Shown here: positions 1-40,941 of the stretch, piece by piece
Position numbering within the stretch: the first letter of the stretch is position 1
Layout of the letters: each line of letters starts with the position of its first letter
Source: Bacteroidales bacterium
GTDB lineage: Bacteria; Bacteroidota; Bacteroidia; Bacteroidales; UBA932
Length of the DNA stretch: 40,941 bases
Direction of reading: 5' to 3'
Assembly: GCA_017477465.1 (NCBI GenBank)
Contig: JAFUVU010000035.1
Location: 1-40,941 of the forward strand
Translations under genes and position numbers: made by a program
The notes under the pieces: model-generated
Told to the model about the DNA's origin: nothing
Databases searched by the model: none
What the model saw: the letters and a program-made list of their open reading frames with translations, nothing else

Positions 1-100
1 AACTTATAAAACCGTTTTTCCAAAATCGCGGTTCTACGGGTGTAAAGTTAGTGATTTTCAACGAAAAAACAAAATCTTAAAAGACGGATTCACCTATTTA
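1..100. other. Left-edge AT-rich segment, no assignable gene
   Basis: This AT-rich stretch precedes the first tRNA-like repeat. A plus-strand frame is open from base 2, runs through the repeat and stops at 170-172 (about 56 codons). It could be the tail of a gene cut by the window edge, but I recognise no family in it and the frame may be fortuitous. No tRNA 5' half is visible here that would complete the tRNA fragment at 101-139. Confidence 0.25.
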
Positions 101-144
101 GGGACCAGGAGGTCGCTGGTTCAAGTCCAGTCATCCAGACAACT
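101..144 (+). repeat. tRNA 3'-half-like repeat, copy A (candidate att scar)
   Basis: This 44-bp sequence is identical to 5750-5793. It reads as the 3' part of a tRNA: an anticodon-stem 3' strand (ccagg), variable bases aggtc, a T arm (gctgg / loop / ccagt with one G-U pair) and a 3' acceptor strand (catccag) with discriminator a. No matching D arm or 5' acceptor strand lies upstream, so it is not a complete tRNA. Identity beginning in the anticodon loop and ending just after the tRNA 3' end is the usual shape of tRNA attachment cores used by tyrosine integrases. That makes an integration scar likely, but no integrase is seen in the window. The parent tRNA may be a Pro type; this is uncertain. 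Confidence 0.6.
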
Positions 145-150
145 GAAAAA

Positions 151-190
151 TGAGGCACTTACAGAAATGTAGATGCCTCAAATTTTTGTA
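151..190 (+). terminator. Rho-independent terminator after tRNA-like repeat A
   Basis: The arms tgaggca (151-157) and tgcctca (174-180) form a 7-bp hairpin followed by a T-rich run (aatttttgta). It sits 7 nt after the 44-bp repeat, as a terminator would follow a tRNA gene. Its arm sequence differs from the terminator after copy B. Confidence 0.65.
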
Positions 191-225
191 TTAGGTGTGG
201 AGCTAAAGATTTTTCATAAAACTAC

Positions 226-254
226 GGTAAATTCAAAAATTTACCTTAACTTTG
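226..254 (+). promoter_or_regulatory. abiE promoter with overlapping palindromic operator
   Basis: The Bacteroidota -7 consensus TAnnTTTG is matched exactly by TAACTTTG at 247-254, 15 nt before the abiEi start codon. Immediately upstream, ggtaaatt (226-233) and aatttacc (238-245) form a perfect 8-bp inverted repeat with a 4-nt spacer, lying in the spacer between the -33 and -7 regions. AbiEi antitoxins are known to repress their own operon by binding inverted repeats in the promoter, so this is the probable operator. The location is direct observation; the repressor contact is inference. Confidence 0.6.
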
Positions 255-269
255 TGAAAATATTAGACG

Positions 270-851
270 ATGAGTATTGAACAGCACATATCGGAGAACG
301 GCGGCAGCATCCGTGCCAAGACACTCAAAGAGCAGACCCCGAATCCCTATTACGAGCTCCGCAAGGCTATATCGGATGGAGAGGTAGTCCGCGTGAAGCG
401 GGGTGTATATATGCTTTCAGATGAACTGGCCGACACAATGATTGACATCGAGTCCATTGTCCCCGGCGGCATCCTGTGCCTTTACTCGGCCTGGGCATAC
501 TATGAAATCAGCACCCAGATTCCGACAGCTTTCTTTGTTGCGGTGGATACGCACCGACGCGTCGTGATTCCGGATTATCCGCCCGTTACGCTCTGCTACT
601 GGCAGAAGAAATACAGGGAACTCGGTGTGGTCCGCAGAGAAATATCCGGGCACAGTGTACTGATTACCGACCTGGAAAAGTCCGTCTGCGATGCGGTCAA
701 GTTCAGAAATAAAGTAGGAATCGATGTGTGTGCAGAAATCCTTCACTCATACCTTAGGCGGAAGGACAAGAGCATTTCGAAACTGATGGCTTATGCGACG
801 CAGATGCGGATTGGTGGAACCATGAAAAAGTATCTTGAAATGTGGGAATAA
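270..851 (+). CDS. abiEi: AbiEi-family type IV antitoxin / autorepressor
   Basis: The 193-residue product matches the AbiEi pattern. An N-terminal winged-helix-like region (residues about 1-55, ending VVRVKRGVYML) is followed by a C-terminal region with the typical YSAWAYYEIS and ITDLEKSVCDAV segments. In characterised systems the N-terminal domain represses the operon and the C-terminal domain neutralises the AbiEii nucleotidyltransferase without stable binding. Length fits the family (about 190-280 aa). The ATG at 270 follows a clear promoter and is the first Met. The gene is one nucleotide upstream of the toxin gene, consistent with co-transcription. It lies on the repeat-bounded island, suggesting horizontal acquisition for phage or plasmid defence. 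The assignment is by family pattern and toxin context. Confidence 0.85.
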   Translation: MSIEQHISENGGSIRAKTLKEQTPNPYYELRKAISDGEVVRVKRGVYMLSDELADTMIDIESIVPGGILCLYSAWAYYEISTQIPTAFFVAVDTHRRVVIPDYPPVTLCYWQKKYRELGVVRREISGHSVLITDLEKSVCDAVKFRNKVGIDVCAEILHSYLRRKDKSISKLMAYATQMRIGGTMKKYLEMWE

Positions 852-852
852 T

Positions 853-1725
853 ATGGCAAATGTGAAAAACTACGGCGTTTCCGTACGCGACAAACTTAAA
901 AAACTGATTGATGGCGGCACAACTTATCAACAGGTTCTTATCCGTTATATGCACGAAAGACTGCTGTACAGGCTTTCTGAAAGCAGATATCGGGATAATT
1001 TCTACCTGAAAGGCGGTGCCCTGCTGTTCGCTTATGAGCGCTTTGCGGCCAGGCCGACCATCGACATTGATTTTCTCGGGGAAAGAGTCAGCCGGGATAA
1101 AGACAATATCAAGAGGACATTTACGGAAATTCTATCTATTCCATGCGCCGAGGATGGAGTTACATTCGACACTTCCGAGGGTAGTATTACCGTCGAAGAT
1201 ATTATTCTTGAACGTGAGTATAACGGCGTAAAAGTACGTTTTACCGGTCATCTCGATACTATTGTGCAGAATCTGTCCATGGATATCGGATTCGGAGACA
1301 TCATAATTCCTCATCCCGTGGAACTCGAATATGCACCTCTGATTGAAGATATGAGCGAGTTCACGATAAATGCCTATTCCCTGGAGACCGTGGTGGCCGA
1401 AAAGTTCCAAACAATGATTGCACGTTCAGTCACGAACAGCCGCATGAAGGACTTCTACGATGTGTACACCATTCTGCAGGGAGGGAAATTGGACAAGGAA
1501 GTATTGGCGATAGCCATAAAAGATATTTTTGAAAACCGAGGTACCAGATACGAGGATAACCATCCCTTGTTTTCTGAATCATTCAAAAACAGTTCGGACA
1601 AAATGACCCAGTGGAGTGCATTCCTGAGGAAAACCAAAATCAAAAACGGGCCCTCTTTTGCTACGGTAATGGATTTAATCGGGAAAGAGTTGAAGCCCTA
1701 TTGGGACGGCTTGGAAATCAAGTAA
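853..1725 (+). CDS. abiEii: AbiEii-family nucleotidyltransferase toxin
   Basis: This 290-residue protein carries the nucleotidyltransferase signature of AbiEii/DUF1814 toxins: KGG at residues 53-55, the metal-binding DIDF (D71, D73) and a later conserved NSRMKDFYDVY segment. Members transfer nucleotides to cellular targets; the mycobacterial relatives MenT1 and MenT3 modify the 3' CCA end of tRNAs and so block translation. I chose the ATG at 853, one base after the antitoxin stop, over an in-frame TTG at 835 that overlaps abiEi. Key catalytic residues appear intact, so the toxin should be active. The tRNA array and tRNA 3'-end repeats on the same island make a tRNA target an attractive but untested idea. 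Confidence 0.85.
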   Translation: MANVKNYGVSVRDKLKKLIDGGTTYQQVLIRYMHERLLYRLSESRYRDNFYLKGGALLFAYERFAARPTIDIDFLGERVSRDKDNIKRTFTEILSIPCAEDGVTFDTSEGSITVEDIILEREYNGVKVRFTGHLDTIVQNLSMDIGFGDIIIPHPVELEYAPLIEDMSEFTINAYSLETVVAEKFQTMIARSVTNSRMKDFYDVYTILQGGKLDKEVLAIAIKDIFENRGTRYEDNHPLFSESFKNSSDKMTQWSAFLRKTKIKNGPSFATVMDLIGKELKPYWDGLEIK

Positions 1726-1730
1726 CTTGA

Positions 1731-1834
1731 GGATAGCCGGGCAGGCGGCTTTTGCCGACTGCCGGGCGGTGAGAGGTGCGGCGGTGTAGCGGAAATGGGC
1801 TTGACAGCTCTGCTGGCAAGCCGATTGGAGCGAC
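1731..1834. repeat. 104-bp two-hairpin repeat, copy 1
   Basis: This unit is repeated in the same orientation at 3304-3407 with 102 of 104 positions identical (differences at 1811 and 1824). It contains two potential hairpins. The first pairs gcag (1741-1744) and cggc (1746-1749) with gccg (1754-1757) and ctgc (1759-1762) around a TTTT loop. The second pairs ggcttg and cagc (1798-1808) with gctg and caagcc (1812-1822). It starts 5 nt after abiEii. No open frame of note is conserved. A miniature mobile element or structured RNA are both possible. Confidence 0.75.
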
Positions 1835-1840
1835 AGCCAG

Positions 1841-1871
1841 TTGCTTTTCCGCCGAAATATCAGTATCTTCG
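1841..1871 (+). promoter_or_regulatory. Candidate promoter of the nitroreductase gene
   Basis: A TTG (1841-1843) lies 20 nt before TATCTTCG (1864-1871), one mismatch from the Bacteroidota -7 box TAnnTTTG. The gene's ATG follows at 1891. The promoter begins just outside the 104-bp repeat. Confidence 0.4.
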
Positions 1872-1890
1872 TGCCAATATTGATCGAGCC

Positions 1891-2565
1891 ATGACAGAGT
1901 TTGAAGCCATCAAGGCACGGCATTCCGTGCGAAAATACACCGACAAGCCCATAGAGACCGCCAAAGTGGCGACCATCAGGATTGCCATTGAGAACATTAA
2001 TGCCGAAAGTGGTCTGAACATCCAACTGGTGCTGGATGAGCCGAAGGCCTTTTCTTCCGGCATGTGGAAGTACGGACAGTTTTCCGGCGTGAAGAATTAC
2101 TTCGTAATGGCAGGACCAAAGGGAAATGAAGCCGAAGAAAAAATCGGCTACTACGGTGAGAAACTGGTATTGCTGGCGCAGGCTTTGGGCCTTAACACCT
2201 GCTGGGTAGGCCTAACCTACAAGAAGATTCCCGGAACCTTTACTCTCAGGGACGGCGACTCCGTCCACTGTGTCATTGCGCTGGGTTACGGCACTATTCC
2301 CGGCGTGCAGCATCCCCAGAAGCCGGTGGAAAACTTCTACGAGGCCGATGGCGTTCCCCCTCAGTGGTTCATGGACGGCATGGACGCGGCTCTTCTGGCC
2401 CCTACCGCCATCAATCAGCAGAAGTTCAAATTCATCCTGCATGAGGGAAACAAGGTTGAAACAAAGACGCTCTTCTCCATGGCCGGTTACACCAATATTG
2501 ACCTGGGTATCGTGAAATACCACTTTGAGGTAGCTGCCGGAAAAGAAAACTTTACCTGGTTGTAA
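1891..2565 (+). CDS. Nitroreductase family protein (TM1586-like)
   Basis: The 224-residue product starts with the nitroreductase hallmark ARHSVRKYTDKPIE (residues about 8-21), which contacts FMN phosphate in this fold. It continues with a GLNTCWVGLTYKK region and a second-half APTAINQQKF segment, the arrangement of the TM1586-type nitroreductases in which two half-domains are fused. It probably uses FMN and NAD(P)H to reduce small molecules; the substrate cannot be read. I chose ATG 1891 because an upstream in-frame ATG at 1795 would translate the 104-bp repeat and bypass the promoter. It converges on the flavodoxin-fold oxidoreductase gene 17 nt away, so two flavoenzymes sit between the repeat copies. 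Confidence 0.8.
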   Translation: MTEFEAIKARHSVRKYTDKPIETAKVATIRIAIENINAESGLNIQLVLDEPKAFSSGMWKYGQFSGVKNYFVMAGPKGNEAEEKIGYYGEKLVLLAQALGLNTCWVGLTYKKIPGTFTLRDGDSVHCVIALGYGTIPGVQHPQKPVENFYEADGVPPQWFMDGMDAALLAPTAINQQKFKFILHEGNKVETKTLFSMAGYTNIDLGIVKYHFEVAAGKENFTWL

Positions 2566-2582
2566 AGAAACCTGCCAAATAA

Positions 2583-3161
2583 TCACCAAATTTTTGCCAG
2601 GTCGAGGCCTTCGTCTATCGTGGAATTGATTTGCAGGTTCAGTTCTTCCTCAGACATGTAATCTGTGTTGTGCACGTCCAGAACGGTCATTTCTCCCAGA
2701 TTCCATAATACTCCCAGGGCTCTCAGGTACGGCGAGCCTTGGTCCAGAAAGCTTCCTGTGGGAATATCCATTCCACGTGTGGTGATATAGAGGACCTTGG
2801 GAGCCTTGCAGAGGCCGACGCAGGTTTTTCCGTTGTCCGTAAAGGTAATATCATAGAGCGAAGTCTGCTCGAAGAAGCACTTCAGAACCGCCGGGAAACT
2901 CATGTCCCAGAACGGCGCTGCAATGAGGATGCGGTCGGCTTTGGCAATCGCCATCGCCGCCTCTTTGGCCCAGGCCGGGATTTCACCAAGCCCACGTTCC
3001 TCAAAAAGGCCGGGATTGAGTGGAACGATGTCCATCTCCGGCAGGTCGTACCTGGTGAGCTTGTACCTCTTGGACAGCGCCTCAATAATTGGTTCTGCAA
3101 TCCTGAGGGTCCGGGAATCCGACTGACGCACACAAGCGTCAATGACTACAAGCGATTTCAT
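2583..3161 (-). CDS. NAD(P)H-dependent flavodoxin-fold oxidoreductase (AzoR/NQO-like)
   Basis: The 192-residue protein has a Rossmann-like flavodoxin fold beginning MKSLVVIDACVRQSDSRT, whose S-D-S-R-T segment matches the flavin phosphate loop. A conserved APFWDMSFPAVLKCFFEQ stretch (about residues 82-99) corresponds to the FMN-binding and dimer region of azoreductases. Length fits AzoR-type FMN-dependent NAD(P)H azoreductases or quinone reductases. The native substrate is unknown; reduction of quinones or electrophiles is likely. The start codon overlaps the stop of an upstream 33-codon ORF as ATGA, so translation may be coupled. The gene converges on the nitroreductase gene inside the repeat-flanked cassette. 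Confidence 0.8.
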   Translation of the reverse strand: MKSLVVIDACVRQSDSRTLRIAEPIIEALSKRYKLTRYDLPEMDIVPLNPGLFEERGLGEIPAWAKEAAMAIAKADRILIAAPFWDMSFPAVLKCFFEQTSLYDITFTDNGKTCVGLCKAPKVLYITTRGMDIPTGSFLDQGSPYLRALGVLWNLGEMTVLDVHNTDYMSEEELNLQINSTIDEGLDLAKIW

Positions 3162-3259
3162 TTCTTGTAACTGTCTTTGGTGATGATGGGTTTGCCGTCG
3201 GCATCGGTCATGAGGCTGAGGCCTTCCTTTTCCTTGATATCAAATCTGTCTTTTGCCAT
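3158..3259 (-). CDS. 33-residue small protein coupled to the oxidoreductase
   Basis: A 34-codon frame on the minus strand encodes a hydrophilic charged peptide beginning MAKDRFDIKEKEGLSL and ending TKDSYKK. Its TGA (3158-3160) overlaps the ATG (3159-3161) of the downstream oxidoreductase gene as ATGA, a typical translational-coupling junction. A strong -7 box (TAACTTTG, 3286-3279) lies about 20 nt upstream of its start. There is no signal peptide or membrane segment, and I recognise no family. It could be a real small protein or a leader peptide controlling the next gene. Confidence 0.55.
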   Translation of the reverse strand: MAKDRFDIKEKEGLSLMTDADGKPIITKDSYKK

Positions 3260-3278
3260 AATGCGAAGTATTTGTGCC

Positions 3279-3286
3279 CAAAGTTA
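3279..3286 (-). promoter_or_regulatory. -7 box for the small ORF and oxidoreductase
   Basis: Read on the minus strand, 3286-3279 is TAACTTTG, an exact TAnnTTTG match. The small ORF starts at 3259, which leaves a leader of about 10-15 nt. A clear -33 element is not visible; that region falls at the edge of the 104-bp repeat copy 2. Confidence 0.5.
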
Positions 3287-3303
3287 CACATTTTCTGCGA
3301 GAC

Positions 3304-3407
3304 GGATAGCCGGGCAGGCGGCTTTTGCCGACTGCCGGGCGGTGAGAGGTGCGGCGGTGTAGCGGAAATGGGCTTGACAGCTCCGCTGGCAAGCCGGTTG
3401 GAGCGAC
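3304..3407. repeat. 104-bp two-hairpin repeat, copy 2
   Basis: Second copy of the repeat at 1731-1834, same orientation and 102/104 identical. Both hairpins are preserved. One difference lies in the loop of hairpin 2 and the other lies outside its stem, so the structures are unaffected. The two copies bracket the nitroreductase and oxidoreductase genes, so recombination between them could delete or duplicate that pair. Confidence 0.75.
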
Positions 3408-3463
3408 CTTAGGGAAACAAACGGGATGGTTTTTGCATCTATAAGGTCGTAACCCCAAAAGTT

Positions 3464-3751
3464 ATGAAACCGAAAAAGAAAATGAAGAAACTGCGGATTA
3501 CGGAGGCGGACTTTTTGCTCGCCCAACGCAGGGCGGCAAGGCTCGAAGAGATTGCCGAGCATGGACGGCCGGTTTCATTCAGAAAGGCTGTGCACAAATC
3601 TAAGAAGGTCTATGACCGCAAACACGTAAAGAAGGCAGGCATCAATTCCGATGACCTGCCTTCTGTTGCAAATGACATATGCGAGCTCTGGCAGTGCCAA
3701 AACTCTACGACCGTATTGCAAATTGTTTCGTCATCAAGGCCTTCGTCGTAG
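3464..3751 (+). CDS. Small basic hypothetical protein, probably altered at its C-terminus
   Basis: The 95-residue frame opens with a lysine-rich segment and MKKLRITEADFLLAQRRAA, followed by a PVSFRKAVHKSKKVYDRK motif and INSDDLPS near residue 65. This resembles a family of short basic Bacteroidales proteins of unknown function that I recall ending near the DDLPS position. After that point (about base 3664) the frame continues for some 29 codons, overlapping the opposite-strand ORF at 3610-3792, and looks unlike the rest. A 10-bp inverted repeat (3630-3639 with 3655-3664) spans exactly the AGINSDDLPS codons, as if the gene's terminator once began there and its T-run was lost. Function is unknown. 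Confidence 0.5.
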   Translation: MKPKKKMKKLRITEADFLLAQRRAARLEEIAEHGRPVSFRKAVHKSKKVYDRKHVKKAGINSDDLPSVANDICELWQCQNSTTVLQIVSSSRPSS

Positions 3752-3792
3752 AGGGCACCGACAAGGTCAATGATATGCTGCGACAGCTCCAT
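3610..3792 (-). CDS. Small hypothetical protein overlapping the convergent ORF
   Basis: The 60-residue frame starts MELSQHIIDLVGALYDEGLD and continues with an acidic, helix-prone segment up to VEFWHCQ. Its last 25 or so residues are antisense to the convergent gene at 3464-3751 and lack that character, so the real 3' end may be lost or the ORF may be only partly genuine. I use the ATG at 3792 rather than an upstream alternative start. I do not recognise a family. Acidic small proteins of this size are sometimes antitoxins, but nothing here proves that. Confidence 0.35.
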   Translation of the reverse strand: MELSQHIIDLVGALYDEGLDDETICNTVVEFWHCQSSHMSFATEGRSSELMPAFFTCLRS

Positions 3793-3825
3793 GGCACAAA
3801 AGTAATAAGATAGAGTGATCCGTTC

Positions 3826-3847
3826 AAATCTCTGCAAGTCTTGCAGA
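3826..3847. repeat. 22-bp palindrome-containing repeat, left copy
   Basis: aaatc followed by the 17-bp palindrome tctgcaag-t-cttgcaga (3831-3847). The same 22 bases, with only the central base changed, recur at 5124-5145 in the same orientation. The two copies bracket the hypothetical gene at 3850-4407 and the tRNA array. The left copy lies directly after the stop of that gene but has no T-run, so it is not a classic terminator. Confidence 0.6.
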
Positions 3848-3849
3848 CT

Positions 3850-4407
3850 TTATGCAGGCATGGAGACTAGATTTCTGGGCACAGCAATCCTGTATACATT
3901 ATCTCTACCCCTGATGATAGCATATTGCTCGGCCGCAATCTTCCCTACCTTCTCCACCAGTTTCCGCTTGATTCTGGAAATATTGGTTTGCAATGTCGCT
4001 CTGGAGTCATCGCAAAGCGCGTCCACTGCGGCCTCAATCTGGTCTGGGTTAACGTAGATAGTCTGTGCCTTATATATGTCGCAGAGTTCGTCATAGTACA
4101 TCCAGATATCGTCTGGTGAAATCCCGTCGGTATATTTCAAGAGGAGGGTGTAAAGGGTCCGCTCCATCGGATTCAGGTAGATTTTCACATCTCCGTAATC
4201 CGGTAGAGACAGGATTCCTTTGTTGTCCAAGAGAATTTTTCCAGGACCGTCCCTTTTTACAAGGAAATCTATAGCATCGTCGCTGAGTCCTCGCGCCCGA
4301 AGGTCTTTTAAAAGGTCTTTGACCGCGAGGACAAGGGCTTTGGTATCGTCATCAAGCACTATCTTGTCCATGATATGGGTGTGCCATGCCGGCACGATTT
4401 TGCGCAT
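3850..4407 (-). CDS. Hypothetical protein with possible C-terminal winged helix
   Basis: The 185-residue product is soluble and mixed-charge, with no signal peptide. Its middle (MERTLYTLLLKYTDGISPDD) and C-terminal part (NISRIKRKLVEKVGKIAAEQ, then RDNVYRI) resemble the layout of a response-regulator type winged-helix effector domain, where a helix rich in Arg/Lys precedes a tyrosine-containing beta hairpin. No receiver motif is seen. An alternative start at 4371 (MDKIVLDDD) would give 174 residues and looks at least as natural. It precedes nothing on its strand except the small ORF at 3792. DNA binding is a guess from pattern only. Bases 4408-4629 upstream hold no gene that I can see. Confidence 0.6.
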   Translation of the reverse strand: MRKIVPAWHTHIMDKIVLDDDTKALVLAVKDLLKDLRARGLSDDAIDFLVKRDGPGKILLDNKGILSLPDYGDVKIYLNPMERTLYTLLLKYTDGISPDDIWMYYDELCDIYKAQTIYVNPDQIEAAVDALCDDSRATLQTNISRIKRKLVEKVGKIAAEQYAIIRGRDNVYRIAVPRNLVSMPA

Positions 4408-4629
4408 TGCGCGCTGTTAAGATGATGGATTTGGTCCTGAGAACGGCAGGACTGCCGGTGCGAATTAGCTGCGCTCGTGATGCGTTGTAAATCGCTGCTC
4501 GTGACGATTTTCACATGCGGATACGGCACAGCCGGCGAAGCCTGTGAAGGTACGCCAACATGTTGTGTAGATTGTCGTCTGTGCCATATCCATAATGGTT
4601 TTGCGTTGCAAATTTAGCATTTTTTTTCG

Positions 4630-4702
4630 AGCCTCCAACAGGAATCGAACCTGTAACCCTCTGCTTACAAGGCAGATGCTCTACCGATTGAGCTAAAGAG
4701 GC
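4630..4702 (-). tRNA. tRNA-Thr (anticodon TGT)
   Basis: The minus strand folds as a cloverleaf: acceptor gcctctt / tggaggc with discriminator T, D stem gctc/gagc, anticodon stem tctgc/gcaga with loop cttgtaa (anticodon TGT), and T stem acagg/cctgt. Acceptor position 7-66 is a T-T mismatch, slightly unusual. CCA is not encoded. It is the last gene of the array. Confidence 0.9.
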
Positions 4703-4707
4703 GTTTG

Positions 4708-4779
4708 AGCCCGGAGGGAGATTCGAACTCCCGCGTGTCGGTTTTGCAGACCGATATGTTACCACTTCACCATCCGAGC
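4708..4779 (-). tRNA. tRNA-Cys (anticodon GCA)
   Basis: Acceptor gctcgga pairs with tccgggc (one G-T pair) and the discriminator is T, as expected for cysteine. The anticodon stem tcggt/accga encloses loop ctgcaaa with anticodon GCA. It lies 5 nt from tRNA-Thr. Confidence 0.9.
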
Positions 4780-4784
4780 GTTTG

Positions 4785-4855
4785 CAGAAGCAGAAAGAGT
4801 CGAACTCTCATCTGCGGTTTTGGAGACCGCCATGCTGCCATTGCACCATGCTTCC
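4785..4855 (-). tRNA. tRNA-Trp (anticodon CCA)
   Basis: Acceptor ggaagca pairs with tgcttct, and the discriminator G is as expected for tryptophan. The anticodon stem gcggt/accgc encloses loop ctccaaa (anticodon CCA). The first acceptor pair is a G-T wobble, whereas bacterial tRNA-Trp normally has A-T. In many Bacteroidota the housekeeping tRNA-Trp lies beside tuf and secE, so this copy may be additional; that needs the rest of the genome. Confidence 0.88.
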
Positions 4856-4862
4856 ATATTCG

Positions 4863-4909
4863 GGCGGGCAAAGGGCTTCGAACCCTTGACCTCCGGAGCT
4901 ACATTCCGG
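4863..4909 (-). pseudogene. Degenerate tRNA remnant in the array
   Basis: Only 66 nt separate tRNA-Glu(TTC) from tRNA-Trp, and they hold the 3' two-thirds of a tRNA. There is an anticodon-arm-like hairpin (ccgga / loop atgtagc / tccgg, GTA in the anticodon position), variable bases aggtc, a T stem aaggg/ccctt and a 3' acceptor-like strand tgcccgc. The 5' acceptor strand and D arm are absent. The T loop (ttcgaag) has G at position 60, where a pyrimidine is usual. A bacterial tRNA-Tyr would have a long variable arm, so the identity is unclear and decay is likely. Confidence 0.55.
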
Positions 4910-4921
4910 GCTCCATTTTTG

Positions 4922-4996
4922 TCGCGCCGACGGGGTTCGAACCCGTAAGTCTTCACCGTGAAAGGGTGACGTCCTGACCTGTTAGACGACAGCGCG
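4922..4996 (-). tRNA. tRNA-Glu (anticodon TTC)
   Basis: Acceptor cgcgctg/cggcgcg with discriminator A, D stem gtct/ggac, anticodon stem tcacc/ggtga with loop ctttcac (anticodon TTC), T stem acggg/cccgt. All stems pair well. Confidence 0.92.
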
Positions 4997-5001
4997 AATT
5001 G

Positions 5002-5076
5002 TACTCCTGAGCAGAATCGAACTGCTATCTTCACCTTGAGAGGGTGACCACCTAAACCAATTAGTAAGACAGGAGC
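5002..5076 (-). tRNA. tRNA-Glu-like (anticodon CTC)
   Basis: Acceptor gctcctg pairs with caggagt (first pair G-T), discriminator A. The anticodon stem tcacc/ggtga encloses loop ctctcaa with anticodon CTC, and the T stem is agcag/ctgct. The D stem pairs poorly in the standard register and requires a shifted ctta/tagg pairing. Charging with glutamate is inferred from the anticodon only. First gene after the array promoter. Confidence 0.8.
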
Positions 5077-5094
5077 ATTTCCTCAATTGCATTG

Positions 5095-5102
5095 CAAAGG
5101 TA
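5095..5102 (-). promoter_or_regulatory. -7 box of the tRNA array promoter
   Basis: On the minus strand 5102-5095 reads TACCTTTG, an exact TAnnTTTG match, 18 nt upstream of the first tRNA 5' end. This suggests a single transcript for all six tRNA units. No convincing -33 element was found. Confidence 0.5.
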
Positions 5103-5123
5103 AGCAGGCTATTTCATACTAAG

Positions 5124-5145
5124 AAATCTCTGCAAGACTTGCAGA
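5124..5145. repeat. 22-bp palindrome-containing repeat, right copy
   Basis: aaatc plus tctgcaag-a-cttgcaga (palindrome at 5129-5145), matching 3826-3847 except for the central base. A further half-site-like cttgcag follows at 5149-5155. It sits just upstream of the tRNA promoter on the minus strand, so it could be an operator as well as a cassette boundary. Confidence 0.6.
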
Positions 5146-5266
5146 AATCTTGCAGCGTAGTTCGTCAAAACTTAGGAATCGGCGCTGGAAAAATTCCGAT
5201 AAAGCGCTGATAGACAGACGCGTTCTCAAATCGAAACATCTGTCTACAATAAGAATACATCATTTT

Positions 5267-5444
5267 TATCTTTGACAATAAACCTTTAGATGCTTGGATT
5301 CTACCCGTTTGTTTATTATCTTTATCATGTTTAATATTTTTAAACAAAAGTTTGCGATGAACATAAGAGACGAAGAAATAGTCCGCACGGCGTTATTCCA
5401 GTTGCTGCCCACTGGCAGGCCTCACCGGTGGACCTGCCTTTTTT
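5267..5444 (+). ncRNA. Candidate short transcript (promoter to terminator), function unknown
   Basis: In the gene-free stretch 5146-5443, TATCTTTG at 5267-5274 is an exact -7 box and the only clear downstream signal on that strand is the terminator ending at 5444. This defines a transcript of about 160 nt. It includes a small hairpin (tgtttaa/ttaaaca near 5328-5346) and a 38-codon frame beginning MNIRDEEIVRTALFQLLP at 5357, whose 3' part runs through the terminator. It could be a small RNA, or the stump of a truncated gene. No -33 element is visible, and I recognise no RNA family. Confidence 0.25.
5414..5444 (+). terminator. Rho-independent terminator
   Basis: ggcagg (5414-5419) pairs with cctgcc (5433-5438), with an inner caccggtg palindrome, followed directly by six T residues (5439-5444). 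The T-run touches the stop codon of the minus-strand gene fragment, but the orientation terminates plus-strand transcription. Confidence 0.75.
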
Positions 5445-5749
5445 CATCTTACTCTATACAGGGATGGCAGTAGTTCCTTGTTGATTTCCCAATATCCATC
5501 TTTGCGACCGCCTATTCGGGTGAGAACGCCCAACTCTTTCAGAACCGCCAAATCTCTTTCAATCGTTCGCGCAGCAACGATGCCTTTCCCCGGCATTTCC
5601 GAAATCTTATCCGACATTTTTTGTGCGGAAATGTAAGAATCCTTATCTATCAAATCAATAATAACCTGCTGTCTTTCAGTTAGTTCTTTTCCGACATCTT
5701 TTCCGACATCATCGCACAAACTATGGCTCGGTAACGATATCACGGCCGG
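5444..5749 (-). pseudogene. 3' fragment of a winged-helix ATP-binding-type regulator
   Basis: The frame encodes about 100 residues including VGKDVGKELTERQQ, RTIERDLAVLKELGVLTRIG and GRKDGYWEI, the characteristic C-terminal winged-helix tail of large AlbA_2/AAA_4-type putative transcriptional regulators that normally exceed 400 residues. The N-terminal AlbA_2 domain is missing. Upstream the frame runs into the tRNA-like repeat at 5750, and the only start available is a TTG inside the repeat's T arm, which would add a non-native MNQRPPGPP leader. The gene was therefore cut at this junction by a recombination or deletion event at the repeat. It is unlikely to be functional. Confidence 0.75.
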
Positions 5750-5793
5750 GGGACCAGGAGGTCGCTGGTTCAAGTCCAGTCATCCAGACAACT
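5750..5793 (+). repeat. tRNA 3'-half-like repeat, copy B (candidate att scar)
   Basis: Identical over 44 bp to 101-144. The base before the shared core differs (g here, a in copy A), so identity begins inside the anticodon loop. Copy B interrupts the regulator fragment. The pair bounds 5.6 kb of accessory genes in direct orientation, like attL and attR or successive integration scars. Confidence 0.6.
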
Positions 5794-5797
5794 CAAA

Positions 5798-5837
5798 ATC
5801 AAGCACTTTCGAAAAACCGTAAGTGCTTGATTTTTTT
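5798..5837 (+). terminator. Rho-independent terminator after tRNA-like repeat B
   Basis: An 11-bp perfect stem, atcaagcactt (5798-5808) with aagtgcttgat (5821-5831), is followed by a run of T. It occupies the same position relative to the repeat as the terminator after copy A, but has a different stem sequence. Confidence 0.85.
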
Positions 5838-5839
5838 AT

Positions 5840-5847
5840 TATATTTG
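5840..5847 (+). promoter_or_regulatory. -7 box of the DUF1295 gene
   Basis: TATATTTG at 5840-5847 is an exact TAnnTTTG match, 38 nt before the ATG at 5886, immediately after the terminator. A -33 element is not obvious. Confidence 0.45.
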
Positions 5848-5885
5848 TATTCAAGATGTTGAACTAAAAACTGAACTTGTTGCAA

Positions 5886-6830
5886 ATGAAACTGAATCTT
5901 GTCCCCATGGCCATTTTGCTTGGCCTTTCGCTTGTGGTATGTCCTCTTTTGTATATTTATGTAGGGCCGATGCTGGACGCTTCCCAGTTGGCTGTGCTCA
6001 AGACGCTTTGCATTATTTGTGCATGCAGTGCCCTTTACTGTTTTGTAGTAGGCGAGCTTACAGGCAACAATTCCCAGATGGATAAACTGTGGAGCCTGCT
6101 TCCCATCGCCTATACCTGGGTAATTGCGGCAGGAGGAGGTTTCTCCATAAGGTTGGTTGTAATGGCGATACTGGCCACGTTATGGGGCGCCAGGCTCACT
6201 TATAATTTCGCCAGGAAGGGAGCCTATAAGTTGAAATTCTGGGAAGGGGAGGAAGACTACCGCTGGGCGGTGGTGCGTTCCAGAAAAGAATTCCAGCCTC
6301 ATTGGAAGTGGATGGCCTTCAATCTGTTTTTTATAAGCATATACCAGAATGCCCTGGTTCTGATGATAACCCTTCCGGCACTGGTCCTCATGAATTCCAC
6401 CGTTCCCTTCGGCTGGATGGACGGCATCGCCGCCGCTCTGATGCTGGCATTCATAATCTACGAAACTGTTGCCGATGAGCAGCAGTGGTCCTTCCAGCAG
6501 ACCAAGTGGGGAATGATCCGTTCGGGCAAAAAGCTTGAGGAACTGCCGGAACCTTATCGCAAGGGATTCAATACCGTGGGCCTTTGGAATGTGAGCCGCC
6601 ATCCCAATTATTTTGCCGAGCAGGGGCTGTGGGTATGCTTCTATCTCTTCACTATCGCCGGAGGCATAGGTATAATCAACTGGAGCATGGCAGGCGCCCT
6701 GCTGTTGATTGTCCTATTCCTTGGAAGTTCCGCCCTCGGCGAGGAAATCAGCTCCTCAAAGTACCCTCTGTATCAGGACTACTGCAAGAAGGTATCCCGC
6801 TTCTTCCCCGGGAAGCGTTACATCAGCTAA
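5886..6830 (+). CDS. DUF1295 (steroid 5-alpha-reductase-like) membrane protein
   Basis: The 314-residue product is a multi-pass membrane protein with at least seven hydrophobic segments. Its conserved C-terminal signature GLWNVSRHPNYFAEQGLW is the DUF1295 / steroid 5-alpha-reductase C-terminal motif that, in characterised relatives, binds NADPH or SAM near the membrane. A reductase or isoprenylcysteine-methyltransferase-like role is possible; the substrate is unknown. I chose ATG 5886 over TTG codons at 5877 and 5880. Its stop codon overlaps the stop of the convergent hutI gene by three bases, leaving no room for a terminator between them. This is the first gene right of the island and looks like core chromosome. 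Confidence 0.8.
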   Translation: MKLNLVPMAILLGLSLVVCPLLYIYVGPMLDASQLAVLKTLCIICACSALYCFVVGELTGNNSQMDKLWSLLPIAYTWVIAAGGGFSIRLVVMAILATLWGARLTYNFARKGAYKLKFWEGEEDYRWAVVRSRKEFQPHWKWMAFNLFFISIYQNALVLMITLPALVLMNSTVPFGWMDGIAAALMLAFIIYETVADEQQWSFQQTKWGMIRSGKKLEELPEPYRKGFNTVGLWNVSRHPNYFAEQGLWVCFYLFTIAGGIGIINWSMAGALLLIVLFLGSSALGEEISSSKYPLYQDYCKKVSRFFPGKRYIS

Positions 6831-8110
6831 AAAATAACCTTACGGATAAACGGAGTCTGGTATTCGTATGCCAGCTTTGTGAGATCCCATCCGGGCTGGG
6901 TGAGGATCAAAGCCGCTTTTTTGCCGACGGTGACCGAGCCGTACTCATGGCTGAGTCCCATCGCGTAGGCGCTGTTCAATGTTACCGCATTGAAGGCTTC
7001 TACAGGCGTTAGGCGCATCTTGATGCAGCCCTGGGCCATGACAAAGCGCATGTCTCCGGAAGGGGAGGAGCCGGGGTTGTAGTCGGAAGCAAGTGCAACG
7101 CCAAGCCCGGCTTTGATATAGTCTTTTGCGCGTCCGTAAGGAAGCCCCAGGAAGAACGAGGATCCGGGCAGCATCGTAGGCATAGTGGCCGATCCGCGCA
7201 GTGCTTCAATCTCGGCATCCGTGGTGCGTTCCAGATGATCTACCGATAATGCTCCATATTTGACTCCAACCTGTACGCCGCCGCTGACGGCCAGTTCGTT
7301 AGCATGGATTTTAGGCGTCAGCAGCCCTTTGGCGGCCCGCAGGATGCGTTCGGTATCCTCGACAGTGAAGAAGCCTTCGTCGCAGAATACATCGACAAAA
7401 TCGGCCAGAGAGGCAGCTTGGGGCAGCATGTCGATAATGGTTTGCACATACTCTTCATGTGTGTAGCCGCGGCCCACTGCATGGGCTCCCAGGAATGTGC
7501 TGCGGACTGCTGCCGGGACGGTTTCCTTGATGCGGCGAATGACCCGCAGCATCTTCATTTCGCCTTCCGGACACAGGCCGTAACCGCTTTTGATTTCCAT
7601 GGCCACCGTGCCCTTGTCCATCATTTCCTGCACTCTGGAAAGGGATTGCCGATAAAGCTCGTCCTCGGAGGTTTTGTTCAGAAGGTCGCTCGAATTGAGA
7701 ATGCCGCCGCCGCGGGCTGCAATCTCTTCATAGCTGAGGCCGTTGATCTTGTCAAGGAATTCGCCGCTGCGGTTTCCGGCATATACGATGTGCGTATGAC
7801 TGTCACAGAATCCGGGCATGAGCATGCCGCCGGTAGCGTCCAAAGATTCCCGGTCGTCGCCGGGAATGACGTCCTGGCCGGCAATGCCTTCATCGCTGGG
7901 AATGACATTGTGGCTTGGAATCGCGTCATGGCCGGCTTGACCGGCCATCTTAGGGCAGGTTGCCATTGGCCCAAAGGCGGCGATGCGGCCGTCTTTTATT
8001 GAGAGCCAGGCATTTTCCAGCACTTCTGTTTTGCCCTGTTCTTCGCCTTCTTTCCGGAGAACGCCCTCCGGCACTATACCTACCAGCTGCCCTATATTCT
8101 TGATAATCAT
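6827..8110 (-). CDS. hutI: Imidazolonepropionase with in-frame repeat insertion
   Basis: HutI hydrolyses 4-imidazolone-5-propanoate to N-formimino-L-glutamate, step three of histidine degradation. The 427-residue protein is an amidohydrolase: DSHTHIVYAG (H105, H107) supplies two metal ligands, and later HANELA and SDYNPG segments carry further active-site residues. Residues about 55-89, between the N-terminal beta-sandwich and the barrel, are an extra segment rich in GQAG, VIPSD and VIPGDD, which comes from a palindromic DNA repeat; without it the length matches the usual 405-415 residues. The gene is last in the hut operon, 13 nt after hutH. The barrel motifs are intact, so activity is expected if the insertion sits in a surface loop. 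Confidence 0.92.
   Translation of the reverse strand: MIIKNIGQLVGIVPEGVLRKEGEEQGKTEVLENAWLSIKDGRIAAFGPMATCPKMAGQAGHDAIPSHNVIPSDEGIAGQDVIPGDDRESLDATGGMLMPGFCDSHTHIVYAGNRSGEFLDKINGLSYEEIAARGGGILNSSDLLNKTSEDELYRQSLSRVQEMMDKGTVAMEIKSGYGLCPEGEMKMLRVIRRIKETVPAAVRSTFLGAHAVGRGYTHEEYVQTIIDMLPQAASLADFVDVFCDEGFFTVEDTERILRAAKGLLTPKIHANELAVSGGVQVGVKYGALSVDHLERTTDAEIEALRGSATMPTMLPGSSFFLGLPYGRAKDYIKAGLGVALASDYNPGSSPSGDMRFVMAQGCIKMRLTPVEAFNAVTLNSAYAMGLSHEYGSVTVGKKAALILTQPGWDLTKLAYEYQTPFIRKVIF
7845..7948. repeat. In-frame palindromic repeat insertion in hutI
   Basis: The segment contains a perfect 8-bp palindrome atggccgg (7928-7935), loop cttga, ccggccat (7941-7948), preceded by two related blocks that read on the minus strand as gtcattcccagcgatgaa and gtcattcccggcgacgac. 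The similar palindrome in hutU has the loop cctga. The insertion keeps the hutI frame and adds about 34 residues that are absent from the family consensus as I know it. Confidence 0.65.
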
Positions 8111-8123
8111 ACGCTAATCCGTT

Positions 8124-9608
8124 TTATAGATACTGTTCATTTCTAATGAATTGCACCGATTTTTCAATCAGCGGATGCATGTAAGTGTCTGTATCAACGA
8201 AGGGAACTACCTTCCTGTAATCGGCAAAAATCTTCTCGAGAATGGGGGAACTCTTCAGCGGACGGCGGAACTCGAGGGCCTGTGCCGCATTGAAAAGTTC
8301 GATGGCGAGCACTGTCTCTACATTGTCAACTATGCGGACCAGTTTGGTTGCGGCGTTGGAGCCCATCGACACATGGTCCTCCTGTCCCTGGGATGAGGGG
8401 ATAGAGTCGCAGGATGCAGGCCAGCAGAGTCCTTTGTTCTGGGACACGATAGAGGCCGCCGTGTACTGCGGAATCATGAAGCCGCTGTTGAGGCCGGGCT
8501 CGGTAACAAGGTATTTAGGCAGGCCGCGAAGCCCGTGAATAAGCTGATAAGTGCGTCTTTCAGAGATACTTGCAAGCTCGCTCATGGCTATTGCCAGCGA
8601 GTCCATAGGGATGGCTATCGGCTCCCCGTGGAAGTTACCGGCCGATATTACCATATCCTCATCGGGGAAGATGTTGGGGTTGTCGGTGGCCGAGTTTATC
8701 TCGTTCTCGATGACGGACTTGACATAAAGGATGTTGTCTTTCACGGCGCCGTGCACCTGGGGGATGCAGCGGAAGCTGTAAGGGTCCTGTACGTGCTCTT
8801 TCGGCCTGCGTATAAGTTCGCTGCCTTCGAGAATATGCATGAATTTTTCTCCGGTGAGTATCTGCCCTTTGTGCGGACGGAGCTTGTGGGTGAGAGGGAG
8901 GAACGGCTCGATTCGGCCGTCGTAAGCGTCCAGGGACATTGCGCCGATAAGGTCGGCCCAACGGCTCAGCCTCATGCTCTTTAGGATGCTCCAGATGGCA
9001 TGGGCGCTCATGAACTGCGTACCGTTAAGAAGTGCGAGCCCTTCCTTTGACTGAAGGCGGATGGGCTTCCAGCCAAGCTCGGCCCAGACATCGGCAGCAG
9101 GGCGCACCTCGCCTTTGTACAGCACTTCTCCCATGCCGATAAGAGGCAGGCTCATGTGGGCGAGCGGTGCAAGGTCGCCGGAAGCGCCGAGAGAGCCTTG
9201 CTGATACACGATTGGCAGAACATCTTCGTTGAACATGTCGATAAGCCGCTGCACGGTGATGAGCTGAGCGCCGGAATGACCGTATGAAAGCGACTGAGCC
9301 TTCAGTAGCAGCATCAGCTTCACGATTTCCGGGCGTACTTTATCGCCGGCGCCGCAGGCGTGAGACATTACGAGGTTATGCTGCAGCTGGCTCAGGTCCT
9401 CTTTGGGAATGGTGACATTGTACAGCGAGCCGAAGCCGGTTGTGACACCGTAAACAGGCCTGCCGATGTCTTCCATTTTGCGGTCCAGGTATTCACGGCA
9501 TTTGATGATGGCGTCTGTAGCTTCCCGGGACAGGCACAGATGCTCGTGATTATAGATAATTTCTTTTACACGCTCCAGCGAAAGGTGTTCAGATGAAATA
9601 TAATGCAT
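8124..9608 (-). CDS. hutH: Histidine ammonia-lyase
   Basis: HutH converts L-histidine to urocanate and ammonia, the entry step of the pathway. The 494-residue length matches the family (about 500). The Ala-Ser-Gly triad that cyclises to the MIO electrophile is at residues 142-144 in GSLGASGDLAPLAH, and the catalytic tyrosine loop YGVTTGFG is at 53-60. Other family segments such as SATDNPN and QEDHVSMGSNAA are present. A tyrosine or phenylalanine ammonia-lyase is unlikely given the hut context. It lies third in the operon, 63 nt after hutU, with repeat units filling much of that gap. The ATG at 9608 gives the usual N-terminus. Confidence 0.95.
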   Translation of the reverse strand: MHYISSEHLSLERVKEIIYNHEHLCLSREATDAIIKCREYLDRKMEDIGRPVYGVTTGFGSLYNVTIPKEDLSQLQHNLVMSHACGAGDKVRPEIVKLMLLLKAQSLSYGHSGAQLITVQRLIDMFNEDVLPIVYQQGSLGASGDLAPLAHMSLPLIGMGEVLYKGEVRPAADVWAELGWKPIRLQSKEGLALLNGTQFMSAHAIWSILKSMRLSRWADLIGAMSLDAYDGRIEPFLPLTHKLRPHKGQILTGEKFMHILEGSELIRRPKEHVQDPYSFRCIPQVHGAVKDNILYVKSVIENEINSATDNPNIFPDEDMVISAGNFHGEPIAIPMDSLAIAMSELASISERRTYQLIHGLRGLPKYLVTEPGLNSGFMIPQYTAASIVSQNKGLCWPASCDSIPSSQGQEDHVSMGSNAATKLVRIVDNVETVLAIELFNAAQALEFRRPLKSSPILEKIFADYRKVVPFVDTDTYMHPLIEKSVQFIRNEQYL

Positions 9609-9634
9609 AGTTAGGTTTAAAGTTTATAGTTTGA

Positions 9635-9701
9635 GAGATTCTTCACTTCGTTCAGAATGACAAGGTCCGGTTCAGAATGACTTTGCTGCGTTCTGGATGA
9701 C
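9635..9701. repeat. Three tandem repeat units covering the hutU 3' end
   Basis: Three adjacent units end in the shared core attctgaac / atccagaac on the minus strand: 9682-9701, 9662-9681 (each 20 nt) and 9635-9661 (27 nt, ending aagaatctc). On the plus strand the last reads gagattcttcacttcgttc, a form of a dispersed repeat seen in unrelated bacterial genomes. The hutU stop lies inside the second unit, so the last ten or so codons of hutU are repeat-derived. Confidence 0.6.
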
Positions 9702-11777
9702 GTTTTCATCTACGAGGTTGGGGAGGGTTACTTTGAGGCCGGGGGTGCGGGCCATTTCACGCTCGATGGCGAAGCGTGCGCCGGCGTTCCGGGCCCAGCT
9801 GCGGCGGGCGATTCCGTTGTTCACGTCCCAGAACAGCATTTCACGGATGTGGCGGGCGCTGTCCTCGGAGCCGTCGATCACCATGCCGAAGCCGCCGTTG
9901 ATTACCTCGCCCCAGCCTACTCCGCCGCCGTTATGGATGCTTACCCAAGTTGCGCCGCGGAAGCCGTCTCCGATTACGTTCTGCACTGCCATATCGGCCG
10001 TAAACTGCGAGCCGTCGTAGATGTTGGAAGTCTCGCGGTAGGGCGAGTCGGTGCCTGAAACGTCGTGATGGTCGCGTCCCAGCACTATTGGGGCCGATAT
10101 TTCCCCGCTACGGATGGCATCGTTGAAAGCCAGGGCTATCTTGGTGCGGCCTTCGCAGTCGGCATATAGGATGCGAGCCTGCGAGCCTACTACAAGATGG
10201 TTGCGTCCTGCCTCGCGGATCCAGTGGATGTTGTCTCTCATCTGGCCTGAAATCTCTTCGGGGGAGCGGGAGGCGATTTCGTCAAGCACGCGCATCGCAA
10301 TCTCGTCGGTTTTTGCCAGGTCTTCGGGCTTTTCGCTCATGCAGACCCATCTGAACGGGCCGAAGCCGTAGTCGAAGTACAGCGGCCCCATGATGTCCTG
10401 GACGTAGGAAGGGTAGCGGAAGCTGCCGTCGGCCTTCAGGACGTCCGCTCCTGCGCGGGAGCTTTCAAGAAGGAAGGCGTTGCCGTAGTCGAAGAAATAC
10501 ATTCCTTTGGCAGTGAGGCGGTTAATTGCCGATACCTGGCGTCGCAGGGATTCCTGGACGGCGGCCTTGAAGGCTGCGGGATCCTCCGACATCATGCGCT
10601 GCGATTCTTCCAGCGACAGCCCCGCGGGATAATAGCCTCCGGCCCAAGGGTTGTGCAGGGAAGTCTGGTCACTGCCAAGATCCACGCGGATGTCCTCATC
10701 GGCAAGGCGTTCCCAAAGGTCCACTACATTGCCGACGTATGCCAAAGACACAACTTCCTTTGCCGATACAGCCTTGCGGATACGGGGGATAAGCTCGTCC
10801 AGGGAGTCGTGCAGCTCATCCACCCAGCCCTGCTCGAAGCGCTTTCTGGCGGCCTTGGGGTTGATTTCTGCCGTCACGCTCACGACGCCGGCAATATTCC
10901 CGGCCTTAGGCTGAGCCCCCGACATGCCGCCAAGCCCCGCCGTAACAAAGAGGAGACGCCGCTCGTCACCCCCTGCCTGCCTTGCGTCACCCCCGGCTTG
11001 CCTTGCGTCACCCCCGGCTTGCTTAGCGTCACCCCCGGCCTGACCGGGGGTCTGCGACGGACGGTCGGTGCCGGCCATGACCTTCCTCGCCGCATTCATA
11101 ACCGTAATGGTTGTCCCATGCACGATTCCCTGAGGGCCGATGTACATGTAACTTCCGGCGGTCATCTGCCCGTACTGGCTTACTCCCATGGCGTTGAAGC
11201 GCTCCCAGTCGTCCGGCTTTGAGTAGTTTGGAATTACCATGCCGTTGGTTACAATGACCCTTGGGGCATCCTTGTGACTTGGGAACAGCCCCAGCGGATG
11301 GCCGGAGTACATGACGAGGGTCTGCTCGTCGGTCATTGTTGCAAGGTACTGCATGACCAGCCTGTACTGCGCCCAGTTCTGGAAGATGGCTCCGTTTCCG
11401 CCGTAGATTATAAGTTCGTGCGGATGCTGGGCGACCCGCTCGTCAAGATTGTTCTGTATCATAGCCATGATGGCCGCTGCCTGGCGGCTCTTGGCGGGGT
11501 ACTCGTCTATCGGCCTTGCGTATATCTTATAGGAAGGCCTGTAGCGGTACATATATATGCGTCCGTATGTCTTGAGCTCAGCGGCGAATTCCGGCGCAAG
11601 GGTGGCATGGAGCTGTTTAGGGAAGTAGCGGAGTGCGTTTTTCAGGGCCAGGACTTTCTGCTCCGGCGTCAGGATGTCCTTGCGGCGAGGGGCGTGGTTA
11701 ATCTTGCTGTCATAAGGCTTGGCTTCCGGCAGCTGGGCGGGAATGCCTGCCAATATCTCTTCTTGAAATTGTGTCAT
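9672..11777 (-). CDS. hutU: Urocanate hydratase with in-frame repeat insertion
   Basis: Urocanase hydrates urocanate to imidazolonepropionate using tightly bound NAD+ as an electrophile. The 701-residue protein is the long form found in Bacteroidota. NAD-site segments are clear: YGGNGAIFQNW (125-135), SQYGQMTAGSYMYIGPQG (200-217) and FVTAGLGGMSGAQPKAGN (277-294). Between RKVM and the last segment, residues about 237-273 hold a GQAGGDA/RQAGGDA heptapeptide repeat not expected in the family; it comes from 21-bp DNA repeats. The extreme C-terminus (ENVIQNAAKSF) is translated from another repeat. Second gene of the operon, 11 nt after ftcD. The insertion lies in a nucleotide-binding region, so an effect on folding cannot be excluded. 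Confidence 0.93.
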   Translation of the reverse strand: MTQFQEEILAGIPAQLPEAKPYDSKINHAPRRKDILTPEQKVLALKNALRYFPKQLHATLAPEFAAELKTYGRIYMYRYRPSYKIYARPIDEYPAKSRQAAAIMAMIQNNLDERVAQHPHELIIYGGNGAIFQNWAQYRLVMQYLATMTDEQTLVMYSGHPLGLFPSHKDAPRVIVTNGMVIPNYSKPDDWERFNAMGVSQYGQMTAGSYMYIGPQGIVHGTTITVMNAARKVMAGTDRPSQTPGQAGGDAKQAGGDARQAGGDARQAGGDERRLLFVTAGLGGMSGAQPKAGNIAGVVSVTAEINPKAARKRFEQGWVDELHDSLDELIPRIRKAVSAKEVVSLAYVGNVVDLWERLADEDIRVDLGSDQTSLHNPWAGGYYPAGLSLEESQRMMSEDPAAFKAAVQESLRRQVSAINRLTAKGMYFFDYGNAFLLESSRAGADVLKADGSFRYPSYVQDIMGPLYFDYGFGPFRWVCMSEKPEDLAKTDEIAMRVLDEIASRSPEEISGQMRDNIHWIREAGRNHLVVGSQARILYADCEGRTKIALAFNDAIRSGEISAPIVLGRDHHDVSGTDSPYRETSNIYDGSQFTADMAVQNVIGDGFRGATWVSIHNGGGVGWGEVINGGFGMVIDGSEDSARHIREMLFWDVNNGIARRSWARNAGARFAIEREMARTPGLKVTLPNLVDENVIQNAAKSF
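10959..11069. repeat. 21-bp tandem repeats with palindrome inside hutU
   Basis: Four consecutive units start at 10964, 10985, 11006 and 11027, each beginning cgtcaccccc. The last unit carries a palindrome, cccccgg (11032-11038), loop cctga, ccggggg (11044-11050). The 21-bp period equals seven codons, so copy-number changes keep hutU in frame. Confidence 0.75.
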
Positions 11778-11788
11778 TACGAACTGAG

Positions 11789-13483
11789 TTATAATTCAAT
11801 GTGTCTGTCAACTGCTTCCAGCACTTCCGCCTGCAGTTTTTCCGCTTCCGCTACGATTGCATCGGCCCTTTCGAGGAGAGGCTGAGCCGGAGCCTTGTCC
11901 TTGAGCGATGCGGCATTTATGCGCACGTTGAGGCGCGCTCCCTTGATGCCGGCAAGGGCGGCGAGGGCTGCCACACCGGCGTCCGATGCAGAGGCGGGAT
12001 TACCGTCGCGGGCCATCTGCAAAGCGAGCGGAAGGGCCTTGAGGGATGCTTCCATCGTCTTCAGCGGCACCTGCGCGGCGTAGAGCGTAGCCTCCTCCAG
12101 CGCCTTCTCCCGGGCCGATTTCTCCTCCGGCGTGCCCTTAGGCATTGAGAAGCAGTCCATTATGCGGTTGAAAGCCGCGGTATCTTCATCTATCAGAATA
12201 AGGAGTTCGTCGAGAATGGCCTGCCCCTGCTCGGCAACGTCCGAGAATTCTTTCCAGCGCTCATCCCAGCCTCTTTTGTGGGAGGAAAGGTTGGCGACCA
12301 TGGTGGCAAGTGCGGCTGCAAAAGCGCCCATCGCGGCACTTACCGAACCGCCGCCGGGTGCGGCCGATTCGGACGCTGTCTCGCGCACAAAGCCTTCCAG
12401 GGTGAGGTCGGCCAGGCCTTTTTTCTTGTCGGCAATAAGGTATTCTATGACCTTTTCCTGCGGCTCGAAGGGTTTGAGATCGTCGAGGGACATTGACTTG
12501 ACGGCGATTTTTACTATTTCTTCCTCGCTTATGCCGAGCGAACGCTGCTGCTTTTCAAGATAGAATTTGCCAGCCTTAATGAGTACGCGTTTGGGGACAA
12601 GGCCGACAATCTCGGCTCCTGTGACCCTTAAGCCGCGGGCTGTGGCGGCGCGGCTCACTTCCTCGAAGGCTACGTGAAGGGGAGTGCGATCGATGTCGGT
12701 TATGTTCATCGATACCTGGGCAATGCCGTATTCGTCTATGTACCAGCCGATTGCCTTGCACCCTTTGAGGGTTCCGGGAATCCAGAGCTGATTGCCGTTT
12801 TCGTCTTTGAGGAGTTTTCCGGTGAGGGAACCGCCTTCACGGGCCTTGCGCCCCTTTTCGCGGACGTCGAAGGCTACGGCCATTGCTCTGCGGGTGCTTG
12901 TAGTATTAAGGTTGAAGTTGACGGCCACGAGGAAACCCCTGGCGCCCACGTTGGTGGCTCCGCATTTTGCAACTTTTTCGGTAAATGCTCCCGGGCCGAA
13001 GTCCGGTTTGCGGGCTTCATCGGCCATTTTTTCCGGGAGGGCTTCGTATTCCCCTTCGCGGCAGACGGCGAGGTTCTTTCTCTGAGGCTTGAAGGCGGCT
13101 GCCTCATAGCAGTAGCAGGGGATGCCCAGTTCCTCGTAAAGCCTTTTTGCGAGCTTGCGGGCAAGGGCGGCGCATTCTTCCAAGCTTATTCCCGAGACGG
13201 GGACAAGGGGCAGGACATCAGTGGCACCGCTGCGCGGATGGGCTCCGTGATGCCGGCGCATATCTATCAGTTCCTGCGCTTTTGCGGCCCCCAGGAAGGC
13301 GGCCTCGCAAACCGGCTCCGGCTCTCCTACAAAGGTGACGACAGTCCGGTTGGTGGCTTCTCCCGGGTCCACATCAAGTACTTTTACGCCTTCTACTGCT
13401 TTTATGGCTTGTACTATGGCGTCAATCACGGCCTTGTTGCGGCCTTCGCTGAAATTTGGTACGCACTCTATGAGTTGTTTCAT
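11789..13483 (-). CDS. ftcD: Bifunctional glutamate formimidoyltransferase / formimidoyl-THF cyclodeaminase
   Basis: This 564-residue fusion completes histidine degradation. The N-terminal formiminotransferase (residues 1 to about 330, beginning LIECVPNFSEGRN) moves the formimino group from formiminoglutamate to THF. H82 in MRRHHGAHPRSGATD matches the catalytic histidine of mammalian FTCD. The C-terminal cyclodeaminase (about 360-564, with SESAAPGGGSVSAAMGAFAA) forms 5,10-methenyl-THF and ammonia. The fusion organisation is like the mammalian enzyme and is common in Bacteroidota. It is first in the operon behind a well-formed promoter, and all four catabolic genes follow in pathway-complete order with short gaps. 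No dedicated regulator gene is adjacent. Confidence 0.94.
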   Translation of the reverse strand: MKQLIECVPNFSEGRNKAVIDAIVQAIKAVEGVKVLDVDPGEATNRTVVTFVGEPEPVCEAAFLGAAKAQELIDMRRHHGAHPRSGATDVLPLVPVSGISLEECAALARKLAKRLYEELGIPCYCYEAAAFKPQRKNLAVCREGEYEALPEKMADEARKPDFGPGAFTEKVAKCGATNVGARGFLVAVNFNLNTTSTRRAMAVAFDVREKGRKAREGGSLTGKLLKDENGNQLWIPGTLKGCKAIGWYIDEYGIAQVSMNITDIDRTPLHVAFEEVSRAATARGLRVTGAEIVGLVPKRVLIKAGKFYLEKQQRSLGISEEEIVKIAVKSMSLDDLKPFEPQEKVIEYLIADKKKGLADLTLEGFVRETASESAAPGGGSVSAAMGAFAAALATMVANLSSHKRGWDERWKEFSDVAEQGQAILDELLILIDEDTAAFNRIMDCFSMPKGTPEEKSAREKALEEATLYAAQVPLKTMEASLKALPLALQMARDGNPASASDAGVAALAALAGIKGARLNVRINAASLKDKAPAQPLLERADAIVAEAEKLQAEVLEAVDRHIEL

Positions 13484-13505
13484 GGTTATAGTTTTATTGC
13501 GAGTT

Positions 13506-13536
13506 CAAAGATAACCAAACTTTCCCGTTAAGACAA
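13506..13536 (-). promoter_or_regulatory. Promoter of the hut operon
   Basis: On the minus strand the -7 box TATCTTTG (13513-13506) is preceded by a TTG (13536-13534) with a 20-nt spacer, a good fit to the Bacteroidota primary sigma consensus. The ftcD start codon follows after 22 nt. It is divergent from the promoter at 13550-13578, so the two operons share a short regulatory region. Confidence 0.65.
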
Positions 13537-13549
13537 TACGTAAGCTATA

Positions 13550-13578
13550 TTGCATTATGGAAATATTTCTTATCTTTG
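13550..13578 (+). promoter_or_regulatory. Promoter of the outer-membrane/hydrolase/glpKF operon
   Basis: TTG at 13550-13552 and TATCTTTG at 13571-13578 are separated by 18 nt, matching the -33/-7 consensus. The first gene starts at 13629, giving a leader of about 45 nt that is AT-rich. Confidence 0.65.
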
Positions 13579-13628
13579 TACGTTATTAGCAAAAATAATT
13601 TAACAATTATAACTCTAAAACTAACATT

Positions 13629-15044
13629 ATGAAAAAAGTATTAGCAGCAATGCTATTGGCGGCAATGGTATTACCGGTCGCCGCCCAGGAAAAAGAAAAA
13701 GAAGTGAAGAAGGGCTGGAGCTTCGGCCTTCTCCCTACGGCAACCTATTCAGTTGACAACGGCTTCCAGGCCGGCGCCTTCGGCGATGTCTATTACTATG
13801 GAGACGGCAACACCTATCCGGATCCCCTCCACAAAATAAGCTGGGAAGCATCCTATTTCACTCACAGCCACCGTATGCGCCTCTATCTGGCATACGACTC
13901 CAAGTATCTCATCCCCAACATGCGAGTGAATGCATCCGTAACCTACATGACTGATCCTCTCTATAGCTTCTGGGGCTTCAACGGTGCTGCAGCTACCCAG
14001 AACTATGATATCTGGGGAAACAGGAAAGCAGAAGATATCCTGGTTAACGGAAACAACATCAATTACTATGGCATGAGCCGCAATATGCTGCGAGTTCTTG
14101 CTAATTTCCAGGGGCAGATTATTCCTCACCTCAACTGGGCTGCAGGCGTCAATTACTGGCATTGGACTCTTGGCCAGATGGTGGACAGGGGCGCACGTAT
14201 TAAAGACCAAAGCGGCAGTTACATCAAAGATGCCGAAGGCAAGGACAAGACGTTCTTCTATGATAAGGATTTGACCCTCATCGAAGCATACAAGAACGCA
14301 GGAATCCTTACGGATGATGACCTGAAAGGAGGTGATGCTCTGGAAATCAATGCCGGTCTTGTTTATGATACCCGTGACATTGAGGCTGCTCCGAACCACG
14401 GAATATGGGCGGAGGCTTATCTCAACGGAAACGTTCTGAACCACCAGTATCTTAAAGCCTGCGCTTATTTCCGTCACTACATCAGCATTCCTATCCACAT
14501 CCCTGCAGGAGACCCCGTGTTTGCATATCGTCTTGCATGGCAGCAGACCATCGCCGGTGAAACTCCTCTGTACATGATTCAGAACAACCCGCTGCTTGTC
14601 CAGCGTAACATGATTTCCGAGGGCTTCGGCTCCTCCAACACAATCCGTGGCCTCCGTGAAAACCGTATCCTTGCGGAAGGCATGGCATGGGCAAATCTGG
14701 AACTGCGTGTGAAACTCGTCAGCTTCAAGCTCCTCAACCAGTATTTCTATATTGCCGTGAACCCGTTCTTCGATGCAGGTATTATCACTAAGCAGTACAA
14801 GAAAAAGGCTATTGATGCAGTTGCAGTAGATGGCAAAATATATGATCCCAGACTAACCGTTATTGGCCAGGATCCCCTTATCTACGACGCTTCAAAGGCC
14901 GGCAGCCTCATTTACAGCGGCGGTGCAGGCCTGAAGATCGCCATGAACCAGAACTTCATCGTATCGGCCGACTTCGCAAAATGCTTCACTCCCGGACTGG
15001 ACGCCGGCCTGTGGATCGGTATCGGCATTAACTATCAGTTCTAA
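13629..15044 (+). CDS. BamA/TamA-like (Omp85) outer-membrane barrel protein
   Basis: The 471-residue protein has a clear signal peptide (MKKVLAAMLLAAMVLPVAAQ) and then alternating aromatic/hydrophobic strands typical of a beta-barrel, ending in phenylalanine (GIGINYQF) as outer-membrane proteins do. An IRGLRENRILAEG segment around residues 339-351 resembles the conserved loop-6 VRGF/Y motif of the Omp85 family, followed by NLELRVKL strands. No POTRA domains precede the barrel, so it belongs to the short surface-antigen type rather than true BamA. Function is unknown: it may translocate or anchor the downstream lipoprotein. It is 6 nt from the hydrolase gene and leads the glpK-glpF operon. Confidence 0.75.
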   Translation: MKKVLAAMLLAAMVLPVAAQEKEKEVKKGWSFGLLPTATYSVDNGFQAGAFGDVYYYGDGNTYPDPLHKISWEASYFTHSHRMRLYLAYDSKYLIPNMRVNASVTYMTDPLYSFWGFNGAAATQNYDIWGNRKAEDILVNGNNINYYGMSRNMLRVLANFQGQIIPHLNWAAGVNYWHWTLGQMVDRGARIKDQSGSYIKDAEGKDKTFFYDKDLTLIEAYKNAGILTDDDLKGGDALEINAGLVYDTRDIEAAPNHGIWAEAYLNGNVLNHQYLKACAYFRHYISIPIHIPAGDPVFAYRLAWQQTIAGETPLYMIQNNPLLVQRNMISEGFGSSNTIRGLRENRILAEGMAWANLELRVKLVSFKLLNQYFYIAVNPFFDAGIITKQYKKKAIDAVAVDGKIYDPRLTVIGQDPLIYDASKAGSLIYSGGAGLKIAMNQNFIVSADFAKCFTPGLDAGLWIGIGINYQF

Positions 15045-15050
15045 TAGGCT

Positions 15051-16025
15051 ATGAAAAAGGTTATTCGTCTGGCCGCCATCGCATTGGCGGTCTTCTCCCT
15101 TAACAGTTGCCTCGCAGGCAAATTCATGGCTCATTACGCTCTTACGCCCACCCCTCACGGCGTGGATGACATTGAGCGCACACGTCATAAGGCCGATTCA
15201 CTCATGCCCGGTTCCACTGCCTGGTACGACAATTACAAAGCCCAGGGCATCCTCAAGGATGAGTGGATTACCAGCGACGACGGCTACAAGCTCCACGCTT
15301 GCTATATTCCCGCGGCCGATCCTAAAAACGCAAAGGGTACTGCCATCGTTATTCACGGTTACGGCGACAACCACTATGTCTTCCTCTATCTCGTCCGCAT
15401 GTACAGGGATCAGCTGAACTACAATGTCCTGTTCCCCGACCTGCAGTATCACGGCTATTCGGAAGGCGATGAAATCCAGATGGGCTGGAAAGACCGCCTG
15501 GACGTCATGAAGTGGATTGAGGTAGCACATGAGAAGTTCAATGACGACTTCATGGTTCTCCACGGCGTATCCATGGGTGCCGCTACGGTAATGCTGACAA
15601 GCGGCGAGAAACTTCCGGATTACGTGAAGTGCTTCGTGGAAGACTGCGGCTACTGCTCCGTGACAGACCAGTTCAAGAAGAATCTTGACGACATGTCAAA
15701 GCTCCTTCCCAATGCCATCATCACCAGCGCCAGCATCGTTTCCGGCAAGGAATTCGGCTGGAAATTCGAGGAAGCGGACTGCCGCAAGGCTCTGGCAAAA
15801 TGCGAAAAGCCCATGCTCTTCATCCATGGCGATGCCGACGATTTCGTTCCCTTCTCCCATCTGGATGAGAACTACAACGCAAAGATTCACGGTTATAAGG
15901 TAAAATGGGTTGCCCCCGGCGCCGTACATGCCAATTCCTACGCTAAATATCCCGAGGAATACACCCGCCAGGTAAGCAACTTCCTGAAGACCGTCCACAA
16001 CATGATTGCCGTAGGAAATCTATGA
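15051..16025 (+). CDS. Alpha/beta-hydrolase lipoprotein
   Basis: The 324-residue product has a lipoprotein signal with a lipobox-like LNSC (Cys20), so it is probably anchored in an envelope membrane. The hydrolase fold shows an oxyanion HGYGDN (102-107), nucleophile Ser174 in HGVSMGAA, acid D264 in [10 protein letters not shown] and His293 in GAVHANS, a complete catalytic triad. Such proteins are esterases, lipases or peptidases; the substrate is not readable. Its stop overlaps the glpK start (ATGA at 16022-16025), implying translational coupling with glycerol kinase, and the barrel gene lies just upstream. Release of glycerol from an ester substrate would fit the context, but this is inference. 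Confidence 0.82.
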
Positions 16026-17500
16026 GTAAGTATATTTTAGCCCTGGACCAAGGTACCTCCTCGTCCAGGGCCATTGTTTTTGACCACGACGGAAACATCT
16101 GCTCTACCGCGCAGATGGAGTTTACCCAGTACTTCCCCCAACCCGGCTGGGTGGAGCACGACCCCATGGAAATCTGGTCGTCCGAAGCAGCAGTGATTGC
16201 CGAGGCTATCTCCAAAATCGGCATAAACGGACTTGACATTGCCGCCATCGGCATCACCAACCAGCGTGAAACCACCATTGTCTGGGATGCTGAAACCGGC
16301 GTGCCCATCTGCCATGCCATCGTGTGGCAGGACCGCCGTACATCGGCCTTCTGTGACGATCTCAAAGCCCGCGGACTTGTGGATACTATCCGCGAAAAGA
16401 CGGGCCTTATCATCGACGCCTATTTCTCGGGTACCAAGATCAAGTGGATTCTTGACAACGTCCCCGGCGCACGCGAAAAGGCCGAGGCTGGCAAGATCCG
16501 CTTCGGAACCGTTGACAGCTGGCTGGTATGGCAGCTCACCCGCGGGGAAGTGCACATCACCGACGTGTCCAACGCCTCCCGCACCATGCTGTTCAATATC
16601 CACACGCTTCAGTGGGACAAGGAACTGCTCGATTTGCTGGGCATCCCTGCTTCGATGATGCCTTCCGTACGCTCATCTTCGGAAGTTTACGGTTACACCA
16701 AGACCACCATCTTCGCCCACGAAGTGCCCATCGCCGGCATAGCAGGCGACCAGCAGGCCGCCCTCTTCGGCCAGATGTGCACCACTCCCGGCTCGGTTAA
16801 GAATACCTATGGGACAGGCTGCTTCCTTCTGATGAATACCGGCACCAAGCCCATCCTGTCCAAGAACAACCTGCTCACAACCGTAGCATGGAAAATCAAG
16901 GATACGGTCAACTACGCCCTTGAAGGCTCCATTTTCGTCGGCGGCAGCGTGGTCCAGTGGCTTAGGGACGGCCTTGGCATAATCCGTTCATCGGCCGATG
17001 TCGAAGCCCTCGCAGCCTCTGTCCCGGACAATGGCGGAGTGTACTTCGTTCCCGCCCTTACCGGCATGGGCGCCCCTTATTGGGACCAGTATGCCCATGG
17101 CGTGATTTGCGGCATCACCCGCGGCAGCACAGCCGCGCATATCGCCCGTGCGGCTTTGGAAGGCATAGCTTTCCAGACCATGGACATAGTGGATGCAATG
17201 TCACGCGATGCCGGCGTACAGCTGTCAGAGCTGAAAGTGGATGGCGGCGCTTCCCGCAACAACCTGATGATGCAATTCCAGGCCGATATCCTGGGTGCCA
17301 ATGTAATCCGCCCTCAGGTGACGGAAACGACGGCCATGGGAGCATGCTACCTTGCCGGTCTGGCGGTGGGCTATTGGAGCTCGCTCGATGAAATAAAGCA
17401 GCAGTGGCAGGCCGAACGCACCTTCGCCCCTTCAGGCAAGGACATGAGCTCTGCCAAGCAAGGCTGGGCCGATGCAATATCCAGAACCTTAACCCGTTAA
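16022..17500 (+). CDS. glpK: Glycerol kinase
   Basis: GlpK phosphorylates glycerol to sn-glycerol-3-phosphate with ATP in the cytoplasm. The 492-residue protein begins with the FGGY-kinase phosphate loop [15 protein letters not shown] and has the glycerol-kinase segments [26 protein letters not shown] and [13 protein letters not shown], plus a C-terminal [16 protein letters not shown] motif. Length matches the family (about 495-500). The start overlaps the upstream hydrolase stop by 4 nt. glpF follows after 5 nt, so uptake and trapping of glycerol are co-expressed. Confidence 0.96.
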
Positions 17501-17505
17501 CCAGT

Positions 17506-18246
17506 ATGAATCCCGCTTATCTGTTTGAATTCCTGGGCACCCTGGTGCTCGTCCTTTTGGGCGACGGCGTATGCGCCGCCTGTTCCCTGAATAAGTCAAA
17601 GGCCAAAGGCGCCGGCTGGGTGGTCATCACTCTGGGCTGGGGCTTTGCCGTTATGGCCGGTGTGTTCGTGGCCGGACCCATCTCCGGTGCTCACCTAAAC
17701 CCTGCAGTTACACTTGGTTTGGCAATCGCCGGCAAGTTCGGCTGGGACCTTGTAATCGGCTATATCATAGCTCAGATGCTGGGCGGTTTCGTAGGTGCAG
17801 TCTTGGTGTGGCTTTTCTATAAAGACCATTATAAGGCAACTGCCGATGAACCCGGCACGATGCTCGGCACATTCTGCACTATGCCTGCCATTAGCAATCC
17901 CTGGCGTAATTTCCTCTGCGAAGTCATCGCCACCTGCCTCCTGGTTTTCCTCATCCTTGCCCTTGGCACTAACGGAAACGCATTCGGCTTTGGCGGAGCG
18001 TCGGCAAGCACCGGTTCACTTGGCGCTTTCCCCGTCACTTGCGTGATTATGTCCCTGGGTATGTCCCTTGGCGGAACTACTGGTTATGCCCTCAATCCTG
18101 CCCGTGACCTCAGCCCTCGTCTCGCTCACGCAGTCCTTCCTATCACCGGAAAAGGCGACAGCGGCTGGTGGTACAGCTGGGTGCCCGTCGCCGGCCCTAT
18201 GGTTGGCGGTGCATTGGCTGCAGCGCTCTTCCTGCTGGTATTCTGA
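17506..18246 (+). CDS. glpF: Glycerol uptake facilitator (aquaglyceroporin)
   Basis: The 246-residue membrane protein belongs to the MIP family, with both pore NPA motifs: GAHLNPAVTLGLAI and GYALNPARDLSPRL. The Asp after the second NPAR is characteristic of glycerol-conducting members. About six hydrophobic helices are visible. It lets glycerol diffuse across the inner membrane for GlpK, 5 nt upstream. I use ATG 17506; an upstream in-frame extension into glpK is not credible. Last gene of its operon, ahead of the bidirectional terminator. Confidence 0.95.
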   Translation: MNPAYLFEFLGTLVLVLLGDGVCAACSLNKSKAKGAGWVVITLGWGFAVMAGVFVAGPISGAHLNPAVTLGLAIAGKFGWDLVIGYIIAQMLGGFVGAVLVWLFYKDHYKATADEPGTMLGTFCTMPAISNPWRNFLCEVIATCLLVFLILALGTNGNAFGFGGASASTGSLGAFPVTCVIMSLGMSLGGTTGYALNPARDLSPRLAHAVLPITGKGDSGWWYSWVPVAGPMVGGALAAALFLLVF

Positions 18247-18270
18247 TTATTCTCTATTAAGCAAACATTA

Positions 18271-18318
18271 AAAAATAACAGTAGAGGCCCATTGACGTGG
18301 ACCTCTACTGTTATTTTT
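18271..18318. terminator. Bidirectional terminator between glpF and glpT
   Basis: aaaaataacagtagagg (18271-18287) pairs perfectly with cctctactgttattttt (18302-18318), with a short loop. A-rich and T-rich outer ends give U-runs on both strands. It separates the convergent glpKF and glpABCT operons. Confidence 0.9.
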
Positions 18319-18340
18319 GGTATTTGTACTGTCGCTGAAG

Positions 18341-19714
18341 CTACTTGTTCTCTTCTTTAAGCGTAAGTCCCATGAAAAAGATGGCGAGAAGGCAGGCCGC
18401 TATAAGAAGCATAAAGGTCCAGCTCCAGCCTGCATGCTGGGCTACGAGGCCTATAACCGTGTTTGCAAGGATGAAAGTACCGAGGAAGTAGCCGAAGAAG
18501 CCGGTAAGGCCTGCAGCTGTACCGGAAGCGTTCTTTGGTGCCAGATCCAGAGCCTGCACTCCGATTAGCATGACAGGCCCGTAGATGAAGAATCCGATGC
18601 CGATAAGGCAAATGATAACTACGGTGAGATTGTCAATGAAGAGCCAGTATAATATGACAAAGACCATCACGAGGGCCATGAAAATCATGGTAGGGAGTGC
18701 ACGTTTGCCATGGAAGAATTTGTCGGACAGCCAACCGCAGAGCAGGGTGCCTGGAATGGCCGCAAACTCGTATGCGAAGTATGCCCAGCCGGCGCTCTTG
18801 AGGTCGATGCCTTTTTCTGTAAGGATGGTGGGGGCCCAGTCCAGGCAGCCGTAACGTACCATGTAAACGAAAGCATTTGCTAAAGCAATGAACCACAGGA
18901 ACTTGTTATTTAGCACATACTGGAAGAAAATTTCCTTGGCGGTGAGCGTCTCTTCGTGTTTTGCAGAATAGTTCTTGGGGTAGTCGTTGCGCCAGGCTTC
19001 AACGGACGGAAGGCCGCAGGACTGAGGGGTGTCGCGAAGCAGAATGTAGGCTAGCAAAGCTATAAGCACAGCCACTGCCGCAGGGAAAGCAAATGTGCCG
19101 ATGAGGAAGTAAAGCTCCGTGTGCGAGCCGTAGAACCAGCTGCCGAACCAGACAGCGCCGTAGGTGGCCATAGGACCGACCATAGCGCCGCCGACGTTGT
19201 GGGCGCAGTTCCAGATGCTCATCATTGTGCCGCGTTCGCTCTGGGAGAACCAGTGGGTCATGACTCGGCCGCATGGAGGCCAGCCCATGCCGTTGAACCA
19301 ACCCACGAGGAAGTTCAGAATGCCCATTACCAGTATGGCCAGGGCCTTATGTTCTGCGCCTATGGCCTGGATGGGGACTATCATGAAGCACATGGATATG
19401 GCTGTGAGGATTAGTCCCAGAGGGAGGAATACCCTGGCGTTTGAACGGTCCGACACGCTGCCCATCAGGAATTTGGACAGTGCGTATGCGGCTGCGTTAA
19501 GACCCAGGACAAAACCCAGTTCCGTCTTTTCGAAACCTAAAGGAGCCATAGCGGGAATGGCCATGGAGAGGTTTTTCCGCACAAGGTAGAAACCTGCATA
19601 ACCTATAAATGCGCCGATGAACACCTGCAGACGCAGGCGTTTGTAGCGGGCATCGGCTTCCGGGCCGGTCTGTGCCGGTTTGTAAGAGGGCTGTTTGAGC
19701 AAATTTTTAAGCAT
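18341..19714 (-). CDS. glpT: Glycerol-3-phosphate:phosphate antiporter (MFS, GlpT family)
   Basis: The 457-residue protein has about 12 hydrophobic helices. The GlpT/UhpT family signatures are IGYAGFYLVRKNLSMAIP near the N-terminus (the arginine region binds phosphate), SKFLMGSVSDRSNARVFLP and NGMGWPPCGRVMTHWFSQSE. The family exchanges organophosphates for inorganic phosphate. Position 15 nt after glpC, in an operon with GlpABC, points to G3P as substrate; a hexose-phosphate transporter is the alternative. The start MLKNLLKQ at 19714 fits the spacing. Confidence 0.9.
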   Translation of the reverse strand: MLKNLLKQPSYKPAQTGPEADARYKRLRLQVFIGAFIGYAGFYLVRKNLSMAIPAMAPLGFEKTELGFVLGLNAAAYALSKFLMGSVSDRSNARVFLPLGLILTAISMCFMIVPIQAIGAEHKALAILVMGILNFLVGWFNGMGWPPCGRVMTHWFSQSERGTMMSIWNCAHNVGGAMVGPMATYGAVWFGSWFYGSHTELYFLIGTFAFPAAVAVLIALLAYILLRDTPQSCGLPSVEAWRNDYPKNYSAKHEETLTAKEIFFQYVLNNKFLWFIALANAFVYMVRYGCLDWAPTILTEKGIDLKSAGWAYFAYEFAAIPGTLLCGWLSDKFFHGKRALPTMIFMALVMVFVILYWLFIDNLTVVIICLIGIGFFIYGPVMLIGVQALDLAPKNASGTAAGLTGFFGYFLGTFILANTVIGLVAQHAGWSWTFMLLIAACLLAIFFMGLTLKEENK

Positions 19715-19729
19715 GGGTAGAATTTGGTT

Positions 19730-20944
19730 TTAGTCTTCCAAGGCTTGGGCCAGAATTGAGATAGGGTTCATGACAGTATAGCCGGTGGACATTTCGATTT
19801 GCCATTTACAGGTTTCGCAGTCACAGGCTACTACATCGGGATTTACTGTCTTGATTTGGGAGAACAGGGCTTGGCCTATGGCTTGGGATGCCTCATAATT
19901 CTCTTTTTTGAATCCGTATGTGCCAGCAATGCCGCAGCAGTTGGAATCCAGCATGGTGAATTCCACGCCGGGTATCATCTTAAGAAGTTTTTCGGAGAAT
20001 ACGCCCCAGCCCAATTTTTCAAGGTGGCAGGGAGTGTGATAGGCAATCTTTTTATGAAAATCGCTCTTGAAATTCAGTTTTGCGCCTTTTTCAAGTTTCT
20101 CATAGATAAAGCGGGTGGCCATTAGGAGCGAGTCTTTGACTGCGCTGTTGTCCACATCCAGAAGGTGCGGATATTCGTCCCTCATCGTGAAAGTACAGGT
20201 GGATGAGGTTGTTACAACCTTAAGTCCTTTGTCCACGGCTTTCTGCAGTGCCGCTACGTTATGGACGGCATGCTTGCGGGCGCTTTCGGACATGCCGTTG
20301 GTAATCATGGCAATGCCGCAGCATTTTTCATTGTCCAGGAGCTGAACTCCAACGCCAAGGGCATTGAGCACTTTTACGAGGTCTTTGCCCAGCTGGGGAT
20401 AATTGTAGTTGACGTAGCATCCATGGAAGTAGGCAACCTGTTCGGGGAAGGCAGCCTGCTCCCTCTTGTGGGACCTTAGCCATATTTCAAAACCCGGGCT
20501 GCTGTATTTGGGGAAAGTGCGGTGCCTGTCGATTTTGAGGGTGGCGTCCAGTACGGTTTTGGTTATTCCAAGTCCCGTTACTGCATTGACGATAGGAGCC
20601 ACAGGGCGTGTGAGCGTTCCCATCAAATCGGTTGAGGCGAGTATGCGGTCGCGCAGTTTCGGCTTTGACTTGTCGTATTTTATTCTGGCGGCCTGGATAA
20701 GATCCGCTACGTTTACGCCTGAGGGGCATGCAACCTCGCATCTTTTGCAGTTCATGCAGTACTTGAGAGTATTGCTGAAGAAATACGGGTCTTTCAGGCG
20801 AAGGCGCTCACCGTCAGGGCCGGCCTGTTTGGGACCGGGATAAAGGGGATTCACCTGCAAGACCGGGCAATAGGCCGTGCAGACGGTGCATTTCATGCAT
20901 TCTTCGAAGTTGCCTTTGCTTCGGGTATATTCTTGCAATTTCAT
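19730..20944 (-). CDS. glpC: Anaerobic glycerol-3-phosphate dehydrogenase subunit C
   Basis: GlpC anchors the GlpAB dehydrogenase to the membrane and passes electrons to menaquinone. The 404-residue protein has two 4Fe-4S motifs (C16/C19/C22/C26 and C63/C66/C69/C73). Two CCG-type cysteine clusters follow further on: NEKCCGIA with an upstream FHGCYVNYN, and SNCCGIAG with an upstream HTPCH. A CDCETCKWQ segment near the end completes the set. Length matches E. coli GlpC (396). Its start overlaps the glpB stop by 4 nt (20941-20944), so the subunits are translationally coupled. Confidence 0.93.
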   Translation of the reverse strand: MKLQEYTRSKGNFEECMKCTVCTAYCPVLQVNPLYPGPKQAGPDGERLRLKDPYFFSNTLKYCMNCKRCEVACPSGVNVADLIQAARIKYDKSKPKLRDRILASTDLMGTLTRPVAPIVNAVTGLGITKTVLDATLKIDRHRTFPKYSSPGFEIWLRSHKREQAAFPEQVAYFHGCYVNYNYPQLGKDLVKVLNALGVGVQLLDNEKCCGIAMITNGMSESARKHAVHNVAALQKAVDKGLKVVTTSSTCTFTMRDEYPHLLDVDNSAVKDSLLMATRFIYEKLEKGAKLNFKSDFHKKIAYHTPCHLEKLGWGVFSEKLLKMIPGVEFTMLDSNCCGIAGTYGFKKENYEASQAIGQALFSQIKTVNPDVVACDCETCKWQIEMSTGYTVMNPISILAQALED

Positions 20945-22074
20945 AGTTCAGATGCTTTTAGGATGTTATCGGCAGCTGCGAGGGCGCTGCGGACTGCCAT
21001 TCCTGCTGCGGTGCCGAATTCAGGCCTGGTCTTGCCAAGGACGGCGCCTGCGACATACAGGTTTTCAAGTGCCTTTCCGTCTTTTATGGCGTGCAGATTC
21101 TCATCGGTCTTTACGCCGTAGGCCATGTAGGGCTGATCGTCTGCGAAGGATGGACTGTACCAGTTGCCGCGCTCCGCTGCAAAGTCAATGTCCAGGCCGA
21201 AGACCGGCTCTGATATGCCGAAAGGATTGGAACTTAGGCCTTTGGAGAAGTATGATCCGCTTGCCAGGAGGAAGTTTTGAGCCTCGATGTAGTGGTTGTC
21301 AAGATTTTGTGTGACTACGCTGTGTACACGTCCCTCATGAAGGTGCGCTTTATCCACCTTGTCGCCCATCAGGAATGTGCCGCCAAGGAGCTGATAGCGT
21401 TTTTTCAGCAGCATCTGCGTGCGTATTCCAGGAACCGACGGAGGAAGCGTTCCGGCAAAAACGACGCGGGCGGGAATGCCCTGTCGTATGCGTGAAGGAA
21501 CGGAGGCATCCTGCAAACCGAATACTTGCGGGAGAACCACGGTGTCTTCATCCTTTAGCAGAAGCCGGATCTCCTGTATAACTTTTTCCCAGATGCGGTC
21601 CATGATTCTGGCAATCTGAACCGCGCGCATTTCGCTCGGGCTCAGTTGCAGTTTCTCCATTTCCGGCAGGTTTATGAAGCGGATGCGGCATTCCATTCCC
21701 TCTTTTTCCAAGCCTTGGGCAAGGAAGGAGGAGAAGAAGTCGTGATATCCTAACAAATTCACAATTAGGACCTTCTTTCCAAATGATGCTTTGGGGAACA
21801 GGTCGATGTCTTCCAGTGAGAGGGCAGCCTCGCGGAATGTGCCCAGCGGCATCAGACGGACGCCCGGGCTGTAGTGCAGGCGTATGCCTGCCTGGCTGAA
21901 GAGCTGCTTCATCTCCTCGGGAGCTTCCTGCAGGGATTCAAAGCTTCCGGAGAAGAAGTGCAGTGCACTTTGTCCGGTGGATATGATGGCGGTCTGTTTT
22001 CCTGCGCTTTGCAATTTCAGGCCGGCCGTAAGTCCGGCGAGTCCTCCGCCTATGATTACGCTGTCAAATTTCAT
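20941..22074 (-). CDS. glpB: Anaerobic glycerol-3-phosphate dehydrogenase subunit B
   Basis: GlpB is the flavoprotein subunit linking GlpA to GlpC. The 377-residue protein begins with an FAD dinucleotide fold, SVIIGGGLAGLTAGLKL, followed by STGQSALHFFSGSFESL typical of GlpB. Near the end, a VAGAVLGKTRPEFGTAAGMA segment contacts the flavin in the family. Length is slightly below E. coli GlpB (419). Both ends overlap neighbouring genes by 4 nt, as expected for a fixed-ratio complex. Confidence 0.92.
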   Translation of the reverse strand: MKFDSVIIGGGLAGLTAGLKLQSAGKQTAIISTGQSALHFFSGSFESLQEAPEEMKQLFSQAGIRLHYSPGVRLMPLGTFREAALSLEDIDLFPKASFGKKVLIVNLLGYHDFFSSFLAQGLEKEGMECRIRFINLPEMEKLQLSPSEMRAVQIARIMDRIWEKVIQEIRLLLKDEDTVVLPQVFGLQDASVPSRIRQGIPARVVFAGTLPPSVPGIRTQMLLKKRYQLLGGTFLMGDKVDKAHLHEGRVHSVVTQNLDNHYIEAQNFLLASGSYFSKGLSSNPFGISEPVFGLDIDFAAERGNWYSPSFADDQPYMAYGVKTDENLHAIKDGKALENLYVAGAVLGKTRPEFGTAAGMAVRSALAAADNILKASEL

Positions 22075-23666
22075 AGTCCAAGTACGTGTTTATAGACCCA
22101 CTGTGTATATTCGGCCTCGCGGAGGGTGTCGCCCCAGCCTATGGGGAAATTGCCTTTCCAGCGTTCCTGGAGGAAGTCGGCAATGTCGGCCCTTTCTTTT
22201 TCTACGCAGCCGTGGGCTTTGGCGAGCAGGCCGGCGGCACGGCAGGCGCAGAATTCGCCCTGGCAGGTGCCCATGCCCACTCTGGTGCGGCGGCGGAGGT
22301 CTGTCAGTGACGATACGTCCATGCGGTCTATTGCGGCATTTATTTCGCCGACCGATACTTCCTCGCATTCGCAGATGAGGGCTTCGTCGTGGCGGTTGCC
22401 CGTGCGGATGCGTGATGCGCGCGTACCCATGCGTGAAGCGGCAGCCTTCTGCGCCGTCGAAGGGGATTCCCAAATCTTCTGGGCAACGGCTTCGTAGGAG
22501 CGTTCTTCCGAACCAGGCAGGGGAGTGGTGGCGGTTTCGCAGGCTTTTTCCACTCCAAGCTTGCGGCAGACTGTGTCTGTGGCCATTTCCGCCATCAGAC
22601 GGTAAGTCATGAGTTTACCGCCGGTGATTGTCACGAGGCCTTTCACTCCGTCCCTCACTTCGTGATCCAGGCAGACGATGCCGCGGGAAATGTTGCGGCC
22701 TGTGGGGTCGTTGTCGGCACTTACAAGGGGCCGGACGCCGGCGTATGCCCTGAGGATGCGGGTTGACATTATGGACGGCGCAAGTTTAGCGCCTTCCGTG
22801 ACAAGGAGATTCACCTCGTCGGGGGTAACGGCCACGTTGTCGCACTCTTCGAAAGGAATGCGCGTGGAAGTTGTGCCGATTACGCATACCGTGTCGCCCG
22901 GGACCAGAATATCGGCATTTGAGGGCTTGCGGCAGCGGTTGATGACCATGTTGTTGATCCTGTGGGCGAAAATAAGGAGCGAGCCCTTGGCAGGATACAT
23001 GCCCACGTTCACCCCTGCAAGGCCGGCGATGCCGTGCCCCCAGATGCCTCCGGCTATTACGGTGACCTGGGCGTAGAAATCGGCATCTTCGCCTGTCTGG
23101 AAATTGTGGGTGTGGACGCCTTTTATTGTGTCTCCTTCCCTTATGAAACCGGTGACTTCCGTGTGCAGGCGGACCTGACCTCCGTGAATCTTGGCATCGA
23201 GCATGTTGGCTGCGCAGAGACGGAACGGGTCCACGCTGCCGTCAGGTACACGCACGGCGCCTATAAGCTCGGGATTTACTGAAGGCTCCAGCTTTCTTGC
23301 AAGGTCGGGGTCTATTATCTCGGCATTTATGCCGGCTGCGCGGCAGGATTCCACGAAGGTTTGCTGATATCCAAGGTCGTCTTCCGGAAGGGTGATGAAC
23401 AGGCCGTCGGTTTCATCTATGCAGTGCGATGCTATCCGCCTCAGAATCATGTTCTCCTCTATGCATTCACGGGCCGATTCGGGGTCGTTCACTGCATAGC
23501 GTGCGCCGCTGTGAAGAAGGCCGTGGTTGCGTCCCGTGGCGCCTGTGGCTATGTCGGAGCGCTCTATCAGAAGGGTGCGGAGCCCGCGCATGGCGCAGTC
23601 CCTTTGGGTACCCGCGCCGGTGATGCCTCCGCCTACGATAATTACATCAAATTCGTTAGGAGCCAT
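22071..23666 (-). CDS. glpA: Anaerobic glycerol-3-phosphate dehydrogenase subunit A
   Basis: GlpA oxidises sn-glycerol-3-phosphate to dihydroxyacetone phosphate with FAD. The 531-residue protein starts with VIIVGGGITGAGTQRDCAM and has the G3P-dehydrogenase segment IATGATGRNHGLLHSGARY. Its C-terminus carries a BFD-like 2Fe-2S domain with ICECEEVS and GTCQGEFCACR cysteines, the mark of the anaerobic GlpA rather than the aerobic GlpD. Length is close to E. coli GlpA (542). First gene of the glpABCT operon, behind a good -7 box. Confidence 0.94.
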   Translation of the reverse strand: MAPNEFDVIIVGGGITGAGTQRDCAMRGLRTLLIERSDIATGATGRNHGLLHSGARYAVNDPESARECIEENMILRRIASHCIDETDGLFITLPEDDLGYQQTFVESCRAAGINAEIIDPDLARKLEPSVNPELIGAVRVPDGSVDPFRLCAANMLDAKIHGGQVRLHTEVTGFIREGDTIKGVHTHNFQTGEDADFYAQVTVIAGGIWGHGIAGLAGVNVGMYPAKGSLLIFAHRINNMVINRCRKPSNADILVPGDTVCVIGTTSTRIPFEECDNVAVTPDEVNLLVTEGAKLAPSIMSTRILRAYAGVRPLVSADNDPTGRNISRGIVCLDHEVRDGVKGLVTITGGKLMTYRLMAEMATDTVCRKLGVEKACETATTPLPGSEERSYEAVAQKIWESPSTAQKAAASRMGTRASRIRTGNRHDEALICECEEVSVGEINAAIDRMDVSSLTDLRRRTRVGMGTCQGEFCACRAAGLLAKAHGCVEKERADIADFLQERWKGNFPIGWGDTLREAEYTQWVYKHVLGL

Positions 23667-23689
23667 TCAAGTTTTGGTTATTAATTAAG

Positions 23690-23697
23690 CAAATTTA
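23690..23697 (-). promoter_or_regulatory. -7 box of the glpABCT operon
   Basis: Minus-strand TAAATTTG (23697-23690) is an exact TAnnTTTG match 23 nt before the glpA start. It lies directly after the upstream PCMD gene, with no terminator between, so read-through from that gene is possible. Confidence 0.5.
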
Positions 23698-23717
23698 CAT
23701 AAACGAGCCAGAAATTC

Positions 23718-24467
23718 CTAATAATTGAACTGCAACTCGTCAAGGTATAGTACGCTTTTGCTGCTGCCTGTAAAAAACTCTCCCAGCCGGCTGGAAAGGG
23801 CCGACATGAAAAGATAGGTAGGAGTCTTGTCGCTGCTGTAGTTGAATTTAATCTCGAAGGGAATGTATCCTCCGGTGGGCTTGTCAAGGACCATGACGGC
23901 GTGGCCGATGAGGTCCGGATCTTCAGTTGCCGGGATGCTGGGGCCGGCTGTTGAATCGAAGCGATGGGGCCCTTTCCAGGAGAAGAGGGCGACTTCAATC
24001 TGGCCCTGGTCGCGTTTGCCTTTCATATCCTCGTAATTCCCTTTGGTATAATCGATTACCCCCGGAATGTAGTGAAGGTAGCCGGAGATGCTCTTGGGCC
24101 TGCTATGGAAAGGCACGCCTTGAATCATTTCGGCCCCGGAGAACTTGACCACGCGCACGAACTGCCCCGTGTACAGATTCCCGGCCAGGAAAGCCCAAAT
24201 AACCTTGCGGCTTGTTATCTTGGCGGCGGCTTTCCCTTCGCCGGCTACTGCCAGGTGCTTGTATTCCGGCTGGGTGGCATTCACGCCAATGATGCTGGTG
24301 CCGTGATTGGCGGTGTCCCAAATCTTGGGGCCGTCGGCGGCGTATGGATTCCAGGCGCCTTTGCTTTTGGACCACTCGTCAAAATTCATGTTGTAAAGCT
24401 GCTCCTGTGCCGCCAGGGTCAAAGGAAACAGCATTATGATAAGGGAGAGAATCTGTTTTTTCAGCAT
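23718..24467 (-). CDS. PCMD-domain secreted protein
   Basis: The 249-residue protein has a signal peptide (MLKKQILSLIIMLFPLTLAAQ) and then the pattern of the PCMD domain (putative carbohydrate metabolism domain, PF13201), common in Bacteroidales surface and periplasmic proteins. Recognisable segments are MNFDEWSK near the mature N-terminus, IWDTANHGTS, GYLHYIPG and the closing YLDELQFNY, a lectin-like jelly-roll ending. Function is not established; glycan binding is usually suggested. The start overlaps the stop of the hydrolase gene upstream, so it ends a tightly packed gene string. Confidence 0.75.
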   Translation of the reverse strand: MLKKQILSLIIMLFPLTLAAQEQLYNMNFDEWSKSKGAWNPYAADGPKIWDTANHGTSIIGVNATQPEYKHLAVAGEGKAAAKITSRKVIWAFLAGNLYTGQFVRVVKFSGAEMIQGVPFHSRPKSISGYLHYIPGVIDYTKGNYEDMKGKRDQGQIEVALFSWKGPHRFDSTAGPSIPATEDPDLIGHAVMVLDKPTGGYIPFEIKFNYSSDKTPTYLFMSALSSRLGEFFTGSSKSVLYLDELQFNY

Positions 24468-25372
24468 TTGTCAGAGATAGTGAGGCCGTCGTAGGCCGGT
24501 TGTACAATGGAGTTTATGCCTTTTTCCGCGCACAGGGCCCGGAGCTCTTCGCAGAAGGCTTCGTGCGAAGGAAAGGCGTGCGAAAGGTGGGTGAGCCAAG
24601 TATGTCTTGCGCCGATTTTCCCGGCCAGCTGCAGGGCTTCGTCCAGCGAGAAATGGGAGTGGTGCGGATGATAACTTACAGTGTTAAGCGTCACATGCTC
24701 AAGACCTTTCAGCTTGGACAGCTCTTCTTCCGGCAGCGTGCTCATGTCGGTGATATAGGCGATGTTGCCGAAGCGGAAGCCCAGCACAGGCATCGGCCCG
24801 TGAAGTCCGCGGATTGGAATTACGTTCGGATTGAGGTGGGACGCCTCATTTACAGCATTGTCCGATGGTTTGAGCGAGCCGTCGGCCTGTCTGTAAAAAT
24901 AGCCCACGTCGTGTACCCATTCCAATTCTCCGCTGTTCTCTAGGGATTCTACGCGGAAAGGACGCTCGTCTATCAGATGGATGTGCCACTCGGGCGCGCC
25001 CGGGTATTTGTGCTCTGCAAAAGCGTAGGCGTAGTCGTTTCTGAGGGTTTTAAGAACGCGCTCTTCGCAGTAGATTTCCACCGCTTTCTTGTCTATGTAG
25101 TTGAACGAGCGCACGTCGTCCAAGCCTCCAGTATGGTCTTTGTGATTGTGCGTGAGGAGGATGGCGTCCAGATGACGCACGTCGCCCGCAAGCATCTGGG
25201 AGCGGAAATCGGGCCCTGCATCCACTACTATCGTGAGCCCGTCCATTTGCACGAGGGCCGATGAGCGGAAGCGCTTGTCCCTGGAATCGGCCGATTTGCA
25301 CACCGGGCACTGGCAGCCGATTATGGGTACTCCTTGCGATGTCCCTGTTCCCAGAAAGGTAAGTTTTGTCAT
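24461..25372 (-). CDS. Metallo-beta-lactamase-fold hydrolase (PhnP-like)
   Basis: The 303-residue protein begins MTKLTFLGTGTSQGVPIIGC and has a CxCxxC cysteine triplet (C20, C22, C25), the extra zinc-site pattern of PhnP-type enzymes. The canonical metal motif is HNHKDH (H75, H77, D79, H80). PhnP is a cyclic phosphodiesterase, so this is probably a phosphodiesterase of the same subfamily, substrate unknown. I chose ATG 25372, which overlaps the mtaB stop as ATGA; the longer in-frame extension to 25483 only shadows mtaB. Its 3' end overlaps the PCMD gene by 7 nt. Confidence 0.82.
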   Translation of the reverse strand: MTKLTFLGTGTSQGVPIIGCQCPVCKSADSRDKRFRSSALVQMDGLTIVVDAGPDFRSQMLAGDVRHLDAILLTHNHKDHTGGLDDVRSFNYIDKKAVEIYCEERVLKTLRNDYAYAFAEHKYPGAPEWHIHLIDERPFRVESLENSGELEWVHDVGYFYRQADGSLKPSDNAVNEASHLNPNVIPIRGLHGPMPVLGFRFGNIAYITDMSTLPEEELSKLKGLEHVTLNTVSYHPHHSHFSLDEALQLAGKIGARHTWLTHLSHAFPSHEAFCEELRALCAEKGINSIVQPAYDGLTISDKC

Positions 25373-26646
25373 AGTACTATGGTTTCCAATTGGTTGACGC
25401 TGGCTGCATCGTAGGGCTTCTCTACCCTGATGTAGTTGCCTGTGTAGCCGCTCATGATGCCGTCCTTGACTGACGATTCCCATAGGACAGTCTCGCTGAT
25501 GCCTTTGTTGGCGGCTTCAAAAGCCGAATGCAACTCGCTGCAGAGGGCTTCAAGACGCGCAACACGCTCTGTTTTGACGCTGTCCTGCACCTGGTCCTTC
25601 CAAGTGGCGGCCCTTGTCCCGGGCCGACGCGAATAAGGGAAAACGTGTATGAATGCGGGCCGGATGCGTTCTTTCAGGAAATTGTAGGTTTCCATGAACA
25701 GCTCTTCGGTTTCTCCCGGCAGGCCGACGATAACGTCTATCCCGAAGAAAACCAGAGGCTCCCCTGGACGCTCCAGGGCTTTACGTATGTAGTCGATGCG
25801 GGAGGCGAAGAGGGCGGTGTCGTACCTTCGGCCCACTCGCTTCAGAATTGTGTCGCTGCCGCTTTGGAGCGGAATGTGGAAGTGGCGCTGGAATTTGGTG
25901 CCGGAGGCGATCCAGTCCACGATTTCCGGAGTTATGAGGTTCGGCTCGATGGAAGATATCCTGTAGCGCTCGATTCCTTCAACTTCGTTGAGGGCTTTCA
26001 GAAGGTCCAGGAAACTTTCCCCGGTGGTGCGGCCGAAATCTCCGGTATTCACTCCTGTCAAAACTACTTCCTTGACACCTTCAGCGGCAATGTTGCGGGC
26101 CATTTTCACCACTTCGCATATAGCGATGTTCCTGCTGCGGCCCCTTGCGAAAGGAACGGTGCAGTAAGCGCAGAAATTGTCGCACCCGTCCTGCACTTTC
26201 AAAAATGCCCTGGTACGTTCCTCTCCGCTGCTATAAGCTCCGAATACCGACGTGGAGGAGGCTGCTGGCTGTGGGAGGGGCCGGAGCGAAGCGGAGGCGA
26301 TTTCAGAGGCAGCAGCCTCCGCAATGAAGGGCACTATCTGCGACTTTTCATTTGCGCCGAAGACTTTCCACACGCCCGGCAGTTCAAGCAGCTGCTCCTT
26401 GCGAAGCTCTGCATAGCAGCCTGTTACTACTATTGCAGCCTGAGGGGCTGTACGATGCGCCCTGCGGATAAGGTTTCTGGACTTCTTTTCCGCCGTTTCC
26501 GTTACTGCGCAGGTGTTTATCAGATAAACGTCGGCCTGCTGGGTCCAGGGCACTATTTCCCAGCCGGCGGCCATCATGCCACGCTCATAAGTGGCTGTTT
26601 CTGCATAATTTAACTTGCAGCCCAGTGTAGTGAAAGCTATCTTCAT
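25369..26646 (-). CDS. mtaB: tRNA t6A37 methylthiotransferase
   Basis: MtaB converts N6-threonylcarbamoyladenosine at position 37 of ANN-decoding tRNAs to the 2-methylthio form. The 425-residue protein has the UPF0004 domain with three cysteines for the auxiliary cluster (C10, C46, C77), the radical-SAM motif CDNFCAYC (C155, C159, C162) and a C-terminal TRAM-like tail. The GCKLNYAET opening distinguishes MtaB from MiaB and RimO. I use ATG 26646, which overlaps the stop of the upstream methylase gene. TsaD, encoded at 32050-33072, makes the t6A substrate. Confidence 0.92.
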   Translation of the reverse strand: MKIAFTTLGCKLNYAETATYERGMMAAGWEIVPWTQQADVYLINTCAVTETAEKKSRNLIRRAHRTAPQAAIVVTGCYAELRKEQLLELPGVWKVFGANEKSQIVPFIAEAAASEIASASLRPLPQPAASSTSVFGAYSSGEERTRAFLKVQDGCDNFCAYCTVPFARGRSRNIAICEVVKMARNIAAEGVKEVVLTGVNTGDFGRTTGESFLDLLKALNEVEGIERYRISSIEPNLITPEIVDWIASGTKFQRHFHIPLQSGSDTILKRVGRRYDTALFASRIDYIRKALERPGEPLVFFGIDVIVGLPGETEELFMETYNFLKERIRPAFIHVFPYSRRPGTRAATWKDQVQDSVKTERVARLEALCSELHSAFEAANKGISETVLWESSVKDGIMSGYTGNYIRVEKPYDAASVNQLETIVL

Positions 26647-27350
26647 GCCAGTATCAGGAATACGCAGGGACGTTTGCCGATAGTGACGGGATGCTTCTTC
26701 CACTGAGCGATGCTCCTGGTGCGGATGAAGGCGTCAGGGCAAGTGAGATTGGCGGCTATGCAAAGGCGTACCCGGTCGCTCAGGCATTGCAGCATGTCGG
26801 CAAAAAGAGAGTCGTTGCGATAAGGGGTTTCTATCATGATTTGCGTCTCCCTGGCGGCAGCGGAGCGCTTTTCAAGGGCTTTGAGGGCGCTGCGGCGCTC
26901 GTCGGTCTTGGCAGGGATATAGCCTGCAAATGCGAAAGACTGTCCGTTGAGCCCGGAGGCCATCAAGGCAAGCATGAGTGACGAGGGGCCGACAAGAGGG
27001 ATAACCTCTATGCCTTCTCTGTGGCACAGAGCAACCAATTGGGCGCCAGGATCGGCAACTGCAGGGAGGCCGGCTTCGGAGAGGAGACCTACGTCCGTCC
27101 CGTCCTGAAAGAGGCTAAGGAGTGCTTCTATATCGGCAGGGGAGGTGTGCTCGTTAAGCTCATGGAATTCCAGCTGGCCGATATGCCCTTTGAGCCCTGC
27201 GGCGGACAGGAAGCGGCGTGCAGTGCGCACTTCCTCCACCACGAAGCGGCTGAGTCCGGGCAGAAGGCCAATGACCGAAGCGGGGAGTACATCGGCCGGA
27301 TTGCCTTCCCCAAGCGGAGTTGGTATGAGATAGAGTTTACCGTAAGTCAT
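26643..27350 (-). CDS. RsmI-like SAM-dependent methyltransferase
   Basis: The 235-residue protein is of the tetrapyrrole-methylase fold. It begins LYLIPTPLGEGNPADVLP and has GLLSEAGLPAVADPGAQLV and PLVGPSSLMLALMASG, all close to RsmI (16S rRNA C1402 2'-O-methyltransferase). The RsmI segment that usually reads EDTR is EEVRTARRF here, and the protein is shorter than RsmI. It therefore looks like the paralogue found in many Bacteroidota, whose target is not known to me. It overlaps tamB upstream by 14 nt and mtaB downstream by 4 nt. Confidence 0.78.
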   Translation of the reverse strand: MTYGKLYLIPTPLGEGNPADVLPASVIGLLPGLSRFVVEEVRTARRFLSAAGLKGHIGQLEFHELNEHTSPADIEALLSLFQDGTDVGLLSEAGLPAVADPGAQLVALCHREGIEVIPLVGPSSLMLALMASGLNGQSFAFAGYIPAKTDERRSALKALEKRSAAARETQIMIETPYRNDSLFADMLQCLSDRVRLCIAANLTCPDAFIRTRSIAQWKKHPVTIGKRPCVFLILA

Positions 27351-30300
27351 AGTTGGAAGCTTTTCCTGTAGAGTCGATTTGCAGCACTACGCTGCGTCCT
27401 TGCCTGAGAAGGCTGTTCCTGGCCCTTTCTTCCCTGGTCCGGCGGGAGGTAAACAGGTCTCTGAAGAAGTCCGAGATTGAGTTGAATTCCCTCTGGTATG
27501 CGATACCGGCGCCGTTTCGCTGGCTGTTGTCCAGGTAGTAGGTGAACTGGTCGGCCGAATGGGAGAAGAGGTTAAGACGCATGCTGCCGCTGCGGTTCAG
27601 TTTGATTTCTATGTCAATGTCGCCGGCTATTTCGTTGGTGGTGGTTCCGCCGATGAGCTGTCTGTTGCCGACGGTGCCGTTCACCAGCACCCTGTTGTTG
27701 AACAGCTGGGTGCTAAGAGCGACGTCGAAGAGATTGCTGCCGGTCTGCGTCGCCTGATAGTTGAGGCCAAGGTCCAGAGGAATGTTGAGCTTTTGGAAGA
27801 TGTTGTTCAGCTGGCCCGACATGATACTGGAAACGTTGGAGAAGAGCACTTCGGAGCCGTTTGTGGTGATTCCGGACTCTTCCGTGGGAAGGAAGTTGCC
27901 GGCCACCAGCAGGTACACGAACTGTTTCTGGACTTTGTCCTCCGAGTTGAGGGCGCTTTCCACCTGCGCCTGTGCTATGGGATTCAGGTCCGGAACTTCA
28001 ATGTCGAACTTGACTTCCGGATTCCGCATCTTGCCGGTGATGTTGATTCCGCAGTTTACTGTGCGGCGGCTTACGGACGCTTCTTCCGAAATCAGGTTGG
28101 CGAGGCTGGCCTTGGTGACATACAGGCCTTTGACGTCCAGGTCGGTGTCCATTACGTCGCCGTTGAAACGGACGGTGCTGCCATCCTGGATGGTGAAGTT
28201 GCGGTTCACCAGATTCATTGCCGAAAAATGGAAGCTGCCGTCGGAAATGTCGTAGTTGCCGTTCATGGTGAAAGAACCTGTGGCGGTGCTTGTCTCCATT
28301 TCTATCGTACCCGTGCCCACGGCGTTCAGGGAGTTGTCTTCGTCGATGTCCAGATATACGCGCGAATCGGCAGTTGGCTGCACCCTGAGCTTCATTTGCA
28401 GGTCGCTGGATCTTTTCATGCTCTGCCTGTTCGATGCCATCATCAGCTCGTAGGGGTCCGTCTCCTCAAGAGATTCTTCTTCCTTGAAGCTCAGCAGCTC
28501 GCGCCTGCTTCTGCCGGAAGGGGAGTCGAGCGGGATGTGCAGGTTGCCTTGCTTGGCTGTAATTGCGTCAATGCCAAGATATATCTTGTCCAGCGGGCCT
28601 GTGATATCCACGCGGCCGGTGGCGTACAAGTCTCCGTAGAGAATGGGATTGACACCGCTTGGAAGGGCGAGGGCTCTCATTTCACGCATAAATACGTGCG
28701 TATCCATCTTGATGTTGCTGAAGTCGCCTAGAAGGATGGAACCGCGGATACGGCCGGTGCCGCCTTCGCCGTCGGCAAGGGAGATGTCTGTGAACTTGAG
28801 GCCTTCGTTGTCGAGAGCGAGGCTGCCTTCCACTTTGTAGGGGACCCTTGTGTAATCCAGGGTCATGCGACCGTCCTTGAGGCGGAGATCCTTACTGCCG
28901 AGGTGAATCTGCCCCAGCGTGCCGTCGGCAGTGATTTCGCCGGACAGTTTGCCGCCGAATTCGCTGAACAGGACGCTGGCGAGGGATTCGGCATATCCCA
29001 TTTCAAAGCCGTCGAGCCTTAGGGCGGCGTGAAGCTTTTGGCCTGCAGGGACCAGGTATGCGTCGGCATCCAGCGTGCTGCGACCGTCGAGGGAATTTCT
29101 CAGGCTTGCGTTGAAGCGCTGGGCCTGCTCGTCCCAAACGCTGGAGATGTTCACCTGGCCCATCCGTTTGCCGGATACCCGCGTCGAGTCGCATACGATG
29201 TTGGCCAGCAGACCCGGAGTGGGTTTGGAAGGCGACAGCACCAGCGCCTTTCCGGTGGCACGGCCTTCCAGGGAAGGTGAACCGCCGGTGATGGAGTTAA
29301 GAAGGGCGAGGTTGAATTTTTCCAGAGTCACCGACAGCGTGTCCGTCTTGGTCGGGGAGAAGCCTCCGTTTACTGCAAGGCGTTCGCCTTCGTGACGGGC
29401 CAGCAGCTGTGATACGCTTATGTCACCGCCTTTATAGCCGATATCGCCGGATGTGATGGCCCAGCCATCGCCGTTGTAATAGACGTTTGAAGGGAGCGCA
29501 CGGGCCATGAATCCGAGTCCGTCTTCGTCGCGGGAAAGGTCGCCGGAGAGGTAGATTTCGGCCTTTGTGGTAGGGTCGGATTCGTTGTCGAAAATATAGC
29601 CAAGGCCGATGTGGTTGTCATCGGCAAAGAGGCTGAGCCTGTTGTTCTTGAGCAAGGCTCCAGCTACGGCTATCGTCTCCGAGGAAAGCTCCCCGGAAAG
29701 GACGTCGTGGAGGTTGTCGAACCTTAGTTTCAGGCCTTTGGCGTATTTGTCTTTGAGGGCGATGCGTCCGGAATTGACGTCCAGGCTCACCGAGCCGTCT
29801 TTTTTGACCTGCAGTGAAAGCTTGGTCTTGTTTTCGACATAAAGGCCGGGGGAAAGGAAATCCAGCAGTTGCGTAGCGTCGAAAATCTTTGCCGATACCG
29901 TATATGACGCACCGCTGAAGGGCGTAGCTTCCTCTTCCGTAAGGGCGGGGAGGTCCCGCTGGATGATGAGACGCTGCAGATCTTTGACAAATTCCGCGAC
30001 AGGATGGTCGCCTACAAAGCTGGCTTCCATGAAGCCTGAATCCAGGCGCAGGCGGTGCAGGTTATCGTTGGTGTTCGCCAGAAGGCTTACATTCCCAAGG
30101 TTATGGACGCCGGAAGCGCTCTCCAGGACAAGATTGGACATGTTGACCGAGCCTATCAGCTCCCTCTCTTCCGTTCTGAGGAAGTTGGCGTTGGTGACGA
30201 AACTGATCTTGGACTGTTCGCGTTTGTCGATATGCAGAGCGTGCAAATCGGCATAACCTAGGGAGAGGAAGAAATTGTAGGCGGCGTTTTTGGTGTTCTT

Positions 30301-31905
30301 AGATAGATTGAAAACGCCCTGGAAGAGGAAATTCAGGTTCGGGTCGGCCGATGTTATGCGTCCGTCGAAGGCGTCTTCCCTGTAAGAGCCTACTGCGGAT
30401 ATGCCGCTATAATTGTACCCAAGGGCGCTTAAGCGGCTGATTTTAAGGGAGTCAAGCCTCACCTGCGGGCCGTTTTCCTGAAAACTGGCCTCCAAGCCTG
30501 TCTGAAGCGTCACCGGCCCGAGTGCCTGCACGCCGGCAATGCGGCCTATGTTCAGATTGTCGGTGGATATTTTACCGCCGATGCTGAGAGGATGCGATTC
30601 TATTACGTTGCCGAGCTTGAGGTCGGCCCTTAGGGAGCCTGAGTCGGATTCTATATTGCCGTTGACTGCAAGCTCGTTCAGAGGGCCTTGGACTTGCCCC
30701 GTGAAGGTAAACAGCTGACCGGGAGCGAGTTTCTTCATGCCGCTGACATCAGTAAGCGGTGACCATCCTTTCACAAATCCGGCGAGACCGCGGAAGTTGA
30801 AAATGAGGTCTTTAACGTCGAGCTTCATCTCGGTGTCACTTATCTCCGGCAGGCCGGTGAACCGTCCGTTTACCCTGAGTGAAACCGTGTTGTCCTGATC
30901 TATGATTTGCACTTTGCTCAGTGCTAGGTTTTTCACGCAGCCTTCCACTCCGCCGCTCAGTTTTCCGCGGAAGAAATAATCCGACAGGCCCGGGCCGAAG
31001 TGAGTGAGCGTGCGTATGTCCAGCAGTGAACGGCCGTCGATGGACGCGCCGATTTTTATCTTTTCTGTGAAATAACCATAGTTTTCAAGTGGGCCGTCAA
31101 AGCTGAGCCGGTTGAGGTAAAGGTCAGATAAAGAGTCGCTTAGATGCAGGTCCTTTATCGTGACGTTTTGATTGCCTACCATTACGCTCTCGGCCTGGGC
31201 CTCTTTGACGTTGAAGCCTGTGGAATGCTCTCTCAGGCGGAGTTCATCCACCTTTCCCAGGATCAGGTTATCGGCAATTTTGAGTTTGCTGACGTGCAGT
31301 TCGTCAAGGGTTAGGTTGAGGTGGTTCCAGTCTATTACGCCTTCGCCATAGGATTGGCCTTCTTTTGCCATCCTTTCTGCCAGGATTTTGTTCTCCATGC
31401 GGAAGCGGACGTTTTTCACATCTACGCGGCGGGCCTGAAGGAGATTGCCCCAGTGCATGGGCTCGCCATTGTCGTCCGGGTACATCCGCAGAACGCGCTG
31501 CAGGTTGGTTATCAGGCCGCCCTCCCTGCGGGGATCCTTTTCCAGGGCCAGGTTGAACAGGCCGCCGTCCAGTTTGGCGTAATTGATTTTCAGGTTGTCG
31601 CCCTGCAACAGTCCCCAGACCGAGAATTTTGCGGAGAGCTTCTTGACTTGCAGCAGCGTGTCCATGCCTTCTACGGCCGGTGCGCGGTCCAGAATCAGGA
31701 CGTCTTCCAGCAGCACTGCGTCGAAGGGACGGATGGTGAGGTTGGAGAAGCTGACATCGGCATCCAATTGTTCCTGAAGACGTTCCAGCACTTTCTGCCC
31801 CGCCAGCGTTTGCACCCTTGGTGACTGAATAGCAACAACGCCGGCCGCAAGCACCAGAATGAGCAGCGCCAGAATCCAAAAAACAATATGAAGCCCCTTC
31901 TTCAT
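27337..31905 (-). CDS. tamB: TamB-family translocation and assembly protein
   Basis: The 1522-residue protein has one N-terminal membrane helix (about residues 6-26, IVFWILALLILVLAAGVVA) followed by a very long beta-rich periplasmic region with AsmA-like start (VLERLQEQLDADVSFSNL) and the C-terminal TamB/DUF490 domain. Near the end are DFDIEVPDLNPIAQAQVESA-type and YQREFNSISDF segments. TamB-like proteins bridge inner and outer membranes and are implicated in phospholipid transport or barrel assembly. I chose MKKGLHIVFW at 31905; the longer frame to 32007 adds a non-signal N-terminus. A TATTTTTG box (31920-31913) is only 7 nt upstream, so the exact start of transcription is unclear. Confidence 0.88.
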   Translation of the reverse strand: MKKGLHIVFWILALLILVLAAGVVAIQSPRVQTLAGQKVLERLQEQLDADVSFSNLTIRPFDAVLLEDVLILDRAPAVEGMDTLLQVKKLSAKFSVWGLLQGDNLKINYAKLDGGLFNLALEKDPRREGGLITNLQRVLRMYPDDNGEPMHWGNLLQARRVDVKNVRFRMENKILAERMAKEGQSYGEGVIDWNHLNLTLDELHVSKLKIADNLILGKVDELRLREHSTGFNVKEAQAESVMVGNQNVTIKDLHLSDSLSDLYLNRLSFDGPLENYGYFTEKIKIGASIDGRSLLDIRTLTHFGPGLSDYFFRGKLSGGVEGCVKNLALSKVQIIDQDNTVSLRVNGRFTGLPEISDTEMKLDVKDLIFNFRGLAGFVKGWSPLTDVSGMKKLAPGQLFTFTGQVQGPLNELAVNGNIESDSGSLRADLKLGNVIESHPLSIGGKISTDNLNIGRIAGVQALGPVTLQTGLEASFQENGPQVRLDSLKISRLSALGYNYSGISAVGSYREDAFDGRITSADPNLNFLFQGVFNLSKNTKNAAYNFFLSLGYADLHALHIDKREQSKISFVTNANFLRTEERELIGSVNMSNLVLESASGVHNLGNVSLLANTNDNLHRLRLDSGFMEASFVGDHPVAEFVKDLQRLIIQRDLPALTEEEATPFSGASYTVSAKIFDATQLLDFLSPGLYVENKTKLSLQVKKDGSVSLDVNSGRIALKDKYAKGLKLRFDNLHDVLSGELSSETIAVAGALLKNNRLSLFADDNHIGLGYIFDNESDPTTKAEIYLSGDLSRDEDGLGFMARALPSNVYYNGDGWAITSGDIGYKGGDISVSQLLARHEGERLAVNGGFSPTKTDTLSVTLEKFNLALLNSITGGSPSLEGRATGKALVLSPSKPTPGLLANIVCDSTRVSGKRMGQVNISSVWDEQAQRFNASLRNSLDGRSTLDADAYLVPAGQKLHAALRLDGFEMGYAESLASVLFSEFGGKLSGEITADGTLGQIHLGSKDLRLKDGRMTLDYTRVPYKVEGSLALDNEGLKFTDISLADGEGGTGRIRGSILLGDFSNIKMDTHVFMREMRALALPSGVNPILYGDLYATGRVDITGPLDKIYLGIDAITAKQGNLHIPLDSPSGRSRRELLSFKEEESLEETDPYELMMASNRQSMKRSSDLQMKLRVQPTADSRVYLDIDEDNSLNAVGTGTIEMETSTATGSFTMNGNYDISDGSFHFSAMNLVNRNFTIQDGSTVRFNGDVMDTDLDVKGLYVTKASLANLISEEASVSRRTVNCGINITGKMRNPEVKFDIEVPDLNPIAQAQVESALNSEDKVQKQFVYLLVAGNFLPTEESGITTNGSEVLFSNVSSIMSGQLNNIFQKLNIPLDLGLNYQATQTGSNLFDVALSTQLFNNRVLVNGTVGNRQLIGGTTTNEIAGDIDIEIKLNRSGSMRLNLFSHSADQFTYYLDNSQRNGAGIAYQREFNSISDFFRDLFTSRRTREERARNSLLRQGRSVVLQIDSTGKASNYDLR

Positions 31906-31978
31906 CAATCTACAAAAATAAGAATTATTTTTGACATATCCTCCCTGGTCACGCAACACCCTGATACACAACAAGATG

Positions 31979-32017
31979 CTGAAATCAAGTGTGGCAAAAA
32001 GACACACTTGATTTCAG
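31979..32017. repeat. Long perfect inverted repeat between tsaD and tamB
   Basis: ctgaaatcaagtgtg (31979-31993) and cacacttgatttcag (32003-32017) form a perfect 15-bp stem with a 9-nt loop. There is no T-run after it on either strand; on the minus strand the T-run (ctttttg) is in the loop. It follows tsaD, so it may act as a processing or attenuating hairpin, or be a binding site, rather than a standard terminator. Confidence 0.6.
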
Positions 32018-32049
32018 GAAGTGATTGAGGGTCAGTGGGTTGGGTGCCA

Positions 32050-33072
32050 CTAGAAATCGGCCATTCTGGAGACTGGGGCTATGTCCAGGGGAGTGCGGAT
32101 GCCGGCACGGTATTGGAACCAGCCCGCCACGGCAATCATCGCGGCATTGTCGGTGGTAAATTTGCGCTCCGGAAGGTAGGTGTTCCAATGGCGCTTAACT
32201 CCCTCTGCGACAATTCTTTCCCTTAGTCCGCTATTGGCCGATACACCACCGCCGATGGTGATTTCCCGGATGCGGGTTTCCTTGGCGGCGCGGATGAGTT
32301 TTGTAAGGAGTATGTCGATGAGAGTTTTCTGGAAACTTGCGCAAAGGTCTTCCTTGTTGTTGTCAAGGAAGGTGGGGTCCAAAGCCATTTGATCCCTCAC
32401 AAAGTACAGGAGGGAGGTTTTGACGCCGCTGAAGCTGTAGTCGAGGCCAGGGATATTAGGCTTGGCGAATTGGAAGCGGTTGGGGTCGCCCTGCCGGGCA
32501 AGGCGGTCGATTATAGGGCCTCCGGGGTAGCCGAGCCCGAGCATTTTGGAGCATTTGTCGAAGGCTTCGCCCACTGCATCGTCGATCGTCTGTCCCAGAA
32601 TCTCGTACTCCAGAGGGCTGTTTACCTTGACAATCTGCGAGTTGCCGCCCGAAACCAGAAGGCAAAGATAGGGGAACGAGGGCTCTCTTACCGGAACGTC
32701 CGGCTGGCGTATGAAATTGGCCAGTATATGCCCCTGCAAGTGATTGACCATCACCATGGGAATATCCAGCGAGAGCGACAGCGCCTTGGCAAAGGAAGTG
32801 CCCACCAGCAGCGAACCAAGCAGCCCGGGACCGCGGGTAAAAGCGATGGCCGATAAATCCCCGGCCTGCACTCCGGCTTTACGCAGAGCCTCCGAAACTA
32901 CGGGGACGATATTCTGCTCATGGGCGCGTGAGGCCAGTTCGGGCACTACGCCGCCAAAGTCCTTATGTACTTGCTGTGAGGCGATTACGTTGGATAGCAG
33001 CACGCCGTCCCTGATGACGGCTGCCGATGTATCGTCGCAGGAAGATTCGATTCCCAGGATAAGATCTGCCAT
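32050..33072 (-). CDS. tsaD: tRNA t6A synthesis protein TsaD
   Basis: TsaD, with TsaB and TsaE, transfers the threonylcarbamoyl group to A37 of ANN-decoding tRNAs. The 340-residue protein has the ASKHA-fold opening ILGIESSCDDTSAAVI, the metal-binding HLQGH (H111, H115), LLVSGGNSQIV and a closing TDNAAMIAVAG. Length matches the family. I chose ATG 33072 over an upstream Met at 33126 because MADLILGIESS is the usual N-terminus. It lies 28 nt after the FAD oxidoreductase gene. TsaB and TsaE are not in the window. Confidence 0.95.
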   Translation of the reverse strand: MADLILGIESSCDDTSAAVIRDGVLLSNVIASQQVHKDFGGVVPELASRAHEQNIVPVVSEALRKAGVQAGDLSAIAFTRGPGLLGSLLVGTSFAKALSLSLDIPMVMVNHLQGHILANFIRQPDVPVREPSFPYLCLLVSGGNSQIVKVNSPLEYEILGQTIDDAVGEAFDKCSKMLGLGYPGGPIIDRLARQGDPNRFQFAKPNIPGLDYSFSGVKTSLLYFVRDQMALDPTFLDNNKEDLCASFQKTLIDILLTKLIRAAKETRIREITIGGGVSANSGLRERIVAEGVKRHWNTYLPERKFTTDNAAMIAVAGWFQYRAGIRTPLDIAPVSRMADF

Positions 33073-33100
33073 AGCTATTGAAAAAATGCCTGCAAAGATA

Positions 33101-34648
33101 CTAAAAATTTGAGCATTTATCGGCACAGTTTATCCCGTCCAGGGCCGATGAGACAATGCCGCCGGCATATCCCGCCCCTTCGCCGCAAGGGTAGAGGCCG
33201 GGAACATCCACGTGCTCAAGCGTTTCCGGATTCCGGGGCAGGCGAATCGTGGAAGAGGTGCGGGACTCTACGCCAAGCAGAAGCGCATCGTTGGTATAGT
33301 AGCCGTGCATGCTGCGGTCCACCTGCGGGAAAGCTTTCCTCAGGCGCCCTGCAACGTTTTCCGGCAACAGTTCGTGAAGGGGGGAGCTCAAAGCCCCGGG
33401 GTGGTACGAAGTCTTTGGAAGGTCTTTTGAAACGATGCCGCGGCAGAAGTCTTTCATCCTTTGGGCCGGAGCCATGAGGGGATGCGTGCCGCCGTGCTCC
33501 TGGACATAGCGGTACATGCTGCGCTCGACATCCCTTTGGAAGTCCATGAGGGCGAAGGGACCTTCATAAGTGGAGGGCTGGTCGCCCGGTTCTATCTGCA
33601 CCACGACGCCGGCATTTGCCCATTTGGAATTGCGGGCTGCATTTGACATGCCGTTAAGCACTACGGTGCCGTCTTCCGTGGAAGAGGGCACCAGTATGCC
33701 GCCGGGGCACATGCAGAAAGAGAAGACTCCGCGGCCATCGACCTGCTGCACGAAGGAATATTCGGCAGTTGGCATAAACGGCTGATATTTACCATGATAG
33801 CGTATCTGGTTGATTTGCCACTGCGGATGCTCGACCCTGACGCCAAGCGCAAAGCCTTTGGCCTCCAGCGCCCAGCCTTTCCTTTGGAAAAGCTCGTAAA
33901 TGTCACGTGCCGAATGCCCGCTTGCAAGGATGACTTTTTGGGCGCAGAAGACATTTTCGCCGGCCGATACCCTGAAGCTTCCATCGGCAATTTTTTCTAT
34001 ATCCGTTACGCGGGCGTCGAAATGATACTCGCCGCCATGCTCCTGGATGCAGCTGCGTATGTTTTTCACCACTTCCGGCAGTTTGTCGGTGCCGATATGC
34101 GGATGAGCGTCAATGAGTATGTCTTCGTGGGCGCCGAAGGCCACAAGCTGGTGCAGGACCTCCCGGATATCGCCCCTTTTGGATGAACGGGTGAAGAGTT
34201 TTCCGTCGCTGAATGCGCCGGCACCGCCTTCGCCATAGCAATAGTTTGAATCGGGGTCGATGACTCCCTTCGTCGAAAGCCTTGCCATGTCCACCTTCCT
34301 GCGCTCGACGTCTTTGCCGCGTTCCAGCACAATCGGCCTTAAACCTTTCTGCAGAAGCTTGAGAGCCGCGAACATGCCGGCCGGACCTGCTCCTACGACA
34401 ATTACCGCAGGAGCGTTATGCACATCTTGATAGGGCGCCAGCCGATAAGGTTCGAACTTTTCCCCTTGCCTGTAGGCCTGAACGCGGTAGCGGTACAGGA
34501 TGTCCTGGCGGGCATCGATGCTGCGCCGCACAATCTCCACATGGCCGACCATTCCGGGCTTCACGCCCAAAGCTTTGGCCGCAGCCTCCTGAAGTTGCCC
34601 TTCAGTGAGCTCCTTGCCGATTTTCTGCGCTATCTCGAACTCTTTCAT
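33101..34648 (-). CDS. NAD(P)/FAD-dependent oxidoreductase
   Basis: The 515-residue protein has a short N-terminal alpha/beta region (KALGVKPGMVGHVEIVRRSI) followed by an FAD-binding fold, AVIVVGAGPAGMFAALKL (about 80-97). A GEGGAGAFSDGKLFTRS motif and a terminal PCGEGAGYAGGIVSSALDG complete the family pattern. It matches a widespread family of FAD-dependent dehydrogenases, often labelled uncharacterised, sometimes near nucleotide or thiamine genes; the substrate is unknown. Its start overlaps the ROK gene stop (ATGA at 34645-34648). Confidence 0.8.
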   Translation of the reverse strand: MKEFEIAQKIGKELTEGQLQEAAAKALGVKPGMVGHVEIVRRSIDARQDILYRYRVQAYRQGEKFEPYRLAPYQDVHNAPAVIVVGAGPAGMFAALKLLQKGLRPIVLERGKDVERRKVDMARLSTKGVIDPDSNYCYGEGGAGAFSDGKLFTRSSKRGDIREVLHQLVAFGAHEDILIDAHPHIGTDKLPEVVKNIRSCIQEHGGEYHFDARVTDIEKIADGSFRVSAGENVFCAQKVILASGHSARDIYELFQRKGWALEAKGFALGVRVEHPQWQINQIRYHGKYQPFMPTAEYSFVQQVDGRGVFSFCMCPGGILVPSSTEDGTVVLNGMSNAARNSKWANAGVVVQIEPGDQPSTYEGPFALMDFQRDVERSMYRYVQEHGGTHPLMAPAQRMKDFCRGIVSKDLPKTSYHPGALSSPLHELLPENVAGRLRKAFPQVDRSMHGYYTNDALLLGVESRTSSTIRLPRNPETLEHVDVPGLYPCGEGAGYAGGIVSSALDGINCADKCSNF

Positions 34649-35751
34649 GCGTCCAGCTGGGCGAGGGCGAAATCGTAGGCACCGACGGATATCGCAGTGG
34701 AGGTGCCAATCTTGTCAATGACAATGCCGATGCGTTTTTCGGGGTCGTAAGTAACTGTCTTATCGGTCCCATAGACCTTCAGCTCTCTGGCCTGGCCTTT
34801 GGCGAAGGCGGCGAACTGAGCCTCGTCGTCAAGGTCGTAAACCTTCATCTGCACTCTTTGGAGCACGTCGCCCGAGAGGGTGCGCACCGTACCCCTCATC
34901 TCCTCCAGCAGGGCCGGCATAAAGTATTTTGCCGATGCCGATATGCCTCCGCCGATAACCACGATGCCGTCCATAAGCTGGGCTGCCACGGCGATGGCTT
35001 TGCCGGCTACGTGGCCCATCTCGGCAAAAGCAGCCTTGGCCGCCTTGGCGTCACCGGGCTTTTTGCCTTCTGCGATATCGAAGATGTCTTTGGGGGTGAG
35101 GGAGGGATCCTGCTCGCCTGACTGCTCTCCGTAAACGCGCTTGACGGCACGGATGGCCACGCTGTCCTCCAGGATAACGCCCTGAATGTGCGGGTTGGGC
35201 AGGCAGTAGGTCTCGACGCAGGAGTTGTCGCCCCTGTTAAGCTGGCCGTTGATGACACAGCCGATGCCGAATCCGGTGCCAAAGGTGTAGCCGATGAGGT
35301 TGTGATAGCGTTTGGCGCTGCCGGCAGCTTCCAGCTTTTCGTTCACCTCGGGCAGAGCGCCGCTGAGGGCCTCACCGAAGGCGAAAAGGTCGCCGTCGTT
35401 GTTGATAAATACCGGAATGCCGAATACTTCCTTCAGATACGGGCCCAGAGCCACGCCATCCCTGAAAGAAGGGAAGTTGGGAAGATACCCGCCGATGATG
35501 CCGGCCGGATAGTCCGCCGGGCCGGGGAATGCAAAACTGATGGCCGATGGCTTTACTCCGCCAAGCTGGTTGATAACATTCTTGAATCCCGTCACCATGG
35601 TTTCCAGGCAAAGGTCCAGATTATTGGCATTAGAGGGCAGGGTGATAGTTTCCAGAAGGAATTCCTCTCCCTTCATAGCGTTGAACCTGAGCGAGTTACC
35701 ACCAGCGTCAAGGGTCAGCACCACACGGTTGTCATTCTTGTATTTACCCAT
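34645..35751 (-). CDS. ROK-family sugar kinase or regulator-like protein
   Basis: The 368-residue protein opens VVLTLDAGGNSLRFNAMKG, a variant of the ROK ATP phosphate loop, and has FAFPGPADYPAGIIGG, FINNDGDLFAFGEAL and GYTFGTGFGIGCVINGQLNRG, all typical of ROK sugar kinases. The catalytic Asp is in NNDGD. The cysteine-rich zinc motif that usually follows the GTG loop is not seen; the matching region is VETYCLPNPHIQGV. It is probably a glucokinase- or fructokinase-like enzyme, exact sugar unknown. I use ATG 35751 rather than an upstream Met at 35808 that would cover the intergenic palindrome. Confidence 0.78.
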   Translation of the reverse strand: MGKYKNDNRVVLTLDAGGNSLRFNAMKGEEFLLETITLPSNANNLDLCLETMVTGFKNVINQLGGVKPSAISFAFPGPADYPAGIIGGYLPNFPSFRDGVALGPYLKEVFGIPVFINNDGDLFAFGEALSGALPEVNEKLEAAGSAKRYHNLIGYTFGTGFGIGCVINGQLNRGDNSCVETYCLPNPHIQGVILEDSVAIRAVKRVYGEQSGEQDPSLTPKDIFDIAEGKKPGDAKAAKAAFAEMGHVAGKAIAVAAQLMDGIVVIGGGISASAKYFMPALLEEMRGTVRTLSGDVLQRVQMKVYDLDDEAQFAAFAKGQARELKVYGTDKTVTYDPEKRIGIVIDKIGTSTAISVGAYDFALAQLDA

Positions 35752-35783
35752 ATTGAAGATCGTTTGTTTACAATCTCCAAATT

Positions 35784-35799
35784 TCGCGATTTTTCGCGA
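35784..35799. promoter_or_regulatory. Palindromic site upstream of the ROK gene
   Basis: Two copies of the palindrome tcgcga (35784-35789 and 35794-35799), spaced by TTTT, lie in the 61-nt gap before the ROK gene. They form both a direct and an inverted repeat, a reasonable operator shape. No binding protein is identified. Confidence 0.3.
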
Positions 35800-35812
35800 C
35801 AAAAGCAAGCGA

Positions 35813-38728
35813 CTATTGTTTGATGATGGCTTTTCCGTTTCGGCCGTCTATGCATATTGTGAGGGCCTTTTCTAAACGTATGTGACGCAGCCAGGTGGTC
35901 TCTTCCAGGGCTGGGAGAGCGTCCAGAGAACTAAGATCGAGGATGTCGCCGGGACGGGTGTAAGGATCTACGTTTACGTATCCGGCGTTGAAGGAGGTGA
36001 GGTTCTGGAAGAAGTGGGTGCCCTGGCTGGGATCTACGCGGAAATCAGGCAGGGAGCACTCTATCAGGGCCTTGGTTTCGGATATGTCGCTCCAGCTTAC
36101 CGGCACTCCAAGCGATGGGATACTGGACCCCCAGCGGCCATAGCCGATGAGGACATACTGTCGGCCCTGGGCCCGCAGCCGGGCGTTCAGATCCCTTAGC
36201 TCCGAGGCCATTTCCTCAGTTTTCATCTTGTCAAAGGCATCGGCTTTCAAGTAGATGATATCTTTGATGCCGTTAATCCAGCCTGTTCCGAGGGCGCTTG
36301 AAGAGCTTACGATAGCTCCCGTGGAGTCGATACCCTTCCAGTCCACTTCCGTGTGCAGGCTGTCGGATGATATGGGCCTGATTTGCAGGGCGTTGAAGAT
36401 ACCGGTGGAAAGTTCTGCCGCAAATTCAATCTCTATGCTGCACTGCATTTCTGAGGAGCAGATTTCCATCAGTTCCTTCACAATGCCGGCAAGAGGGAAG
36501 GTGCCGTAACGGAGGATGTGTGAGAAGCTGACCACCTTCGGCCCTTTTGCAAAGGGGGAATCCACTATCCGCTGGTTTTCGTAATCGTAGGTGGATACTA
36601 CTTTTGCAAAACTTTGGAACTGTTCGCATTCGGTGATTGGGATGCGGTCCAGGTTAACGGCGTCATCTACGGATGTTTTGAACTTTTCCGGCTGTAAACC
36701 AAGGGCATACATCACCTGCTGGGTTTCCCGAAGGGCAAGGTCCGGGGTTGAGGTCTGCAGCACGTGCTTTGGATAAGCCGGGGAGAAGCGGAGTACCTGT
36801 TCGCCGTCCACTACCGCCTTTCCAAGCCCGAAGGCAAGCTTGACAATGCCTTCTTCCGCCTTTTCGTAGCCGATGGGATAGAAGTTCACCGAGCGGGCGA
36901 TACCGGAAAGGGTGGGGAAGAAGTGGGCGCCGTCTTCCGCTCCGCAGATTTCCTGGAGGATGATGGCCATCTTTTCCTCTGAAATAACGTTGGCCGTAGC
37001 GGTGATATAGGCACGGGAAGATGCGAAATACACCGATGCATAGACGCTCTTGATGGCTTTTGAAAGCAAGCGGAGCATCTGGTCTTCGTTTTCCACCGAA
37101 GGTATCATATAGGTGGAATATACTCCTGCAAACGGCTGATAATAAGAGTCTTCCAGTTTAGAGGATGAGCGTATGGCAAGAGGCGTATGGACAACGCGGA
37201 TAAAACTGCGGAGCGCTTCCGTAAGATCGGCCGGGAGGTTTGACGAAACGAATTCCGAGAGGATTTCCGAGTCGGAAATATCGGCATTTATTACGTACTG
37301 AAGGCCGTTTTCCAGAATGAAGCGGTCGAAGTATTCCGTGGCGATTACAAGGGTTCTTGGAACGCTGAGGTGCACTCCTTCCCAGCGGTTGAAAAGCTGG
37401 TGCTTGTAAAGGATGTGGTGCAGGAAGGCCAGGCCGCGTGCTTTTCCGCCGATGGCGCCCTCCCCGAAGCGGGCGAACCAGATTGTGTCGTTGTATGTGG
37501 CAGGGTCGAAGTGGGCTACTACGCCCATGCTTTGGGATTCGCGGTATGCGTGGATGCCTTCCGCCGCCACGCTCCGGAAGTGCTCCGTATTATCGAACGT
37601 TCCGTATTTTAGCGAATTTCCAAGACCGAAGATACCGCGTGCAAGGAGCCAGCGGGAGACGTAGTTTTTCCCCCGCATCTTTTCCAGCGTCTTTTCGGGC
37701 ATTGTGCGGAGTATCTGCTCGGCGCCTTGGAGGTCGTGGGCGCGGGAGAGCACCCGGCCGCGGCTGTCCGTGAGTACGAAATCACCAAAACCGAATTCCC
37801 GGCCGATGTATTCGGACAGTTCGTGCGTGAGGGTTTTGGAACGTTTCATCAGGAAGCCGGCCCCCAGGCCCTGTGCCACTTCACGCATGCTTTCCTGGGA
37901 GCTTTGCATGAGGATGGGCATCTTGGGGATTTCCCGGCGGATGAGTTTGCAAAGGTCCACTCCGGCGTCAAGCTTTTCGTCGGCGGGTTTGTCGTTACGG
38001 TGAAGTACAAAGCCGATGTCCGATATCACGCCCAGCAGCTGCTCCTTGTACTGGTTGTAAAGGCTTACCGCATCGTCGTAATTGGTGGCCATGAGTATCT
38101 TCGGGCGGGCCCGCTTGCGGAAAATCTGCTGCTCTTCGTTGAGGGCATCGCGGACGGCTTCCGTATTCTGCTGAAGGACAAGCTTATACAGCAGCGGCAG
38201 GTAAGTGGAGTAGTACCTTACCGAATCTTCCACCAGAAGGATGCACTGTACGCCGCCTTCCAGAATGTCCGAAGGTGCGTTCATGCTGTCTTCCAGCAGT
38301 TTAATGATGGCGATGATAAGGTCCGTGCTGCCGTTCCAGTTGAATATGTAGTCGATGGAGGAACGGTCTTTGTCTTCCATCTGGCGGTATATTTCCTTGG
38401 AGAAGGAAGTGAGCAGCACGATGGGCATTTCCGGCGACAAGACCTTCAAACGGGCCGAAAAGCTGAATACATCCACCGCACCCGTATTGTACATGGTGAT
38501 GACAAGATCCCAGATTTCTCCGGCTTCGGCTTTTGCAAGGGCATCGGCCGTGGAGGATACTCTTTCGATTACGGGCGGGTTGCTCAGGTTAAGCTCCGAG
38601 TATTCCCGGGCGATGCGCATCTGCAGGCGTCCGTCTTCTTCCAGGGAAAAGTTGTCGTAGTTGTTGCAGACCAGGAGGATCCGCCGGATTCTCCTGGCCA
38701 TCAGGGAGGCGTGGGGCGAGTCCGGCAT
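35813..38728 (-). CDS. Two-receiver PEP/pyruvate-binding (PPDK N-terminal) protein
   Basis: The 971-residue protein combines two receiver-like domains with a PEP/pyruvate-binding domain. Receiver 1 (about 15-145) lacks a clear acidic pair. Receiver 2 (about 161-305) has ILLVEDS (E167, D168), D237 in ISDIGF, S276-S277 and K295 in FLMKRS, the usual phosphorylation set. From about 420 onward GEGAIGGKARGLAF, AIRSSSKLEDSYYQPFAGVY and a terminal ALQIRPIS match the ATP-grasp N-terminal domain of PEP synthase/PPDK. The phosphohistidine swivel domain and PEP barrel are missing, so it is not PEP synthase. It follows gdhA after 3 nt. A nucleotide-dependent signalling or metabolic regulatory role is inferred. 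Confidence 0.8.
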   Translation of the reverse strand: MPDSPHASLMARRIRRILLVCNNYDNFSLEEDGRLQMRIAREYSELNLSNPPVIERVSSTADALAKAEAGEIWDLVITMYNTGAVDVFSFSARLKVLSPEMPIVLLTSFSKEIYRQMEDKDRSSIDYIFNWNGSTDLIIAIIKLLEDSMNAPSDILEGGVQCILLVEDSVRYYSTYLPLLYKLVLQQNTEAVRDALNEEQQIFRKRARPKILMATNYDDAVSLYNQYKEQLLGVISDIGFVLHRNDKPADEKLDAGVDLCKLIRREIPKMPILMQSSQESMREVAQGLGAGFLMKRSKTLTHELSEYIGREFGFGDFVLTDSRGRVLSRAHDLQGAEQILRTMPEKTLEKMRGKNYVSRWLLARGIFGLGNSLKYGTFDNTEHFRSVAAEGIHAYRESQSMGVVAHFDPATYNDTIWFARFGEGAIGGKARGLAFLHHILYKHQLFNRWEGVHLSVPRTLVIATEYFDRFILENGLQYVINADISDSEILSEFVSSNLPADLTEALRSFIRVVHTPLAIRSSSKLEDSYYQPFAGVYSTYMIPSVENEDQMLRLLSKAIKSVYASVYFASSRAYITATANVISEEKMAIILQEICGAEDGAHFFPTLSGIARSVNFYPIGYEKAEEGIVKLAFGLGKAVVDGEQVLRFSPAYPKHVLQTSTPDLALRETQQVMYALGLQPEKFKTSVDDAVNLDRIPITECEQFQSFAKVVSTYDYENQRIVDSPFAKGPKVVSFSHILRYGTFPLAGIVKELMEICSSEMQCSIEIEFAAELSTGIFNALQIRPISSDSLHTEVDWKGIDSTGAIVSSSSALGTGWINGIKDIIYLKADAFDKMKTEEMASELRDLNARLRAQGRQYVLIGYGRWGSSIPSLGVPVSWSDISETKALIECSLPDFRVDPSQGTHFFQNLTSFNAGYVNVDPYTRPGDILDLSSLDALPALEETTWLRHIRLEKALTICIDGRNGKAIIKQ

Positions 38729-38731
38729 AGG

Positions 38732-40087
38732 CTAAACTAAACCTTGGTCTGTCATGGCGCCGGCCACTTTGATGAATCCGGCGATGTTGGCTCCTTTTAC
38801 GTAGTTGACGGTGCCGTCCGGCTCGGTGCCGTATTTGACGCAGGCGGCATGGATGTCCTGCATGATGCGGCGCAGTTGCTCGTCCACTTCTTCGGCCCTC
38901 CAGTGTACACGCATGGAGTTCTGGCTCATTTCCAAGCCGGAAGTGGCTACGCCGCCGGCGTTGGATGCCTTGCCGGGAGAGTACAGCAGGCCGGCGCCCT
39001 GGATGATGCGGATGGCCTGCGGGGTGGTGGGCATGTTGGCACCTTCCGCTACGCAGACGGCGCCGCCCCCCACGATGTTTTCGGCATCGGCCTTTTCAAT
39101 TTCGTTCTGCGTGGCGCAGGGAAGGGCTATGTCGCAGGGGATTCTCCAGGGGCGCTCGCCGGGGTAATATGTGGCACCGGGGTATTTCTGGGCGTATTCC
39201 TTGATGCGGCCGCGGCGGATGTTCTTGAGTTCGAAGACGTAAGCCATCTTCTCCTCCGTAAGTCCTTCGGGATCATAGATGAAGCCGTCGCTGTCGGAGA
39301 GGGTCTGCACCTTTGCTCCCAGGCGCATTGCTTTCTGTGCTGCGTACTGGGCCACGTTTCCGGCGCCTGAGATGTTCACCTTCATTCCCTCGAAGCTGAG
39401 GCCGCGGGTTTCCAGCATCTGGCTGGCAAAGTAGCAGAGTCCGTAGCCTGTGGCTTCCGGTCTCAGGAGAGAGCCGCCCCAGCCAAGGCCTTTCCCGGTG
39501 AGCGTGCCGGTGAACTCGTTCCTGAGGCGTTTGTACTGGCCAAAAAGATAGCCGATTTCCCTTCCTCCTACGCCGATGTCGCCGGCGGGGACGTCGGTGT
39601 CGGCACCTATATGGCGGTAGAGTTCCGTCATGAAACTCTGGCAGAAGCGCATTACCTCTTCGTCGGATTTGCCTCTGGGGTTGAAGTCGCTTCCGCCTTT
39701 GGCGCCGCCCATCGGCAGGGTTGTGAGGGCGTTTTTGAAGGTCTGCTCAAAGGCCAGGAACTTCATGATGGAAAGGTTTACGCTGGGATGGAAACGGATG
39801 CCGCCCTTGTAAGGGCCGATGGCGCTGGAGCACTGCACGCGGAAGCCACGGTTGATCTGAATCTCGCCGCGGTCGTCCATCCAGGGGACGCGGAAAATGA
39901 TTATTCGCTCGGGCTCGGCTATTCTTTCAAGTATTTTCTGGTCTATCAGGTGAGGGTAGTCCGTTACGTATCCGGCTACACTTTCCACTACTTCGCGGAC
40001 GGCCTGTTGAAATTCCGGCTCATTCGGGTTTTTGGCAATGAGATTGCCCATGAAACCCTCAATGTAATTCTGGGTAAAGGAGTTCAT
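38732..40087 (-). CDS. gdhA: Glutamate dehydrogenase (NADP-type)
   Basis: GdhA interconverts glutamate with 2-oxoglutarate and ammonia. The 451-residue hexameric-type enzyme shows GPYKGGIRFHPSVN (K94 region), the catalytic PMGGAKGGSDFNP (K130) and GAGNVAQYAAQKAMRLGAKV for nucleotide binding; length and pattern fit the NADP-dependent 450-residue class. In this organism it would link ammonia and glutamate from histidine breakdown to central metabolism. It has its own promoter and a long leader, and begins a minus-strand gene series. The ATG at 40087 gives MNSFTQNYIEGFM, the usual N-terminal region. Confidence 0.95.
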   Translation of the reverse strand: MNSFTQNYIEGFMGNLIAKNPNEPEFQQAVREVVESVAGYVTDYPHLIDQKILERIAEPERIIIFRVPWMDDRGEIQINRGFRVQCSSAIGPYKGGIRFHPSVNLSIMKFLAFEQTFKNALTTLPMGGAKGGSDFNPRGKSDEEVMRFCQSFMTELYRHIGADTDVPAGDIGVGGREIGYLFGQYKRLRNEFTGTLTGKGLGWGGSLLRPEATGYGLCYFASQMLETRGLSFEGMKVNISGAGNVAQYAAQKAMRLGAKVQTLSDSDGFIYDPEGLTEEKMAYVFELKNIRRGRIKEYAQKYPGATYYPGERPWRIPCDIALPCATQNEIEKADAENIVGGGAVCVAEGANMPTTPQAIRIIQGAGLLYSPGKASNAGGVATSGLEMSQNSMRVHWRAEEVDEQLRRIMQDIHAACVKYGTEPDGTVNYVKGANIAGFIKVAGAMTDQGLV

Positions 40088-40294
40088 AAGTTCGTTTTAT
40101 TAAAAATGCTTCAAGGCTACTGCCGCTTCGAGGGCACTGTCCCGGGCCGGGTAAAAGCAGCTTTTGAAGCAGTTTGTTTGCAGTTTAGTAAGGCTGAAAA
40201 ACTTGCTTCAACGCTCCTGGCGTTTCGCTGGTCCTATTCCTGCCAAATGTCGCTTATGGAGCAGGTTTTTTTAATGCTTGCTTAACATGCTTTA
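40088..40294 (-). promoter_or_regulatory. Long gdhA 5' leader, possible regulatory RNA
   Basis: If transcription starts about 7 nt after the -7 box (near 40294), the gdhA leader is some 200 nt, long for these genomes. Visible structure includes a small hairpin aacgc/gcgtt and a tail carrying gaagc repeats. On the plus strand, cctgc (40239-40243) and gcagg (40261-40265) are followed by seven T, which could terminate an antisense RNA. I cannot match it to a known riboswitch class. Confidence 0.35.
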
Positions 40295-40300
40295 AGTATG

Positions 40301-40330
40301 CAAAGTTAAAAATAATTGCCGTAAATCAAA
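40301..40330 (-). promoter_or_regulatory. Promoter of gdhA
   Basis: On the minus strand TTTG (40330-40327) and TAACTTTG (40308-40301) are spaced by 18 nt, an excellent match to the Bacteroidota -33/-7 consensus. The minisatellite begins within about 11 nt upstream of the -33 element. Confidence 0.7.
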
Positions 40331-40340
40331 ACAGGCACGG

Positions 40341-40941
40341 ATTTGCCTTGTTTTGGTCCTGACCGGATGCCGGCGCTGGTCCTGGCTACATGCCATCGCC
40401 CGCCATCAGGCCCGAATCCCCACGTTTTGGTCCTAACCACATGCCATCGCCCGCCATCAGGACCTGATTCTTACGTTTTTGGTCTTGACCACATGCCACC
40501 GCCCGCCATCAGGCCCGGATTTTCACGTTTTTGGTCTTGATCGGATGCCGTCGCTGGCCCTGGCCACATGCCATTGCCCGTCGCCAGGACCTGATTCCCA
40601 CGTTTTTGGTCTTGACCACATGCCATCGCCCGCCATCAGGACCTGATTCCCACGTTTTTGGTCTTGACCACATGCCATCGCCCGCCGCCAGGACCTGATT
40701 CGCATTGTTTTGGTCCTGACCACATGCCATCGCCCGTCGCCAGGACCGGATTCCCATGTTTTGGTCCTGACCGGATGCCGTCGCCCGCCATCAGGACCGG
40801 ATTCCCACGTTTTGGTCCTGACCGGATGCCGTCGCTGGCCCTGGCCACATGCCATCGCCCGCCATCAGGCCCGGATTGGCCTTGTTTTGGCCCAAACCAC
40901 ATGCCATCGCCCGCCATCAGGCCCGGAACACCACGTTTTTG
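40341..40941. repeat. Minisatellite (about 52-bp units) running off the right edge
   Basis: At least ten imperfect units share a core of cacgtttttggtcttgac and catgccatcgcccgccatca. The landmark ttttgg occurs about 11 times between 40348 and 40938, mostly 51-53 bp apart. Three intervals are about 74 bp because an extra ggatgccgtcgctggccctg block is present. Frames on the minus strand stay open but give only low-complexity repeats, so I do not call a gene. There is no constant repeat with unrelated spacers, hence not CRISPR. Confidence 0.85.

Follow-up and report, generated by a model that had tools for sequence, protein, structure and literature searches.

The segment described here carries cargo genes joined at a conserved folded repeat, and the same repeat joins interchangeable cargo in related genomes. 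A duplicated 3' part of tRNA-Pro(AGG) marks its boundary on either side. More specifically, the segment's internal joints carry a 104-bp repeat, shortened from a conserved folded element of about 200 nt (195–256 nt). A folded repeat at cassette joints is, as far as titles and abstract openings go, previously undescribed: these contain no description of a cargo bay organised by a structured repeat. We propose, with about an even chance of being right, that the segment is a cargo-array remnant at tRNA-Pro in which a folded DNA joining site serves to insert, delete and reorder gene-plus-repeat units equipped with outward promoters.

To our knowledge, the gathering and reordering of cargo without integrons in gut Bacteroidales elements has found little explanation. 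With its strong covariation, the conserved folded repeat at cassette joints offers a concrete, testable site, which would represent a new system of cassette recombination or else a new family of structured RNA that organises mobile-element cargo. The repeat can also be used as a sequence handle for cargo genes such as toxin-antitoxin pairs, stress enzymes and tRNA arrays, which is useful in a genus represented in the compared collections by draft assemblies.

A segment bounded by tRNA-Pro duplicates

The window (the whole stretch of DNA analysed, 40,941 nt) is the whole of contig C66 of a gut bacterium (G000; 2,419,531 bases in 73 contigs as assembled, completeness 82.5%), and on the left it stops at the end of that contig. 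Repeat comparison confirmed the three pairs of direct repeats noticed in the initial annotation, at lengths of 49, 104 and 32 nt. The features of the segment are as follows.

101..149, + strand: left boundary, 3' part of tRNA-Pro(AGG), attachment-site duplicate (matches the 3' half of the intact gene on contig C27)
270..851, + strand: AbiEi antitoxin, type IV toxin-antitoxin/abortive infection (Pfam AbiEi_4 23.4 bits, just under the cut-off of 25; PADLOC AbiEi 8.1e-54)
853..1725, + strand: AbiEii nucleotidyltransferase toxin (Pfam AbiEii 6.7e-45; also PADLOC scan)
1731..1834, + strand: reduced structured repeat, copy 1, with 5' hairpin SL1 and 3' hairpin SL4 and without the middle domain (108.9 bits, full-length model)
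1891..2565, + strand: TM1586-type nitroreductase, nitroR (Pfam; cluster c1)
2583..3161, - strand: Flavodoxin_2/FMN-reductase-like oxidoreductase (Pfam; relatives in loci L120 and L127)
3279..3286, - strand: -7 box directed outwards, minus-strand sequence TAACTTTG, at a distance of 17 nt from the end of the repeat (promoter-box search)
3304..3407, + strand: reduced structured repeat, copy 2 (105.9 bits, full-length model)
3464..3751, + strand: small ORF, orf3464, no Pfam family (cluster c11 with L136, L167, L168 and L177)
3831..3847, no strand: 17-nt palindrome, copy 1 (repeat comparison)
3850..4407, - strand: 185-aa ORF, no Pfam family (weak CARF5 match, 8.7e-4)
4629..5076, - strand: five-tRNA array, Thr-TGT, Cys, Trp, Glu-TTC and Glu-CTC, the last weak (tRNA gene search, Rfam)
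5129..5145, no strand: 17-nt palindrome, copy 2 (repeat comparison)
5444..5773, - strand: ORF with winged-helix domain, overlapping the right tRNA-Pro repeat (HTH_DeoR 2.7e-4, at cut-off)
5750..5798, + strand: right boundary, 3' part of tRNA-Pro(AGG), attachment-site duplicate (repeat comparison, relatives)

The outer pair (101–149 and 5750–5798) is 98% identical over 49 nt, with the first 44 nt identical. A third copy lies within an intact tRNA-Pro(AGG) gene (G000:C27:15354-15429), which stops 62 bases short of the end of its contig. This tRNA gene is an integration hotspot in the genus, and small islands occupy it in relatives too. In G078 (locus L125) a tyrosine integrase lies beside a tRNA-Pro half, and in G062 nitroR and flavodoxin genes follow straight after tRNA-Pro with no repeat present. 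The tRNA-half repeat, initially counted among the shuffling repeats, is real; judging from the integrase in G078, it is instead a classical integrase-type attachment-site duplication. That no integrase is visible was borne out by a PF00589 search, which listed none on contig C66, and no cluster of mobilisation or transfer genes was found within the window's first 7 kb. Searching with the neighbouring DUF1295 gene did not lead to this locus in other genomes: it had matches in 20 of 61, with hut genes present as well in just one of 12 neighbourhoods fetched (G006).

The 104-nt repeat is a reduced form of a conserved folded element

The two 104-nt copies (1731–1834 and 3304–3407) are 98% identical, and the first begins 5 nt downstream of the AbiEii stop codon. 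The reading of this sequence as a recombining repeat stands; its description as one of several short repeats undersold what is a reduced form of a conserved ~200-nt folded element. The fold of this element comprises several hairpins. Across 34 distinct rows, pairing is kept in 95.9% of cells and both sides have changed in 38 of 51 base pairs, a covariation level reached by none of 500 shuffles. At paired sites G-U is found 78 times vs 12 for A-C, an excess that also suits RNA. The given strand outfolds its complement in all 21 copies of 190–240 nt, with RNA energies and with DNA energies.

The repeat model matched in 25 of 300 genomes of the genus vs none of 294 other genomes drawn from the order. 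Because seven candidates were scored per genome, copy numbers per genome are lower bounds. Among the matches, 41 spanning the full model were listed and four short ones were set aside. Flanks were compared for 31 of the 41 together with four further copies (one model match and three first found by blastn, two of these weak under the model), making 35 repeats in 22 loci; left out of this table were G019:C22, G136, G221, G004, G172, G005:C167, G262, G256, G231 and G180. Five loci bearing the repeat were without Rfam matches at E values up to 1, and at gathering scores the Rfam scan of the window returned tRNAs only. A blastn search with one copy found the repeat in neither plasmids nor phages, and a pattern search found it in no viral contigs. 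In the source genome as assembled, the 104-nt repeat occurs in two places only, both in the window.

The repeat joins interchangeable cargo in relatives

Cargo separated by the repeat is exchangeable and includes nitroreductase, AbiE, a tRNA_SAD protein, DUF5131, flavodoxin and the tRNA array. Nitroreductase is the commonest cargo adjoining the repeat (11 of 23 clustered loci), and its predecessor varies: AbiE in the source genome, a 99-aa ORF plus a rhomboid gene in G198, DUF4234 in G023, a 73-aa ORF in G303 and gene c3 in G072. The small ORF orf3464 likewise recurs near repeats, with tblastn matches also in L130 and L133; it adjoins nitroR both in G023, where the repeat is present, and in G247, where no repeat lies between them.

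In the one presence/absence case with flanks close enough to locate the crossover, a 350-bp unit plus repeat sits exactly between the first repeat and nitroR in G303 and UBA1197 and is absent in G072. Between G072 and G303 the first repeat is identical at 223/223 positions, so that the crossover falls within its last 30 nt; since these are also the longest identical stretch, homologous recombination fits equally. Repeat pairs within a genome share long identical stretches (99 nt in G023, 99 nt in G062, 80 nt in the window and 76 nt in G164), a sign of homologous exchange. Movement of the repeat body with the upstream or downstream gene could be followed in one clear case, the other pairs being too diverged. 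Flank sharing was counted only where homology approaches the repeat to within 60 nt. On this count the gap was 0–15 nt in 6/8 upstream pairs and 16/36 downstream pairs, so that exactness is demonstrable for some joints but not for all.

These comparisons give good support to cassette joining at the folded repeat. The idea of an island built from repeat-bounded cassettes is supported for the 104-bp repeat, given the reordered cargo and the clean presence/absence case; the 44-bp repeat is of another kind, and the 22-bp repeat shows no recombination. The result that was to refute the idea, relatives uniform in size with the repeats in one copy or none, was not obtained.

Outward promoters lie beside the repeat

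The promoter search covered the -7 box type. Such a box points out of the repeat within 60 nt in 18/35 repeats, and none points into it within 100 nt (0/35). The 17-nt spacing seen in the window recurs in G098 ahead of the same gene, and ahead of different cargo at two places in G062 as well as in G198 and G005. An extended promoter was found at 12 of 22 -7 boxes near repeats vs 20 of 218 far from them (Fisher p 1e-6, which is optimistic because related cassettes are counted repeatedly).

The repeat is found mainly on conjugative or mobilisable elements

Genes for conjugative transfer or mobilisation (relaxase, coupling protein, mobilisation accessory protein) are in view at 13 of the 22 loci, all in relatives, and the repeat keeps one orientation relative to them, pointing away from the mobilisation genes in 13/13. 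Orientation is uniform within all nine multi-repeat loci (22 repeats), and in all five loci showing both markers the repeats are located between gene c3 and a Rep_3 gene. The host elements encode MobC_2, a MobA relaxase, a TraG/TraD-type coupling protein, TraO and a CHC2/Toprim primase; in G023 and G019, a PF00589 integrase lies close to this primase. In an empty form (contig G137:C7), a single repeat lies between c3 and a Rep_3-type gene, and the only ORF in this interval is antisense over the repeat. One cargo bay (G164) contains an IS1595-type transposase; among the proteins scanned, a subset of the bay ORFs, no dedicated recombinase was found.

Proposed mechanism and alternative explanations

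We hypothesize that the window segment is probably the remnant of a cargo array, kept at tRNA-Pro after loss of the remaining mobile element; alternatively, it may be a smaller derivative that integrated at tRNA-Pro. The repeat would act as a DNA-level joining site with one folding strand; the most plausible time for the folding is when conjugative transfer makes the element single-stranded. Recombination near its 3' end, via a putative recombinase, would insert, delete and reorder gene-plus-repeat units, and the cargo would be expressed from promoters directed away from the repeat. Counting against this reading are nitroR beside orf3464 in G247 and straight after tRNA-Pro in G062, in both cases without a repeat, together with the signs of homologous exchange, the joints of uncertain exactness and the draft state of the compared assemblies. 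Going further, we raise the possibility, tentatively and at less than an even chance, of a third kind of bacterial cassette capture beside integrons and Xer modules. It would use a folded ~200-nt single-strand joining site on conjugative elements of gut Bacteroidales, with the putative recombinase acting near the 3' end during transfer to yield ordered, promoter-equipped cargo arrays.

A competing explanation, credible although we would not bet on it, makes the repeat a functional structured RNA of the mobile element, or a transcript-end or insulator structure, kept for regulation while cassettes are shuffled passively by homology. It would account for the strong covariation, the preference for G-U over A-C and the outward promoters beside the repeat, and it agrees with the long identical stretches between same-genome copies and with the lack of a dedicated recombinase among the scanned proteins. 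However, no -7 box within 100 nt leads into a repeat, the strand preference is the same in the DNA fold, and at some joints (e.g. G198) the upstream gene is likewise read away from the repeat, leaving no obvious transcript across it.

It is improbable that the repeat is an independent mobile RNA or DNA element inserted repeatedly in the cargo region, in the manner of HEARO or IS605 ends: the sharp borders in the closest pairs, the element with a repeat but no cargo and the nitroR-orf3464 pair with and without a repeat would fit, whereas the absence of an Rfam match, the constant orientation and position with respect to the backbone, the change of partners across the repeat and the presence of only two copies in the source genome argue against it. 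A divergent integron or Xer/dif-module system is very improbable, despite a shared design of direct-repeat joints, exchangeable cargo, uniform orientation and a Rep_3-type gene, in view of the multi-hairpin fold and of the integrase, attC-box and Xer-site searches below.

Comparison with known systems

Integrons combine IntI, attI and arrays of attC cassettes (PMC8946536). The elements here resemble them in joining cargo units at direct repeats that are structured and vary in the middle, in their uniform orientation and in a one-strand folding preference. The cargo-free single repeat in one element and a first repeat that is distinct, in only five loci, are further likenesses. On the other side, six other loci (G078, G164, G062, G137, G198 and G075) have a first repeat of the common type, the repeat is a ~200-nt multi-hairpin structure rather than a single imperfect hairpin, and the cargo, with its promoters next to the repeat, is read in either direction and is carried on conjugative or mobilisable elements. 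The integron integrase model TIGR02249 scored over cut-off in 0/23 genomes (21 of the 25 model-positive genomes plus G165 and G098); sub-cut-off matches occurred in 23/23 genomes and in 14/14 controls, which include no true integron. The attC-type boxes are GTTRRRY and RYYYAAC, and neither was found near the repeat end in any of the 35 repeats. Cassettes in direct repeat at the site are present, and the outcome for integrase and site led us to reject integron membership.

On Acinetobacter Rep_3 plasmids, according to PMC13141974, Xer-dependent dif modules are bounded by pdif sites, in which a 6-bp spacer separates the XerC and XerD arms and which are listed in alternating orientation. The joints here would similarly allow the shuffling of accessory modules on a Rep_3 backbone, presumably by enzymes encoded elsewhere; unlike pdif sites, they are ~200 nt long, have a single orientation per locus and are without an Xer-like site. 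Over the 35 repeats and 60-nt flanks, the best Xer-site match had 6/19 mismatches vs a control minimum of 4, with both medians at 8, so no pdif-like site better than control was seen at the joints. A search with a dif consensus did not pick out the genus's own dif, with four forward matches (three mismatches each) in two of 10 genomes vs six matches for the control.

Fragments of a tRNA 3' end as bounds, an intact tRNA gene and small islands at the same tRNA are shared with tRNA-anchored islands (Islander, PMC4383910). The boundary duplicates and the intact gene are both present here, on contigs (C66 and C27) whose link is not assembled, and a cognate integrase is lacking inside the island by the PF00589 search of C66. 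That scheme, to which tycheposons also belong, is not known to include a folded repeat as a joint between internal cassettes. The gene set of MobC_2, MobA, TraG/TraD-type protein, TraO, primase and PF00589 integrase is that of Bacteroidales integrative conjugative or mobilisable elements, from which the present ones differ in having a cargo bay organised by a structured repeat.

The palindrome and the tRNA array

The innermost pair is a 32-nt repeat (3826–3857 and 5124–5155, 84% identity) built round the 17-nt palindrome TCTGCAAGNCTTGCAGA. With up to one mismatch, the palindrome occurs in the source genome at its two places only, and a reversed control pattern gave no matches. Its proposed role as a cassette boundary is not shown: it flanks the tRNA array here and, in G004, where a related array lies beside the folded repeat, it sits in the gap between array and repeat, but it bears no sign of recombination. 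Matches of the array to phages were short, the best covering 9% of the query, and its tRNAs differ in sequence from the genome's other Thr-TGT, Cys, Glu-TTC and Glu-CTC genes.

A repeat-bounded segment in the window

A repeat search of the window recovered the three pairs of direct repeats described in the initial annotation. The window spans the whole of contig C66 in a draft genome of 2.42 Mb (73 contigs, completeness 82.5%). The segment that the outer repeats bound holds genes for AbiEi/AbiEii and a Flavodoxin_2 protein and a winged-helix ORF, together with the following features:

101-149 and 5750-5798: outer repeat, 3' part of tRNA-Pro(AGG)
1731-1834 and 3304-3407: 104-bp copies of the structured repeat
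1891..2565: nitroR, a TM1586-type nitroreductase gene
3464..3751: orf3464, a small ORF
3850-4407: 185-aa ORF, no Pfam family, weak CARF profile match (8.7e-4)
4629-5076: array of five tRNA genes

Downstream of 5798 lies a gene for a DUF1295 protein, followed by a putative histidine-utilisation (hut) operon.

Elsewhere in the genome the outer repeat occurs once more, within an intact tRNA-Pro(AGG) whose 3' part it forms, 62 bases from the end of contig C27. A query of this tRNA with its terminator matched 235 of 250 genomes of the genus (numbered G; G000 is the genome of the window). Among the matches listed, extra copies lacking the 5' part occur in G137, G078, G095, G023, G171 and G150; those in G248, G164 and G198 are truncated by a contig end and may therefore reflect the assembly edge. 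Small islands, of 2.4 kb in G061 and 1.1 kb in G095, run from tRNA-Pro to a half copy. In G078 the half adjoins an ORF for a 485-aa tyrosine integrase, and in G081 no second copy was found in the 16 kb fetched. The half copies, the small islands and the G078 integrase together show that 101-5798 is a segment between attachment-site duplicates at a hotspot, with the stretch joining C27 to C66 falling in an assembly gap. The hut operon is faced by the 5' end of tRNA-Pro in G078, G204, G061 and G062 and by the 3' end in G081, as it is by the 3' end of the halves in G000, a difference that looks as if a segment had been inverted. These differences between species were read at loci L006, L124, L126, L131, L132 and L127.

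A conserved fold

The 104-bp repeat is a cut-down form of a larger folded element. Searched as DNA, it matched 15 of 300 genus genomes, its own included; in G137 and G198 its halves are set apart by about 131 bases, and full-length copies measure 195-256 nt. SL1 forms a hairpin at the 5' end of the fold and SL4 one at the 3' end, with a multibranch middle (SL2 and SL3) between them. The middle domain is absent from G004, G295b and both window copies, the latter with identical junctions. Across 35 aligned matches (34 distinct), pairing is kept in 95.9% of cells and both sides have changed in 38 of 51 base pairs. Covariation scores 0.371, compared with 0.131 for shuffled and at most 0.066 for slid versions; having been built to fit the structure, the alignment is biased in its favour, but the controls are still far lower. 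The given strand folds better in all 21 copies of 190-240 nt, with RNA and DNA energies alike. That folding is maintained means that the repeat does more than serve passively as a substrate for recombination. No Rfam family matched it in the window or in five repeat-bearing loci.

At two loci (L117 8514-8793, L118 2306-2334) the repeat is reduced to about its first 30 nt (SL1) ahead of a pyridoxamine-oxidase-like gene; the downstream gene is the same and the upstream one differs, G165 having a remnant of AbiEii there and G164 a different ORF.

A covariance model, whose E-values are rough, extended the matches to 25 of the 300 draft genus genomes, own genome counted, with copy counts as lower bounds; it found none in a sample of 294 other genomes of the order, which spanned 183 genera in total and included at least one further genome of the same genus. 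An SL3 IUPAC pattern hit 15 stretches on 14 contigs among 84,980 species genomes, all metagenome-assembled Bacteroidales or Bacteroidia, seven of the 15 titles naming goat, sheep or water-buffalo rumen, omasum or reticulum. No copy turned up in the plasmid, phage or viral collections.

Placement on a transferable element

Transfer genes of a conjugative/mobilisable element (MobC_2, MobA relaxase or TraG/TraD-type coupling protein) are visible in 13 of 22 listed loci, surrounded by TraO, CHC2/Toprim primase and Rep_3-type genes. The primase of G023 and G019 is followed by a PF00589 integrase; candidate integrase-like ORFs lie beside tRNA-Ala and tRNA-Asp in G072 and G247, and a PF00589 search found none on the G072 contig. 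The repeats lie between gene c3 and the Rep_3 gene wherever both are visible (5/5 loci), run opposite to the mob genes (13/13) and are uniformly oriented within all nine multi-repeat loci. The repeat nearest c3 is of a distinct type (SL1 start GCCTTCC), with no internal occurrence seen, in G072, G303, G023, G247 and G017; in G078, G164, G062, G137, G198 and G075 that position is taken by the common type.

One element (G137:C7) carries a single repeat and no cargo. Iteron-like GTAGTnnnnnTGTAGGA repeats, recognised by eye, come after the single repeat of this cargo-free element (L122, about 1590-1870), adjoining a Rep_3-type gene. The cargo bay of G164 contains an IS1595-type transposase gene, in the interval that separates the last repeat from the Rep_3-type gene (L167 10394-11326).

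Exchangeable cargo and the nature of the joint

Across the repeat, nitroR is preceded by AbiE (window), a 99-aa ORF and rhomboid gene (G198), DUF4234 (G023), a 73-aa ORF (G303) or c3 (G072), related cassettes being non-independent counts. Likewise, orf3464 follows flavodoxin (window), DUF4234 (G072) or nitroR (G023), and a tRNA_SAD (AlaX-like) gene is preceded by DUF5131 (G072) or by the first repeat (G023). In G017 a repeat comes immediately after an AbiE of a different subfamily (L174 31-1876). A further AbiE pair lies near a repeat in G062 (L128 2172-5355).

The strongest single event is a presence/absence difference: at the precise point where the first repeat and nitroR meet in G072, G303 and UBA1197 have an additional 350-bp unit with a repeat, and the flanks are 95-97% identical. 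Since G072 retains the distinguishing bases of the first repeat, the crossover lay within the last 30 nt of the repeat; site-specific and homologous exchange fit alike. Against a strict rule, nitroR adjoins orf3464 in G247 with no repeat between, nitroR and flavodoxin directly follow tRNA-Pro in G062 with no repeat, and in many diverged pairs flank homology ends at some distance from the repeat.

Bacteroidales promoters have the -7 consensus TAnnTTTG. No inward box lies within 100 nt of any of 35 repeats; left-pointing boxes lie within 60 nt of nine (six at 17 nt) and right-pointing boxes beside ten (seven at 28-29 nt, three at 9 nt), and an AAAAT spacer is overrepresented among boxes close to repeats. 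The cargo thus appears to come with, or to acquire, a promoter that points outward at a fixed spacing.

We favour, at about an even chance, a repeat that would act as a joining site at the DNA level; in its favour, no promoter box points inward, the strand is constant with respect to the transfer genes, and the G303/UBA1197/G072 joint is clean. The less favoured reading is an RNA, with cassettes shuffled passively by homologous recombination, as suggested by identical stretches of 76-99 nt within genomes and by the lack of a recognised recombinase among those cargo-bay ORFs that were scanned. Paired sites also prefer G-U (78 cells against 12 A-C), but G-T is the milder mismatch in DNA too, so this excess does not decide between RNA and DNA. 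Neither the enzyme nor the site that defines integrons or Xer/dif systems was found, in scans of 23 genomes for the integron integrase and of 35 repeats for the sites.

The tRNA array

The Thr-TGT, Cys and both Glu tRNAs of the array are unlike other copies in the genome, the last Glu gene being weak (32.4 bits), and its tRNA-Trp is the only one found in the draft. A related array in G004 ends at a structured repeat through the same palindrome as in the window. There seems to be a tRNA-like remnant within the window array, at about 4861-4915.
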